A stretch of 47,327 nt of DNA from positions 1-47,327 of the IMG/VR virus record IMGVR_UViG_3300046737_000121, one strand, 5' to 3'. The notes below the pieces were generated by a model. It was not told where the DNA came from. It saw nothing but the letters and a program-made list of their open reading frames with translations, and searched no databases. The DNA is from a virus. Below, in pieces: positions 1 through 47,327 of this stretch (the first letter of the stretch is position 1; each line of letters begins with the position of its first letter). The position numbers were made by a program, and so were the translations under genes.

Positions 1-127
1 GATTCCGGCAGGCTCGTCCGGTCGTTCGGGAAGAACCGCAGGGGGGTGTAGTCGTAGTCATGCTCGGTCCACTCGCCGGTGTCGAGGTCCAGAACGTACA
101 TAATATCACCGATCTGGAGCCGGTACT
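1..127. repeat. 127-bp direct repeat of the contig ends (left copy)
   Basis: These 127 bases are identical to bases 47201-47327. The repeat lies inside a coding sequence that reads straight through the join, and 127 is a common assembler k-mer length. The simplest reading is an overlap left when a circular or circularly permuted genome was opened, not a packaged terminal repeat. Confidence 0.95.
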
Positions 128-2528
128 GCCGCTCCTTCCGGTCAAGGATGCCGATTGCCGCCTCGAGGGTCGCCGTGGGCGTGTCGTGCAGATCCTCCCG
201 CCAGGTCGGGTTAATGACCGTGATATTCCCCAGCGTGAACCGGATAACAGCGTTGTAGTCGAGGAAATACAGCGCATCGTCGTAGGCTGCAAGGGAGAGC
301 GCCGAGGCAATTCCGTATCCCTTCGTCACCGAAATCGGCACGAACCCCAGCTGCGAGTCCTTCCGCAACACGATAATGCTCCTGCGCTTCAAGGCGCAGA
401 TATGCCGCGACAGGGGCGCTGCCACCACCAGCTCGTCCCCATCGTCGTACTCGAGGTTGATGGCGTGGAGCGCGTTGTTGGGGAATACGTCATTCTGGAA
501 CAACCCGTCACCGTGGATGGCCGCGGCGAACAGCTTATTCACGTAGAGGGTATCGTTCGATGCGTCCCGGACACCCGCGGCGTACATTCTGCCGTCGATC
601 ACCGTCAGCGTCGAGGCCCGGATAATGCCGTCATCGTCCGCGTCCCGGCCAATATCCTCGGTCACCAGGACAGAATTGTCCCACTCCGACACCGTGATGG
701 TGAAGGATGGATTTTCAGCCGTTTTATGGACCCCGAACGGAAATGTCCGCGTGTCGGAGATACCCAGCACATCGGCCAGGTCTATGTCCTTCACCTTGTA
801 GAACCGCACGTTGTCGTTCGAGAGGTAGATGCTCACCCGGTCGCACCGGCGCGAGAGGCCCCCGAGGCTCCGGTACACGGTGAACCTGATTTGGCTCTGA
901 ATCGTGAGCGTCAGGTTGTTGTTGGCCGTAATCGTGGACCCCCCGGTCACCCTGAACGCATCGTAGAGGATGGTTGTGGAACCGTCATCCATCCGGAGGG
1001 CGTATTTCATGTAATATGGTCCCGCCACCAGCCCGTTCGTCGTGTCCAGAAACTCGAACGTGTCCACCGCCACGAACGCCCCGTATTTCCAGACCTCCAG
1101 CGCCGCGGTGTCCAGAATCAACCCCTCCATCTCCCGGACCACCTGCGTGAAATCCCGGTTTTTCACCATGAGCGACACCGCCAGCGAGTCGTTCCCGCTG
1201 GTGAACCGAATCTCCGAGAGCAGGTTCGTCATCCAGCTCACAATGTCGTAGGGCAGATCGCGGGGGATGAAGCTCCGTTGCAGGAACAGAATGTCCCCGA
1301 CCCCGCGGGTCGGATATTCGGCCATGTTGTGCGGGACCTTCAGGAAGTATTTGGCCCCATCGTACCCGCAATCGGTCACCAGGTCGTAATTCTCCGCATC
1401 GGTGTACGCCTCGTACACGATCGTCCACCCCTTGAAATACTCGTCGTTGAACACGTCCCCGCCCGGATCAGCGGCGAGGAACCCGAACGGCGCAGCCCCC
1501 TCCGATATGTTGATCTGGTCGGGGCCTCCGGGCGTGACGTAGATGGTCAGCTCCACCAAGTCGAGGTAGAACGTCCGGGCCGCTGCATCGTAATTCTTGA
1601 CGTAAATGGCCACGGAGATGGTATCCGACAGGACGTAGGATGTACTCCAGAGGTCCGCAACCCCTCCGAAGTCCCGGCTCTCGTTTACGGTCCCCCAGAC
1701 GGTCGAGTCTGTTTTCGCCACCCCGACGAGGGAATCATTCTTGACGAGCTTGATTTCCTCGATATGGATTTCAGCCCCTGCGGTTCCCGCCTTGCCCCGA
1801 AGGTGGGCGCTGATACCGACAATCGTGGACCCTGCCGGCACAATATCCGACAACAGGACGTTCGGGGTGAGCTTCAGGTAATACGAGTTGGGTGTGGCTC
1901 CACCTGCGGCGGTGAGGGTGACCACCGCATTGATGCCATCCTCGAAGGCCGTGAAGGCCCCAGGGTCCGCTGCCGGCGAACCGTCCGCGCCCCAGGTGGC
2001 CCCGCTCCCGGCGATGACGTTGGTGAGGTAGCGCGGTCCGGGTTGGAGCGCGATACCGCTGGCAGATGCCGACCCGAGAGAGGTTATTTCAAAGACGAAC
2101 TGCTCGGTCAGCTCTATCCACGAATCCACCCAGGCAGAGCCATCCCAATACGGTCGCGCCCAGACCCCCATCCGGTCCACGTGCTGCGTCACCGTGGTCC
2201 ATCCCGTTTTCCGGTATGTCCCCACCACCACCGTGACGTTCTGCCCGCCGTGGTCCGGACACCAGAAATTGCGCCCGTCCTTCCAAACGAGGGTCTGCAT
2301 CTTGTGAATCGCCGCGGGGAGGTAATTCGGCGCGGAGGGGTGGAAGTTGGGGAGGTTGATACCGCCCACATCGTCGAACTTCGGCAGCAGCCCCGGTTTC
2401 AGCATGAGCGCCCCGAGAATCCGGTTCAGCACCAGGTTCCTCGAGGTCCGCGCCGTCATCATCGGCGGGTTGACCACCGAGGTGACTTTCCCGCGATACG
2501 CGGGGATTTGGATGCTACTGTTCGGCAC
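1..2528 (-). CDS. tail nozzle (tubular protein B)-like structural protein, N-terminal 842 codons
   Basis: The reading frame is open to base 1 and continues through the join into 46798-47327, giving about 976 residues in all. The best guess for the start is a GTG at 2528 that overlaps the previous stop codon; an ATG at 2462 is the alternative, and neither has a clear ribosome site. The first part is rich in beta-strand-like sequence with a middle section that reads like a carbohydrate-binding or immunoglobulin-like fold. The last third, with short repeats such as ALYFLDYNAVIRFTLG and DIMYVLDLDTGEWTEH, reads like beta-propeller blades. Large propeller proteins form the nozzle of T7 (gp12) and the P22 gp10 plug. 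The gene follows three adaptor-type genes and precedes the fibre, which fits. I recognise no family by sequence, so the role is inferred from fold impression and position. Confidence 0.6.
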   Translation of the reverse strand, partial: MPNSSIQIPAYRGKVTSVVNPPMMTARTSRNLVLNRILGALMLKPGLLPKFDDVGGINLPNFHPSAPNYLPAAIHKMQTLVWKDGRNFWCPDHGGQNVTVVVGTYRKTGWTTVTQHVDRMGVWARPYWDGSAWVDSWIELTEQFVFEITSLGSASASGIALQPGPRYLTNVIAGSGATWGADGSPAADPGAFTAFEDGINAVVTLTAAGGATPNSYYLKLTPNVLLSDIVPAGSTIVGISAHLRGKAGTAGAEIHIEEIKLVKNDSLVGVAKTDSTVWGTVNESRDFGGVADLWSTSYVLSDTISVAIYVKNYDAAARTFYLDLVELTIYVTPGGPDQINISEGAAPFGFLAADPGGDVFNDEYFKGWTIVYEAYTDAENYDLVTDCGYDGAKYFLKVPHNMAEYPTRGVGDILFLQRSFIPRDLPYDIVSWMTNLLSEIRFTSGNDSLAVSLMVKNRDFTQVVREMEGLILDTAALEVWKYGAFVAVDTFEFLDTTNGLVAGPYYMKYALRMDDGSTTILYDAFRVTGGSTITANNNLTLTIQSQIRFTVYRSLGGLSRRCDRVSIYLSNDNVRFYKVKDIDLADVLGISDTRTFPFGVHKTAENPSFTITVSEWDNSVLVTEDIGRDADDDGIIRASTLTVIDGRMYAAGVRDASNDTLYVNKLFAAAIHGDGLFQNDVFPNNALHAINLEYDDGDELVVAAPLSRHICALKRRSIIVLRKDSQLGFVPISVTKGYGIASALSLAAYDDALYFLDYNAVIRFTLGNITVINPTWREDLHDTPTATLEAAIGILDRKERQYRLQIGDIMYVLDLDTGEWTEHDYDYTPLRFFPNDRTSLPE

Positions 2529-3396
2529 GTGTCAACGGCTGCGCTTGGCCCTGGCCGTGGCGGCTGTACATGGCCGATACTTGGCCGATCAGCTCCACCG
2601 CGTACTCCGGGGGGAGAAGAATCTGGTCGTTTTGCGTGTCGTTGCTGTATGGATTGGGTTTGGTGCGGATTTCCGCGGTGACTACCCCGAGCGCCGGCGC
2701 GGAGCTTCCGAGGAAGAAGTAGAGCGTGTCGCCGGCCTGACGGTAGGCCACCCGCGACACCATCGAAGGTCGCAGCGGGAGGGCGTTGAAACCGTCCGCG
2801 TCCGGCACGAAATCGAACGTCCCCTGTCCGGGCCGCGTCACGGAGTCCTTGACCGAAATCACGCGGTCGAAATAGAAGGCCGAGAGGGAGGCCGATTGGA
2901 GCGCCTGCGAGCGCATCACTTGGACAATCACCGCATCGGAAAGCGGATTGTAGGTGTCCGCGAAACCGGTGGGGGCGATCAGCTCAATCTCCGCTGTCGC
3001 GCCTCCCTTGACCACCCGAAACAGCAGGTGACCCACACCAACCGTCAGCCCAGCGGCCCGCATGAACGTCACCGCAAGAATCGCCCCGGTCTGGAACGTC
3101 CCAGAGCTGCGGGTGATGGAAGTTTCAGAGAAGGCGGTAATGAGGTACGGACCGGCATAAATGACCGTTGTTCCTGGAACCACTCCCGGTCCGGTGGCGA
3201 GAAGCTCCGTATCGGAGGACACCGAGAGGGTCACGCTCGATTGGTAGAACGGGTCGGCCTGGAGCTTCTTCCAGAGGTCCATGAGCGCCACCGTCACGTA
3301 CTGCTGGCGCATCTCCGGGAGGATTTCGACCGAACGGATGCCTGCCGCACGTGCGGCCATATCGTCGAGCTGGCGGTATGTGAGGTTCGTTTTCAT
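2515..3396 (-). CDS. head-tail adaptor-like structural protein
   Basis: 293 residues in the late operon, between a 196-residue unknown and the nozzle-like gene, overlapping both by a few bases. The N terminus is helical (LTYRQLDDMAARAAGIRS then EMRQQYVTVALMDLWKKL). A long beta-rich middle follows. The protein ends with PPEYAVELIGQVSAMYSRH, the kind of proline-start helix that closes many phage adaptor or tubular A proteins. That ending and the position before the nozzle suggest a connector between portal and tail. No diagnostic motif is visible, so an accessory tail protein remains possible. Confidence 0.5.
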   Translation of the reverse strand: MKTNLTYRQLDDMAARAAGIRSVEILPEMRQQYVTVALMDLWKKLQADPFYQSSVTLSVSSDTELLATGPGVVPGTTVIYAGPYLITAFSETSITRSSGTFQTGAILAVTFMRAAGLTVGVGHLLFRVVKGGATAEIELIAPTGFADTYNPLSDAVIVQVMRSQALQSASLSAFYFDRVISVKDSVTRPGQGTFDFVPDADGFNALPLRPSMVSRVAYRQAGDTLYFFLGSSAPALGVVTAEIRTKPNPYSNDTQNDQILLPPEYAVELIGQVSAMYSRHGQGQAQPLTRAEQ

Positions 3397-3983
3397 GTGG
3401 CGAGGTTCCCAGCACCGTCACGGATGGCCCGCTGGACCATCTTGTCCCGGATGGTCGCATCCCAATACGGGTGGAGCGATACGTCTGTGGCGTTTGCCAC
3501 CGTCAGGTCCACGTGATTGATGACCATGAGCGCCTGCACCTCCGTGGCCGCTGCCGCTGGTGAAATGATGAGGTCCGTCCCCAGCTCGTAGAACACGGGC
3601 CGGTCGGTCGAGGCCTGGAGCATCGTGTCCCGGTCGGTTTCCAGAAGGTGAATGTCCCCCGGCAACACGCGGGTGAATATCTTGCCGTTCGCGGTGTCCT
3701 TCAGGGAGATGATGAACTGCGCCGTGGTCGGCCTTGCACCCACTCCGAGGGTGATGGTGATGGGGGAGGACCGCTGGAGGTACTGCGGTATCTTCTCCAG
3801 CCCCGGGTCCTTCAGGGCAATCATCTCCGCGAGGATGTCCCGGATGGCATCGTTCTCGTACACGACGAGCAGGGCCGAGAGATACCGCTTGTTGGCATCG
3901 TCGGAGGCCGCGGCGCTCGTCCGGGCGTCCTGGAGCCTGCGGGCCGCGGCGAGGATGTTGGCATCGAATCGGGGGCTTGGCAT
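3393..3983 (-). CDS. tail or connector protein of unknown family
   Basis: 196 residues. It begins with a helical stretch (ANILAAARRLQDARTSAAASDDANKRYLSALLVVYENDAIRD is the region, residues 8-50) and continues with a beta-rich core. It ends in a helix containing HPYWDATIRDKMVQRAIRD. Its stop overlaps the start of the next gene in an ATGA and it begins two bases after the adaptor stop. I do not recognise the family. Position among adaptor, nozzle and fibre genes suggests a virion part, perhaps a second connector ring. Confidence 0.55.
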   Translation of the reverse strand: MPSPRFDANILAAARRLQDARTSAAASDDANKRYLSALLVVYENDAIRDILAEMIALKDPGLEKIPQYLQRSSPITITLGVGARPTTAQFIISLKDTANGKIFTRVLPGDIHLLETDRDTMLQASTDRPVFYELGTDLIISPAAAATEVQALMVINHVDLTVANATDVSLHPYWDATIRDKMVQRAIRDGAGNLAT

Positions 3984-3984
3984 A

Positions 3985-4608
3985 TCAGTACCCCAGCACG
4001 TCTGTCGTGTGCTTCGTTTCGATGGGGGCGGTCGTGGTCGTGACCGTGTGGCTGATCTTCTCGTCGAGCTTCATTTCGTACAGGGGGGTGTTGTCGCCCA
4101 CCACGCGGGCCACCAAACCCTCCACCAGCACCGGATCCCATCCCGCATCGACCGAGGGGTCTGCGCCGAGGGCGGTGGGGGCCGGCAGGGCCGCGTAGTA
4201 GATCGTGACCGTTTCGACGGCCTGCGGTATCGGGTAGAGGTCCACGTACACCTTCCACGCGAATGCGTAGAGGGGGTGGGGCCAGATGATGCACCGGTTC
4301 TTCAGGTCCGTCCAGGCCGGCACACCCTCCACGAACTTCAGGCAGGCCTTTCCGTCCCCCGCTTTCCACCGTGGCGGGACTTCTGCGCCCAGCAGCTTGT
4401 AGATCGGATACCCCAGCGAGTACACGCTTTGACCGGGGATGAGGGTGAGCGGGGTCCGCTCCTGGATGGCGAGGCCGCGTTCGCACACCTCCCGCTCCAC
4501 GCCAGAGAGCAGGGCCAGAAGCTCCTGGGCCTGGATTTCCTTCTGCGCGAGGTCTTTGATGCGCCGCTGGGCCTGTTCAATGATCTGGTCCACCCTTCCG
4601 AGGCTCAT
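3985..4608 (-). CDS. phage adaptor protein (T7 gp11 / P22 gp4 type), candidate
   Basis: 207 residues, within the range for adaptor rings that attach below the portal of podoviruses. The N-terminal helices (RVDQIIEQAQRRIKDLAQKE, then GVEREVCERGLAIQE) lead into LTLIPGQSVYSLGYPIYKLL. That pattern, a helix followed by a threonine-rich strand with GQ-x(2)-Y-x-L, is what I associate with phage adaptor proteins. The second half has the usual strand-loop-helix ending with WDPVLVEGLVARVVGDNTPL. It starts four bases inside the end of the preceding gene. Adaptor is the best call, from pattern memory rather than a search. Confidence 0.6.
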   Translation of the reverse strand: MSLGRVDQIIEQAQRRIKDLAQKEIQAQELLALLSGVEREVCERGLAIQERTPLTLIPGQSVYSLGYPIYKLLGAEVPPRWKAGDGKACLKFVEGVPAWTDLKNRCIIWPHPLYAFAWKVYVDLYPIPQAVETVTIYYAALPAPTALGADPSVDAGWDPVLVEGLVARVVGDNTPLYEMKLDEKISHTVTTTTAPIETKHTTDVLGY

Positions 4609-5072
4609 ATCAGGTCTGCCTCAACGAGCTTCTGCCGCAGTTGTTCCTCCGTGGCGAAATCGGGACTCCCGGCCTCGGTCGCCTTCACCTTCGCCACCGC
4701 AAGGCTCTCGTAGGGGTTCGGGACGCTCATCACCGACCCGCTCATCGTGGTCACGCGGTCCGGGTTGGCCTCGTACCAGATGGCCAGCCTCGTCGTGGAC
4801 AGGTAGGGGTACGCGCTCTCCAGGGTGAATACGTAGAGGTTGTTCCCTTCGACGCAATACGCCCCCTCCACCACGTTGTCCGCGTCGAACGGCATGGCGA
4901 AAATGTCCGATTTCGTGGAGGGTTCCGTCATCTGGAGCAGGGTCGCGTTGTTGAATTGCAGGTCCACCCCGAGGATGCTCCGGTAATGCAGCGTGGAGAT
5001 GCTGAACAGCACCACGTTCCCGTAGGGACCGTCCACTACCTGCGAGCCATCGGTGATTTCGTTTCCGAACAT
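4605..5072 (-). CDS. late-operon protein of unknown function
   Basis: 155 residues with a clear ribosome site (AAGGAG) nine bases before the ATG. It is mostly beta-rich (VVLFSISTLHYRSILGVDLQ, NLYVFTLESAYPYL) with a short charged helix at the end (ATEEQLRQKLVEADL). Its stop overlaps the adaptor gene start. No signal peptide or membrane segment. It lies between the exported GH18 enzyme and the adaptor, so a small structural protein is likely; I do not recognise the family. Confidence 0.5.
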   Translation of the reverse strand: MFGNEITDGSQVVDGPYGNVVLFSISTLHYRSILGVDLQFNNATLLQMTEPSTKSDIFAMPFDADNVVEGAYCVEGNNLYVFTLESAYPYLSTTRLAIWYEANPDRVTTMSGSVMSVPNPYESLAVAKVKATEAGSPDFATEEQLRQKLVEADLI

Positions 5073-5082
5073 GGTCAGCTCC

Positions 5083-6555
5083 TTATGGTTTCGGTGGAGG
5101 TTTCTCGACCGTGAACGTGACTGTCCCGCTCACACTCGTTGCAGGGACCGGAAGCGTGACCCCTCCGGTGACGGTGTTGGGGGTCGCTTGGAGAGCGCCG
5201 TTCCATCCGTTTTTGTACCCCTGATCGTAGAACCGTTTGGCCATCCCCGCGGTATCGCAGGTCACCACCGGAGGGGGGAAATCCGGACAGCCGTTGTTCG
5301 AGGCTGGTCCGGGCTGATTTTTGCAGCTGTCCTTCACGTCCGGTACACCATCTCCATCGGTGTCGATCGCTGGGGGCGGACTACTCCCGCGGGCGAACAC
5401 CCGTTCGATCATCCGAGCATGCCAATACCGCCCACCAGGAGGGGGGAAGTCGGTCGCGGACACCTCGCTGCCGAGGTTCCACCAGCACACCCCGCCGAGC
5501 TTCATGCTGTCCACCACCTTGCGGGTCGCAATCATCCCGGAATCGCGGTCCGGCAGGGCCACGAACGTCCAGAGGTTCGACCCCAGCCTGAACCAATAAG
5601 CCTGCGCGATCTGGTCAAAGTAGATTTCATTCCCAGGAACCGTGGAGAACTCATCCCACCAATCCGCGAAATCATCGTCCCCGCCGCTGGATGGACCGTT
5701 CAGGGCCTGCCGGATGGTCGAGGCGTTGAGCCACTCCCCGCCGTTGAAATCCACGCCCACATTGATCTTGTTCATGGGCCACCCACCGTCCCGGACCCGG
5801 ATGGCCATGCGCTGCATGCTGGGCGCGATTGCATTGACCCCTGATACACAACACGAATCGGTGGCCCCCCCGGTCCCGTCCCAATTCTTGTACGATTTCG
5901 GGCTGTTGTCGAAGGTCACGCGGCCCCAGCTCGTCCCGTTGTAGTCGTAGCACATTAGGTTGAGGAACGCCACCTTGCTCTTGATCGTCGCCGTGGCCCA
6001 TTTGATCGCGTTCGGAACCCCTGCGGTCATCACGATGTACGGGCGCTCGGTCGCGTGAAGCCCCTGCCAGCGCTTCTGGAGCGAATCGTTGAGCGCCGTT
6101 AGGAATTGCGCCATCGAAGTCGTGTTGTAGCTGTTGCTCTCGAAATCAAACTCGAAGAAGTCCATGCGGTTCTGGTCGAAGTACACCAGATACTTGGAAA
6201 TCCACGGCCCTTGTGTCGCGGCCCCGCCGTTGACCATCGTGACCAGCGAACCGTCACCGGAGCCGCCGAGGGTGATGCCTGCGGCGACACCCTTGCCGTG
6301 GGCGTAGGCCGTGGCCGGACCGTACTGATTCACGTAATAGCTCTGCGGAGGGGTGTTCCCGTTGGCCGCGAATATCCCCACGTGCGTGGTCGCCTTCCAG
6401 GGCAGGCTGTCGGCCGGCACGTCCCCCGCGGTGTACGGCAGCGGCCATTTCGTATCGTCGTAGGTCAGCCACACGTAGCTGATGCCGGTGTACTGCCCGA
6501 AGGCCGTTGAGGCCAGCAGGAGCAACAATATCAGAATCCGCTTAATCGTTCGCAT
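5083..6555 (-). CDS. exported GH18-family glycoside hydrolase with TSP3 calcium repeat
   Basis: 490 residues. Residues 1-20 are a Sec signal peptide (charged MRTIKR, then a run of Leu, ending STAFG before Gln). The catalytic signature of family 18 glycosidases, D-x-x-D-x-D-x-E, appears as D132-F-F-E135-F-D137-F-E139, with Glu in place of the second Asp. The acid Glu139 and Asp137 are present. The second family motif is MCYDYNG at 201-207, and a Trp-rich strand GGVCWWNLG lies near 355. Family members cleave beta-1,4-linked N-acetylglucosamine in chitin, glycoproteins or peptidoglycan. Residues about 397-424 form a thrombospondin-type-3 repeat (DTDGDGVPD), common in Bacteroidota surface proteins. 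The start has AGGAGG seven bases upstream and overlaps the preceding gene. It may be a secreted lysin or a surface-glycan enzyme; I cannot tell which. Confidence 0.8.
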   Translation of the reverse strand: MRTIKRILILLLLLASTAFGQYTGISYVWLTYDDTKWPLPYTAGDVPADSLPWKATTHVGIFAANGNTPPQSYYVNQYGPATAYAHGKGVAAGITLGGSGDGSLVTMVNGGAATQGPWISKYLVYFDQNRMDFFEFDFESNSYNTTSMAQFLTALNDSLQKRWQGLHATERPYIVMTAGVPNAIKWATATIKSKVAFLNLMCYDYNGTSWGRVTFDNSPKSYKNWDGTGGATDSCCVSGVNAIAPSMQRMAIRVRDGGWPMNKINVGVDFNGGEWLNASTIRQALNGPSSGGDDDFADWWDEFSTVPGNEIYFDQIAQAYWFRLGSNLWTFVALPDRDSGMIATRKVVDSMKLGGVCWWNLGSEVSATDFPPPGGRYWHARMIERVFARGSSPPPAIDTDGDGVPDVKDSCKNQPGPASNNGCPDFPPPVVTCDTAGMAKRFYDQGYKNGWNGALQATPNTVTGGVTLPVPATSVSGTVTFTVEKPPPKP

Positions 6556-7471
6556 CGGTCGCCTCCTGGGTGACGGTGAGCTGGGTGAGATAACCGATAC
6601 CGGGGTTGACGCAGCTCAACCGCACACCTACCTTCACCGGTGGCGATTGGGCTACGGGTGTGCCGCTCGATATTGCATAACTCAATTCCACCTCCGGGGC
6701 CAGAATGTCCAGATGGGTAATATTGGTTCCGGTCGCTGAATCAACCGGCACATCGTCCACCAAGAGCGTCACTTTCCACGCCCGGACGTTGCTCGAGGTC
6801 AGGGCAAACGCCGTGACCCGGATGAACCGGTTTTCTGCGCGTGGGCGGATGTAGCGCTCCATGATGATGTTCCCAGCCGTCTGGTTCGTCCGGAAGGTAT
6901 CAGGTCCGGGGACCGAGCTGTTCAGGGCCGTGTCGGCCACCCCACCCGCGGAGTAGATGAGGTAGCTCGTCACGGGTCGAACCTGCGCGATCAGCTTTGC
7001 CCGTATGAGCGAGGAATCGGCCACCGTCCCCACCGGGGTTCCGGGTTTCAGCTTCGTCCGGCCTCCGGTCGTGTCCACCAGAAGCGCCTGCCCGTGGATC
7101 AGCCCCGCCAGGGAGGCAGAATCCAAGTACACTCCGGCCACCTTGATACCTTTCGCCGCCCGCAGCGAGTCGAGGTTCAGATTGAGCGCCCGTTTCAGCG
7201 TGTGCCGTCCCGCGGTCGTGTCGGCCACCAGCGCCTCTCCGGCCTCGAGGCCTGCGAGGCTGGCAGAGTCGATGTACCAACCCGCCACGTACAACCCCTT
7301 CAGGTTGTAGCCGGTGTCCACCATGATCGTCTGGTACTGCGGATTGCGCCGGTCCCGCGCCGGCTGGGTGTCCGCGTTGTTGCAGCTCGAGCCCCACGCC
7401 ATCAGCACCAGCGCGAGGGGGAGCATGCCGAACGCGAGGGGAAGCATGTCACCGTTGAAAAATCGTTTCAT
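6542..7471 (-). CDS. exported, lipoprotein-like protein with two internal repeats
   Basis: 309 residues. A hydrophobic N terminus (LPLALVLMAWGSSC, Cys near residue 30) looks like a lipoprotein signal, but the lipobox (G-S-S-C) is poor, so lipid attachment is uncertain. Two copies of a block of about 38 residues follow. The first contains VAGWYIDSASLAGLEAGEAL and the second VAGVYLDSASLAGLIHGQAL, at about residues 60-97 and 107-144. The C-terminal half is beta-rich. It overlaps the GH18 gene by 14 bases, implying co-expression, and has an AAGGA ribosome site. Function unknown. The repeat resembles the Asp-Ser-Ala-rich segments in this phage's own tail fibre. Confidence 0.6.
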   Translation of the reverse strand: MKRFFNGDMLPLAFGMLPLALVLMAWGSSCNNADTQPARDRRNPQYQTIMVDTGYNLKGLYVAGWYIDSASLAGLEAGEALVADTTAGRHTLKRALNLNLDSLRAAKGIKVAGVYLDSASLAGLIHGQALLVDTTGGRTKLKPGTPVGTVADSSLIRAKLIAQVRPVTSYLIYSAGGVADTALNSSVPGPDTFRTNQTAGNIIMERYIRPRAENRFIRVTAFALTSSNVRAWKVTLLVDDVPVDSATGTNITHLDILAPEVELSYAISSGTPVAQSPPVKVGVRLSCVNPGIGYLTQLTVTQEATDAND

Positions 7472-7480
7472 GGTGGTCCT

Positions 7481-7894
7481 TTAGATGTTCGGAATTGCCG
7501 TGTAATACACGGTCGTGCCATCGGCCAGGGGATGCGCCGTGAACCCGGAAGCGTCCTGCTCGATCAGCGGAGCGTCCACGTTCAGGCCGGTATCCGACCA
7601 CACCATCAGGGTGTAATCCCCCACGATGGGGCCGCCGTCGAAGTCGATCCGCGTCCCTGCCGCATCGGCCACCGCGTTGCCTCCGCGCCAATTCGCCGGC
7701 GTGAACACCGTCAGGACCGCGCCGTCATGGGTGGAGGCCCGGAAGTCGGTCAGCCCCTTGTCGTGCATCCGGTCCGCAATCCACTGATACGCGGCGTTGA
7801 GCTTGGCCATCTTCTCCGCGTCGGTCAGGGCGTTGAAGGCGCTCCCGATCTGGATGGCCACCGAGCTGTTCAGGATGTTCGAGAGTATCGGCAT
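7481..7894 (-). CDS. late-operon protein of unknown function
   Basis: 137 residues, no signal peptide. It has an N-terminal helix region (SNILNSSVAIQIGSAFNALT, then EKMAKLNAAYQWIADRMHD) followed by strands. The start is preceded by GGGAGGGA. It sits among genes for exported proteins downstream of the capsid gene, and its second half (TTVYYTAIPNI at the end) reads like a virion-surface domain. A decoration or fibre-associated protein is possible, but I do not recognise the family. Confidence 0.45.
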   Translation of the reverse strand: MPILSNILNSSVAIQIGSAFNALTDAEKMAKLNAAYQWIADRMHDKGLTDFRASTHDGAVLTVFTPANWRGGNAVADAAGTRIDFDGGPIVGDYTLMVWSDTGLNVDAPLIEQDASGFTAHPLADGTTVYYTAIPNI

Positions 7895-7903
7895 GGTCCC
7901 TCC

Positions 7904-8242
7904 CTACCTCAAGACGGTACACCGGTACACGGCGGTCGAGCTGCCCGTTTTGAACCGGAGAAAGCGCCTGTTGACGAGCGCGTCGATGGTCAGGGCGCTG
8001 GAGATGGGGATGGTGAAGTACCTCCCGGCCACCGTGTCGTTCTCGAGGGCCACGATCAGCGGGATGCTCCCGCTTGTATTCGTGATGATGACCCGCTTTA
8101 TCAGCGTCTTGGACCCGATGAATGTGCTGTCCCACGTCACGCTGGCCGTCTTGGTCGTTTCTGCGGCCTCCGTCACGTGTATCTGGGCGCTCGAGAGCGA
8201 TACCAGCAGGAAGGTCAGCGCGGCGAGGATAATGAGCTTCAT
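7904..8242 (-). CDS. small exported protein of unknown function
   Basis: 112 residues. It begins with a textbook signal peptide (MKLIILAALTFLLVSLSSAQ, cleavage expected after Ala19). The mature part of about 93 residues is beta-rich (KTASVTWDSTFIGSKTLIKR, RVIITNTSGS) and looks like a single immunoglobulin-like or beta-sandwich domain. It is the first gene after the structured gap at 8243-8386 and has an AAGGGA ribosome site. The signal is unexpected for a gene in a virion operon. Confidence 0.55.
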   Translation of the reverse strand: MKLIILAALTFLLVSLSSAQIHVTEAAETTKTASVTWDSTFIGSKTLIKRVIITNTSGSIPLIVALENDTVAGRYFTIPISSALTIDALVNRRFLRFKTGSSTAVYRCTVLR

Positions 8243-8258
8243 GGAGCGTCCCTTTCGT

Positions 8259-8300
8259 GTGATAAATCTGAATTATTACGTGATAAATCTGTTTTATCTG
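8259..8300 (-). promoter_or_regulatory. candidate operator/promoter: repeated GATAAATCTG boxes
   Basis: An AT-rich island in a GC-rich genome. On the plus strand GTGATAAATCTG occurs at 8259-8270 and again at 8280-8291. The copies are 21 bases apart, about two helical turns, so both lie on one face of the DNA. The second copy also forms a dyad with TTTATC at 8293-8298. The arrangement is that of a transcription-factor binding site just upstream of the small exported-protein gene. On the minus strand the stretch between the boxes contains TAATAAT, a possible -10-like element. Confidence 0.4.
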
Positions 8301-8315
8301 GTGAATCCCCGTGTT

Positions 8316-8374
8316 CGCGGGACCGGCCAGGTGACGGGTCCGGATGAGCTACCGGCCTGGTAGGCGGTCCCGCG
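8316..8374 (-). other. long GC-rich stem-loop in an intergenic gap
   Basis: Bases 8316-8324 (CGCGGGACC) pair with 8366-8374. Inside, CCAGG (8327-8331) pairs with 8356-8360 and CCGG (8340-8343) with 8352-8355. No T run follows on either strand, so this is not an ordinary terminator. It lies directly after the stop of the preceding late gene and before the repeated operator-like boxes. It could stabilise or process the capsid-region messenger. Confidence 0.45.
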
Positions 8375-8386
8375 GTGGGGAATGTC

Positions 8387-8818
8387 TTACTCGTCGCCGC
8401 TGTTGCCCTTGTTGGCCTGCTTCTTCTCACGCTCCGCGGCCGCTTCGGCCTTCGTCCGCTTGGCTTCCTCGGCCTTGATTTCCTTCAGCTTGGCGTTGTT
8501 CGCGTCCGCTTCGGCCTTCTCCTTGTCCGCGGCCTTTTTCTCCTGAATGCCGACGATGAACTCGTACACCCGGCTCTTGTCCGTGGTCGAAAGCTCCGCG
8601 ACCATGTTCATCAGCGTGTGTTCCTCGAATGCCGGCTTCATCTTCCACTCGTCCGGGTTGGCTTTCCCCTCTGCCACCGTGTACACGCCCGGATTGCTCT
8701 TGAGGTAGGCGTTTCCCAGCTCGTCCGGAATCTCACAATCCGGGGTGAACGTGTACACCGTGGCCCCCTTCTTGATCGTGTGGGGCAACGGGATGTGTTT
8801 CGCTACTCGCAGTTTCAT
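8387..8818 (-). CDS. small late protein with charged coiled-coil tail
   Basis: 143 residues from the ATG at 8818; an in-frame ATG at 8878 would add 20 unlikely residues across a GC hairpin. The N-terminal half (about 1-90) is a compact mixed domain. Residues about 95-143 are almost only Ala, Glu and Lys (KKAADKEKAEADANNAKL, then AEREKKQANKGN), a strong helix or coiled coil. It follows the 86-residue gene after a gap of about 120 bases. That gap (8819-8937) holds a GC hairpin at 8857-8872, the 10-mer GGGATGATTA twice, and no gene I can support. Role unknown; a head accessory or assembly protein is possible. Confidence 0.5.
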   Translation of the reverse strand: MKLRVAKHIPLPHTIKKGATVYTFTPDCEIPDELGNAYLKSNPGVYTVAEGKANPDEWKMKPAFEEHTLMNMVAELSTTDKSRVYEFIVGIQEKKAADKEKAEADANNAKLKEIKAEEAKRTKAEAAAEREKKQANKGNSGDE

Positions 8819-8937
8819 GTGATACGTTTCTCCATTTCCTGGGGGATGATTAAACCCCCGCCCCGCGGCGGGCCACAACCTCCCCCATTGGAGTCGTGAC
8901 CCGCTGGTGCGGATTGGGGATGATTACAGCGTGGCGC

Positions 8938-9198
8938 TTACGTCTGGGTCCACGTGCCGTTCGCACCGCTTCCCACCGCGAGGGTTTTCACCCAGGTGTC
9001 GCCGTTGGTGGTGTCGGTGAGGACGGACCCGTTCGGGGCGCTGTCGAACAGCGTGGAAGGCGCTCCCGCGTACCAGATGAGGTGGACCACCCCGGCGCTC
9101 CCCTGCATCGGGAAGATGTAGCTGGTGGCGGGGTAGCTGTACGCTGCCTCGTAATCCACCGGCTCCGGGACGTGGGTGAGCAGTTGATTGTTTGCCAT
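8938..9198 (-). CDS. small late protein, possible capsid decoration
   Basis: 86 residues with an AAGGAG site before the ATG. The sequence is beta-rich with many Gly, Thr and aromatic residues (YSYPATSYIFPMQGSAGVVH, then GSGANGTWTQT at the end) and has no helix-forming stretch of note. A short beta protein two genes after the capsid is often a decoration protein; that is position-based inference only. Confidence 0.5.
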   Translation of the reverse strand: MANNQLLTHVPEPVDYEAAYSYPATSYIFPMQGSAGVVHLIWYAGAPSTLFDSAPNGSVLTDTTNGDTWVKTLAVGSGANGTWTQT

Positions 9199-9259
9199 CG
9201 TGATGTTCTCCTTCGGTTCGTTGTTTCGTCGTGTCGTGAATTAGCCCTGGACCGCTGAC

Positions 9260-9739
9260 CTACCGCACGTCCTTTGCAGGAATGTGGTAATAGCACCGGA
9301 CGTGCATCCAGAGCTTGTTCGAGCTGGTGAGGGTGTTGCCCGCGGCCAAAGCCAAGAGCTTCACCTTCAGGAGGTCCGAGGCCGCGTAGGCGCTCCGTGG
9401 GAGTAGATATGTCCCCAGCCCCGCCGCGTCAACGGTATCGACCGCGGTGTAGCTCGAGTACCCACTTCCCATGAAGTTGACCGACCAAGAGTAAATCGTC
9501 TTGATCGAATCGCCTGTCGCGGTTGCCCGCCACTCGATACGTACCGAATCCGGTCGTACCCCCGTGAGGTCCGGCGTGTTGCTCCCGCCGTATTCCAGCG
9601 GAATGACCACGGAGGTGTCGGCTTCGTTGTTCGTGATCGTGTTGTTGGCTACCACCTGGTAGTCCATCGTCACGATCTGCGCGTTCATGGACACCGCCCC
9701 CAGAAGGAGCAGCGCCATGATGAGGATGAAGTTTCTCAT
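9260..9739 (-). CDS. exported late protein of unknown function
   Basis: 159 residues, immediately downstream of the capsid gene and with an AAGGA site. The first 20 residues are a signal peptide (MRNFILIMALLLLGAVSMNA then Gln). The mature part of about 139 residues is a beta-rich domain with one proline-Asp turn (VRPDSVRIEW) and ends CYYHIPAKDVR. Its position is that of a decoration protein, but a Sec signal would send it out of the cytoplasm where heads assemble. Either it acts in the envelope or the signal segment serves another purpose. Confidence 0.55.
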   Translation of the reverse strand: MRNFILIMALLLLGAVSMNAQIVTMDYQVVANNTITNNEADTSVVIPLEYGGSNTPDLTGVRPDSVRIEWRATATGDSIKTIYSWSVNFMGSGYSSYTAVDTVDAAGLGTYLLPRSAYAASDLLKVKLLALAAGNTLTSSNKLWMHVRCYYHIPAKDVR

Positions 9740-9761
9740 GGTGTCTGTTGTCCTTTCCGGG

Positions 9762-11090
9762 TTAGACGTAGGTGAGCGCGTAGGGCGAATAGGTCGCCCC
9801 GACCAGCGAGGACGTGTTTTCCCAGAAGTCCCCCGCCGACAGCCCGGAGATGAGGCCCAGGGTGTCGTAGGTTTCGTTCCGGACGCAGGACTTGATCATG
9901 TCCAGCGCGAGGCCCTGCCAATTCATGTAGTCCTCGTCGTCGTCCTTCAGGCTCATTTCTTCGCCCGTGGCCAGCGACAGCATGGATTGGCCGCACAGAA
10001 TCGCCACCGCCTTGTTGCCGGTGTCGAACGTGCTGATCGCGTTCCCCGTGAAATGCCCAGCCGCACGCTCCGCAGCGGTCGGCCTCGGTCCGTACTCCAC
10101 CTTCCCGGACGTGACGTTGCCGTCATCCGCGTTGGTGTAGGCGCACCAGAGCATGTTGTCCACGTAGATCACCGCGCCGTCGATGTAGCACATGGCCCCG
10201 TTGCCCAGCGGGCTGTTGGCCATGTCCGTGATCGTGAGGCTCTGCGCGAGGGTCACGAACTCCGGGTCCTGACGGAGCTGATTCCACTGCGCGTCCTTGA
10301 TCCAGACGGGGTAGAACGGAAATCCGTTCTTGGTGACGATCGGCCGGATTTTCTTCCGGGGCGCTTCCTGGACGAGGTTGCGGATGAACGCCACCGTCAT
10401 CTTGTCGGAGGCCACGTTCGTGAGGCCGTCCAGCGCCGTTGCCACCGCGGATTCGTACCCGGACGTTCCGGGCCGTCCACCGGCGTAGCCCACTTCGCCC
10501 GAACCCGCGACGAAGAAGTTGGGATGGCTCACCCGGGCCTGTCCCAGCCCGCCGTTGACCACCGGGGCGATGATCTCCTGGCTGTACCCCGCCAGAATCG
10601 CCTCGAGGATGCACGACGGCATGAAGTTCTGATACCACTCCATGAGCTGGTTCGACCCGCTGAAGATCGCCTGCCGCGCCCACTGCTTGATCTTCTGGCG
10701 CTCGTAGCCGGTGGGAGGCGTGTAGCCCTTCCTCCAGCGGTTGATCTTCACGGGACGGAAGCCGTATTTCGCGGTTTCCTCCTTGCCGCGGAGCGCCTTG
10801 TCCCCGAAGATGGGCAGGCCGTCGAGGACCGCCCTGATCGGGATGAGCATGTCGGTGCGGCCTTCCTGGATGAAGGCATCCACGGTTTCGACCGGTGCGC
10901 CGCTCCAGCGCGGGCCGTTCGGACCCTGCGCCACCACCTGATCCGCGGTGGAACCTCCCCCGTTCTTGATGTAGTTGGGGGCAATCCACTGCGCGAACCG
11001 GCTGACGTTGTACTGCTGCCGGCGCATTTTCTCCCCGAGCAAGGTCCGCAGCTCGGGATTGCCGGACAGATCGAATAATGCTACTGCCAT
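9762..11090 (-). CDS. major capsid protein, DUF4043 (HK97-fold) type
   Basis: 442 residues. The pattern matches what I know of the DUF4043 capsid family. A region GDKALRGKEETAKYG (about 95-110) is followed by an Arg-rich strand and a helix of the type RQAIFSG. Then comes the helix pair before KKIRPIVTKNGFPFYPVWI (about 245-265), where relatives have RPI-x-x-x-G-x-x-x-Y-x-x-F. DPEFVTLAQ and DGAVIYVDNMLW complete the family order. The protein forms the icosahedral shell. It directly follows the scaffold gene and has an AAGGAG site nine bases from the ATG. Confidence 0.8.
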   Translation of the reverse strand: MAVALFDLSGNPELRTLLGEKMRRQQYNVSRFAQWIAPNYIKNGGGSTADQVVAQGPNGPRWSGAPVETVDAFIQEGRTDMLIPIRAVLDGLPIFGDKALRGKEETAKYGFRPVKINRWRKGYTPPTGYERQKIKQWARQAIFSGSNQLMEWYQNFMPSCILEAILAGYSQEIIAPVVNGGLGQARVSHPNFFVAGSGEVGYAGGRPGTSGYESAVATALDGLTNVASDKMTVAFIRNLVQEAPRKKIRPIVTKNGFPFYPVWIKDAQWNQLRQDPEFVTLAQSLTITDMANSPLGNGAMCYIDGAVIYVDNMLWCAYTNADDGNVTSGKVEYGPRPTAAERAAGHFTGNAISTFDTGNKAVAILCGQSMLSLATGEEMSLKDDDEDYMNWQGLALDMIKSCVRNETYDTLGLISGLSAGDFWENTSSLVGATYSPYALTYV

Positions 11091-11131
11091 GTGCGTAATC
11101 TCCTTGAGTTATTTGCCGTTCCGGCCCACAT

Positions 11132-12337
11132 TTATCCGGGCCGTTGGGCAATTCCATTGATGGCCGCGTCGAGGTCCGCGTCCCCCAGCCCCCGCACCTG
11201 GTTCGGGTCGTTCAGCGTGACCTTGCGGTCCGCGCCTCCGGTCCGACCGGGGATGGTGACGGTGGATGCTGACCCTACGGCCCGTTGTTGAAGGTCGTTG
11301 AGCGTTTTCCGGTGGGCTTCCTGACCGGCGTGCGTACCCTGGAGGTTGATGCGTGCCGCCATGTCGTCGAAGTTGTTGGCGAGGAAGTACCGTTTCACGG
11401 CATCTTTCACCGGATACGGGATTCCCGCGTTGTCCTTCAAGCTCATGGGGTCCTTCAGGGCCGCGTCGAGAATCGCGTCCATCTTGGCTTGGTCCATCCC
11501 CAGCTGGTACTTCTCGTTCGCCAGCTTGATGAACTCCAGCCCCTCGGACCGCGCCGTGTCGAACGCGCCCTGCTCACCTTTGTGAGCGCTGACGTATTCG
11601 CGCATGGTCTTTTTGACGTTGCCGTCAACCTCCCGGGCCGCTGCCCGGAAGTCCATGTACAGCGGCGGGTCCTCGATGCGGAGCGCCTCGATCTGCGCCT
11701 CGGTCTTGGGAAACGGGATGTTCCGCTTCTCAAACTCCTTCACGATGGGATGGCGCAACAGCCCCTGGCCCAGCTCGACCTTATAATACTTCCCCAGCGC
11801 CTCCCTGTCCTCGGGGGCCAGGTCGGCGTAGATGGCATTATCGTCGTTGGAGGCTGACCCAGAACCCTCGGCCGCATTCCCGGCTCCGGTGTTCTTCCCT
11901 GCCTCCAGCTGGGCGTTGTAGCTGTCGCGCATCTTCGCGTAGGTGGCTTCGACCTTCGACCAATCGCCGGAGGCCTTCGCCTGTTCGATCAGCGGGGCCA
12001 GGAGGTAGTCGGGGGCGTTGACCTGCTTGCCAATCTCCCCAACCCCTTTCTCCAGCTCGTCCGCGCTCTTGAACCTTCCCGCCAGGAGTTTTTCACCCTG
12101 TCCGGGGGCCGGGGCGGTTTGGCCGGCTGCGGCAGGGGGCGTTGCGCTTCCGGGGGCGGGTGCGGCTGCTCCCGCCTCTGAACCCGTGGCCGCGGGAGGT
12201 GCGCCCGTGGGCGGCTCCTGTGCGGTGGGTGCGTCGGTCGGGGTGTCGCTTGCGCCGGTGGAGGCGATTGCCGAAATCTGTTGGTCAAGCTGTTCGCTCG
12301 ACAGGTCTTGCACGTTCGTGTTCTCGTCACCGTTCAT
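11132..12337 (-). CDS. scaffolding protein, candidate
   Basis: 401 residues between portal and capsid, the usual place of the scaffold. Residues 1-100 are low-complexity, rich in Ala, Pro, Thr and Gly (disordered). The middle and end are highly charged and helical (KEFEKRNIPFPKTEAQIEAL, DAALKDPMSLKD). The last 30 residues carry basic sequence of the kind that binds capsid subunits. The start has AGGAGA upstream. Scaffolds are rarely recognisable by sequence; order and composition carry the call. Confidence 0.7.
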   Translation of the reverse strand: MNGDENTNVQDLSSEQLDQQISAIASTGASDTPTDAPTAQEPPTGAPPAATGSEAGAAAPAPGSATPPAAAGQTAPAPGQGEKLLAGRFKSADELEKGVGEIGKQVNAPDYLLAPLIEQAKASGDWSKVEATYAKMRDSYNAQLEAGKNTGAGNAAEGSGSASNDDNAIYADLAPEDREALGKYYKVELGQGLLRHPIVKEFEKRNIPFPKTEAQIEALRIEDPPLYMDFRAAAREVDGNVKKTMREYVSAHKGEQGAFDTARSEGLEFIKLANEKYQLGMDQAKMDAILDAALKDPMSLKDNAGIPYPVKDAVKRYFLANNFDDMAARINLQGTHAGQEAHRKTLNDLQQRAVGSASTVTIPGRTGGADRKVTLNDPNQVRGLGDADLDAAINGIAQRPG

Positions 12338-12350
12338 GGGGGTGTATCTC

Positions 12351-14348
12351 CTATCGTGTTGGGGGTCCAGCCGGCGCTGCCGCTTTCGGGGGCGCTGCTG
12401 GTGTTATGAGGTCTTTGGCCTGCTGGGCCATCTGCATCCGGGCCTGCGTTTCTGCGATCTGGGCGCTGCGCTGCTGTTCCATCTGCGTCACCCCGATGCG
12501 GTCCTGGATGAACTTCGCAATTTTCTTCCCTTCCGGCACGCCCATGTTCTGGAAGATGAGCGAGGCCACGTACTCCTTCGTGATCGGGTCCGATATGAGT
12601 TGGACCCCATCGGCCATCTTGGCCACCACTTCCTCACGCTGGGATTCCCCCAGGGCCTGCATATCCGGCTTGAAATCGAACTCGCTTTTCGTAATGTCGT
12701 TCTTCACCCCTTCGAGGGTCTGCTGGTTCAGCACCAGCCAATACGGGTCCCCCTCGTCGTTCAGGAGGCGCACCATCCGCTCGAACGGCATGAACACCTG
12801 AAGCTCCTTGAACGTGTACCGAAACACCCCGCTCATAAACTCCTGCATGTTGTCGAAAAAATGGGCCGTCATTATCTCGCTGTTGGCCGCACGTTCCTTG
12901 AACAACCTGCCGCTCTCCCCGGCGCTCTCCTGGTAGCCGCGGGCGTTCGGGGAGATCCCGGAGATGACTTCGTGCAGGTCCTTCCCTTCCTCGCTCATCA
13001 CCTTCAACATGTTGAACACTTCCGGCTGGGGGTGGGCGCGTTTGGGCGCATCCCCCTTCGTCACCTTGAAAAAACGGATGACATTGCGCTTTTTCGAGGT
13101 CCACGCCTCCAGGTCCTCCTTGTCGATGCTGTTCTTCGGCGCGTCGATGCCCGGATTCACGCTGTCCATTGCCACCTCGAGGGCGGTCATCTGGCGCTGA
13201 TTGAAGAAATCGGTGGGCGCAATCAGCGCGTCCATCACCGACCGGCTCTTGGTCACGTCCGGGTGGAAATCGTAGCACAGAACCCATTTGATCGAATACG
13301 CAGACTTCTGGACCGGGTAGGGCATCTCCATCACGAAACGGTCCTTCAACAGCGCCGGCACGCTCACCGTGATGTAATACAGCTCGGTCGTGACCTCCTG
13401 GGTGAAGCTTCCGGGGGAGGATGCGGCCAGCTTCTGCGCCACCACGGCCTCGTCCTGCTGCGCGTCCGGGGTCATGGGCAATTCCTCGACGTTGCCCATG
13501 ATGGGGTCCACCATGTACTTCTTCGTCACCATGCGCCGGTCGTGCCACTCGATGCACCGGTACAGGCCTTCCTGCGCGTTCACCAGGTCGCTTATCAGCC
13601 CCTCGCGCTGGCGGGCCTTGTTGTCCGCGCTCCAATTCGATTCGGTGAAATTCCAATTCATAATGCGGTCGAACCAGCTGCGGGCCTTCCCCCACAAGGA
13701 TACGCTGGCCCCTTCGTAGGCTGCGGCCTCGGAGCGGATCAGGTCGATGGTCGGCTGGTCGAGGTATTTCTTGTAAATCTGGATAATCTCGTCTGCCGTC
13801 AACATCGGGCTGTACGAGAGGTGCTTGCAATCCTTCTGGTCAATCCGCTTTGCGTCCGTGTCGAACATGCACAGGAACGGGTCCAGCCGGCTGGTGTAGT
13901 GATTCCCCTCCGGGTCGTCCCGGTAGTGGTAGTAATTCGTCACGAATCCAACCCCACCGATCGCTGCGTCGAGGCCTGCCGCGGCCATCTCGTTGTACCC
14001 GCTGCATCCCTCCATTGCCCAATCGTTGACCAGGCTCGAAATCATCGGGGCGCTCTCCACGTCATCGGGACTCATGGGGACCGCCTTGATCTTCGTGGTA
14101 TCGCGCTTCAGCTTGCCGGCGAGGTACAGGATGGTCTGATTCGGCAGCTGGAACTCGAGGGCCGGCCTGCGGTCCTCGGCCAGCTGTTCGCGGGCCTTCT
14201 GGGTCAGCATGTCCCCAATCGAATACCGGTATGCCTTGTACTGCTTCTCCCGAAACTCCCGCCAGCGGTGCTGCATGGCGGTCCACGCGGCCGTCAGGCC
14301 TGCCACGCGGTCGGTCAGGGGATTCGGTATGGTCGGGTCGTAGGGCAT
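12351..14348 (-). CDS. portal protein, P22-like
   Basis: 665 residues, close to P22 gp1 (725). The N-terminal helix with WREFREKQYKAYR and the segment QLAEDRRPALEFQLPNQTI (about 55-75) are the usual opening of P22-type portals. GGVGFVTNYYHYRDDPEG (about 120-140) and DPFLCMFDTDAKRIDQKDCK are also typical. A long helical wing and barrel follow, and the protein ends in a Gln/Ala/Pro-rich tail. The twelve-subunit portal is the DNA gate and the motor docking site. The ATG overlaps the preceding stop in a TAATG. Confidence 0.85.
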   Translation of the reverse strand: MPYDPTIPNPLTDRVAGLTAAWTAMQHRWREFREKQYKAYRYSIGDMLTQKAREQLAEDRRPALEFQLPNQTILYLAGKLKRDTTKIKAVPMSPDDVESAPMISSLVNDWAMEGCSGYNEMAAAGLDAAIGGVGFVTNYYHYRDDPEGNHYTSRLDPFLCMFDTDAKRIDQKDCKHLSYSPMLTADEIIQIYKKYLDQPTIDLIRSEAAAYEGASVSLWGKARSWFDRIMNWNFTESNWSADNKARQREGLISDLVNAQEGLYRCIEWHDRRMVTKKYMVDPIMGNVEELPMTPDAQQDEAVVAQKLAASSPGSFTQEVTTELYYITVSVPALLKDRFVMEMPYPVQKSAYSIKWVLCYDFHPDVTKSRSVMDALIAPTDFFNQRQMTALEVAMDSVNPGIDAPKNSIDKEDLEAWTSKKRNVIRFFKVTKGDAPKRAHPQPEVFNMLKVMSEEGKDLHEVISGISPNARGYQESAGESGRLFKERAANSEIMTAHFFDNMQEFMSGVFRYTFKELQVFMPFERMVRLLNDEGDPYWLVLNQQTLEGVKNDITKSEFDFKPDMQALGESQREEVVAKMADGVQLISDPITKEYVASLIFQNMGVPEGKKIAKFIQDRIGVTQMEQQRSAQIAETQARMQMAQQAKDLITPAAPPKAAAPAGPPTR

Positions 14349-14671
14349 TACGCGAGCGCCTTACCTTCAACCCCGCGGGCCTTGCGCTCGGCGGTGCGCT
14401 TCTCGAGCTGCTCCAGCGCGTCCTTCAAAAGCTCGGTCGCAATCTCGTTCTCGGCGCAGGGGAATTTCTCCCCCAAAGCCGTCAGCCGGTGAATGAGCAT
14501 CTTCAGGACTTCCTCATTCGTCGTGCCGTTGTACACGGTCCGCAGCACGCCGGACCCCTGTTGCGCGGTCGGGTCCAGCTCCTTCTTGATGAAACGGACG
14601 TGATGCCCCTCGCCTCCAGAGTCCTCGAAGTAGTCCAGCTCGTAATGGTGGTGTTCGTCAATAACCCGCAT
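14348..14671 (-). CDS. small protein upstream of the portal, unknown function
   Basis: 107 residues with an AAGGA site. N-terminal strands (DEHHHYELDYFEDSG) lead to a C-terminal helical half (EVLKMLIHRLTALGEKFPC, LLKDALEQLEKRTAERKAR). Translationally coupled to the portal gene. Many P22-like and marine podoviruses carry a small helical gene here; I do not know its function. Confidence 0.6.
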   Translation of the reverse strand: MRVIDEHHHYELDYFEDSGGEGHHVRFIKKELDPTAQQGSGVLRTVYNGTTNEEVLKMLIHRLTALGEKFPCAENEIATELLKDALEQLEKRTAERKARGVEGKALA

Positions 14672-14849
14672 GGGGGGAGCGTCCTTTCTTTGGTTTGACT
14701 TTCTTCGCGTGATGTTTCCCGGTCACCGGCGCCTGTCCGGGCTTCCGCATGCTGTTGTAGGTCGCGGCCCCGATCCGCTGGGCCTCGTCGTAGCTCACCC
14801 CTGGCTTGCCGGCCAGCTTGTCCCGTATCCGCTCGTACATCTTCGGCAT
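14658..14849 (-). CDS. small basic protein of unknown function
   Basis: 63 residues. The first half (KMYERIRDKLAGKPGVSYDE) resembles the short helical motif found in many phage proteins of the kind KMY-x(2)-I-x(3)-G, and the end is very basic (GKHHAKKVKPKKGRS). It could bind DNA or RNA. It overlaps the next gene by 14 bases and has a GGGAGTAAGG upstream. Confidence 0.55.
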   Translation of the reverse strand: MPKMYERIRDKLAGKPGVSYDEAQRIGAATYNSMRKPGQAPVTGKHHAKKVKPKKGRSPHAGY

Positions 14850-14853
14850 GGCC

Positions 14854-15057
14854 TTACTCCCGTGGTTTTGGAATCATGTACCCGACCACCACCAGGAGGC
14901 CGGAATAAATACCCTTCGCAATATCGTACAGAAAGCCCCGCGTTTCGGCGCTCATGGACCCCGGACCCCAAACAAACGCCGCCGCGTAGGGCAGCAGCAC
15001 CATCGCCGCCATCGTGTACGTCAGCACGTAGAGGATATGCTTGACCGCTGGGTCCAT
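14854..15057 (-). CDS. small membrane protein with two hydrophobic segments (holin-like)
   Basis: 67 residues from the ATG at 15057, which overlaps the previous stop codon. Two hydrophobic segments are visible, about residues 9-30 (YVLTYTMAAMVLLPYAAAFV) and 45-62 (GIYSGLLVVVGYMIP), with a short polar link. Size and topology fit a class II holin, but it sits between terminase and portal, away from the lysis genes. A membrane anchor with another role is equally possible. Confidence 0.55.
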   Translation of the reverse strand: MDPAVKHILYVLTYTMAAMVLLPYAAAFVWGPGSMSAETRGFLYDIAKGIYSGLLVVVGYMIPKPRE

Positions 15058-15263
15058 CAATTCATCCCGATCTGGCCGCGCTCGTAATACTTACTGCGGT
15101 CCATACAATTCGTCCACCAGACGCTGCCGTCCCTCGCCTTCCATGTGTCGGCCCACATCTTCGTAGGCATCCGGTACACGAAAAACGGCATCTTGATGTT
15201 GTTGCCGTAGTCCTCCGCGACCAGGCGATAGAAATGGGCGCTCACACGTCCCCCGGTGACCAT
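15057..15263 (-). CDS. small protein of unknown function next to the large terminase
   Basis: 68 residues, overlapping the terminase end by 22 bases. It is rich in aromatic and basic residues (FYRLVAEDYGNNIKMPFFVY, WKARDGSVWWTNCMDR), a composition suggesting a small folded domain. No motif recognised. Confidence 0.5.
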   Translation of the reverse strand: MVTGGRVSAHFYRLVAEDYGNNIKMPFFVYRMPTKMWADTWKARDGSVWWTNCMDRSKYYERGQIGMN

Positions 15264-16765
15264 CCCCCGCCCGGGACGCTGGCGAGGGCCTGCTTCTTCA
15301 TCCTCGTCCTCCAGCTCTTGACCGCGGGGTCCTTCACCGCTCTTGTTGGCTTCCAGATGGCCATATCCCTGTACCGCTGCTCGTCCAGGGCGTGATCGGG
15401 GATGTTCGGGTCATTCCCCTTCCCTTTGATGTCCTCCACGTCCTTCTCGTCGTGGACCGCGCCGGCCATCTCGTCCAGGAACGGCTGGTTCATCCCCTCC
15501 CAGACGAAAAACTTGTTCTGGCTCATCATGTCCTTGACGGCCCACCAGCCCAGCACCCTGTCCGTCACGGCATGCTCCAACACCATCCCCTCGGCCTCGA
15601 AAGCGTCCTCGAACGTCACCTCGGAGCTGATTTCCTCCAGCTTCGTCCCAATGTAGAAAGCGTCCTCGCCGGCCACGATCATCGACGGCATACGCCCCTC
15701 GGTGTACGGGAAGCTCTTGATGCGCTCCTTGATCGCCTGGGCGTGTTGCCGGCTGTTCTTCTCCCGCACGTAATACGTGAACATCCGATGCTCGTTGCGG
15801 TCGTGGTCGATGGCCGACAGGCTGAAACTACACGGGCTGGTCCACCCCGGGTCCAGCGCCCCCACCAAATCCCAGCTCTGCGGGATGGGGAAAGGCTTCA
15901 CCACCTGCTTGCGCTCGAACATCTTGAAGAAATCCCCGCTGAAGGCGTACCAATCGTGTTCCAGGAGCGCCCGGGCGTAGAGCTTGCCCATCTGCCGCAC
16001 GCTGGCCCGGTGCAATCCTCGGTCCACGTAGGTGTTCTGCTCGAGGTAGCCCGGAATGTACAGCCGGTCGAGAGCGTCCTTCGTCCCCTCCGGGACCATT
16101 ATCCCCTTCGGGTTGATGTCCGGGTCCTCGTCGGCCAGATACCAGCGGGTTTCCCCCGGAGGCGTGCCGTCGATGAACCGCTTCCGGACCCACACCAGCC
16201 CCTCCCCGATGGGGTTGGTGCTGGAACGCACCCGCGGGGACAGATTCGGAATCTTCGAGCGACAGCGGGAGAACAGGTACAGGTACTGCGAGAGGATGAA
16301 CTGCGTCAGCTCGTCGAACCCCACGAATTGGTACTCGAAACCGTGGTGGTTGAATTTGTCGCGCTCGAGGGCGAGGTGGCAGCAGTAAATCCTGGCCCCG
16401 CCGCTGTAGCCCCGGTGGACCTGCCCCCCTTTCGTGTATCGGACCGGAAACCGGAAGCTTGGACCCGGATCACCCTTCGTACCCCCGGAGTATTTCGCCC
16501 CAAAGGTTTCGTCGAGGTACATGTCCTGCGCTTCCTCGATCACGTCCGCGAGGTGGTTGGCGTTGCGCCGGAAGATCACCCCACGGTACTGCGGGACCTC
16601 GATGGCCCACTTCCCCAGGGGGAGATACTTGAATTGCAGCCCGAGCGCGTCACGAACGAGCGCCCATGTCTTGCCCGGACCCGTTTCCCCGCCGAACAAC
16701 ACCTCGTACTCCAGCCGGCGCAGGTACTCGGTCTGCCCACCAGGAAGCGGCCCGTACTCGGTCAC
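15242..16765 (-). CDS. terL: terminase large subunit
   Basis: 507 residues from a GTG at 16765. I prefer this start because it overlaps the small-subunit stop in a GTGA and has GAGG six bases upstream; a longer frame reaches 16978 but would lie inside the neighbouring gene. The ATPase has a Walker A of unusual spelling (GGETGPGKT, 25-33) and a Walker B ending in acidic Asp151-Glu152 (QFVGFDELTQF). The nuclease half starts at LVGALDPGWTSPC with Asp305, the expected first metal ligand. The enzyme cuts concatemeric DNA and drives it into the head through the portal. Confidence 0.9.
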   Translation of the reverse strand: MTEYGPLPGGQTEYLRRLEYEVLFGGETGPGKTWALVRDALGLQFKYLPLGKWAIEVPQYRGVIFRRNANHLADVIEEAQDMYLDETFGAKYSGGTKGDPGPSFRFPVRYTKGGQVHRGYSGGARIYCCHLALERDKFNHHGFEYQFVGFDELTQFILSQYLYLFSRCRSKIPNLSPRVRSSTNPIGEGLVWVRKRFIDGTPPGETRWYLADEDPDINPKGIMVPEGTKDALDRLYIPGYLEQNTYVDRGLHRASVRQMGKLYARALLEHDWYAFSGDFFKMFERKQVVKPFPIPQSWDLVGALDPGWTSPCSFSLSAIDHDRNEHRMFTYYVREKNSRQHAQAIKERIKSFPYTEGRMPSMIVAGEDAFYIGTKLEEISSEVTFEDAFEAEGMVLEHAVTDRVLGWWAVKDMMSQNKFFVWEGMNQPFLDEMAGAVHDEKDVEDIKGKGNDPNIPDHALDEQRYRDMAIWKPTRAVKDPAVKSWRTRMKKQALASVPGGGWSPGDV

Positions 16766-16766
16766 A

Positions 16767-17429
16767 TCAGTCCTCGTCCTCGTCTGGATCGGTGTCCTCA
16801 TTGTCGCCGTGGCCGTTGGTAGGGACCAGAACAGCGTCAGCAACAACAGGAGGCAGAACGAGGTCCATCCGGACCGGTGCGCGTGTCGGCTCCGGGACCA
16901 TCTGAATGACCGCCCCCCGGCCCTCGAGGTTGTCCGGGTCGGGGAGAAGCCGCATGGCGTATATGGCGAGTTTTTCAAGTCCCTCGAGCTTGTTGTGCAT
17001 CCTGACCTTCAGCCGCCGCCCACCTTCGGTCTGAATATCCGTCACCTCGCTGATCGCCGCCAGAACGCTGTCCGGCAGCTTGTCGGAGGCCGTGTAGGTC
17101 ACATTGCCCTTTGCGTCCCATTTCAGCACGTCCGATATGCGCGATAGCGCGATTGCGCGGTATTCCCGAATCACATCCACCGGTCGAACGCCCAGCTCGT
17201 CGAAGCTCTTTTGCAGCCTCTCGTCGATGAACTCCCTTATCCGGGGTTTTACAAGGAGCTTCGGCCCCTCGCTGCTGGCCGTGTTGTACGTCACCCCAGG
17301 ACGCGCCCGGAGGTAGGCCTGCGTGGCGTTGAGGTCCACCAAGTACTCGAGAGCGAACACCACGTCCAGCGGGTGTAGCCCAGCTCTCGGTGCGCGTTTC
17401 GATTTCTTCGTACCTTTCGATTTTGCCAT
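16767..17429 (-). CDS. terS: terminase small subunit (Terminase_2 family)
   Basis: 220 residues from the ATG at 17429; a GTG sits just before it at 17432. The N-terminal region, about residues 19-70, has the Terminase_2 signature (FALEYLVDLNATQAYLRAR, then a helix-turn-helix and KPRIREFIDERL). It recognises the packaging site on the DNA and recruits the large subunit. The C terminus is an acidic tail (DEDED). The start lies only five bases after the T run of an intrinsic terminator, so there is no room for a normal ribosome site and translation probably depends on read-through RNA. Confidence 0.85.
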   Translation of the reverse strand: MAKSKGTKKSKRAPRAGLHPLDVVFALEYLVDLNATQAYLRARPGVTYNTASSEGPKLLVKPRIREFIDERLQKSFDELGVRPVDVIREYRAIALSRISDVLKWDAKGNVTYTASDKLPDSVLAAISEVTDIQTEGGRRLKVRMHNKLEGLEKLAIYAMRLLPDPDNLEGRGAVIQMVPEPTRAPVRMDLVLPPVVADAVLVPTNGHGDNEDTDPDEDED

Positions 17430-17434
17430 CACTT

Positions 17435-17482
17435 AAAAAAAAATGGGCTGGCGTGCGTCACTCACGGCGCACATCCAGCCCA
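17435..17482 (-). terminator. intrinsic terminator touching the terminase small-subunit start
   Basis: On the minus strand CCAGCCCA-type arms pair over 8 bp (17475-17482 with 17444-17451), then 5 bp more after a small internal loop, with a 10-base loop. Nine T residues follow (17443-17435). The shape is that of a strong rho-independent terminator for leftward transcription, but it lies between the late promoter-like box and the first late gene. Confidence 0.85.
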
Positions 17483-17540
17483 GCGTTTTCCGATGCCGCG
17501 GAAACGCGAGCTATCCGATACAGGAGTTGATCGGCTGCTC
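17483..17540 (-). ncRNA. two further tandem hairpins in the late leader
   Basis: Bases 17508-17540 form a hairpin (GAGC and CCGAT arms, 4 + 5 bp, 10-base loop). Bases 17483-17507 form a second one (GCGTTT plus CCG arms, one bulged T, 6-base loop). Together with the terminator hairpin at 17444-17482 they make three stem-loops with no spacer bases between them. Such an RNA could be a put-like antiterminator, a small RNA ending at the terminator, or part of the packaging site. Confidence 0.55.
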
Positions 17541-17547
17541 ACGTCCG

Positions 17548-17591
17548 CAAATCTACATCATTTCAACCTCCCTGTAAATGGTATTTTACCA
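17548..17591 (-). promoter_or_regulatory. candidate late promoter box and overlapping palindrome
   Basis: The minus strand carries TAGATTTGCG (17546-17555), a full match to the Bacteroidota -7 element TAnnTTTG. About 20 bases upstream lies TTTACA rather than the expected TTG. Upstream of that, at 17579-17591, TGGTATTTTACCA is a perfect palindrome that could be an operator. It is the only promoter-like sequence I find between the early genes and the terminase operon. Confidence 0.45.
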
Positions 17592-17592
17592 C

Positions 17593-17782
17593 TTATCGTT
17601 TTTTGCGTGGAATCGTGGGGTCTATCCGGTACACAATGTCCCGGAGATAATCGAACGAATACCCCAGCGGATTCAGGTCCGGGTCGGCTTGAATCTTCGT
17701 GATTGCGCCGGCCTGCCCCAGCTCGGGGGACAGATCCCGGTACGCCATCCGGATTTTCGTGAAGATTGCCAGCCTCGCCCGA

Positions 17783-17811
<29 letters not shown>
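17593..17811 (-). CDS. small protein of unknown function
   Basis: 72 residues, overlapping the end of the HNH gene by 29 bases. It is basic at the N terminus and contains LGYSFDYLRDIVYRIDPTIP near the end. The proximity to HNH and terminase genes suggests a packaging-related or late control role, but no motif is recognised. AAGGAG lies 14 bases before the ATG, rather far. Confidence 0.5.
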
Positions 17812-18445
<634 letters not shown>

Positions 18446-18577
18446 TTAAGCACCGATTTCGTGACCAAAAACGTAGATAAAGAGCGCCCTTTCGAGCGCC
18501 AAGTAGAGCATGTCGCGGGTGTCCCAGGGGTGATTCTGTTCCCGCGGTGGGGCCAGGTCCTCGTCCAGCTCGATCAC
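18446..18577 (-). CDS. tiny protein (43 residues) of unknown function
   Basis: It starts with GTG at 18577, overlapping the previous stop in GTGA, with GGGGAA nine bases upstream. An in-frame ATG at 18772 would give 108 residues, but that extension is the out-of-frame shadow of the zinc-ribbon gene. Acidic N-terminal half, hydrophobic end (LALERALFIYVFGHEI). Confidence 0.45.
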   Translation of the reverse strand: MIELDEDLAPPREQNHPWDTRDMLYLALERALFIYVFGHEIGA

Positions 18578-18834
18578 TTTGGTAGGTTCCCCGCGAATCG
18601 GAGCGCCATGTGTTCGCGGATGTTGAGATACCAGCGTTCCTGATATTTCGGCGGGCTTTGCTCCCGACAGCTGGGGCAGGTGGTCATGCCGTGGTTCATA
18701 TTGAGGCTGTGGCGGGCGTGTGCTGCTGGCCCGTTGGTTAGGCCGTACACGTCCCGACCGCAGGTAGCGCATTTCAACGATTCAATGCGCTGTTCGATCT
18801 GCGATCTTTTGATGATGATGGTTTCCGGGGGCAT
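18574..18834 (-). CDS. small zinc-ribbon protein
   Basis: 86 residues with CATC (22-25) and CPSC (53-56), the two halves of a zinc knuckle pair, and a His-rich segment between. The end (ERWYLNIREHMALRF) is helical. One of four successive small Cys-pair proteins in the early region; such proteins in phages often bind host RNA polymerase or nucleic acid, but that is general knowledge and not shown here. Confidence 0.6.
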   Translation of the reverse strand: MPPETIIIKRSQIEQRIESLKCATCGRDVYGLTNGPAAHARHSLNMNHGMTTCPSCREQSPPKYQERWYLNIREHMALRFAGNLPK

Positions 18835-18837
18835 CGT

Positions 18838-19011
18838 CTATTCCTCTGGTTTGGGGGATGGTCGGATTATTCCAATGATTTTTTTGCAGATTCGGCAGCG
18901 GATAATCCGGATCCCGCGCCGTACCTGGTCACGATACTTACGTCCATCCGGGGGCAGAGGCAGCCCCCGGTCGTGCATTGGCAGCCGACAGAGCGGACAG
19001 CCCCGGTTCAC
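18838..19011 (-). CDS. tiny zinc-ribbon protein (57 residues)
   Basis: It begins with GTG at 19011, overlapping the stop of the gene upstream in GTGA. Cysteine pairs CPLC (5-8) and CRIC (39-42) frame a basic middle (DGRKYRDQVRRGIRII). The stop is a TAG three bases before the next gene. Small size and the GTG start make it easy to miss in automatic annotation. Confidence 0.6.
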   Translation of the reverse strand: MNRGCPLCRLPMHDRGLPLPPDGRKYRDQVRRGIRIIRCRICKKIIGIIRPSPKPEE

Positions 19012-19196
19012 TTCCCGGGCCGCAGGTCCAGCTTCGTCTGGTTGAGCGCCCGGACGTATTCGCGGAGGGATTCTATCCGCAGACCCAGCTCCGTCTTCTC
19101 GTTCTTGAGCTTGAGCGCTGCGTTTTCAACGATTGTTTCTTGGTCCTGTATCCTCTGCTCCATGCGGAGCAGCTCGGTAATGGTTGTGTCGGTCAT
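19008..19196 (-). CDS. small coiled-coil protein
   Basis: 62 residues, nearly all helical with heptad-like spacing (LLRMEQRIQDQETIVENAAL, LKNEKTELGLRIESLREYV). Coupled to the 57-residue zinc protein downstream. Partner unknown. Confidence 0.55.
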   Translation of the reverse strand: MTDTTITELLRMEQRIQDQETIVENAALKLKNEKTELGLRIESLREYVRALNQTKLDLRPGK

Positions 19197-19205
19197 GGGG
19201 GTCCT

Positions 19206-19466
19206 TTACGCTGGTCGAATGAGTTTCAGGCCGCCGTGTGGTTCTTCGGTCCCGTCCACGACTGCGGCGTGATGGTCGCAGAACGAGAAAGCGCTGATGC
19301 TGTACCGGCCGTCCTTCAAGGCCCGGGTGTTCAGGTGGAGTTGTGTGGCCGGTGTTTCGCATGCCTTCCAAGCGCACGTGTCGAGGCCACCGTCCTTCAG
19401 CTTCTCTTGGAGGGCTTTGCGCTGGGCAATTAGCGCGTTCTTCGCGGAGTTATACAGCGTTGGCAT
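19206..19466 (-). CDS. small treble-clef-like zinc protein
   Basis: 86 residues. A helical N terminus (ALIAQRKALQEKLKDGG) leads to C-x4-C (CAWKAC, residues 31-36) and, later, CDHH (63-66), a plausible zinc site of three or four ligands. AAGG lies upstream. Function unknown. Confidence 0.55.
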   Translation of the reverse strand: MPTLYNSAKNALIAQRKALQEKLKDGGLDTCAWKACETPATQLHLNTRALKDGRYSISAFSFCDHHAAVVDGTEEPHGGLKLIRPA

Positions 19467-19514
19467 GGTGGGCTTCCTTCTCTACCTTCTTATGGATGAT
19501 GAGTGATTGCGGGG

Positions 19515-19793
19515 TCAGGATGCGGTAGATGTGGACCTCGCGGCCATCGGACTCTTTTTGCCGTACACTTCGTCTTGAATTCGGCAGATTTCCCGCCGCG
19601 CCCCGGTCCAATACATGTCCATCAGAGCCTTTTGCACATTAATTAGTGGGACCACGTTGCCCTCTTTTACGGCCTTTGTCCTTTGTAGCTTCCGAATCGC
19701 GGCGTTGACCGACACATTTATCCGACCCTCCAGAGCCTCCTGCCATTGAGCATCCTTTTGTCGTTGCGTGAGTGCTATTGATTTCCTCGGCAT
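19515..19793 (-). CDS. small protein of unknown function, possibly continued by a -1 frameshift
   Basis: 92 residues as read: a helical, basic N-terminal half (QRQKDAQWQEALEGRINVSV) and a good coding stretch to YGKKS. From there the frame gives SPMAARSTSTAS, which looks non-coding. The -1 frame continues more convincingly (ESDGREVHIYRILTPQSL, then KKVEKEAHHANAV) to a stop at 19450. The switch would occur at GGC-AAA-AAG, bases 19554-19561. Either programmed slippage, a sequence error, or an overlapping gene explains it. Confidence 0.5.
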   Translation of the reverse strand: MPRKSIALTQRQKDAQWQEALEGRINVSVNAAIRKLQRTKAVKEGNVVPLINVQKALMDMYWTGARREICRIQDEVYGKKSPMAARSTSTAS

Positions 19794-19795
19794 GG

Positions 19796-20086
19796 TCAGC
19801 CTCCCGCCTTCGGGTCCAGCATGTCCAGGTCGCTCTCGTCGTCGGCGTCATCGTCCTCCCAATGACCACCATCGTCCGGCGCGGTCATGTTGGCCGCGGT
19901 TTCCAGAATGTCCCGCCAGCAGGGGTCGCAGTACCGCTTGCCGTCCGTGTCGGTGTGGCCCCGGCCCGGGGGGATCAGGTCCCCGCAATCGGCCCCGGTG
20001 GCGCAGAGGGTGTATCCATCGTCCAGAAGGCGCTGGACGGCGCGGTCGCGTTGCTCGTCGGCTCGGTGTTCTTCATGGGTTGACAT
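19796..20086 (-). CDS. small acidic protein with DksA/TraR-like zinc motif
   Basis: 96 residues. The middle has CATGADCGDLIPPGR (28 on) and YCDPCW (52-57), spaced like the DksA/TraR zinc finger, which binds RNA polymerase or DNA. N-terminal helix, then a C-terminal tail of Asp and Glu (DDDADDESDLDMLD). It is preceded by a TCACTCACT..ACAGGAG leader found at two other early genes. Confidence 0.6.
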   Translation of the reverse strand: MSTHEEHRADEQRDRAVQRLLDDGYTLCATGADCGDLIPPGRGHTDTDGKRYCDPCWRDILETAANMTAPDDGGHWEDDDADDESDLDMLDPKAGG

Positions 20087-20093
20087 GGTGGTT

Positions 20094-20110
20094 CTCCTGT
20101 TAGTGAGTGA
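20094..20110 (-). promoter_or_regulatory. TCACTCACT-ACAGGAG leader, copy 3
   Basis: Directly after the stop of the nuclease-like gene the minus strand reads TCACTCACTAACAGGAG, eight bases before the ATG of the DksA-like gene. The same pattern, with two further CACT-like units, occurs at 24627-24653 and 25170-25194. It contains the ribosome site. Confidence 0.6.
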
Positions 20111-20671
20111 TTATTCGTTAAACGGTTCCGTTTTAAAATTATCATCCAGCGCCTTCTTCAGCGCGGCCAGCATCTCCGCTCGATGCTCCCGCCATTTCAA
20201 TTCTGTGAGCCAATGATGCTTGAAATAGGCCATCATCCCCCGGTCCCCCTTGTCGCGGATTGCCTTCGACCCCGTTTTTTGGGTCCGACCGCCAATCTCA
20301 ATCTCCGGTTCTATCCCTGCGTCATGCACGTATTTGAAGTAGAATACCCGGTGATCATCGTCGGGGAAGGCGAATATGATGTAGGCTGGGAGGCCGGTCT
20401 TATGACACATTTTCCGGATGGGTTGCCATTTGGCGTTTTCAATCATCTTCCGTTGGTGCGTGTCCACCTTGCAGAGGAAATGAGCTTTTACCTCCGCGTA
20501 GGCGTAGGGTTTCGTCAGATCGTCCTTTTTGACCAGGAGGAAGTCTATCGGGGAAAACTTCGTCCCCTGTTTGTCAACGGCTCCCCCTCCCATCACTTCA
20601 CAAAAGAGCATAATTACCTTCAATGCCCGTTTGCGGTCGGCCTCGATTTCGTACACCTGTCTTTTGCTCAT
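20111..20671 (-). CDS. PD-(D/E)XK nuclease candidate
   Basis: 186 residues with GGAGGTG before the ATG. SPIDFLLVKK (Asp about 43) followed by a strand with YAEVKAHF (Glu-x-Lys about 59-61) has the D...ExK spacing of the PD-(D/E)XK nuclease fold. A helix with DTHQRKMIENAKW follows, as in VRR-NUC or resolvase-like members. The C-terminal half is basic and helical. It could resolve recombination intermediates or cut host DNA. It lies two genes after a DNA methyltransferase, so a restriction partner is conceivable but unproven. Confidence 0.5.
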   Translation of the reverse strand: MSKRQVYEIEADRKRALKVIMLFCEVMGGGAVDKQGTKFSPIDFLLVKKDDLTKPYAYAEVKAHFLCKVDTHQRKMIENAKWQPIRKMCHKTGLPAYIIFAFPDDDHRVFYFKYVHDAGIEPEIEIGGRTQKTGSKAIRDKGDRGMMAYFKHHWLTELKWREHRAEMLAALKKALDDNFKTEPFNE

Positions 20672-20696
20672 GCGCCACCTCCAATCAGGGCGGTGG

Positions 20697-20921
20697 TCAT
20701 GCTCGCTTCCTCCCCGCCTCGATCAGATTGGCGTTCCATCGCGGATCGTGCCGCTTCCGGGCTTCAATGAGTACCTCGCCTTCCGTGTCAGCGAAGGACA
20801 CTTTTGGGGCCTCGTTCTTCATCCTCCGGGCGAATCGCAGGAGTAGGAGTATATCGTCCTTGTCCTCTGGGATGAGCTGGATGTTGAATTGATCTGGTCC
20901 TTCAACCATCTGGACTTTCAT
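20697..20921 (-). CDS. small protein of unknown function
   Basis: 74 residues from the ATG at 20921, overlapping the methyltransferase stop in ATGA; the frame is open further to 20966. It reads as a small alpha-beta domain (FNIQLIPEDKDDILLLLRFA, EAPKVSFADTEGEVLIEAR). It is widespread in look, not in known function; no call. Confidence 0.55.
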   Translation of the reverse strand: MKVQMVEGPDQFNIQLIPEDKDDILLLLRFARRMKNEAPKVSFADTEGEVLIEARKRHDPRWNANLIEAGRKRA

Positions 20922-21865
20922 CGTAATCCCCGCTCCTTGATTTGTTGTAATATCACTTCGGCGCATTGCGGGACGATGGCGTTGCCGAGTCCTTTAAGGC
21001 GGTCCACCCGAGAGGGTATCCCATCAGCCACTCGACCCACGTTGGGTTCAACTGCCCACCAATCCCCTGCCGGTGCATCTCTCCTGGTAATGTGTGGCGT
21101 TTGATCTGTGACACTCCGTTCGCCCCCTGTTTCGCGTCCGTGGCCGCGGGGGTCGGGAAAGGTGTCGGCGTTGGAAATTTCGCTACCCTCGTTGCCAGAT
21201 CGTCCCCGCCGCTTCCCTCCCGATCCGCCCTTGCGAAGTCCGGACCCGAGGCCGTTCCTTTGGGTGTCGGCCACGTTTCCCTCTGCACCTGTTCGGCCAG
21301 GCTCCCCGTGCAATGCTCTCCCCGGTCGCCATTTCGCTTCACGAAGTTTCCCGGCTTCTCCACCGGCATCACCGATCTGGGGGTATGCCACAATCCAGAC
21401 TCTATCCCTCCGGTGGGGAGCCCCGACGGACGAAGCTGAAATAATCGTCCACTCCGCATCATACCCGATCTTGTAAAGGTCAGACAGGATTCTGTTGAAG
21501 AATCGCCCTCCGTCAGAAGTAAACAGCCCTGGGACGTTCTCAAAGAGTGCGAGGCGGGGTCGTACTCTGCTAACGGCCCGGACACACTCACCCCATAAAT
21601 CCCTTTCATCCGCTGAACCTTTCCGCTTCCCGGCGTGGCTGTGCGGTTGGCAGGGGAAGCCGCCGGTGATGAGGTCGGCTTGGCCTTCTTCCCACTCGAT
21701 TTTCGTGATGTCACCGAGGCACCTTGAATTAAAATGTTGATGATAGACCTTGCAAGCATACGGCTCTACCTCACTATGTCCCACGTTCTCATATTCATCA
21801 CCCCACACCCATTCAGCGGCCAGAGCGAACCCGCCAATGCCGCTGAATAGGTCGAGGTGTTTCAT
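20918..21865 (-). CDS. DNA (cytosine-5) methyltransferase
   Basis: 315 residues from the ATG at 21865, chosen because motif I starts at residue 4; upstream residues to 22003 are unlike the family. Motif I DLFSGIGGF (5-13) binds S-adenosylmethionine. GGFPCQP (68-74) holds the catalytic Cys72. ENV (109-111) and HRRDRVW (151-157) complete the core, and GLGNAIVP (about 292-299) is motif X. The variable target-recognition region lies at about 165-275. No restriction enzyme is evident beside it, so the usual role would be self-protection against host restriction. Confidence 0.9.
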   Translation of the reverse strand: MKHLDLFSGIGGFALAAEWVWGDEYENVGHSEVEPYACKVYHQHFNSRCLGDITKIEWEEGQADLITGGFPCQPHSHAGKRKGSADERDLWGECVRAVSRVRPRLALFENVPGLFTSDGGRFFNRILSDLYKIGYDAEWTIISASSVGAPHRRDRVWIVAYPQIGDAGGEAGKLREAKWRPGRALHGEPGRTGAEGNVADTQRNGLGSGLRKGGSGGKRRGRSGNEGSEISNADTFPDPRGHGRETGGERSVTDQTPHITRRDAPAGDWWAVEPNVGRVADGIPSRVDRLKGLGNAIVPQCAEVILQQIKERGLR

Positions 21866-21900
21866 ACGTGCAGGGGGTTGGAGCGCGTCACCGGTGAGAA

Positions 21901-22143
21901 TCACTTGACCACCGTACCGCGGACAACCGGGATTGGCGGTTTTTCCGGTATCTCGATGGTCGCCGTGATGATCGCCCGACCATGTATCGCCGCACCGTCC
22001 CACACCATCGCCTCGGCCAGCAACATCAGCGCCTCGTCGGTCATATCCCCTTCCTCCACCGTATCCGATATGAATATGGTGTCTTTGGCGTCGCCATCTG
22101 GCTCACCGACGTAAATGACGGCGATTCGGATGTTCTTCATCAT
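21901..22143 (-). CDS. small protein of unknown function
   Basis: 80 residues, overlapping the preceding stop in ATGA. Beta-rich with an acidic helix (MTDEALMLLAEAMVWDG) and a proline-rich end (IEIPEKPPIPVVRG). No family recognised. Confidence 0.5.
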   Translation of the reverse strand: MMKNIRIAVIYVGEPDGDAKDTIFISDTVEEGDMTDEALMLLAEAMVWDGAAIHGRAIITATIEIPEKPPIPVVRGTVVK

Positions 22144-22922
22144 TTCCGGCCTCCCTTCTTTGCGGCCTTCCGCTTGGGCCGCGTGACCGACAGCATCAAT
22201 TCCCCGTACTCGATCAATCGCCTTTGCTGGGCAGCAATTACCTCGATAGCAGCGTTCAGGCGTTCCTCCAGCTTGGTCAGCCGGCTGGTGAGGGGTGCGA
22301 TATACGCCTTGATTTCTTGCCCCTCGTTTTGGAGAGAAGATATGTCCTCACGGTGACACTCAATGCTCTCCCGGTGCGATTCCTTCCAACCTTCGAGCTT
22401 CTTGACGCGCTCGGCCAGCACTCCCACGTGGGCCACCGTGGCCAGCGTAGTGATTTCATCCCGAAGCCCGGTCACGGCGCGGTTCAGGTTGTCGTAGAGC
22501 TTGTCGGGGCTGGCCTTCTCCACCACCTTCACGCGGTCGATCAGCGCGGTCACCAGGTCGTTGATGTTGCCCACGTGGTCGATGAGCGTGGATTCGCGGC
22601 GGTCCATCTCTACTATCGCCCGCTGGGCCGATTTCAGACGGTCCTCGAGGGATACGATTTGCACCTTCAGCCCACCGTTCACCTTCTCGACCGTTTCGAT
22701 GGTGTCGCGGTGGATGTTGAGGCGCTGGTGGGTGATGGCGTTTCCCTGCGTCAGCCATTCCTGGAGGTACATGAGGATGTTGTGCAGGTTGGGGGGACGT
22801 GGGGCAGGTTCGGACTCGGCTTCCGGGGTGTTGCCTCGGTGAATGAAAACTCCTGTGCGGAGGAATTCGGCGTAGCGTGGATTGTCGGTGTCGTCGATGG
22901 TTTTGGGGGATGGTGTTGCCAT
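22140..22922 (-). CDS. long coiled-coil protein of unknown function
   Basis: 260 residues. After a proline-rich N terminus (about 1-45), residues 50-245 are almost continuous helix with heptads (VNGGLKVQIVSLEDRLKSAQ, LAERVKKLEGWKESHRESI, LTSRLTKLEERLNAAIEVIA). The basic end is PKRKAAKKGGRK. GGAGA lies before the ATG. It might be a structural filament or an early scaffold; neighbours give no clue. Confidence 0.55.
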   Translation of the reverse strand: MATPSPKTIDDTDNPRYAEFLRTGVFIHRGNTPEAESEPAPRPPNLHNILMYLQEWLTQGNAITHQRLNIHRDTIETVEKVNGGLKVQIVSLEDRLKSAQRAIVEMDRRESTLIDHVGNINDLVTALIDRVKVVEKASPDKLYDNLNRAVTGLRDEITTLATVAHVGVLAERVKKLEGWKESHRESIECHREDISSLQNEGQEIKAYIAPLTSRLTKLEERLNAAIEVIAAQQRRLIEYGELMLSVTRPKRKAAKKGGRK

Positions 22923-22935
22923 GACTCGGTTCTCC

Positions 22936-23076
22936 TTATGGTTGGATAGCGTGATAACAGTAGTCGATGTACCAGCATAAAGCGATGAAGCCCAGAGCGC
23001 ATATCACGCCCCAAGCCCACTTGCGAGTAATCGAACGGCGCTCTGACGGCAAGCGCACCGGCTTGAACGCAATCAT
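22936..23076 (-). CDS. tiny single-pass membrane protein (46 residues)
   Basis: ATG at 23076 with GGAGG eight bases upstream, stop at 22936. Basic N-terminal part (SERRSITRKW), then one membrane segment about residues 21-38 (AWGVICALGFIALCWYI). Inside-positive topology suggests the short C terminus faces out. Missed by simple ORF length cutoffs; role unknown. Confidence 0.6.
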   Translation of the reverse strand: MIAFKPVRLPSERRSITRKWAWGVICALGFIALCWYIDYCYHAIQP

Positions 23077-23189
23077 TGAAATTTCCTCCGATTAAAAGCA
23101 CATGGGGCCGGTCGGCGCTGGGTGTAGTCGGACACGGTACGCTGTGTGCGCCCGAACGCCCCCGGACCCCATTGTGCGGTTCGTTGCAT
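23073..23189 (-). CDS. possible tiny Arg-rich protein (38 residues)
   Basis: An ATG at 23189 opens 38 codons whose TGA overlaps the ATG of the next gene, which is the coupling seen all over this genome. The peptide is basic (TQRTVSDYTQRRP). No ribosome site is visible, so it is weakly supported. Confidence 0.3.
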   Translation of the reverse strand: MQRTAQWGPGAFGRTQRTVSDYTQRRPAPCAFNRRKFQ

Positions 23190-23195
23190 CGTGAA

Positions 23196-24617
23196 TTACG
23201 CTGTCACCGCATCCTTCTCGGCCTTCGCCGCGGCCAGCGCCGCCTCCCGGTCCATGATCGCCCCGGTCAGGTCGGTGTTGTCGGCCTCGGTCAGAATGCC
23301 GTCCTTATAGAGCTGGGCCACCTGCGCCCCCCGCTCCTTCAGGGCCTTGATCGTTTTCGCGGCCTTGATCTTCTGGCGGATGGTGAGCGTCAGCGCCGCG
23401 GTCCCGCTGGGCTGGGCTTCGGTCGCGGGGGCCGCGGGGGCCGTCACCGGCTTGCCGTTGTCCCCGAACAGCGCGTTCGGCTTCCCCTCCGGGGCATCTA
23501 CCGGTGCTTCCGGTGTCGGCGGTTCCAACTCCTGCCGCATGGCCGACAGCGCGGCCTTCAGGACCTCGCTCCGGGAGCTTTCCACCTGCGTCCAGCTCCG
23601 CGTGTTGAGGTACTTGAAAATCAGGTCGGCCTTCTTCTTCATGGAATCCGCGTCCTTGCCGGGGTAATGGGCCACCAGCAGACCCTGAATTTCCTCGGAA
23701 AAGATCGTCCTGGCGCGGCGCTCCCTCGCCCACTCCCCATCCCCATCGTCGTTCAGGTTCAGGTCGGTGGAGGTTTCGGTGGCGATTGTCGTGTGCGCCT
23801 TCGGGTTCAGCAGCTTCACGTGGGGCAGGAAATACTCGAACCCCGGATTGACCGCCGATGTGCCGTCGAGGCCCGACAGCTCACCGAACCGGTCCCCGAT
23901 GCAGGTTATCCGGCGCGTCACCCGGAGGCCCTGCGCCGTGTTCACCTGCTCCTGCTCCATCATAAACAGCACCGAAGGCTCGTACCCGAACTGCCCCTCG
24001 GTTTTCATCTTGATACCGGTCTTGACGTTCTCCATCTTGCCGGTTTCCTCGTTCTGCTCCCGCTCCCAGATGTCCCCGGCGCGGCCGCAGATGATGATGT
24101 GGAGCGGGCTGTTCAGGTAGAAGTTGGTCCACGGCTCCCATTCCCGTTTGATCGGCCCCCAATCGTTCAGCTCCAACTTCGAGCGCGGGGGCTGGTTCTT
24201 CTGCGCCCGGAGTTTGTTGATGGATTTCAGGTAGGAATCCAACAACTCGGCCCACGGATGGGTGATGGAGTCCACGATGAGGATTTGAATACCCTCGCGG
24301 ACGCATTCGTGGCCGACCACGATCAGGTCGGAGAGTGAGCGGGACTTGATGCCCACCATGTCGAGGCCGGTGGCCTTCTTCACCAGCGGTCCCACGTACT
24401 CGCTCCCGCCTTCGGTGTCGAAGAAGGCAATGGGCGATTTGAGGCCGAAGTGCTTCCAGAGGCCGTTGGCCAGCAGGGTGGCCGTGTACGTCTTGCCGGA
24501 CTTCTGCCAGCCGAGGAACCCCGCTTTGAGGTATCCCTGACCGCCGCCCAGCACCTTGAGCAAGGAACGGGGTGCGGTACTCTGCTCCCCCTGTCCGGCT
24601 CGCTGTGTGTTCGTCAT
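23196..24617 (-). CDS. Sak4-like AAA/RecA-type ATPase (phage recombination)
   Basis: 473 residues from the ATG at 24617; the frame runs further upstream but crosses the preceding gene. Walker A is GWQKSGKT (36-43), and Walker B is the strand QILIVDS ending at Asp116. A later strand HIIICGRAGDIWE matches AAA_24 phage nucleotide-binding proteins. These proteins are RecA-like and help single-strand annealing recombination. The segment from about 340 is longer than in typical Sak4 (250-350 residues) and is disordered, rich in Pro and Ala. AGGAG lies ten bases before the start, in a TCACT leader. Confidence 0.75.
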   Translation of the reverse strand: MTNTQRAGQGEQSTAPRSLLKVLGGGQGYLKAGFLGWQKSGKTYTATLLANGLWKHFGLKSPIAFFDTEGGSEYVGPLVKKATGLDMVGIKSRSLSDLIVVGHECVREGIQILIVDSITHPWAELLDSYLKSINKLRAQKNQPPRSKLELNDWGPIKREWEPWTNFYLNSPLHIIICGRAGDIWEREQNEETGKMENVKTGIKMKTEGQFGYEPSVLFMMEQEQVNTAQGLRVTRRITCIGDRFGELSGLDGTSAVNPGFEYFLPHVKLLNPKAHTTIATETSTDLNLNDDGDGEWARERRARTIFSEEIQGLLVAHYPGKDADSMKKKADLIFKYLNTRSWTQVESSRSEVLKAALSAMRQELEPPTPEAPVDAPEGKPNALFGDNGKPVTAPAAPATEAQPSGTAALTLTIRQKIKAAKTIKALKERGAQVAQLYKDGILTEADNTDLTGAIMDREAALAAAKAEKDAVTA

Positions 24618-24626
24618 AACGTGTTT

Positions 24627-24653
24627 CTCCTGTGTTGTTGAGTGAGTGAGTGA
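24627..24653 (-). promoter_or_regulatory. TCACTCACT-ACAGGAG leader, copy 2
   Basis: After the stop of the 168-residue gene, minus-strand TCACTCACTCACTCAAC leads within a few bases to CACAGGAG, ten bases before the ATPase ATG. Same design as the copies at 25170-25194 and 20094-20110. Confidence 0.6.
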
Positions 24654-24655
24654 TA

Positions 24656-25162
24656 TTACGGTTTGAGTCCTATCTGCGGATGAATCTGCACCACGTCCGG
24701 ATACTTCTTCGTGATGTAGTCGATTGCCTCCTTCTCCCCCTTGAACCCCTTGATCGTGTACCACCGCAGTTTTGTTTCCACGGTGTACTCGTCCTTCGGA
24801 TTGTACTTCGGATTCGGGCGGGCGTAGATGGTCGCGGTCTTGGCGGCCCGCTTCATCCACTTCTGATGCTCGAAGGCTTGGACCAGATCGTCCACGTACA
24901 CGTCGAGGTCGAGGTCGAGGTGCTTGCCGTCTACTCCCGGCTGTGCGAGGACGAGCTTCTTGAACTCCGCTTCGGCGGCCTTGTCGAACCACGTGAAGGT
25001 GAACCCGCCGCCCCATCCATCATCGTCCACGTGGGCAACCTTCTTCCCGCCGAGCGAGAGGGTGGCGTTGAATCCCTGTCCATCGTGACCCCGGACAGCT
25101 TTGCATGCGGTGATCGTGAAGACGGAAGCGGCAACTCCCGTTTCTTGGGTGAGTGTTTCCAT
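24656..25162 (-). CDS. conserved phage protein of unknown function
   Basis: 168 residues from the ATG at 25162. The order, beta hairpin with GHDGQGFNATLSLGGKKVA, then a Gly/Trp loop DGWGGGFTFTWFDK, then a Lys-rich helix-strand tail, is one I have seen in many phage early proteins, often near recombination genes; none has a known function. First gene after the early promoter and terminator, coupled to the ATPase gene through a TCACT leader. Confidence 0.65.
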   Translation of the reverse strand: METLTQETGVAASVFTITACKAVRGHDGQGFNATLSLGGKKVAHVDDDGWGGGFTFTWFDKAAEAEFKKLVLAQPGVDGKHLDLDLDVYVDDLVQAFEHQKWMKRAAKTATIYARPNPKYNPKDEYTVETKLRWYTIKGFKGEKEAIDYITKKYPDVVQIHPQIGLKP

Positions 25163-25169
25163 GATGAGG

Positions 25170-25194
25170 CTCCTGTTGGTGAGTGAGTGAGTGA
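25170..25194 (-). promoter_or_regulatory. TCACTCACT-ACAGGAG leader, copy 1
   Basis: TCACTCACTCACTCACC then AACAGGAG on the minus strand, seven bases before the ATG at 25162. It follows the early terminator's T run at once, so the leader repeat begins exactly where transcription past the terminator would resume. Confidence 0.6.
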
Positions 25195-25197
25195 AAT

Positions 25198-25233
25198 AAA
25201 AAAACCCTGTCAACATCCGAAGATGGGCAGGGT
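25198..25233 (-). terminator. intrinsic terminator in the early leader
   Basis: Outer stem ACCCTG (25233-25228) with CAGGGT (25209-25204), inner stem CATC-TTCG-GATG with a stable TTCG loop, then seven T residues (25204-25198). Strong for leftward transcription. It lies 40 bases after a TAGATTTGCG box and just before the first early gene. Confidence 0.8.
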
Positions 25234-25270
25234 CGGAGAATCCGCGGGGGAGGAAGGTTCCGCATCATCT

Positions 25271-25280
25271 CGCAAATCTA
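25271..25280 (-). promoter_or_regulatory. TAGATTTGCG box, early copy
   Basis: The ten bases are identical to those at 17546-17555 upstream of the late terminator. TAGATTTG is a perfect TAnnTTTG element. No good -33 TTG lies at the expected distance, so this may be a promoter of relaxed type or a shared regulatory sequence in the leader. Confidence 0.4.
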
Positions 25281-25308
25281 TTTTACAGCGCCCTGTCCGA
25301 CTACACTA

Positions 25309-25339
25309 TAAAGGTATGTATTGGGTTTTGAAAAGTCAA
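25309..25339 (-). promoter_or_regulatory. candidate Bacteroidota-type promoter for the early operon
   Basis: TTG (25339-25337), a 20-base spacer, then TACCTTTA (25316-25309), one base off TAnnTTTG. The same sequence read as sigma70 has TTGACT but a 23-base spacer to TATAGT, which is poor. It lies in the largest real intergenic gap (25205-25372), which otherwise holds a GGCCG-TGA-CGGCC palindrome (25353-25365) and no gene. Confidence 0.5.
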
Positions 25340-25372
25340 GATAATTCGACAAGGCCGTGACGGCCATCACCG

Positions 25373-25978
25373 CTAAAACCGGAGCTGGAGGCCCAGCCTT
25401 GCCTCGATCTGGTTGTCCGGGAGGCGCCCCACGCCCAGGCCGACCGCCTTGAAGCCCAGCATCACGTCCGCGCTCCCCCGGTTGCCCCCGGAGAGATGCA
25501 GCCAGAAATCCCCCCCGTCCGGGACCGGCACGTTCCGGAGGCGGTCCACCTCGGTGTACTGAATAATGTCGGGGGGTGGCCACATCGTCCAGGTGAATGC
25601 GTGGTTGGCGGGCGTGTACTTCACATCCACCTGCGTATCGTATTTGTCGATGGTCGTGGTCCGCTCCCGCATCAACTCCGCGATGATGCTGTCGCGGGTC
25701 CATAACTCATTGTGAAGCGAGTCCAAGAGGGGCGAAATTGTGCTGGTGAGTAGCGGGCGCGTCAACACCGGACCGGTGTCGAGTGGGATACCCTCATTTG
25801 TTCCGGATGCCGGTGGGCGCGTGTCCAGGGTGTCGCGCCGGTGGGTGGTGTCTGCTTTGATCGGCAGCGAGAGAATCTTGTTGCGCTCGTTCGTCGCGCC
25901 AGCTTGGTACACGAAATAGGTGTACCCGATCAGCGCGAACACCACCGCGATCAACGTATAAAGCGTGGTCCGGTTCAT
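25373..25978 (-). CDS. spanin-like membrane protein in the lysis cassette
   Basis: 201 residues. A single membrane anchor at residues 5-25 (TLYTLIAVVFALIGYTYFVY) is followed by a periplasm-type domain. That domain includes a helical region (SPLLDSLHNELWTRDSIIAE) and a beta-rich end (RGSADVMLGFKAVGLGVGRL) like a small barrel or outer-surface domain. Overlaps the holin-like gene in ATGA. The N-terminal anchor and position suit an inner-membrane spanin, but the Gly-rich end is unusual. Confidence 0.55.
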   Translation of the reverse strand: MNRTTLYTLIAVVFALIGYTYFVYQAGATNERNKILSLPIKADTTHRRDTLDTRPPASGTNEGIPLDTGPVLTRPLLTSTISPLLDSLHNELWTRDSIIAELMRERTTTIDKYDTQVDVKYTPANHAFTWTMWPPPDIIQYTEVDRLRNVPVPDGGDFWLHLSGGNRGSADVMLGFKAVGLGVGRLPDNQIEARLGLQLRF

Positions 25979-26241
25979 GGGGTCGGCGGGTCCGCTGGTG
26001 TCACGGCCTTCGTCGTGCTTTTCTCCTGAATGAGTTTCACGCCTTTGTGCGTGAGGCCGCCGATGGCGATGGTATCACCAGCCCATTCGAAGGTGACTTG
26101 GAGGGAATGCGCCCAGCTGCCGGTGATGCCCCATTCCGGGATCAGCACCTTTTGGATGAACTCTGCGGCCAGCATCAGCACCGCACCGATCACCAACTTT
26201 TTGCCGGACAGAAATTGCCAGAGCAGTAATGCCTGATTCAT
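25975..26241 (-). CDS. holin-like small membrane protein
   Basis: 88 residues. The N-terminal region LLLWQFLSGKKLVIGAVLML (about 5-30) and a second amphipathic or hydrophobic stretch (WAGDTIAIGGLTHKG) suggest one or two membrane passes. Charged Lys/Thr tail. Between the DUF5675 and spanin-like genes, the standard holin place. Confidence 0.6.
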   Translation of the reverse strand: MNQALLLWQFLSGKKLVIGAVLMLAAEFIQKVLIPEWGITGSWAHSLQVTFEWAGDTIAIGGLTHKGVKLIQEKSTTKAVTPADPPTP

Positions 26242-26251
26242 GGTACGTTCC

Positions 26252-26701
26252 TTATGGTTGGATGAGGGGGAGGGGGAAAGTCACGTCAAGATACACCTTT
26301 CCGAGCTTCAGAGCGCCGTCGAGCCAGGGGAAGAACATCCCGTAGGCCACCGCGCTGTCGTCTATCCATCCGGGGGTCGTGAGGCTGTGGTGCATCCCGA
26401 TACCGATACAGCCGGTCACGTCCACCGAGCTGTTGGCGATATGGATGCGGATGCCGTCACGGCCCGGGACATTCAATACCAGCGGCATGGGCTTCCCGAA
26501 CCGGTTGGAGTGGGTGATTGCCAGCTCGTAGCGCCCGAACGGGATGGCGCATTTCTCTTTGACGTTCTGCTGGCCATCGTACAATAGCGGGTCCTCAATC
26601 GTGGCCCACGGCGATACGTCCACCCCGTTGACCTTCATGGTCCCAGGAGTGTAATCGGTCGTGGCTTTCAGGAGATCCCGGGTGAGCGTGATTATCTGCA
26701 T
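26252..26701 (-). CDS. DUF5675 family protein (lysis cassette)
   Basis: 149 residues. The family pattern is clear: CAIPFGRYELAITHSNRFGK, then PLVLNVPGRDGIRIHIANSS, then DVTGCIGIG. The H-x(10)-G-C spacing resembles the His-Cys pair of L,D-transpeptidases, so a peptidoglycan-active role is possible, though the family has no proven activity that I know. First gene after the giant gene, before holin and spanin. Confidence 0.7.
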   Translation of the reverse strand: MQIITLTRDLLKATTDYTPGTMKVNGVDVSPWATIEDPLLYDGQQNVKEKCAIPFGRYELAITHSNRFGKPMPLVLNVPGRDGIRIHIANSSVDVTGCIGIGMHHSLTTPGWIDDSAVAYGMFFPWLDGALKLGKVYLDVTFPLPLIQP

Positions 26702-26716
26702 ATGGGTCCTGGTGGG

Positions 26717-29700
26717 TTAAAATGGGGAAAGTGAAGGCATCTTCGGTTTCAGGTTCCGGAGGTTCAAACGCTTGCCTTTCTGGCCAAACCCGAGAGCCTT
26801 CCGGTTGTAATACTCCACCACGTCCTCGGGGGTGACGTTCAAGGATTGACCCAGGAGGGTCAGCGCGTCGATCTGGTCCTTTGGAATGAGCGTTTTCCCG
26901 GCCCGGGTCTTGTAGCCCTCCTGCGAGAGCCGGTACGCCCGCAATGGTCCCCGGATGGCGCGTGGCATGAGGTTCTCGATGCCGCGCTGGTAGTCCCCAC
27001 CCGCAATATCGGAAGCGCCCTGGTACATGGTCTTGGCAGCGCTCCAGAGCGCCACCTTGTCGAGGGGGTTGAACTCCCGGTTAAACTCGGGGACTTGATT
27101 GTAGAAGCCCACCCGATTCGACACGCCAGCGCTCCCGGTGGCTCCGTATAGTGCCAGGTCCCGTACCAGCGTATCCTCCCCGGTCACGTCCTCCACCTTC
27201 TTCTCCGGGTCCTCGCCCGTCAGCAGCTTGTAGATGAGGAACGCGAGGCCCATGAGGGGCAGGGCCTTCAATCCTCCCATCACCCCGAGGCCGAATATCG
27301 CCCGCAGCGTGGCCCGTGGCATCTTCCCCTTGAAATCGGACCGCATGGCATTCGCAAGGTTTTCGGCCCAGAGCTGGCTGAAGCTGTTGAATTGATAGAT
27401 GGACCGGCCCACCTCCCCGGTCATGCGAACCACCCCAGGAGCTTCCCCGGACCGGAAACGCCCCTGTGTGCGGTCCACCGCGTCCACGCAGAACTGATAC
27501 AATTCCTCGCCGGTGAGTCCTTTCATCTGTCCGCTGATGTAGGCCGCCGCGAACATGTGGCTCCGCGTGACCTTCTCGCCGGCCTGCTGGAAAATGGACC
27601 CGTAATGCATCACCTTGCCCACCTCACCGATTTCGGACTCTGCGAGTGCCTGCGCGAACTCCGCGGTGACGATCTTTTCCCGCTTGGCCCGGTCGTACAT
27701 GGCCTGAAACTCTGCCGGCGCGTCCCCTCTCATGGCCTGCCCGGAGAGGCGCATGGCCTTCACGAACACCACCTCCGGCTTGAAGCCTTTGAGGCCACCG
27801 CCGAGGTCCTGCGCCAGATAGTTGTAATTCATGCTGATCGGCTGGCCCACCGCGTTCAGGACAAACTGCATCACGTCCCCACCCAGCAGCCAGAAATAGA
27901 GTAGCTGCCGAGCCTGCGCCGATTTCTCCGCGAGGAAGCTCCGTTCCTGCTTGCGGGTTTCAGCGTCGATAAACTTCAGCGTGAACTTGTAGAGCCGATT
28001 GTCCACCCGGTCCATGCCGGACTCGTTCAGGGCCTTCATCGCCTCCGAGCGGCCCACCGTGTTGTAATACCCCCCGGCCTTGACGAACAGCTGGCGGGTG
28101 ATCGCTTTGGTGACGTTCCTCCTGGTGCGTTTGTACCCGGGGATGTACTCGCGCTTCAGCTCGTAGCTGCGGCCCCCGTAGCGGCTGTAAATCTGCTCCC
28201 GGATGCGCTGGATTTCCGGGCTCCCCGGGTCCACCTTGCTCTGAAGGATGATGCTCTCGAACTCCGATGGGTGCATCCCGGCCATCAGGCTGCGCGGGAG
28301 GTTCTTCGCCTTGTACTGCTTCACGTTCTGGTCGTACCCCGCCGCCTTGAAGGCTTTGGCGATCCGGCCGGCCTCGATGATGTTCGTCGCGTGGTCGTAC
28401 ACGTACTTCGATTTCCCGAACTCGTCCAGCTCGGTGGGGTGTTCGGCCACCACGACAATATCCCCCTCGCGCTTCAGGGAGATGTACCCCTGATCTTTGA
28501 GCATCTGGAAATAGGTGCTGATTTCCCGGATGCGGTCGTGGGTGTTGTTCAGGGCCTTCTTGGCGCTGTCGAGCGTTTCCTCTGCCCGCACCAGCTTGCG
28601 CTGGAGGCGGGTGTCGTTCGGGTCGCCCATGATTTCGGCCTCAATCTCCCCGATGCGGTCCTCGGTGGCCGTGATCTTCTCCCGCAGGTCGCCCATCGCT
28701 TCGGTGAGCGGGTAGAGCTTCTCGTCCCGGGCGAGGTCCAACACCATATCCTGCGCCTGCCGGATGCGGTGGTAGGCCTCCACCTGCTGGTCGTTCATGC
28801 GGTAGAGGCTGCGCAGCTCCCGGTCGGTGAATACCCCTTCTTCCTCGTTGCCGCGGTAGATGACTTCGGCCAGCGCTTCCCCCTCCGCTTTCGAAAGGCT
28901 GCTCCAGGCCGTGTGCAGCTGGCTCACCACGTCAGTTTCGAGCGCGTTCAGCTTCAGCTCCGTGTCCCGGAGGCTGTCGGACACCCTCTTGAACCTCGGG
29001 TTGATCGAAGCGATATAGGTAGCCCGCGCCAGGTTGCGGGCGATATTGCGGGCCACCGAGGTGCGGTTCTTCCCACGAAATGCTTTCGTTTCGGCCAGGG
29101 CCTCGAGCGCCACCTTCATCTGCGCGTAGATTGCCTGCGATACCCGGGCCATCTCGTAATATCCTGGAACATACATGGGGAGGTCCGTCGAGGGGTCGTA
29201 ATCGTCACCGTCCCCCTCGTCCTCTGCGTCCGGGGTAGTGTCCGGAGGACCGCCCTCCGGGGGTTTCTCGGGGGGTCCACCCTCGGCCGCCTTGCGCTCC
29301 TTGTCCAGCTCACTCCCCTCCGCGATCAGCTGGTTGTTCACGTCCTCGAGCTTCTTCACCAATCCGGCCAGCTCGCTCTGCCCCTCCCACGGGCGGGTCA
29401 GCAGCTCTTTTTTGTCGGTCACGTCCTGCTTGCTCTGGGCCAGCTGCTTGGTGAGGCCGGCGATCTGGTCATCGAACTTGTCGAGCCGCGCGCGCATCGA
29501 CATAATGAACCCCTCGGGGCTTTTCGCTTCCCCATCCATGATCGCCTCGCGCGATACGCCCTCGTTCGTCATGCGCCACATGAGCCGCTGGGGCGGTTTC
29601 TCCCCGCTCACCTTCGGCAGCTCGGTGATGATGCGCGAGAGGATCGTCATGCCGTTGACCTTCATATCCGGCAACAGCGTGGGCCAGCCCTTCAGGTCCA

Positions 29701-32700
29701 CCAGGAGGTTGTTCTTGTGGTAATCCTTCAGCGCAGCGCTGAATTGCGCGGAGAGCCATTCCTTCACCTGCTTGTTCAGGTCCTCGCCGGTGAACGTCTT
29801 GCCCTCCACCTCCACGGTCGTGGCCTTCCCATCCGGGAAAGCCGCCTTTACCTTGTCCCTCCCCGCCGTCTGGACCTTCAGTTGGCCCTCGAGGTAGGGG
29901 ACCGTCACGCGGTTGAGGGTGTCGATTTCGTTCTTCAGCTGGCCCAGCCCGGACGCGTGGGATTCGGCCAGGGACTTGATACGCAGTATTTGGCTCTCGA
30001 GGACGAACCGCTGCATCGCCAGCTCGTTGCCGGTCAGCGCGGCCATCAGCTCCCCGTAGCTCATTTGGCTCTCGTCGGTGGGGTCCTCCAGCTCCATGTC
30101 ATTCACGTCCCCGCGGAGGATCTGGTTGGCGAACGCGATTTTCTGGTAATTGCGCCGCCATTGCATGGTGTCCATCGTTTTCTCGACACCCATCGCGGCA
30201 ATCTCCACCTCCGGGGGGGGAGCGCCCAGCCGGACCGCCTCGCGCGTCCGCATGATGCGGCCCTCGCGCTGCTGCACGTCCATCGGGCGGTCCGGCACGT
30301 CCATGTGAATCAGGTCCTCGAGGCGCTCTTGGATGTTCACGCCGATACCCATGCGGTCGGTGGTTCCGAACAGCACCCGGATGGTCCCCTCGTTCATCAT
30401 GTTGAACAGCGCTTCCCGGGCCGCGCTCGACTTGTAATCGTGGATGACGGCGATTTCCGCGGCCGGGACCCCCCGGGCAATCAGCTTCTTCTTCATATCC
30501 TGGAACAGGTTGAACTCATGCTTCCCGTAGGCGGGATTGAGGACCTGCTCGTCATCGTCCAGGTACTTTTCCTTGATTTCGGGACTCTGGAACCGATCGC
30601 TGAATACGGCAATCGTCCCGCGCTGGGGCTCGGTTTCCTTCAGCTTGTTCAGAATATGCTCGACCGTCATGTTGGTCTTGCTCCCGGGGGCATCGGGGGC
30701 CTCCGGGTTGATTAAGCGCAGGTCGATCGCCGCCATCCGGGCGAGGCCATGCATCACCAGCGGTACGTGGCGCTGCTCCCGCTTCGCGGCCCCGGAGAGC
30801 TTCTCCCATTGCTCCATCCTGCGGGCCAGCGTTTTGATGTAGGCCTCCAGCTCGGGAGTCCGCTTCATCATTATGTTGGTGACCTTGCCGTTTTTCAGGG
30901 TCGGCAGGCCGGTCACCCCCGCGTCCTCGGCCAGCACCACATCGGCCATATCAAGGAAGGCCCGAATCAGCGCCGGCGCGTTGATAAACTTTCGGAATCG
31001 GGACACCGTTTTGAAACGTCCCGTGGCCGTCTGCTCGGCATCCTCCACGATGCGCCCGAAGGAATTGGCGAACGCGTCGAAGGTTTCAATTTTGTAATCG
31101 CGCAGCAGGTCCGGGCGCAGATACCGGAACCACGTCCATACCTCGGCCATCGTGTTGGTGATGGGGGTCCCGGTGGACATGATGACGTTCCCCCCGCCAG
31201 CGTTCTCCCGCACGTGCCGGACCTTCATGTACATCCCCAGCGCCCGGTCGGAGCGCTTCACGTCGATGCCTTTCACGCGGTCCATCGACGTAATGAGGCC
31301 CAGCTTCTTGTAGGCGTGCGCCTCGTCCACGATGAGGCCCTCCACGCCCAGCTCCTCCCAGGTCGGCATATCCTTGTCCACCTTCCGGTCGGCCAGCTTG
31401 TCCAGATCGGCCCGGAGCGTTTTCAGGCGCTTCACCAGATTCTTGACGTTGACGTTCTTCCCCTCTTTGGCCTTCTCGGCGCGGATCACTTCCTCCAGCA
31501 CGTCGATTTCCTCCTGGATGAAGGCCTGCACGCGGGCCGGGGAATCCTCGATCAGCTCCACGAACGACTGCGGGAGGATGACAATATCCCAATCGTTCGT
31601 TTTGATGACCGACAGGAGCCGCTTGCGCTGTTCGGTGCTACGCTCGGCTTCGGAGGGGGCGAGGATGCGGGCCGTGGGGTAGAGCAATTTCGCGGACTTT
31701 GCGAATTGCTCGGTGGTGGCGTTCTGCGGGACGATCACCGTCTTACGGGATTTGCCCAGCCGCTTCCACTCCATCGCAATCGTGATCTGGATGTACGTCT
31801 TGCCGGTCCCCACCGCATGGAACAGGCCCATTGACGGCCCGGTCACCCCCCGGTTGATCGCGCCTTTCTGCTTGTCCCGCAGGACGATCGCGTGACTCGC
31901 TCCGGGGTAATGCGTCCAGGGGGGGATGGTGGATTCCCGCTTGACGATGCCGTTGTACGTTTCGTTGAAGATTTCTTCGATCTCATCGTGGTACTGATTG
32001 CGCTCCCGGACCCACTTTTCGAAATGTCCCGGAGCTGTTGGCCCCTCCCCCACCAGCTTTTTCGCGTTCATGTTCGCCTGGAGGGTCGCGGCGTGGTCGG
32101 TCAGGTAGGTCTTACCGCCATCCCCATCGTCCACGGCGTACTTTATCTCGATGGGGGCGCTGTTCATGGCCTTCTCCAATATCTGGAGGCCGGTCATGGT
32201 CTTGCCACTCATTTTGCTCGTCACGCCCCACTCGTTGTGATTCGCTGCGCTGTGCGCCTTCGTGTTGCTGATCGTCCACGTGCCGGTCTGCGGCGTGTAC
32301 CGCACCGTGGACCCGTACACCTTGAACGTGTCCCGGATATAATCGTCGTACACCCTCACCGGGACCCATTGCGTCCCGGGCCGGAAGGCAATGGCTTGGA
32401 TGGGCCGCTTCGCCGGCAGCACCTTTGCGAGCGCGTCCACGTTCTTCTGGTACTCCGGGTTGTCCGCAATCCGCGAGAGCGCCGCATTATACTTCTGCCG
32501 GACCTTCCCGGAGAGGTACACGTCCGGGGGCTCGATCACCCCGGTGTCCGGGTTCTCGTAGGCCAGCTCGTTGTCCAGGAGGGCCTGCTTCACGCGTTCG
32601 GCGGGTTGGCCCACCAGCTCACCGATGTACGCAGGGTCCACCATCCCGCGCCACATGAGGGAGATGGAGAGCGCATCAGCGATACTGCCGGCGCTCTGCG

Positions 32701-35700
32701 GTTCCTCCCGGGGGAAGGTGAACCGCTTTTTGAGGATGTCCGATTTCTCGATGGTCTTGTCGTACTTCCAGCGGCCCCCCTCGTTGGTGACGGTCTTTTT
32801 GACAATCTCGAGGCCGCTCACCGGGTAGTAGTCCACATCGGACTTTAGGAGCTTGTGGCCGATGCCGGTCAGATTGCCGTTGCGCTTCACGTGGTTGTCG
32901 TACACCGTGTTCAGCTCGGAGCGCTTCTTCTCTACCAGCTTCGGGTCGCTCTCCGGGTCCTTCTCCATCTTCTCCAGCTCGCGCATCTTGTCCCGGATGG
33001 CGATATACCCCTCTACCCGCTTGTGGAACGGGTCCGGCTTGCCATCGGGTTTGAGCTTCGGGATGAGTTTCCGCGTGCCATCGACCACCTGGTACACGTT
33101 CCCCTTCGCGTCCTTCTTGAACGAGCCTTCGATGTCACCGTACTCGGCTTCCTCTGCCTCGAAAATCTCGTCCTCACTTTTGATGCCCACCCCTACGCCG
33201 AACACCTTTTCGGGGAGCTTTGCCACCGCGGCCGTCAGCTGGTCCTTCAGCACCGCCCCCGGGGTGGGCGAGAGGGTAGGGGTATCGCCGCGGTACATTG
33301 TCCCCTCGAGGCCCATCGTCCCCAGCATCATCTCCGGGTGGGCAATGTAATACTCGTTCAGCGGGTACTCCCCCTTTTCGACTGTCTGGACCGGCGCGTC
33401 ATGCCAGCGCTGCCCCAGCGTGAAGCCGGCGCCGTCCTTCTTCCGCAGGATGATGATGTCGGTCGTGACCTCGGTTCCTGCGTTCTTGCTGAAAGCGTTG
33501 TTCGGCAAACGAATTGCCCCCACCAGGTCGGCGCGATCGGCAAGGTACTCCCGGGCCGCGGCGCTGGTGGCGTTGTCCATCGTGCTGTTCGAGGTGATCG
33601 CCACGACGAGCCCCCCCGGCTTCACCGTGTCCAGCATCCGGGCGAAGAAGTAATTGTGCAGGGAGAGCTTCGGGTAGCGGGGGTCGTAGGGGGCGGTTTT
33701 GCCGAACGGCACGTTGCCGATGGCGAGGTTGAAATGATTGGCCCGCAGGGGGGCCTTTTCCACCCCCATGACGTGTACCTTCGATTGAGGGTAGAGCTTC
33801 CTGGTGATGCGGCCGGAAATGCTGTCCAGCTCGACGAGCGCGAATCGCGCCGCATCTGCAATAGCATCCGGGGCCATGCCGATCACGTGGCCAATCCCCG
33901 CGGAGGGTTCCAGAATGTTGCCGTCTTTGATACCCAACCTCTCGGCAATCGCCCAGAGGCCGTACCGAATCACGTCAGAGCTGGTGTAATGCGCGTTGAT
34001 GGTGCTGTCCCGCGCCTCACTCCATTCCTGCGGGGTCAGCGCTGCCTTCACATCATCGTAGAATTTCCCCAGGTCCTTGTTGTAGCGGTCGAATACCTGC
34101 GAGAGTCCACCCCAGCCCACGTATTGGGCGAGGATGTTTTTTTCTTCTGGTGAGGGGTTGCGGTTTTCGGCTTCGAGCTTCTTCAGCAGCTCGATGGCCT
34201 TCAGGTTGTTGCGGGTGCGGGTGACGCTTCCCCCGGGGGCAACGTCGAAGGACTCGCTGATTCGGATGTTTCGGTCTGCGGGGGCTGTGGGAGCGTTTGC
34301 GTCCACGCCACGATTGCCTGCCACTCCCTTTCCGGCATCGGTATCACCTCCGGGGCGTTCTCCGGTTGCGGGGGGTTGATTACCTCCTTGTACGCCACTT
34401 CCTCCGCTTGGTCCTCCGACAGCTTCCCCTCCCGAAGCTGCGCCTCGAGTACCCCGTTGGCCCTTTCGACCTCCCGGTTGAGGTATGCGTGGAGCTTGCC
34501 CTCCCTGTGGAGATCCCGGAGGAACCCCGGTTGATGCCACCGGAGGTACTCCAGCCGGTCCCACCACATCGGGTCCTGTTCCGGGTGTTTCAGTAGGTCC
34601 AGACTCATCTTCTTTGTCCTCCTGTATGGTACGATCTTCTGCGTTCGCTGTCAAGTCTGCCCGGTACTCCGCGTCCCGCTTGGCTTTAGAGGCCTGCGCC
34701 TCCGGGGAGGTCAGGAGCTTCGCCTTGTCGGTGTTCCAGAGGAATACGCTGGTCGGGCTTCCGGTGTCATCGACACCCCAAACATGAAGGCCGTCATATC
34801 CCAGCGCTTTGGCCGCTTCGGTAATCGCGGGCCAATTATCCACCATCACGTAATTGACTTGAATCTCGGGATCATCCTGCAATACTTCTCTGATGGCCGT
34901 AATCTCATCGGGGTTGTCGGTAAGCTCCAGCGCTTTCCCCAACACCTGCCACATGTCGTGTGAATCGGTTAGCGCCAGCTTCGCGCCGGCGAGGTTGTAC
35001 GAGAGCGCATCACCACCGGCCTCGATGGGGTTGTGATACGTGCTTGCCCCCGGGAGAGAGAACCACGCGCCGTTGGGGTCGATTTCCCCCTTGCGGACCG
35101 CGATCACATGGGGCGATGGGTCCTCGGTGTCGGCCTCGGTGGTCGCCGCGTCCACGTCCTCCTTGTCGCTTACTATCCTGCGAGCGGCGGTTAAATAATC
35201 ATGCACCCCGTTCTCGTTCAGCGAGAGATACCCCTTCGGCCTTCCCTCGGTGGCGATGGGGGACTTGTACACCATCGGGGCGGTGCGGTAATCTTGGAAG
35301 AACACGGCAAGGTCCCCGCCGTGGCTGAAAGCGTAGGTGATGCCGTTGACCGGCGCGGGGAGGGTTTTACGTTGAATCCATGCTTTGTCCTCGAACTGAA
35401 TCACGTCCCGTTTGGTCCCGTCCGGGTCGGTCGATTCGGTCCAGGTCACCTTGCCGAAATCATGCAGCTGACCCCGGAGATTACCCGGTGCGATATGCTT
35501 AATCTTCGTCCCCTTGATCTGTGAGGGGTCGAATATCACCGTCACCGGGATTTCATAATTCTCCAGCGGGTCAAACGCCTTCACGCTATCGTAGCCTGCC
35601 GCCTTCAGGGCTTCTTGGACCCGCGGGATGTACACCAGGTCCAGCTCGTTCGTGCCATCGTAGGGGGAATGTTTTGCCACCTCCGGGATGTATGGGTAGC

Positions 35701-38700
35701 CGGTATCATCCTCTGCAAACTCCACCCCGATCTTTTTGGCAATCTCCACCATCTGCTCCAGCGTGGCGGGGTTCTTGATTTCTACCTCGTTCGAGCTGAT
35801 ACCCGCGGGTTCATCGTCCGGTCCTCGTTCGTGAGCGTAGAACTCCGCATCATTTTCCTTGTCCGCGAAAAAGATAGGTTTCCCCGGATCGAACGTCTGC
35901 GGACCCCGCCGTCCGTGGTAGAGCGTGACCGTGGACCCCTGCGCCGGCGTGGCCGCGGCCTCCTTCACGGTCGAGGTGTCCAGCGCCCACTCGTCCAGGG
36001 CCTTGAACGTCCCCTTGTCCGTTTTCGGGAGCTTCACCCCGGTGGCCTCGCTGAAGGCTTTTTTGCTATTCGCGTTGCCGCGGTGCAGAATCTCCTTCAG
36101 GGTCTTTATGTCCTTCGCCTCGATGGCCGTGAATAGCTTGGTCGCAGACTTCTCGTAGAGCGCGAGGATGCGCTTGCGCTGTGCGTCCTGTTGCTCCGGT
36201 GTTCCAGCTCGGTACGTGTCAGAGGCCTCCAGCTCGACCAGAGCGCCATCGTAGAGCCGGTCGATCATGTTTTCCCGGGCCGCTTTCATCCTGTCGGCCA
36301 CCGGGGCGGTCGTGGGGGGCGCTTCAGCGGGGACAGAGGGTTCGCCCGGGCGCGGGGTGGGCGATGGGGTCGGGGCTGTGGTTCCGGATTCCTTGACCTT
36401 CTCGATTGAGCGCGTTGGAACACTCTCGGCCAGCATCGGAGAGAGGTGTTTGCCCTCGATTGCCACTGTTCCATCCGGGTTGATTGCGACGATGCGGTCC
36501 TTGATTCCGGTGGCCAGCATCACCTCGTCACCTACCTTCAACTCCACCCCGTTCCTGTCCTTCACCGTCTGCGGCGTGGTTGTGGTGGATGCCGGGGCCT
36601 CCTTCTTGAACACCTTGTACCGCGGGGAAAGGCCGGTTTGGTTGATCTTGTTGAGGATGGCATCCTCCAACACTTTGGAGTCGAGGCTCCGCAGAAAGTC
36701 CTCGGCCTGCTTCATTGCCCCATCCCGCGTGGTGGCTCCTGCCGCGACGATCTTCTGGCCGCTCCTGGCCTCGACCGCATACCACCTATCGTCCAGCTTG
36801 TGCGTGAAAAATTCGTGTGTTGGGGCCACCTGGCTCTTGTACACCTTGCCTTTAACGGGATGCAGGCCCCACCCCTTATCGCCCATAAAGTAGGCGTAGA
36901 GCTGCGTGTCGGCGCTCCGGTCAATGTCCTCGAGCGTGGTCCCCTCCGGGACGTGCGGCTGCTCCACGTTCACCACCAGCGCGGGAAACTCCTTCTTCCC
37001 CAGCGCCTGAAGCGCCGCCAGCCGGTGACCACCCTCCAGCACGTAGGGGTCGCCGTCACCGTACACCACGATCAGCGGCTTGATCTTGCCGTTCGCGTCA
37101 ATCGCCTCTGTGAGCTTTCGCACCTTCGCTTGGTCATCGGTGGAGCGGTAGCTCATTTCCCCGAAATCTGACATGGGGACCACCCGGACCCCGTTTTCGT
37201 TGTAATCCAGCCCGCCCAGCGAGGCTTCGATGGAGCTGGTGTTCGGAATGTCCTCTTGGACCTCGAGGCCCTCCACCATGTCGCCGGTTTCCACTTTGGG
37301 TAAAGTAGACGGGTCGGGGGTGATCGGTGGCAGCTCTGCCTCGCCCTGAATACCGGTTTTTGTGGTGTCGATGGGGCTGTGGTACTCGCTTGGCTCCCTT
37401 CCGCTCTGGAGCCACGCCAGCCGGTCCTCCAACTCGTTCTGGCTGTACGGGGTCCGCGGGCCTTTTTTGTCCACTTTCGCAAACTGCGCCTCAACGAATC
37501 CCTCTGCCACCTCCCGAAGATGCTGGCTCTGCTGCTTGCTCCCGGAGAGCTTTTTGTACCGGTCGTATGCCTCTTGGGCCTGTTCGGTTGTCAGCTGGGC
37601 GCCGATTTCCGCGGTGGCCTCGGTGGAGAAGATGGCTTTGCCGGGATACTTCTCCTGGAATCGCTCCACGACAGGGAAAATAGATTCCGGCCAACCGGCT
37701 ACGTTCGCCGGGATCTCGGTCGGCGCTCCACCGAATCCAGGGAACGGCGTGGTTTCCTCTGTCGTCGTGTCGCCTTCGCCACTATCACCCTCCCGGAGTT
37801 TGTTCGCCCGGGCCTCGATCTCTCCCAGCAGGGCATCCTGTTCAGCCTCGGAGAGCTTCCGGGTGTCGTTCTCGCCTCTACCGCGCCGATCATCCCATAC
37901 CTCCGCGGCGGCTTCGGCAAAATCCTCGTCCCCGTGTGATCGGTCGTCGATGGCCTTTTCAAGAATCTCCTGCGCCGTGTCCCCGCTGAACATGGAGTTG
38001 TCGGCAAGGGGGTGTCTGGTCTGAATAGGAGGAGCGCCCACCACCGACCCCGCCGCCGTTCCAACACCTTCGGCCTCGCTTGGGGCCGGGGTGATGATCG
38101 GACCTCTTGACGAGGCTGGCCGCGGCGCTCCTGATGGGGCGGGCGGTGCAGCGGGGGATAGGGGGGGTTCAGGCCCCTGGGGGGAAACGGATGCTTCGGC
38201 CACTCCGGGGCCTTCGGTCAGCAGACGGTCCTCGGGCCGTGTTTCGGCCATCGGGGCCGGACGCGCCCCTTCGCGCGGGGGAGCGCCCGCGGGGCCAATG
38301 TCGGGCCGCGCCGGTCGCGCTGTGCGCCGGGACCGGCGTGCGTTCATTTCCAGATTGCGTTCGGTGTTCGGGAACTCGCCCAGGATGCGCCGCATGAAGG
38401 CCGGGGTGGAGGGGTAGTATTCGCGGCCCCCCACGTCCGATACGCCCCTGCGGACCGCTTCGCCGGGGGCGCTGAACGTGTCGTTGATGCGCCGGACCAG
38501 CTCGGCCTCCTGGGGGGTGGCCGTCCCCCGGTTCACTCGCAGATACACGTCCCGGAGGGCTTCAGGGGTGTACACGTCCGCGATCTTGCGCGAGAGGGCC
38601 GTCCTTGCCCCCTCCGCGGCCCATGTGCGGGTGTCCGCGGCCCCGGTGCGTATTCCCTCGGCTACCTCGCCGGGACGCTTCGCGCCGGCGAAGATGGCCA

Positions 38701-39544
38701 GCTGGAACACAAGGTCAAAGGCATCGAGCAGCTCCGGGAGCTTCTGCTTGATGTCCTTCAGGATCGGGACACCCTCGTCGGCAAACGATTTCGCCGGTGA
38801 GAGCGCCTTGTTGAGTCCACGGGCCACGTTCGGAGCTGCGGCCTCCAGCGCCTGATTGCCGGTCTGGAACGCCACGCCCTCGGGGGTTCCGGAGAGGAAC
38901 GCGCCCATCGTCAGGTGCGCCAGGTCGATGAACGGTGTCAGGGGGGTGATTTCCGGGGCCTCCGGGAGCATTGGAGGATTCGGGGCCTTCGCGGAGAGCG
39001 GCGTACCGTAGGTTTTCTGGAAATCCGACCCCAAACCCCGGAGAAACGTGCCAATATCGCCGGTCGTTTTCGCCAGAGCGGACCCGAGCGGTGTCTGGAG
39101 AAGCCCGCGGATGTCGGTGGCTTCGCTCACCATGCTGGGGACCTCGGTGAGAGGGACCGGGGGGATGTATCCGGGGGGTGCTTCGGTCGTGCCGACACCG
39201 GGGGTTGGGATGGACGGCGCGGTCGGGAGCATCGGGCCGGTCAGGTCGGGCCGGATGCGTCCGCGAATGTCCCCGGGGGGCAGGTCCTCGGTGGCCCGGG
39301 CGAATGATTCCGTGTAGGGGCGCGGCTCCAGGACGGTGGCCGCTTCTGCCGGCGTGGGGGCTTGCGCGGTCGTGGTAACCGGTACGCCCCCCTGGTAGGT
39401 GTAGATGGGCGCGTTGCCGAGCTGGCTGGCCACATCTTCCGGCACTTCGATGGTCCCCGCCTTCGGGCGCAGGCCATCCACCCGGACGTTCGGGTTGGAG
39501 GCCGCAACCTTCTTCCGCAGGCCCGCTACGTTCACATCGGCCAA
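26717..39544 (-). CDS. giant polyvalent protein: ParB-like, ADP-ribosyltransferase-like, DNA methylase and SNF2 helicase modules
   Basis: 4275 residues. The start is a TTG at 39544 with AGGAG seven bases upstream. About 785-870 is ParB-like (RVVPMSDFGEMS, GGHRLAALQ). About 1205-1345 looks like an ADP-ribosyltransferase (LYHGRRGPQTF, then IPVTVIFDPSQIKG), and 1490-1610 may be a second. The methylase (about 1850-2040) has EPSAGIGH and GNVPFG in place of NPPY. The helicase has VGTGKT (2577-2582), DEAH (2740), STGTPITNT and QREGRIMR (3092). The C-terminal third is helical, with a membrane-like stretch near 4080-4105. Related DarB-type proteins are thought to travel in the virion and protect injected DNA. 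It follows two ejection-type genes and precedes lysis. Confidence 0.85.
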   Translation of the reverse strand: MADVNVAGLRKKVAASNPNVRVDGLRPKAGTIEVPEDVASQLGNAPIYTYQGGVPVTTTAQAPTPAEAATVLEPRPYTESFARATEDLPPGDIRGRIRPDLTGPMLPTAPSIPTPGVGTTEAPPGYIPPVPLTEVPSMVSEATDIRGLLQTPLGSALAKTTGDIGTFLRGLGSDFQKTYGTPLSAKAPNPPMLPEAPEITPLTPFIDLAHLTMGAFLSGTPEGVAFQTGNQALEAAAPNVARGLNKALSPAKSFADEGVPILKDIKQKLPELLDAFDLVFQLAIFAGAKRPGEVAEGIRTGAADTRTWAAEGARTALSRKIADVYTPEALRDVYLRVNRGTATPQEAELVRRINDTFSAPGEAVRRGVSDVGGREYYPSTPAFMRRILGEFPNTERNLEMNARRSRRTARPARPDIGPAGAPPREGARPAPMAETRPEDRLLTEGPGVAEASVSPQGPEPPLSPAAPPAPSGAPRPASSRGPIITPAPSEAEGVGTAAGSVVGAPPIQTRHPLADNSMFSGDTAQEILEKAIDDRSHGDEDFAEAAAEVWDDRRGRGENDTRKLSEAEQDALLGEIEARANKLREGDSGEGDTTTEETTPFPGFGGAPTEIPANVAGWPESIFPVVERFQEKYPGKAIFSTEATAEIGAQLTTEQAQEAYDRYKKLSGSKQQSQHLREVAEGFVEAQFAKVDKKGPRTPYSQNELEDRLAWLQSGREPSEYHSPIDTTKTGIQGEAELPPITPDPSTLPKVETGDMVEGLEVQEDIPNTSSIEASLGGLDYNENGVRVVPMSDFGEMSYRSTDDQAKVRKLTEAIDANGKIKPLIVVYGDGDPYVLEGGHRLAALQALGKKEFPALVVNVEQPHVPEGTTLEDIDRSADTQLYAYFMGDKGWGLHPVKGKVYKSQVAPTHEFFTHKLDDRWYAVEARSGQKIVAAGATTRDGAMKQAEDFLRSLDSKVLEDAILNKINQTGLSPRYKVFKKEAPASTTTTPQTVKDRNGVELKVGDEVMLATGIKDRIVAINPDGTVAIEGKHLSPMLAESVPTRSIEKVKESGTTAPTPSPTPRPGEPSVPAEAPPTTAPVADRMKAARENMIDRLYDGALVELEASDTYRAGTPEQQDAQRKRILALYEKSATKLFTAIEAKDIKTLKEILHRGNANSKKAFSEATGVKLPKTDKGTFKALDEWALDTSTVKEAAATPAQGSTVTLYHGRRGPQTFDPGKPIFFADKENDAEFYAHERGPDDEPAGISSNEVEIKNPATLEQMVEIAKKIGVEFAEDDTGYPYIPEVAKHSPYDGTNELDLVYIPRVQEALKAAGYDSVKAFDPLENYEIPVTVIFDPSQIKGTKIKHIAPGNLRGQLHDFGKVTWTESTDPDGTKRDVIQFEDKAWIQRKTLPAPVNGITYAFSHGGDLAVFFQDYRTAPMVYKSPIATEGRPKGYLSLNENGVHDYLTAARRIVSDKEDVDAATTEADTEDPSPHVIAVRKGEIDPNGAWFSLPGASTYHNPIEAGGDALSYNLAGAKLALTDSHDMWQVLGKALELTDNPDEITAIREVLQDDPEIQVNYVMVDNWPAITEAAKALGYDGLHVWGVDDTGSPTSVFLWNTDKAKLLTSPEAQASKAKRDAEYRADLTANAEDRTIQEDKEDESGPTETPGTGPDVVGPAGVPPVASTGVPPGSPQGGQAPRIPQPGGRKGQRGTRGAASGGEAVGGPSGGSGVQGGNQPPATGERPGGDTDAGKGVAGNRGVDANAPTAPADRNIRISESFDVAPGGSVTRTRNNLKAIELLKKLEAENRNPSPEEKNILAQYVGWGGLSQVFDRYNKDLGKFYDDVKAALTPQEWSEARDSTINAHYTSSDVIRYGLWAIAERLGIKDGNILEPSAGIGHVIGMAPDAIADAARFALVELDSISGRITRKLYPQSKVHVMGVEKAPLRANHFNLAIGNVPFGKTAPYDPRYPKLSLHNYFFARMLDTVKPGGLVVAITSNSTMDNATSAAAREYLADRADLVGAIRLPNNAFSKNAGTEVTTDIIILRKKDGAGFTLGQRWHDAPVQTVEKGEYPLNEYYIAHPEMMLGTMGLEGTMYRGDTPTLSPTPGAVLKDQLTAAVAKLPEKVFGVGVGIKSEDEIFEAEEAEYGDIEGSFKKDAKGNVYQVVDGTRKLIPKLKPDGKPDPFHKRVEGYIAIRDKMRELEKMEKDPESDPKLVEKKRSELNTVYDNHVKRNGNLTGIGHKLLKSDVDYYPVSGLEIVKKTVTNEGGRWKYDKTIEKSDILKKRFTFPREEPQSAGSIADALSISLMWRGMVDPAYIGELVGQPAERVKQALLDNELAYENPDTGVIEPPDVYLSGKVRQKYNAALSRIADNPEYQKNVDALAKVLPAKRPIQAIAFRPGTQWVPVRVYDDYIRDTFKVYGSTVRYTPQTGTWTISNTKAHSAANHNEWGVTSKMSGKTMTGLQILEKAMNSAPIEIKYAVDDGDGGKTYLTDHAATLQANMNAKKLVGEGPTAPGHFEKWVRERNQYHDEIEEIFNETYNGIVKRESTIPPWTHYPGASHAIVLRDKQKGAINRGVTGPSMGLFHAVGTGKTYIQITIAMEWKRLGKSRKTVIVPQNATTEQFAKSAKLLYPTARILAPSEAERSTEQRKRLLSVIKTNDWDIVILPQSFVELIEDSPARVQAFIQEEIDVLEEVIRAEKAKEGKNVNVKNLVKRLKTLRADLDKLADRKVDKDMPTWEELGVEGLIVDEAHAYKKLGLITSMDRVKGIDVKRSDRALGMYMKVRHVRENAGGGNVIMSTGTPITNTMAEVWTWFRYLRPDLLRDYKIETFDAFANSFGRIVEDAEQTATGRFKTVSRFRKFINAPALIRAFLDMADVVLAEDAGVTGLPTLKNGKVTNIMMKRTPELEAYIKTLARRMEQWEKLSGAAKREQRHVPLVMHGLARMAAIDLRLINPEAPDAPGSKTNMTVEHILNKLKETEPQRGTIAVFSDRFQSPEIKEKYLDDDEQVLNPAYGKHEFNLFQDMKKKLIARGVPAAEIAVIHDYKSSAAREALFNMMNEGTIRVLFGTTDRMGIGVNIQERLEDLIHMDVPDRPMDVQQREGRIMRTREAVRLGAPPPEVEIAAMGVEKTMDTMQWRRNYQKIAFANQILRGDVNDMELEDPTDESQMSYGELMAALTGNELAMQRFVLESQILRIKSLAESHASGLGQLKNEIDTLNRVTVPYLEGQLKVQTAGRDKVKAAFPDGKATTVEVEGKTFTGEDLNKQVKEWLSAQFSAALKDYHKNNLLVDLKGWPTLLPDMKVNGMTILSRIITELPKVSGEKPPQRLMWRMTNEGVSREAIMDGEAKSPEGFIMSMRARLDKFDDQIAGLTKQLAQSKQDVTDKKELLTRPWEGQSELAGLVKKLEDVNNQLIAEGSELDKERKAAEGGPPEKPPEGGPPDTTPDAEDEGDGDDYDPSTDLPMYVPGYYEMARVSQAIYAQMKVALEALAETKAFRGKNRTSVARNIARNLARATYIASINPRFKRVSDSLRDTELKLNALETDVVSQLHTAWSSLSKAEGEALAEVIYRGNEEEGVFTDRELRSLYRMNDQQVEAYHRIRQAQDMVLDLARDEKLYPLTEAMGDLREKITATEDRIGEIEAEIMGDPNDTRLQRKLVRAEETLDSAKKALNNTHDRIREISTYFQMLKDQGYISLKREGDIVVVAEHPTELDEFGKSKYVYDHATNIIEAGRIAKAFKAAGYDQNVKQYKAKNLPRSLMAGMHPSEFESIILQSKVDPGSPEIQRIREQIYSRYGGRSYELKREYIPGYKRTRRNVTKAITRQLFVKAGGYYNTVGRSEAMKALNESGMDRVDNRLYKFTLKFIDAETRKQERSFLAEKSAQARQLLYFWLLGGDVMQFVLNAVGQPISMNYNYLAQDLGGGLKGFKPEVVFVKAMRLSGQAMRGDAPAEFQAMYDRAKREKIVTAEFAQALAESEIGEVGKVMHYGSIFQQAGEKVTRSHMFAAAYISGQMKGLTGEELYQFCVDAVDRTQGRFRSGEAPGVVRMTGEVGRSIYQFNSFSQLWAENLANAMRSDFKGKMPRATLRAIFGLGVMGGLKALPLMGLAFLIYKLLTGEDPEKKVEDVTGEDTLVRDLALYGATGSAGVSNRVGFYNQVPEFNREFNPLDKVALWSAAKTMYQGASDIAGGDYQRGIENLMPRAIRGPLRAYRLSQEGYKTRAGKTLIPKDQIDALTLLGQSLNVTPEDVVEYYNRKALGFGQKGKRLNLRNLKPKMPSLSPF
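34201..34608 (-). CDS. nested gene in the giant gene, TnpV-like by eye
   Basis: 135 residues in the +1 frame of the giant gene. ATG at 34608, with AGGAGG nine bases upstream, the best ribosome site in that stretch. The product is Trp-rich and well mixed (DPMWWDRLEYLRWHQ, FLRDLHREGKLHAYLNREVE, AEEVAYKEVINPP). The host frame there is a Gly/Pro/Ala linker between the second transferase-like and the methylase modules. The pattern YL-x-x-H-x-P-x-x(5)-GKL-x-x-YL-x(6)-A reminds me of TnpV of conjugative transposons, which often sits beside similar methylase-helicase genes. Family match is from memory and needs a profile search; function unknown. Confidence 0.65.
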   Translation of the reverse strand: MSLDLLKHPEQDPMWWDRLEYLRWHQPGFLRDLHREGKLHAYLNREVERANGVLEAQLREGKLSEDQAEEVAYKEVINPPQPENAPEVIPMPEREWQAIVAWTQTLPQPPQTETSESASPSTLPPGEASPAPATT

Positions 39545-39545
39545 A

Positions 39546-40742
39546 TCAGAACTCCTGGTTCGGGTTGTTCAGGAGGAACGTCCGAATGTCCTGTTCCTCG
39601 CTCTGGTAGCCGTTCGCGTCCAGCCATTGTTTTGCGCGGTTCATCTTCTCCGGGTCGATTTCTTCCCCTTCACCGGGGGGTGTAATCACCCCACTACCAA
39701 TGTCCGCGCCACCATCCTCACCGGTGTAATCACCCCCGATACGCTCGTTCAGCATCTTCAGCATGTTCTCGTTGTCCTTGATCTGCTGGCGCATGTTCGA
39801 AGCGAGGGAGTCCCCCGCGGTGGTCCCGGCTGCGATCTTGTTCCCATCGGCATCGGTGTACAGTCCGGATTGGATGGAAATGATGTTCTGGCCGAGCTTC
39901 TGGTTGTCGGCGGTCAGCTTGGCGATACGGGATTCAGCGCGGCGTTCGAAGGCCGTCCTGCCGCTGTACGGCTCGTCGCCTTCTATCGGCTCCCGGGTCC
40001 AGATGAGCTTGTTCCCACGGTACACCGCCCGCATGGTCCCCTTCCCGCCCGCGCCACCGCTGGCGCTGGTCCGGAGCTTTGTGTCCCCCTCCACCGGGAC
40101 GCGGTAATGCTCCTTTTTGTCGGCCCCCAGCACCCACTCCTTGTCCGTGGCGCGTTCCTGGGGAGGCAACCGATCGTTCTTGTAGATTTCCTTCCCCGCT
40201 CCACCATCGGCCCCTTGATCGAACAGCGCCGACCCGTACCCCACCCCCTTCACCTGCGCGGCGCGTGCGGCCTTCTCCCGGGCCTGCGCGTTCGCCGTCA
40301 TGGTGAACACCTGCTCGGCGGGGAGCTTCAGGAGGTCCCCGATGTCGGTGGTGAGCTGCGGGGTGATGTCCCTTTGCGTTTGGACAGTTTTGGGGCGACC
40401 AGGTGTAATGACGGCCGACCCCCGGCCCCCGGGTTGACCGTTCGGACCAGCGCCCCCGAGAACGGCAGCTTGACGGTCCGCAGCGTTGACCCCAATTTCG
40501 TCCGGCTGCATGAAATTCCCGCTGGGCGCGGGCGCTCCGGGGATTGCCCCGGTCGTTTGGCCTGTGGCATCGGTCACCTCCGCGCTGGGTTCGTTGTATT
40601 GCGTCGAGGTCTGGGTCAAGGCCTCTTTGAGCTTCGCCCTCATGTCCTCCTGCCGCTTCCGCTCGAAGAAGTCCCCGAGGTTCTGCTGGATGGAGCTGAC
40701 CGCCCCAGCCTGACGGTTGAAGGAGCGTGCTATATCGCCCAT
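39546..40742 (-). CDS. internal virion/ejection protein candidate
   Basis: 398 residues. N-terminal helix (IARSFNRQAGAVSSIQQNL), a long disordered Pro/Gly/Gln middle, a small domain at about 200-255 (YRVPVEGDTKLRTS), then a coiled coil (ESRIAKLTADNQKLGQNIIS). The order of a small helical gene, this gene and a very large gene copies the T7 gp14-gp15-gp16 ejection set, and the giant start overlaps its end. Inference from order and composition. Confidence 0.55.
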   Translation of the reverse strand: MGDIARSFNRQAGAVSSIQQNLGDFFERKRQEDMRAKLKEALTQTSTQYNEPSAEVTDATGQTTGAIPGAPAPSGNFMQPDEIGVNAADRQAAVLGGAGPNGQPGGRGSAVITPGRPKTVQTQRDITPQLTTDIGDLLKLPAEQVFTMTANAQAREKAARAAQVKGVGYGSALFDQGADGGAGKEIYKNDRLPPQERATDKEWVLGADKKEHYRVPVEGDTKLRTSASGGAGGKGTMRAVYRGNKLIWTREPIEGDEPYSGRTAFERRAESRIAKLTADNQKLGQNIISIQSGLYTDADGNKIAAGTTAGDSLASNMRQQIKDNENMLKMLNERIGGDYTGEDGGADIGSGVITPPGEGEEIDPEKMNRAKQWLDANGYQSEEQDIRTFLLNNPNQEF

Positions 40743-40755
40743 GTTCGTACCCCCC

Positions 40756-41325
40756 TTACGCGAATTTCAGGAACGGGGCAGCCGCGCCGGCCACGGCCAG
40801 AATATCGTCCAGCGTATTCGGCTGGTTCTCCCGGTTGGTGAGCCAATCGCGCCCGCTGTTCAAGGCCCCCTGCTTCACCTGCTCCCCCTGGATGCGCCGA
40901 CCGGTGGAGGTGTTGACGAGGTTCCCCAGGAACCCCGCGTTGAACTGCGAGGCCTGCCGCTCCTTGTCGAGGCCGGCGAGGTTCGCGTCTGCCTGCTCCC
41001 CCTCCAGAAGGCCGAGGGACTTCAGGTAGGAATCGTCCACCGCGCTGAACCCGAACTCCGGGGTCGCGCTCCCCTGCTGTCCCAGCCTGGAGGCAAGGGA
41101 CCGACGAGCGCCAGCCGCGCCGGTGGCGAGGCCCCGCTTTCGCTCCCCGAATACGTTGGACACGTCCTTGCGGTACTGACCCTGATCGAACGGGGACAGC
41201 CCGTAGGTTCGGTTCAACCCCTGGAGCGAGCTGACGTTCAGCGGATTCTTGGGGTCCTCGATACCGCGCTGGAGGTTCTCCGCAGACCGGAGGCCGTAGT
41301 TGGGATCGTCAATGGGTGAGGGCAT
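40756..41325 (-). CDS. internal virion protein candidate (gp14-like position)
   Basis: 189 residues, mostly helical and disordered, Gln/Arg/Gly-rich (GLATGAAGARRSLASRLGQQ). It has a mildly hydrophobic end (LDDILAVAGAAAPFLKF) that could insert in a membrane. This fits a T7 gp14-type ejection protein that forms part of the channel in the outer membrane. No sequence family recognised. Confidence 0.5.
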   Translation of the reverse strand: MPSPIDDPNYGLRSAENLQRGIEDPKNPLNVSSLQGLNRTYGLSPFDQGQYRKDVSNVFGERKRGLATGAAGARRSLASRLGQQGSATPEFGFSAVDDSYLKSLGLLEGEQADANLAGLDKERQASQFNAGFLGNLVNTSTGRRIQGEQVKQGALNSGRDWLTNRENQPNTLDDILAVAGAAAPFLKFA

Positions 41326-41336
41326 GGTGGTACTCC

Positions 41337-41663
41337 TTATTGGATGTTTCGGTTCAGACGGACCAATTCGAGTTTCAGCGATTCCACCGTTTTACGGAGG
41401 TCCTCCGTGGTCGTGAGCAAGGACGGCAAACTCGCCTTGATGACCGCAATATCAGAGCTGGCGCTGGCCTTGAACGCCTCCAGCTCCTGAATACTGCGCT
41501 CATGGTAATTCACCTTTTCGGTGTACGTCCCTGCCTCTTGGGCCTTGCCGACCCAATAAAAGAGGATGCCGGATACCAGCGCGGCGACGATAGGGTAAGA
41601 TACGATTTTTCTGGTGCTTGGGTCCATGATCCTCATGCGATATTTTTCAAGAGAGGCAAACAC
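41337..41663 (-). CDS. membrane-anchored coiled-coil protein
   Basis: 108 residues. GTG at 41663 with GGGGGAG close by, or ATG at 41636 or 41627. One membrane segment (about 23-41, YPIVAALVSGILFYWVG) precedes a helix with heptads (SIQELEAFKASASSDIAVIK, DLRKTVESLKLELVRLNRN). The layout resembles Rz-type spanins or a small virion membrane protein. It lies between the fibre-side holin-like gene and the ejection genes. Confidence 0.55.
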   Translation of the reverse strand: MFASLEKYRMRIMDPSTRKIVSYPIVAALVSGILFYWVGKAQEAGTYTEKVNYHERSIQELEAFKASASSDIAVIKASLPSLLTTTEDLRKTVESLKLELVRLNRNIQ

Positions 41664-41684
41664 CTTCTCCCCCTGTACGGGCGA

Positions 41685-41870
41685 TCATGGTTTTAACCAT
41701 CCGGCTAACACCGGGAGATACTTGTCGATGAACGTGACGATTTCCTTCTGGTCCTCTGCGGACAACAGCCGGAAGAACACGTACCAGACGGCGAAAAATG
41801 TGGCGATTGCGAGGACCCATTTCAGCCACTTCGCCAGCACCGGTGCAAAATTGTCGGCCCATACACCCAT
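41685..41870 (-). CDS. small single-pass membrane protein (holin-like)
   Basis: 61 residues. One hydrophobic segment (WVLAIATFFAVWYVFFRLL, about 18-37) is flanked by an amphipathic helix (VLAKWLKW) and a charged helix (AEDQKEIVTFIDKYL). It sits directly after the fibre gene, as T7 gp17.5 (holin) does, although a second holin candidate lies at 25975. Either could be the true holin. Confidence 0.5.
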   Translation of the reverse strand: MGVWADNFAPVLAKWLKWVLAIATFFAVWYVFFRLLSAEDQKEIVTFIDKYLPVLAGWLKP

Positions 41871-41882
41871 GTCGGTCCTCGT

Positions 41883-44800
41883 TTAGAGCTGATACACGCA
41901 TGCGATCTTCTTCACCTTCACCCCGTAGGTCGGGTTGATCGGTACGGTGGTCCAATCCACCGCTTCGGTCGCTTTGGCCACCGTGTAGCTGTGTTCCACA
42001 TCGTCGGGCTGTTTCTCCCCCAGACCCCGTGTAGGCGAGGTCTGGATGAAATCACCTACCGCCACGTTCCCCCCGGATTCAGTCACCAGCACGTAGCCCA
42101 CCCCAAGCGCGAACACCTGGAACAGGTCTTTGCGCGAGTCGGTCCCATCGTAGCCCAATGAGAGCTTGCCGAGCGGAAGCGCGGCCTGCATCTCCTTGAG
42201 CTGCTGCTGCATCCCTGCAATCTGTTCGGTGAGGGTGCTGTCCTTCAAGGCCGTGAGGGAGTCGATTTGATTCTTCAGCGCCTTCATAGCTATCACGCTA
42301 TCCTTCGTCGCGTTGGTGACACCATCGGCCACCTTCCCGGCGTATATCCCGTACACCCGCTTGTCAGCCCTGCCGGTGGATTTCGTGATGTTCGGGAGGT
42401 GCTGCCGGTTCACCATCAGCTCACCGGTGGCCGACACGATCAACCCCTCCACCATCGCCTCCGCTTCGGTGCTTTTCTGCGCGTAGTGTCCCCCGGTGAA
42501 TGTTGTATAGACCAGAACCCCAGACGAAGCCGTACCCTCTACCGCTCCGATCACCGCGTCAGAGCTGTTCGTAAAGTCGATGAAATCGTCTGCGGCGGTG
42601 ATGTTGGCCGAGGTCGCGTTAATTTTCAGCTCGAGGGGAACACCGTTATCAGCGGCCTGAACCTTGAGGACTCCCGTCCCGATATTCGTCCCGATTCCGA
42701 TTTTATTCGTCTCGAAGAACATAACGTCCGAGAGAGTGCCGGCGGTCATTACGGCGATCGCGCCTTTTACGTCCTCGACTCCGTTCGAGTTATCGGTGAG
42801 CGTCGAAGCGAATTGGAATCCGGCCCGATATACGTTTGTCGAGGAATAAAAGTCCTGACGGAAGGATCCGATTAAATCGCTGTTGGAAGTCGCAGTCGGA
42901 CTCGCGTGCGTTCCTCTCGACTTTACGAGGACGAGATACTGACCGAAGGCATCCGCCGTATGTCGTTGAAAGGATACGTCCTGACCGTCCCAATGGATGT
43001 TCGCTGCGACCGCAGGAGATCCTCCGGTAATTTTCTGCGGGATATTAAAGGTCGTCCCATCGTTCGTGAAGCTCGACACCTCTGACATCGCGTTCGTGCC
43101 GTCCCCGATCAGGATGGCGTTGTCGGTGAGGGTGGCGAGGCCCGTACCGCCTTGCGGGACCGTGACCACCGTGTTGTCGGTCAAGATTGTTGCAGAGGCG
43201 TTCGGAAGCGTAAAGACCTTCGGAGCGACGAGCGGACCGGTGAAGGACATAAAGCCGTTTCCCGTCCCTCCATTATCTCCGGGAAGGATTCCGGAAACGT
43301 CCGACACTCCTGCGAGAGCGACCTTCCCCCACGATGGAGGAGAGGAAGATCGGAGGACCTGACCCGCACTCGAAGCGGCAGTAATCCGGCGCATATCCGT
43401 CCCGGTCCCGTCGCCGACGAGGAGTTCGTTCAAGACGTTCGTCGTGAGTCCCGTTCCCCCGTGATCCGTCCCGATGACGGTCCCGGCCCACGTCCCTGTT
43501 GAAATCGTTCCCAGAGTCGTGATGTTCGTCGAACCTGCCCACGTCGAGAGCGCGGTGTTCTCCACGTTGCCGAGGGAAAGGGCGATTCTATACGAACCCT
43601 GCGTCCTCCAATCCACCTCGTTAGCGGCATCATCCCATAACGGGAAAAGCTCCGCAGCGCCTGGGTCGGTGCTATTGAAGAACGGTACGGAGAGGGCTGT
43701 CCGCGCATCGGCCGGCGTGGTGGATGCCCACGCGGAGGACACCCCCATCATAAAGTTGTTGCTCGTCGCCGTCAGACCTGCAATCGTAGTTAGGTCCGCA
43801 TCGAGGGGTTGCTTACCGTCGAGCTGCGTCTGGATGCTCGAAGTCACGCCATCCACGTAATTCAGCTCCGTCCCGTCCGTGGTGACGGAGGTGGATCCGA
43901 GGGTGAACGGCGAGGGGATTGTCACCGTTCCGGTGAACGTGGGGCTGGTGAACATCGTCGCCTTGCTCTCGTTCGTGACGTTGTTGAGGGCGAGAGTCAC
44001 CTTCACCTGCGCCACCGTCCTCGAAGCCCACGCGGAGGCGACAGCCACGATGAAATTGTCCGTGGTCGCCGTCAGCCCTGCAATCGTGGTCAGGTCCGCA
44101 TCGTGGACCTCAACATCCGTTCCGGGGACAAGTGCGAGGGTGGTGCGAACCTGCGAGGGCGTGCGGGATGCCCACGCTGATGCCACCGCCGTCATAAAGT
44201 TGTCGGTCGTGGCCGTCAGGCCGGCGATGGTGGTCAAATCGCCGTCGAGGGGCTGCTTCCCGTTCAGCTGCGTCTGCACGTCACTCGTTGTCGTAGCGAG
44301 GTACTCCAGCTCCGTTGCCGATACCCCCGGCGACACCTCCACCTTTCCGGTCGCGCTCGAGCGCAGCGCCCGATCAGCCGTCAGGTCGGCGGTCGTGATC
44401 GTGGTCGCGCCCCCGGTGATGGTGGCCTGTTTCGCGTTCAGTTGGGTCTGGATGGCCGATGATACCCCGGACACGTACCCGATTTCGGTGGCCGTGGTCG
44501 CGGAGCTGGCAAGGTCCTTCGTGCCGTTCGTCACCACGGCGCGGTCAGCAGTCAGCCCGGAAAGCCGGACCCCGGTGAACTGCGGGGAATCGTCTTGCTG
44601 GAGAGAATCAACATCCTTCTGGCTGTGTGTGTGGTCGGTGTAGCTCCGTGTCGCCAGCGAGTCAGCCAGGAAGTCCACTTCTGTTTGCGGATGGGTGTGG
44701 CCCAGGTATGAGCGCGTGGCGAGGGAATCCGCGAGGAAATCCACCTCCGTCTGCGGGTGCGTATGCGCCCCAGGGGGGAATGTGGCCGGGACGTTTGCCA

Positions 44801-46418
44801 GGTCGGTGTAATCAACCGGCTCGAAGGTCGGCGCACCGCTTGACACCTGACGCAGAAACTCGTTGCCAGCGGTGGAATTGAGCGGTACGCTCGTCACCAC
44901 GTCCGAGAGCGAATACAGGGCGCTGTTGTCGGTCAGGCCGGTCAGGGTTTCGCTGGTGAAGGTCGGCGTATTCGAGAAATCGAAGCCCACCGAGTCGGTC
45001 CGGTCGGTGATCGTGATGTTCGCATCCTCGCTCACCAGCCGCTTCACGCTGTCGCGTGTGGCAATCTTCCGCAGCGCCACCCCGGTTCCGGGGATGTTCT
45101 TCACCGAATCGGCGTTGTATTCCGCTTGGCTGGTCCAACTGCCATCGTCAATCGTGATGAGGTTGCTGCCCAGGTTGAAGTCGGTCGCGCTGAAACTATT
45201 GAATTGGAGGTCCACCCCGACCTTCGCGCTGAAATTGTCGAGGCCGCCGCCGAGGTTGGACGCGGTGTTCGCCTCGCCCCCTCCACCGCCACCACCAGGG
45301 TAGGAGGTCCCGCCGATCTGCCCGCCGATGATGTACCAGCGGGTCCCGCCGTTCGATACCATCACCAGATAGTCGTAGGCGTTCGTCAGGGTGAAGCTCG
45401 TCGAATTGTTGATGAGGTCGGACCCCGCCCGCTGGATGATGACGTTCTGCGTTGCCGCATGACCCCGGATGACCCATATCGGTTCCCCCCCGATGGAGGA
45501 CTGTGCGTTTGCCGCGGGGAGGGTGTACGTGGCCGTCCCGCTCGTCGGGGTCGCCTCGAACACGTTTTGCCCGGAGCTGCCGATATTGACGGAGGTGGCC
45601 CCGCCCACCGTGAAATTCAGGTAGAGCGTGTTCAGGAGCTTCGTGAAATTCCCGCTTACGGTCAGGCCGTTCTGGAGGATTTGCAGGCCGGTCCATGTTT
45701 TCTGGCCGCTCATGGATTGTGTGCCGTCCGACACCATCCCCGTCCCACCGGCCTGCGCGTTCGGGATGTTGAGCGTGTGGACCCCGGTACTCGTATTGGA
45801 ATCTGTCCAAGACGGAGCGGTCAGGGAGAGGGACGTGGTGTTCGTGACCTTTAAGAATTGCCGCGCCCGCGTCACTCCGTTGAGCGTGTCGATACCACGG
45901 GTCGGGACCCGTTTCGCGCTGTCGGCAATCCTGGAGGCCCGGGAGCTGTCGGCGTAGCTGGCAATTCCCGCCCGTTTCGCCGTGTCCGCGATGAACGCGG
46001 CCCGGGCGCTATCTGCGAACGTGGCAATCCCCGCACGCTTGGCCGTATCTGCGATATGCGAGGCCCGCACGCTGTCCGGGGTGCTGCCGGTACTCCCCAG
46101 GGAGTCCAGAATCCGGTCCGTCCCGCCCCAGGGGAATCGCGCCTTCAGCCGGTGGCTCACCGTGTCGTAGTAAATGCGGACCCCGTTGACGGTCGGCACG
46201 TAGGGCTGATTGGCCCCCAGCAGCTCCATGAAGTACCAGAACTGCGTCGAATCGGTGAACATCACGGGCCGCACCGCGTCGAAGGATTCAATGCGGTTGG
46301 TCTGGATATAGGGGAAACGCTGGGGGGGGCGCGTTTCGAGCTGCGCGTCCGCGAGGGACACCACCAGCAGCATGAACAGGGCGATATTTACAGAGCGCCG
46401 AATGGCTTGATCTCCCAA
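41883..46418 (-). CDS. tail fibre protein with an N-terminal signal peptide
   Basis: 1511 residues from a TTG at 46418, chosen for AGGAA seven bases upstream and because it puts a signal-like segment first (VNIALFMLLVVSLADA then Gln26). An open frame reaches 46505 but overlaps the upstream gene. Residues about 110-185 repeat an Ala/Asp/Ser module (AGIATFADSARAAFIADTAK). Two or three copies of DLTTIAGLTATTDNF and ELNYVDGVTSSIQTQLDGK (about 650-900) are standard phage fibre repeats. The last 170 residues hold a chaperone-like or receptor-binding end. Codons in 42780-43640 look more A/T-rich than their surroundings, suggesting a swapped module. Confidence 0.8.
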   Translation of the reverse strand: MGDQAIRRSVNIALFMLLVVSLADAQLETRPPQRFPYIQTNRIESFDAVRPVMFTDSTQFWYFMELLGANQPYVPTVNGVRIYYDTVSHRLKARFPWGGTDRILDSLGSTGSTPDSVRASHIADTAKRAGIATFADSARAAFIADTAKRAGIASYADSSRASRIADSAKRVPTRGIDTLNGVTRARQFLKVTNTTSLSLTAPSWTDSNTSTGVHTLNIPNAQAGGTGMVSDGTQSMSGQKTWTGLQILQNGLTVSGNFTKLLNTLYLNFTVGGATSVNIGSSGQNVFEATPTSGTATYTLPAANAQSSIGGEPIWVIRGHAATQNVIIQRAGSDLINNSTSFTLTNAYDYLVMVSNGGTRWYIIGGQIGGTSYPGGGGGGGEANTASNLGGGLDNFSAKVGVDLQFNSFSATDFNLGSNLITIDDGSWTSQAEYNADSVKNIPGTGVALRKIATRDSVKRLVSEDANITITDRTDSVGFDFSNTPTFTSETLTGLTDNSALYSLSDVVTSVPLNSTAGNEFLRQVSSGAPTFEPVDYTDLANVPATFPPGAHTHPQTEVDFLADSLATRSYLGHTHPQTEVDFLADSLATRSYTDHTHSQKDVDSLQQDDSPQFTGVRLSGLTADRAVVTNGTKDLASSATTATEIGYVSGVSSAIQTQLNAKQATITGGATTITTADLTADRALRSSATGKVEVSPGVSATELEYLATTTSDVQTQLNGKQPLDGDLTTIAGLTATTDNFMTAVASAWASRTPSQVRTTLALVPGTDVEVHDADLTTIAGLTATTDNFIVAVASAWASRTVAQVKVTLALNNVTNESKATMFTSPTFTGTVTIPSPFTLGSTSVTTDGTELNYVDGVTSSIQTQLDGKQPLDADLTTIAGLTATSNNFMMGVSSAWASTTPADARTALSVPFFNSTDPGAAELFPLWDDAANEVDWRTQGSYRIALSLGNVENTALSTWAGSTNITTLGTISTGTWAGTVIGTDHGGTGLTTNVLNELLVGDGTGTDMRRITAASSAGQVLRSSSPPSWGKVALAGVSDVSGILPGDNGGTGNGFMSFTGPLVAPKVFTLPNASATILTDNTVVTVPQGGTGLATLTDNAILIGDGTNAMSEVSSFTNDGTTFNIPQKITGGSPAVAANIHWDGQDVSFQRHTADAFGQYLVLVKSRGTHASPTATSNSDLIGSFRQDFYSSTNVYRAGFQFASTLTDNSNGVEDVKGAIAVMTAGTLSDVMFFETNKIGIGTNIGTGVLKVQAADNGVPLELKINATSANITAADDFIDFTNSSDAVIGAVEGTASSGVLVYTTFTGGHYAQKSTEAEAMVEGLIVSATGELMVNRQHLPNITKSTGRADKRVYGIYAGKVADGVTNATKDSVIAMKALKNQIDSLTALKDSTLTEQIAGMQQQLKEMQAALPLGKLSLGYDGTDSRKDLFQVFALGVGYVLVTESGGNVAVGDFIQTSPTRGLGEKQPDDVEHSYTVAKATEAVDWTTVPINPTYGVKVKKIACVYQL

Positions 46419-46801
46419 TATAAGGTTCCTGCCTCCGAGGCGTTGACGCTGAAGCTCGTCCGCGTCCGTGAAGTGTAATCCGGGGTGCAGCTGGAAAGTA
46501 CCCACTCCCGGCCGTTCCCGCCGATCTTCTTCACCAGGAGGGTCGCGTCGATTTTGTACTCATTGTCCGGCATTGGGGCCTGCGGGGGCGAGAACTGCAC
46601 CGGGTAGTCACCGTAGGCCCGAATCTCCAGCTTGCCGGTCCGGCGAACCGTATCCTCCTGCCCGATGGCCTGCTCGTAGAGGTACAGCAATTCCTCATTC
46701 ACCCCCCGCATGAACCGGCCCGCCACCTCCTTGAGCGCGTCGAGCGTGCCGGCCTCACGGGCCTCCTTCTCGAATGTGCCGAACTCCTGTCGGCGCTTCA
46801 T
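46388..46801 (-). CDS. small late protein between nozzle and fibre
   Basis: 137 residues. A charged helical N-terminal half (KRRQEFGTFEKEAREAGTLD, VAGRFMRGVNEELLYLYEQ) is followed by a beta-rich half ending WEIKPFGAL. Starts inside the nozzle stop (ATGA) and overlaps the fibre start by 31 bases. Position suggests a fibre-attachment or tail-assembly part; family unknown. Confidence 0.5.
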   Translation of the reverse strand: MKRRQEFGTFEKEAREAGTLDALKEVAGRFMRGVNEELLYLYEQAIGQEDTVRRTGKLEIRAYGDYPVQFSPPQAPMPDNEYKIDATLLVKKIGGNGREWVLSSCTPDYTSRTRTSFSVNASEAGTLYWEIKPFGAL

Positions 46802-47327
46802 GTGGTTTCCTCGAGCTGGTCGCCCATCACTTCCACCGAATCGTAGAGCATGATGAACGGCTCGATCTTCACCCCGGCCAGGTCCTCGTCACTCACCGAC
46901 CCGGAGAACTCCACGCTGAAGGAGCTGCACCGACCGTCGAGCTTGAAGGTCTTGCGCTTCCACTCTTTTCGGAGCGTTTTGGTCAGCATCACCTCGTCAG
47001 ACCGGTTGCGGTAGATTTTCAACGTAATGTCCACGTCCGAGTCATACCGGATGGTGAACCGGCGCAGGAGCATGTCGAACAGCGTCCCCGGCGTGCTGGG
47101 GCTGGTGTGTTCGTATTCGTTCGTGCGCCATTGGAAGGCCACCGGATTGCCGTTGTGCAGCGCCACCGACCCCAGAACGAAGATTGATTCCCCGGAGATG
47201 GATTCCGGCAGGCTCGTCCGGTCGTTCGGGAAGAACCGCAGGGGGGTGTAGTCGTAGTCATGCTCGGTCCACTCGCCGGTGTCGAGGTCCAGAACGTACA
47301 TAATATCACCGATCTGGAGCCGGTACT
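46798..47327 (-). CDS. tail nozzle-like structural protein, C-terminal part (continues across the join)
   Basis: This is the end of the protein whose beginning lies at 1-2528. The frame runs in from base 47327, equivalent to base 127, so the in-frame ATG at 47301 is an internal methionine and not a start. The segment holds one clear Asp-rich beta hairpin (YVLDLDTGEWTEHDYDYT) and further strands, ending QLEETT. Its stop overlaps the start of the next gene in an ATGA, typical of coupled translation in this operon. Confidence 0.75.
   Translation of the reverse strand, partial: YRLQIGDIMYVLDLDTGEWTEHDYDYTPLRFFPNDRTSLPESISGESIFVLGSVALHNGNPVAFQWRTNEYEHTSPSTPGTLFDMLLRRFTIRYDSDVDITLKIYRNRSDEVMLTKTLRKEWKRKTFKLDGRCSSFSVEFSGSVSDEDLAGVKIEPFIMLYDSVEVMGDQLEETT
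47201..47327. repeat. 127-bp direct repeat of the contig ends (right copy)
   Basis: Exact copy of bases 1-127. Removing one copy gives a 47,200-bp circle in which the tail nozzle-like gene is restored without a break. Confidence 0.95.

Follow-up and report, generated by a model that had tools for sequence, protein, structure and literature searches.

A putative TnpV-like gene nested in the polyvalent methylase-helicase genes of phages and conjugative elements

A giant polyvalent gene and the frame within it

The window, i.e., the whole 47,327-nt stretch of DNA analyzed here, is the entire IMG/VR record IMGVR_UViG_3300046737_000121. It has a G+C content of 61% and also encodes a P22-like portal and a major head protein. 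The features of its giant gene are listed in Table 1. The gene product matches the DarB-like antirestriction family, its Helicase_C match is above the cut-off, and its methylase shows approximately 45% identity with its relatives. DarB-like polyvalent proteins are characterized by a methylase fused to an SF2/SNF2 helicase in a giant multidomain protein, and the giant gene (the host gene, hereafter) meets this description. The same class includes P1 DarB and the polyvalent methylase-helicases that phages and conjugative elements carry (Iyer et al. 2017, PMC5512222). The giant product of the relative Burkholderia phage JC1 (gp69) has been found in virions by mass spectrometry, with 51 peptides (PMC9144972). 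Presence in the virion is thus shown for JC1 only, and carriage in the virion and injection are inferred by analogy for the window phage.

Table 1. Positions of the features of the host gene and of the nested gene in the window
Feature	Position	Strand	Remark
Giant polyvalent DarB-like gene (host gene), 4,275 aa	26717..39544	-	phrog_10089, 1438 bits
SF2/SNF2 helicase region of the host	29930..32212	-	
N6-methylase domain of the host, from residue about 1785	33305..34192	-	Directly after the overlap
Nested gene, putative 135-aa TnpV-like protein	34201..34608	-	+1 relative to the host gene; homologues in the same frame and place
Pro/Ser/Thr-rich C-terminal tail, nested residues 106-135	34204..34293	-	Low confidence
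C-terminal helix, nested residues 93-105, PMPEREWQAIVAW region	34294..34332	-	Common to window-type relatives (L134, L149, L177)
Conserved four-helix core, nested residues 13-81	34366..34572	-	Structure prediction and phmmer alignments
Shine-Dalgarno sequence AGGAGG	34618..34623	-	Nine bases before the nested ATG
In-frame TGA	34651..34653	-	45 nt upstream of the nested ATG; limits frameshift entry into the nested frame
ParB N-terminal-like domain of the host	36923..37147	-	Upstream of the nested gene; below the Pfam cut-off

A 135-codon frame runs on the minus strand from an ATG (34608-34606) to a stop codon (34203-34201), wholly within the open frame of the host gene, and overlaps host residues about 1646-1782. 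These coordinates, and the nine-base distance of AGGAGG, are exactly as described in the sequence-only reading, which had proposed a 135-residue gene inside the giant one. The frame has two of the attributes of a fully nested overlapping gene, in that the whole ORF lies inside a gene of another frame on the same strand, and that it possesses its own start codon and ribosome-binding site. The nested protein begins MSLDLLKHPEQDPMWWDRLEYLRWHQPGFLRDLHREGKLHAYLNREVERANGVLEAQLREGKLSEDQAEEVAYKEVINPPQPENAPEVIPMPEREWQAIVAWTQTLPQ..., while the host frame over the overlap reads ESGPTETPGTGPDVVGPAGVPPVASTGVPPGSPQGG... and is a Gly/Pro-rich linker. The compositions agree with the earlier description of a Trp-rich protein set against a Gly/Pro linker: the nested frame has 26% hydrophobic residues and five Trp, whereas 89% of the linker residues are G/P/S/T/Q/E/D/R/N/A/K and 11% are hydrophobic.

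The nested ORF might be merely an untranslated frame left open by chance in a linker rich in G+C. The window contains 143 ORFs of 100 aa or more, and the longest +1 run of the giant gene is matched or exceeded in 57% of its synonymous shuffles. The length of the nested ORF alone is no evidence, since equally long +1 runs are common in the shuffles. What exceeds chance is homology, codon-position variation and the Shine-Dalgarno signals, all of which are sequence evidence, and not ORF length.

Nested frames in related phages and selection on both products

The window phage is isolated. In direct scans of IMG/VR, neither the nested protein nor the methylase piece nor the C-terminal part of the giant gene had a close relative, and alignments were therefore needed to reach relatives. 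A tblastn search of phage records with the nested protein gave noise only. Searches with the methylase domain led to phages of Erwinia, Klebsiella, Pseudomonas, Vibrio, Agrobacterium, Ochrobactrum, Sinorhizobium, Burkholderia and Microcystis, and these phages have conserved proteins, e.g., MNLNNWVELARAHWKEFLPAKYAALKKAGALEAALREAAEQT..., in the +1 frame upstream of the methylase domain. A profile of the phage nested proteins found 92 loci (70 in IMG/VR and 22 in bacterial genomes), 84 of which are fully nested in an open host frame with the same relative frame and none of which uses the other frame. Among the eight remaining loci, two (L071 and L079) run off the contig, one (L067) is a decayed remnant with methylase traces nearby, and five (L103, L104, L111, L112 and L114) are free-standing relatives without a polyvalent gene nearby.

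To obtain a sample unbiased by the nested gene, 80 loci were picked solely by the closeness of their methylase domains to that of the window. The family profiles match 61 of them, all on the plus strand and in the +1 frame. Sixty are fully inside the host frame, the other being Sinorhizobium phage PBC5, and most of the 19 unmatched loci have a +1 ORF with a Shine-Dalgarno-like match at the same place. The window protein alone also reaches these loci: a phmmer search of their 11,982 six-frame ORFs gives 22 matches at E ≤ 1 (best E 3e-11), every one of which is the +1 nested ORF on the plus strand at the same place. The nested proteins of its nearest relatives are 30-37% identical to the window copy. 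The window host linker shows no similarity to other host linkers at E ≤ 10.

A profile search had been named as a check of the sequence-only reading, and an absence of homologues anywhere as its refutation. Homologues instead abound (22 of the 80 loci by single sequence, 61 by profiles). Relatives that keep the linker and interrupt the nested frame would likewise have refuted it, and none was seen among those with an intact polyvalent gene.

At seven loci (L135, L137-L139, L148, L158 and L194), +1 ORFs with sequences such as MSFLANxT... lie at the same place upstream of the methylase domain and are not matched by the TnpV-like profiles. These are possibly other nested families in the same slot.

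In 21 phylogenetically independent pairs, the differences per site at nested codon positions 1, 2 and 3 are 0.076, 0.067 and 0.167, respectively. The downstream host sequence of the same pairs gives 0.074, 0.052 and 0.275, the usual excess at host position 3. Since nested positions 1, 2 and 3 correspond to host positions 2, 3 and 1, the host wobble position is the least variable one in the overlap. The comparison of codon positions across related phages that had been suggested thus gives an excess at nested position 3, and the claim that the DNA was shaped by the nested gene is supported by this excess and by the homology found among nested proteins and not among linkers. The host frame is open across the nested gene in all 59 clusters (60% identity), against 15.3 expected when the nested codons are shuffled synonymously, while the third frame is open in none of the 59. 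The entries were chosen as nested, so that the count of open host frames is partly due to selection of the sample. No intact polyvalent gene that breaks the host frame was seen except in PBC5. The position-3 excess and the open host frames satisfy a further attribute of a fully nested overlapping gene, selection in both frames. Shine-Dalgarno matches of at least four bases precede 66 of the 67 nested starts, compared with 22% of control ATGs in the same frame.

A chance frame is not expected to have homologous products at the same place and in the same frame in unrelated phages, substitutions concentrated at nested codon position 3, or a Shine-Dalgarno sequence at nearly every start, and we consider this explanation already refuted by the protein homology across phages. 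The conserved stretch could also be a DNA or RNA signal, such as a packaging, transfer or regulatory site, instead of a protein, as its conserved location upstream of the methylase domain would allow. Conservation at the amino acid level, with an excess at codon position 3 and reaching proteins only 30% identical, leaves practically no room for such a signal.

PBC5 (L005, AF448724) should be considered separately, because the upstream half of its giant gene reads straight into the nested frame. The giant gene is split by a single-base frame change at 5044-5047 of this locus, 43 nt ahead of the nested ATG; this change is either a sequencing error or a natural mutation. The nested domain at the end of phrog_938 (labelled endolysin) is probably due to the fusion. 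PBC5 and this profile of the upstream protein raise the question of whether the nested sequence is an alternative C-terminus of the upstream giant half made by programmed frameshifting, and not a separate gene. However, 16 of 67 loci have a stop codon no more than 18 nt ahead of the nested start (45 nt in the window), the nested starts carry Shine-Dalgarno sequences, free-standing relatives exist, and PBC5 is the sole fusion case. An origin by frameshifting is very unlikely, given the 16 upstream stops and the single-base shift that accounts for PBC5.

Kinship with TnpV and nesting in conjugative elements

The sequence-only reading had noted a resemblance to TnpV (PF14198), known from elements of the Tn4451/Tn4453 type and other Firmicutes elements. 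The window protein aligns with residues 18-59 on profile positions 30-71, at 15.2 bits (E 0.022), and does not reach the cut-off of 27 bits. The homologous core on the central part of the profile is present, with W/Y..L..HWKE..P..Y..L...G.L..L common to both. The N-terminal LTY..GDYL.P segment of TnpV is absent; the phage forms start at profile position 22-30. Of the 71 nested proteins scanned singly, 29 match PF14198 at E ≤ 0.01 (best 1e-8); any other family matches at most one of the 71. The TnpV profile matches nested ORFs of PEp14 and Burkholderia, and in a Fibrobacter MAG the 16,761-base contig that carries a nested locus (L115) has a TnpV match of 38.8 bits, which exceeds the cut-off of 27 bits. 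By hhalign, the nested family aligns with the window protein at E 9e-5 and with TnpV at E 5e-4. We infer that the nested phage protein is a short helical, distant homologue of TnpV. The noted resemblance thus holds as distant homology, while the name TnpV itself is too strong. We use the label "TnpV-like" because of the low score of the window copy and the lack of the N-terminal segment in the phage forms.

The helices predicted for the window protein (residues 13-25, 27-35, 39-60 and 65-77) agree with those predicted for a family representative (residues 3-17, 19-28, 31-52 and 56-67), though the two predictions use a common alignment and are not fully independent. A fold search of the PDB gave no significant match, and the sole match in a viral fold library is Q8W6J4, which shows 70% identity and is presumed to be PBC5 orf33. 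A second look with VIA-align (model m3d0b812ce638) points to PG0816 of Porphyromonas gingivalis (PDB 2apl; Z 7.6, rmsd 2.2 over 64 residues, 14% identity), a helical fold like that of the nested protein, with no sequence link found. We take PG0816 to be DUF1896, a family typical of Bacteroidales conjugative transposons. On these models, PG0816/DUF1896 may be the Bacteroidales equivalent of the nested protein, or the likeness may be just a common helical arrangement, as the Z value is in the range usual for unrelated helical proteins. Sequence matches in the PDB were designed helical proteins and an Smc chain, and were rejected. No convincing match came from NCBIfam or PADLOC.

Canonical TnpV occurs in plasmids of Firmicutes and in fecal scaffolds. 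In prior descriptions TnpV is a free-standing transposon gene and is not nested. Contrarily, at all eight loci examined that have an SNF2/methylase polyvalent gene (L002, L003, L009, L010 and L011, and L116, L117 and L119, of Cohnella, Virgibacillus and Monoglobus plasmids), canonical TnpV is fully nested in it in the +1 frame like the phage forms, and is preceded by GA-rich Shine-Dalgarno-like sequences. The methylase-selected sample contains further canonical nested TnpV (L157, L159 and L169). The earlier suggestion that TnpV lies near methylase-helicase genes of conjugative elements is therefore confirmed and extended, the two-in-one arrangement being the same. The phage-type nested protein gave no plasmid match, and a search of IMG/VR with a single TnpV query found nothing. 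An alignment of TnpV sequences proved too diverse to serve in a pattern scan.

The gene tables of these plasmids list TnpV alone (Cohnella and Monoglobus) or the giant SNF2 protein alone (Virgibacillus), in no case both, and look as if one of two overlapping genes had been dropped. In the fecal scaffold L003, the polyvalent gene is split into overlapping frames 2-2824 and 2694-8378 with TnpV nested in the first part; the split is either a frameshift or genuine.

The free-standing relatives bear on function. A methylase search of their five genomes gave no match in four and only a weak one in L103. A stand-alone TnpV is also found in Streptococcus phiNJ3 (L118), after two recombinase genes. Since the free-standing relatives mostly lack a methylase match, the nested protein need not act through a polyvalent partner. 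Conversely, P1 darB (L120), unlike the window host, and some fecal polyvalent genes (L008) have no detectable TnpV-like nested gene, so that the nested gene is not essential to every DarB-like protein. The free-standing member on the Pseudidiomarina sediminum chromosome (L112 3974-4762) is 262 aa long with a hydrophobic C-terminal part, and its genome is one of the four that give no DarB-like methylase match.

The nested protein may be an accessory of recombination or excision of the TnpV type, having no functional link to the polyvalent protein and overlapping it only to save space. TnpV of Tn4451 has been postulated, but only postulated, to be Xis-like (PMC3158075), and the phiNJ3 recombinases and the partnerless relatives fit such a role. 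However, a single class of gene hosts the nested protein from phages of Proteobacteria and Microcystis to Firmicutes plasmids, and such recurrence is difficult to account for unless some role is shared. We regard an independent excision factor as rather unlikely, though a serious possibility.

Possible role and origin of the nested product

We interpret the locus as a true coding gene that overprints, in the +1 frame, a DarB-like gene for a polyvalent methylase-helicase, on the strength of sequence comparison without protein data. That the nested gene is real seems nearly certain. The full reading, i.e., a real gene that is nested, TnpV-like and shared by phages and conjugative elements, with any function left aside, has a probability of roughly 0.93 in our estimate.

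Ribosomes would initiate internally on the giant mRNA at the nested Shine-Dalgarno sequence and ATG; this is inferred, as there are no ribosome-profiling or peptide data. Each transcript would then give two proteins, the giant one that accompanies the DNA on delivery and a small helical one synthesized in the producing cell, and the timing and stoichiometry of the two products would thereby be coupled. The nested product may help the polyvalent protein as an assembly or loading chaperone, or as an inhibitor that quiets the methylase/helicase before transfer. Such an accessory or regulatory role is favored because the overlap recurs in one gene class in both phages and conjugative elements, yet the function is only inferred, and we put its chance slightly below even. 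Helpers of DarB-type antirestriction in P1 (DdrA, DdrB, Hdf and Ulx, as cited in PMC9144972) offer a precedent. The stronger proposal, that the +1-nested TnpV-like protein is an ancestral, functionally coupled second product serving as a dedicated loader, assembly factor or inhibitor, is more tentative still. If it is true, phages and conjugative elements share a two-in-one locus by descent or exchange, the pair is among the most widespread conserved overlapping gene pairs of prokaryotic mobile elements, and TnpV is given a function.

At this position, it is the nested frame that is conserved, and the host linker, of low complexity, forms a bridge around it. The nested gene looks locally older, because its conserved family includes free-standing members and the linkers are of low complexity and cannot be aligned over distance. 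It looks as though the polyvalent protein reads across an older frame by means of its linker, though this is inferred without trees.

Fully nested out-of-frame genes are known, such as Rz1 in Rz, phiX174 E in D and comS in srfAB, which likewise encode a small protein with its own ribosome-binding site out of frame in a larger gene. Unlike these, the TnpV-like family spans phages of several phyla and conjugative plasmids with a constant frame and gene class. The main text of Iyer et al. 2017 (PMC5512222) makes no mention of TnpV or overlapping genes, and the literature searched, which excluded subscription titles, gave no account of any gene nested within those of the DarB-like or SNF2/methylase kind. 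Overlapping genes as well as TnpV are already known; what is new is a nested family in the same frame and the same gene class in both phages and conjugative elements. The giant DarB-like genes of many phages and the SNF2/methylase genes of many conjugative elements, which have been read as one protein, would encode two. The same arrangement in many unrelated phages and conjugative plasmids implies that evolution kept both proteins in one stretch, and offers a natural setting in which to study the persistence of such a pair across long evolutionary distances. TnpV, a family of unknown function, gains a testable partner, and antirestriction systems gain a candidate component.

The nested gene had not been annotated before within the giant phage gene, whose product protects injected DNA, and none of the 21 phage records matching the nested protein lists a separate feature for it. 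In Pseudomonas phage Itty13 (L017, MW460249), the deposited annotation has three large minus-strand genes at the polyvalent locus, and the nested gene, like the polyvalent frame of 4,112 open codons, is on the plus strand; the minus-strand calls are a probable annotation error.
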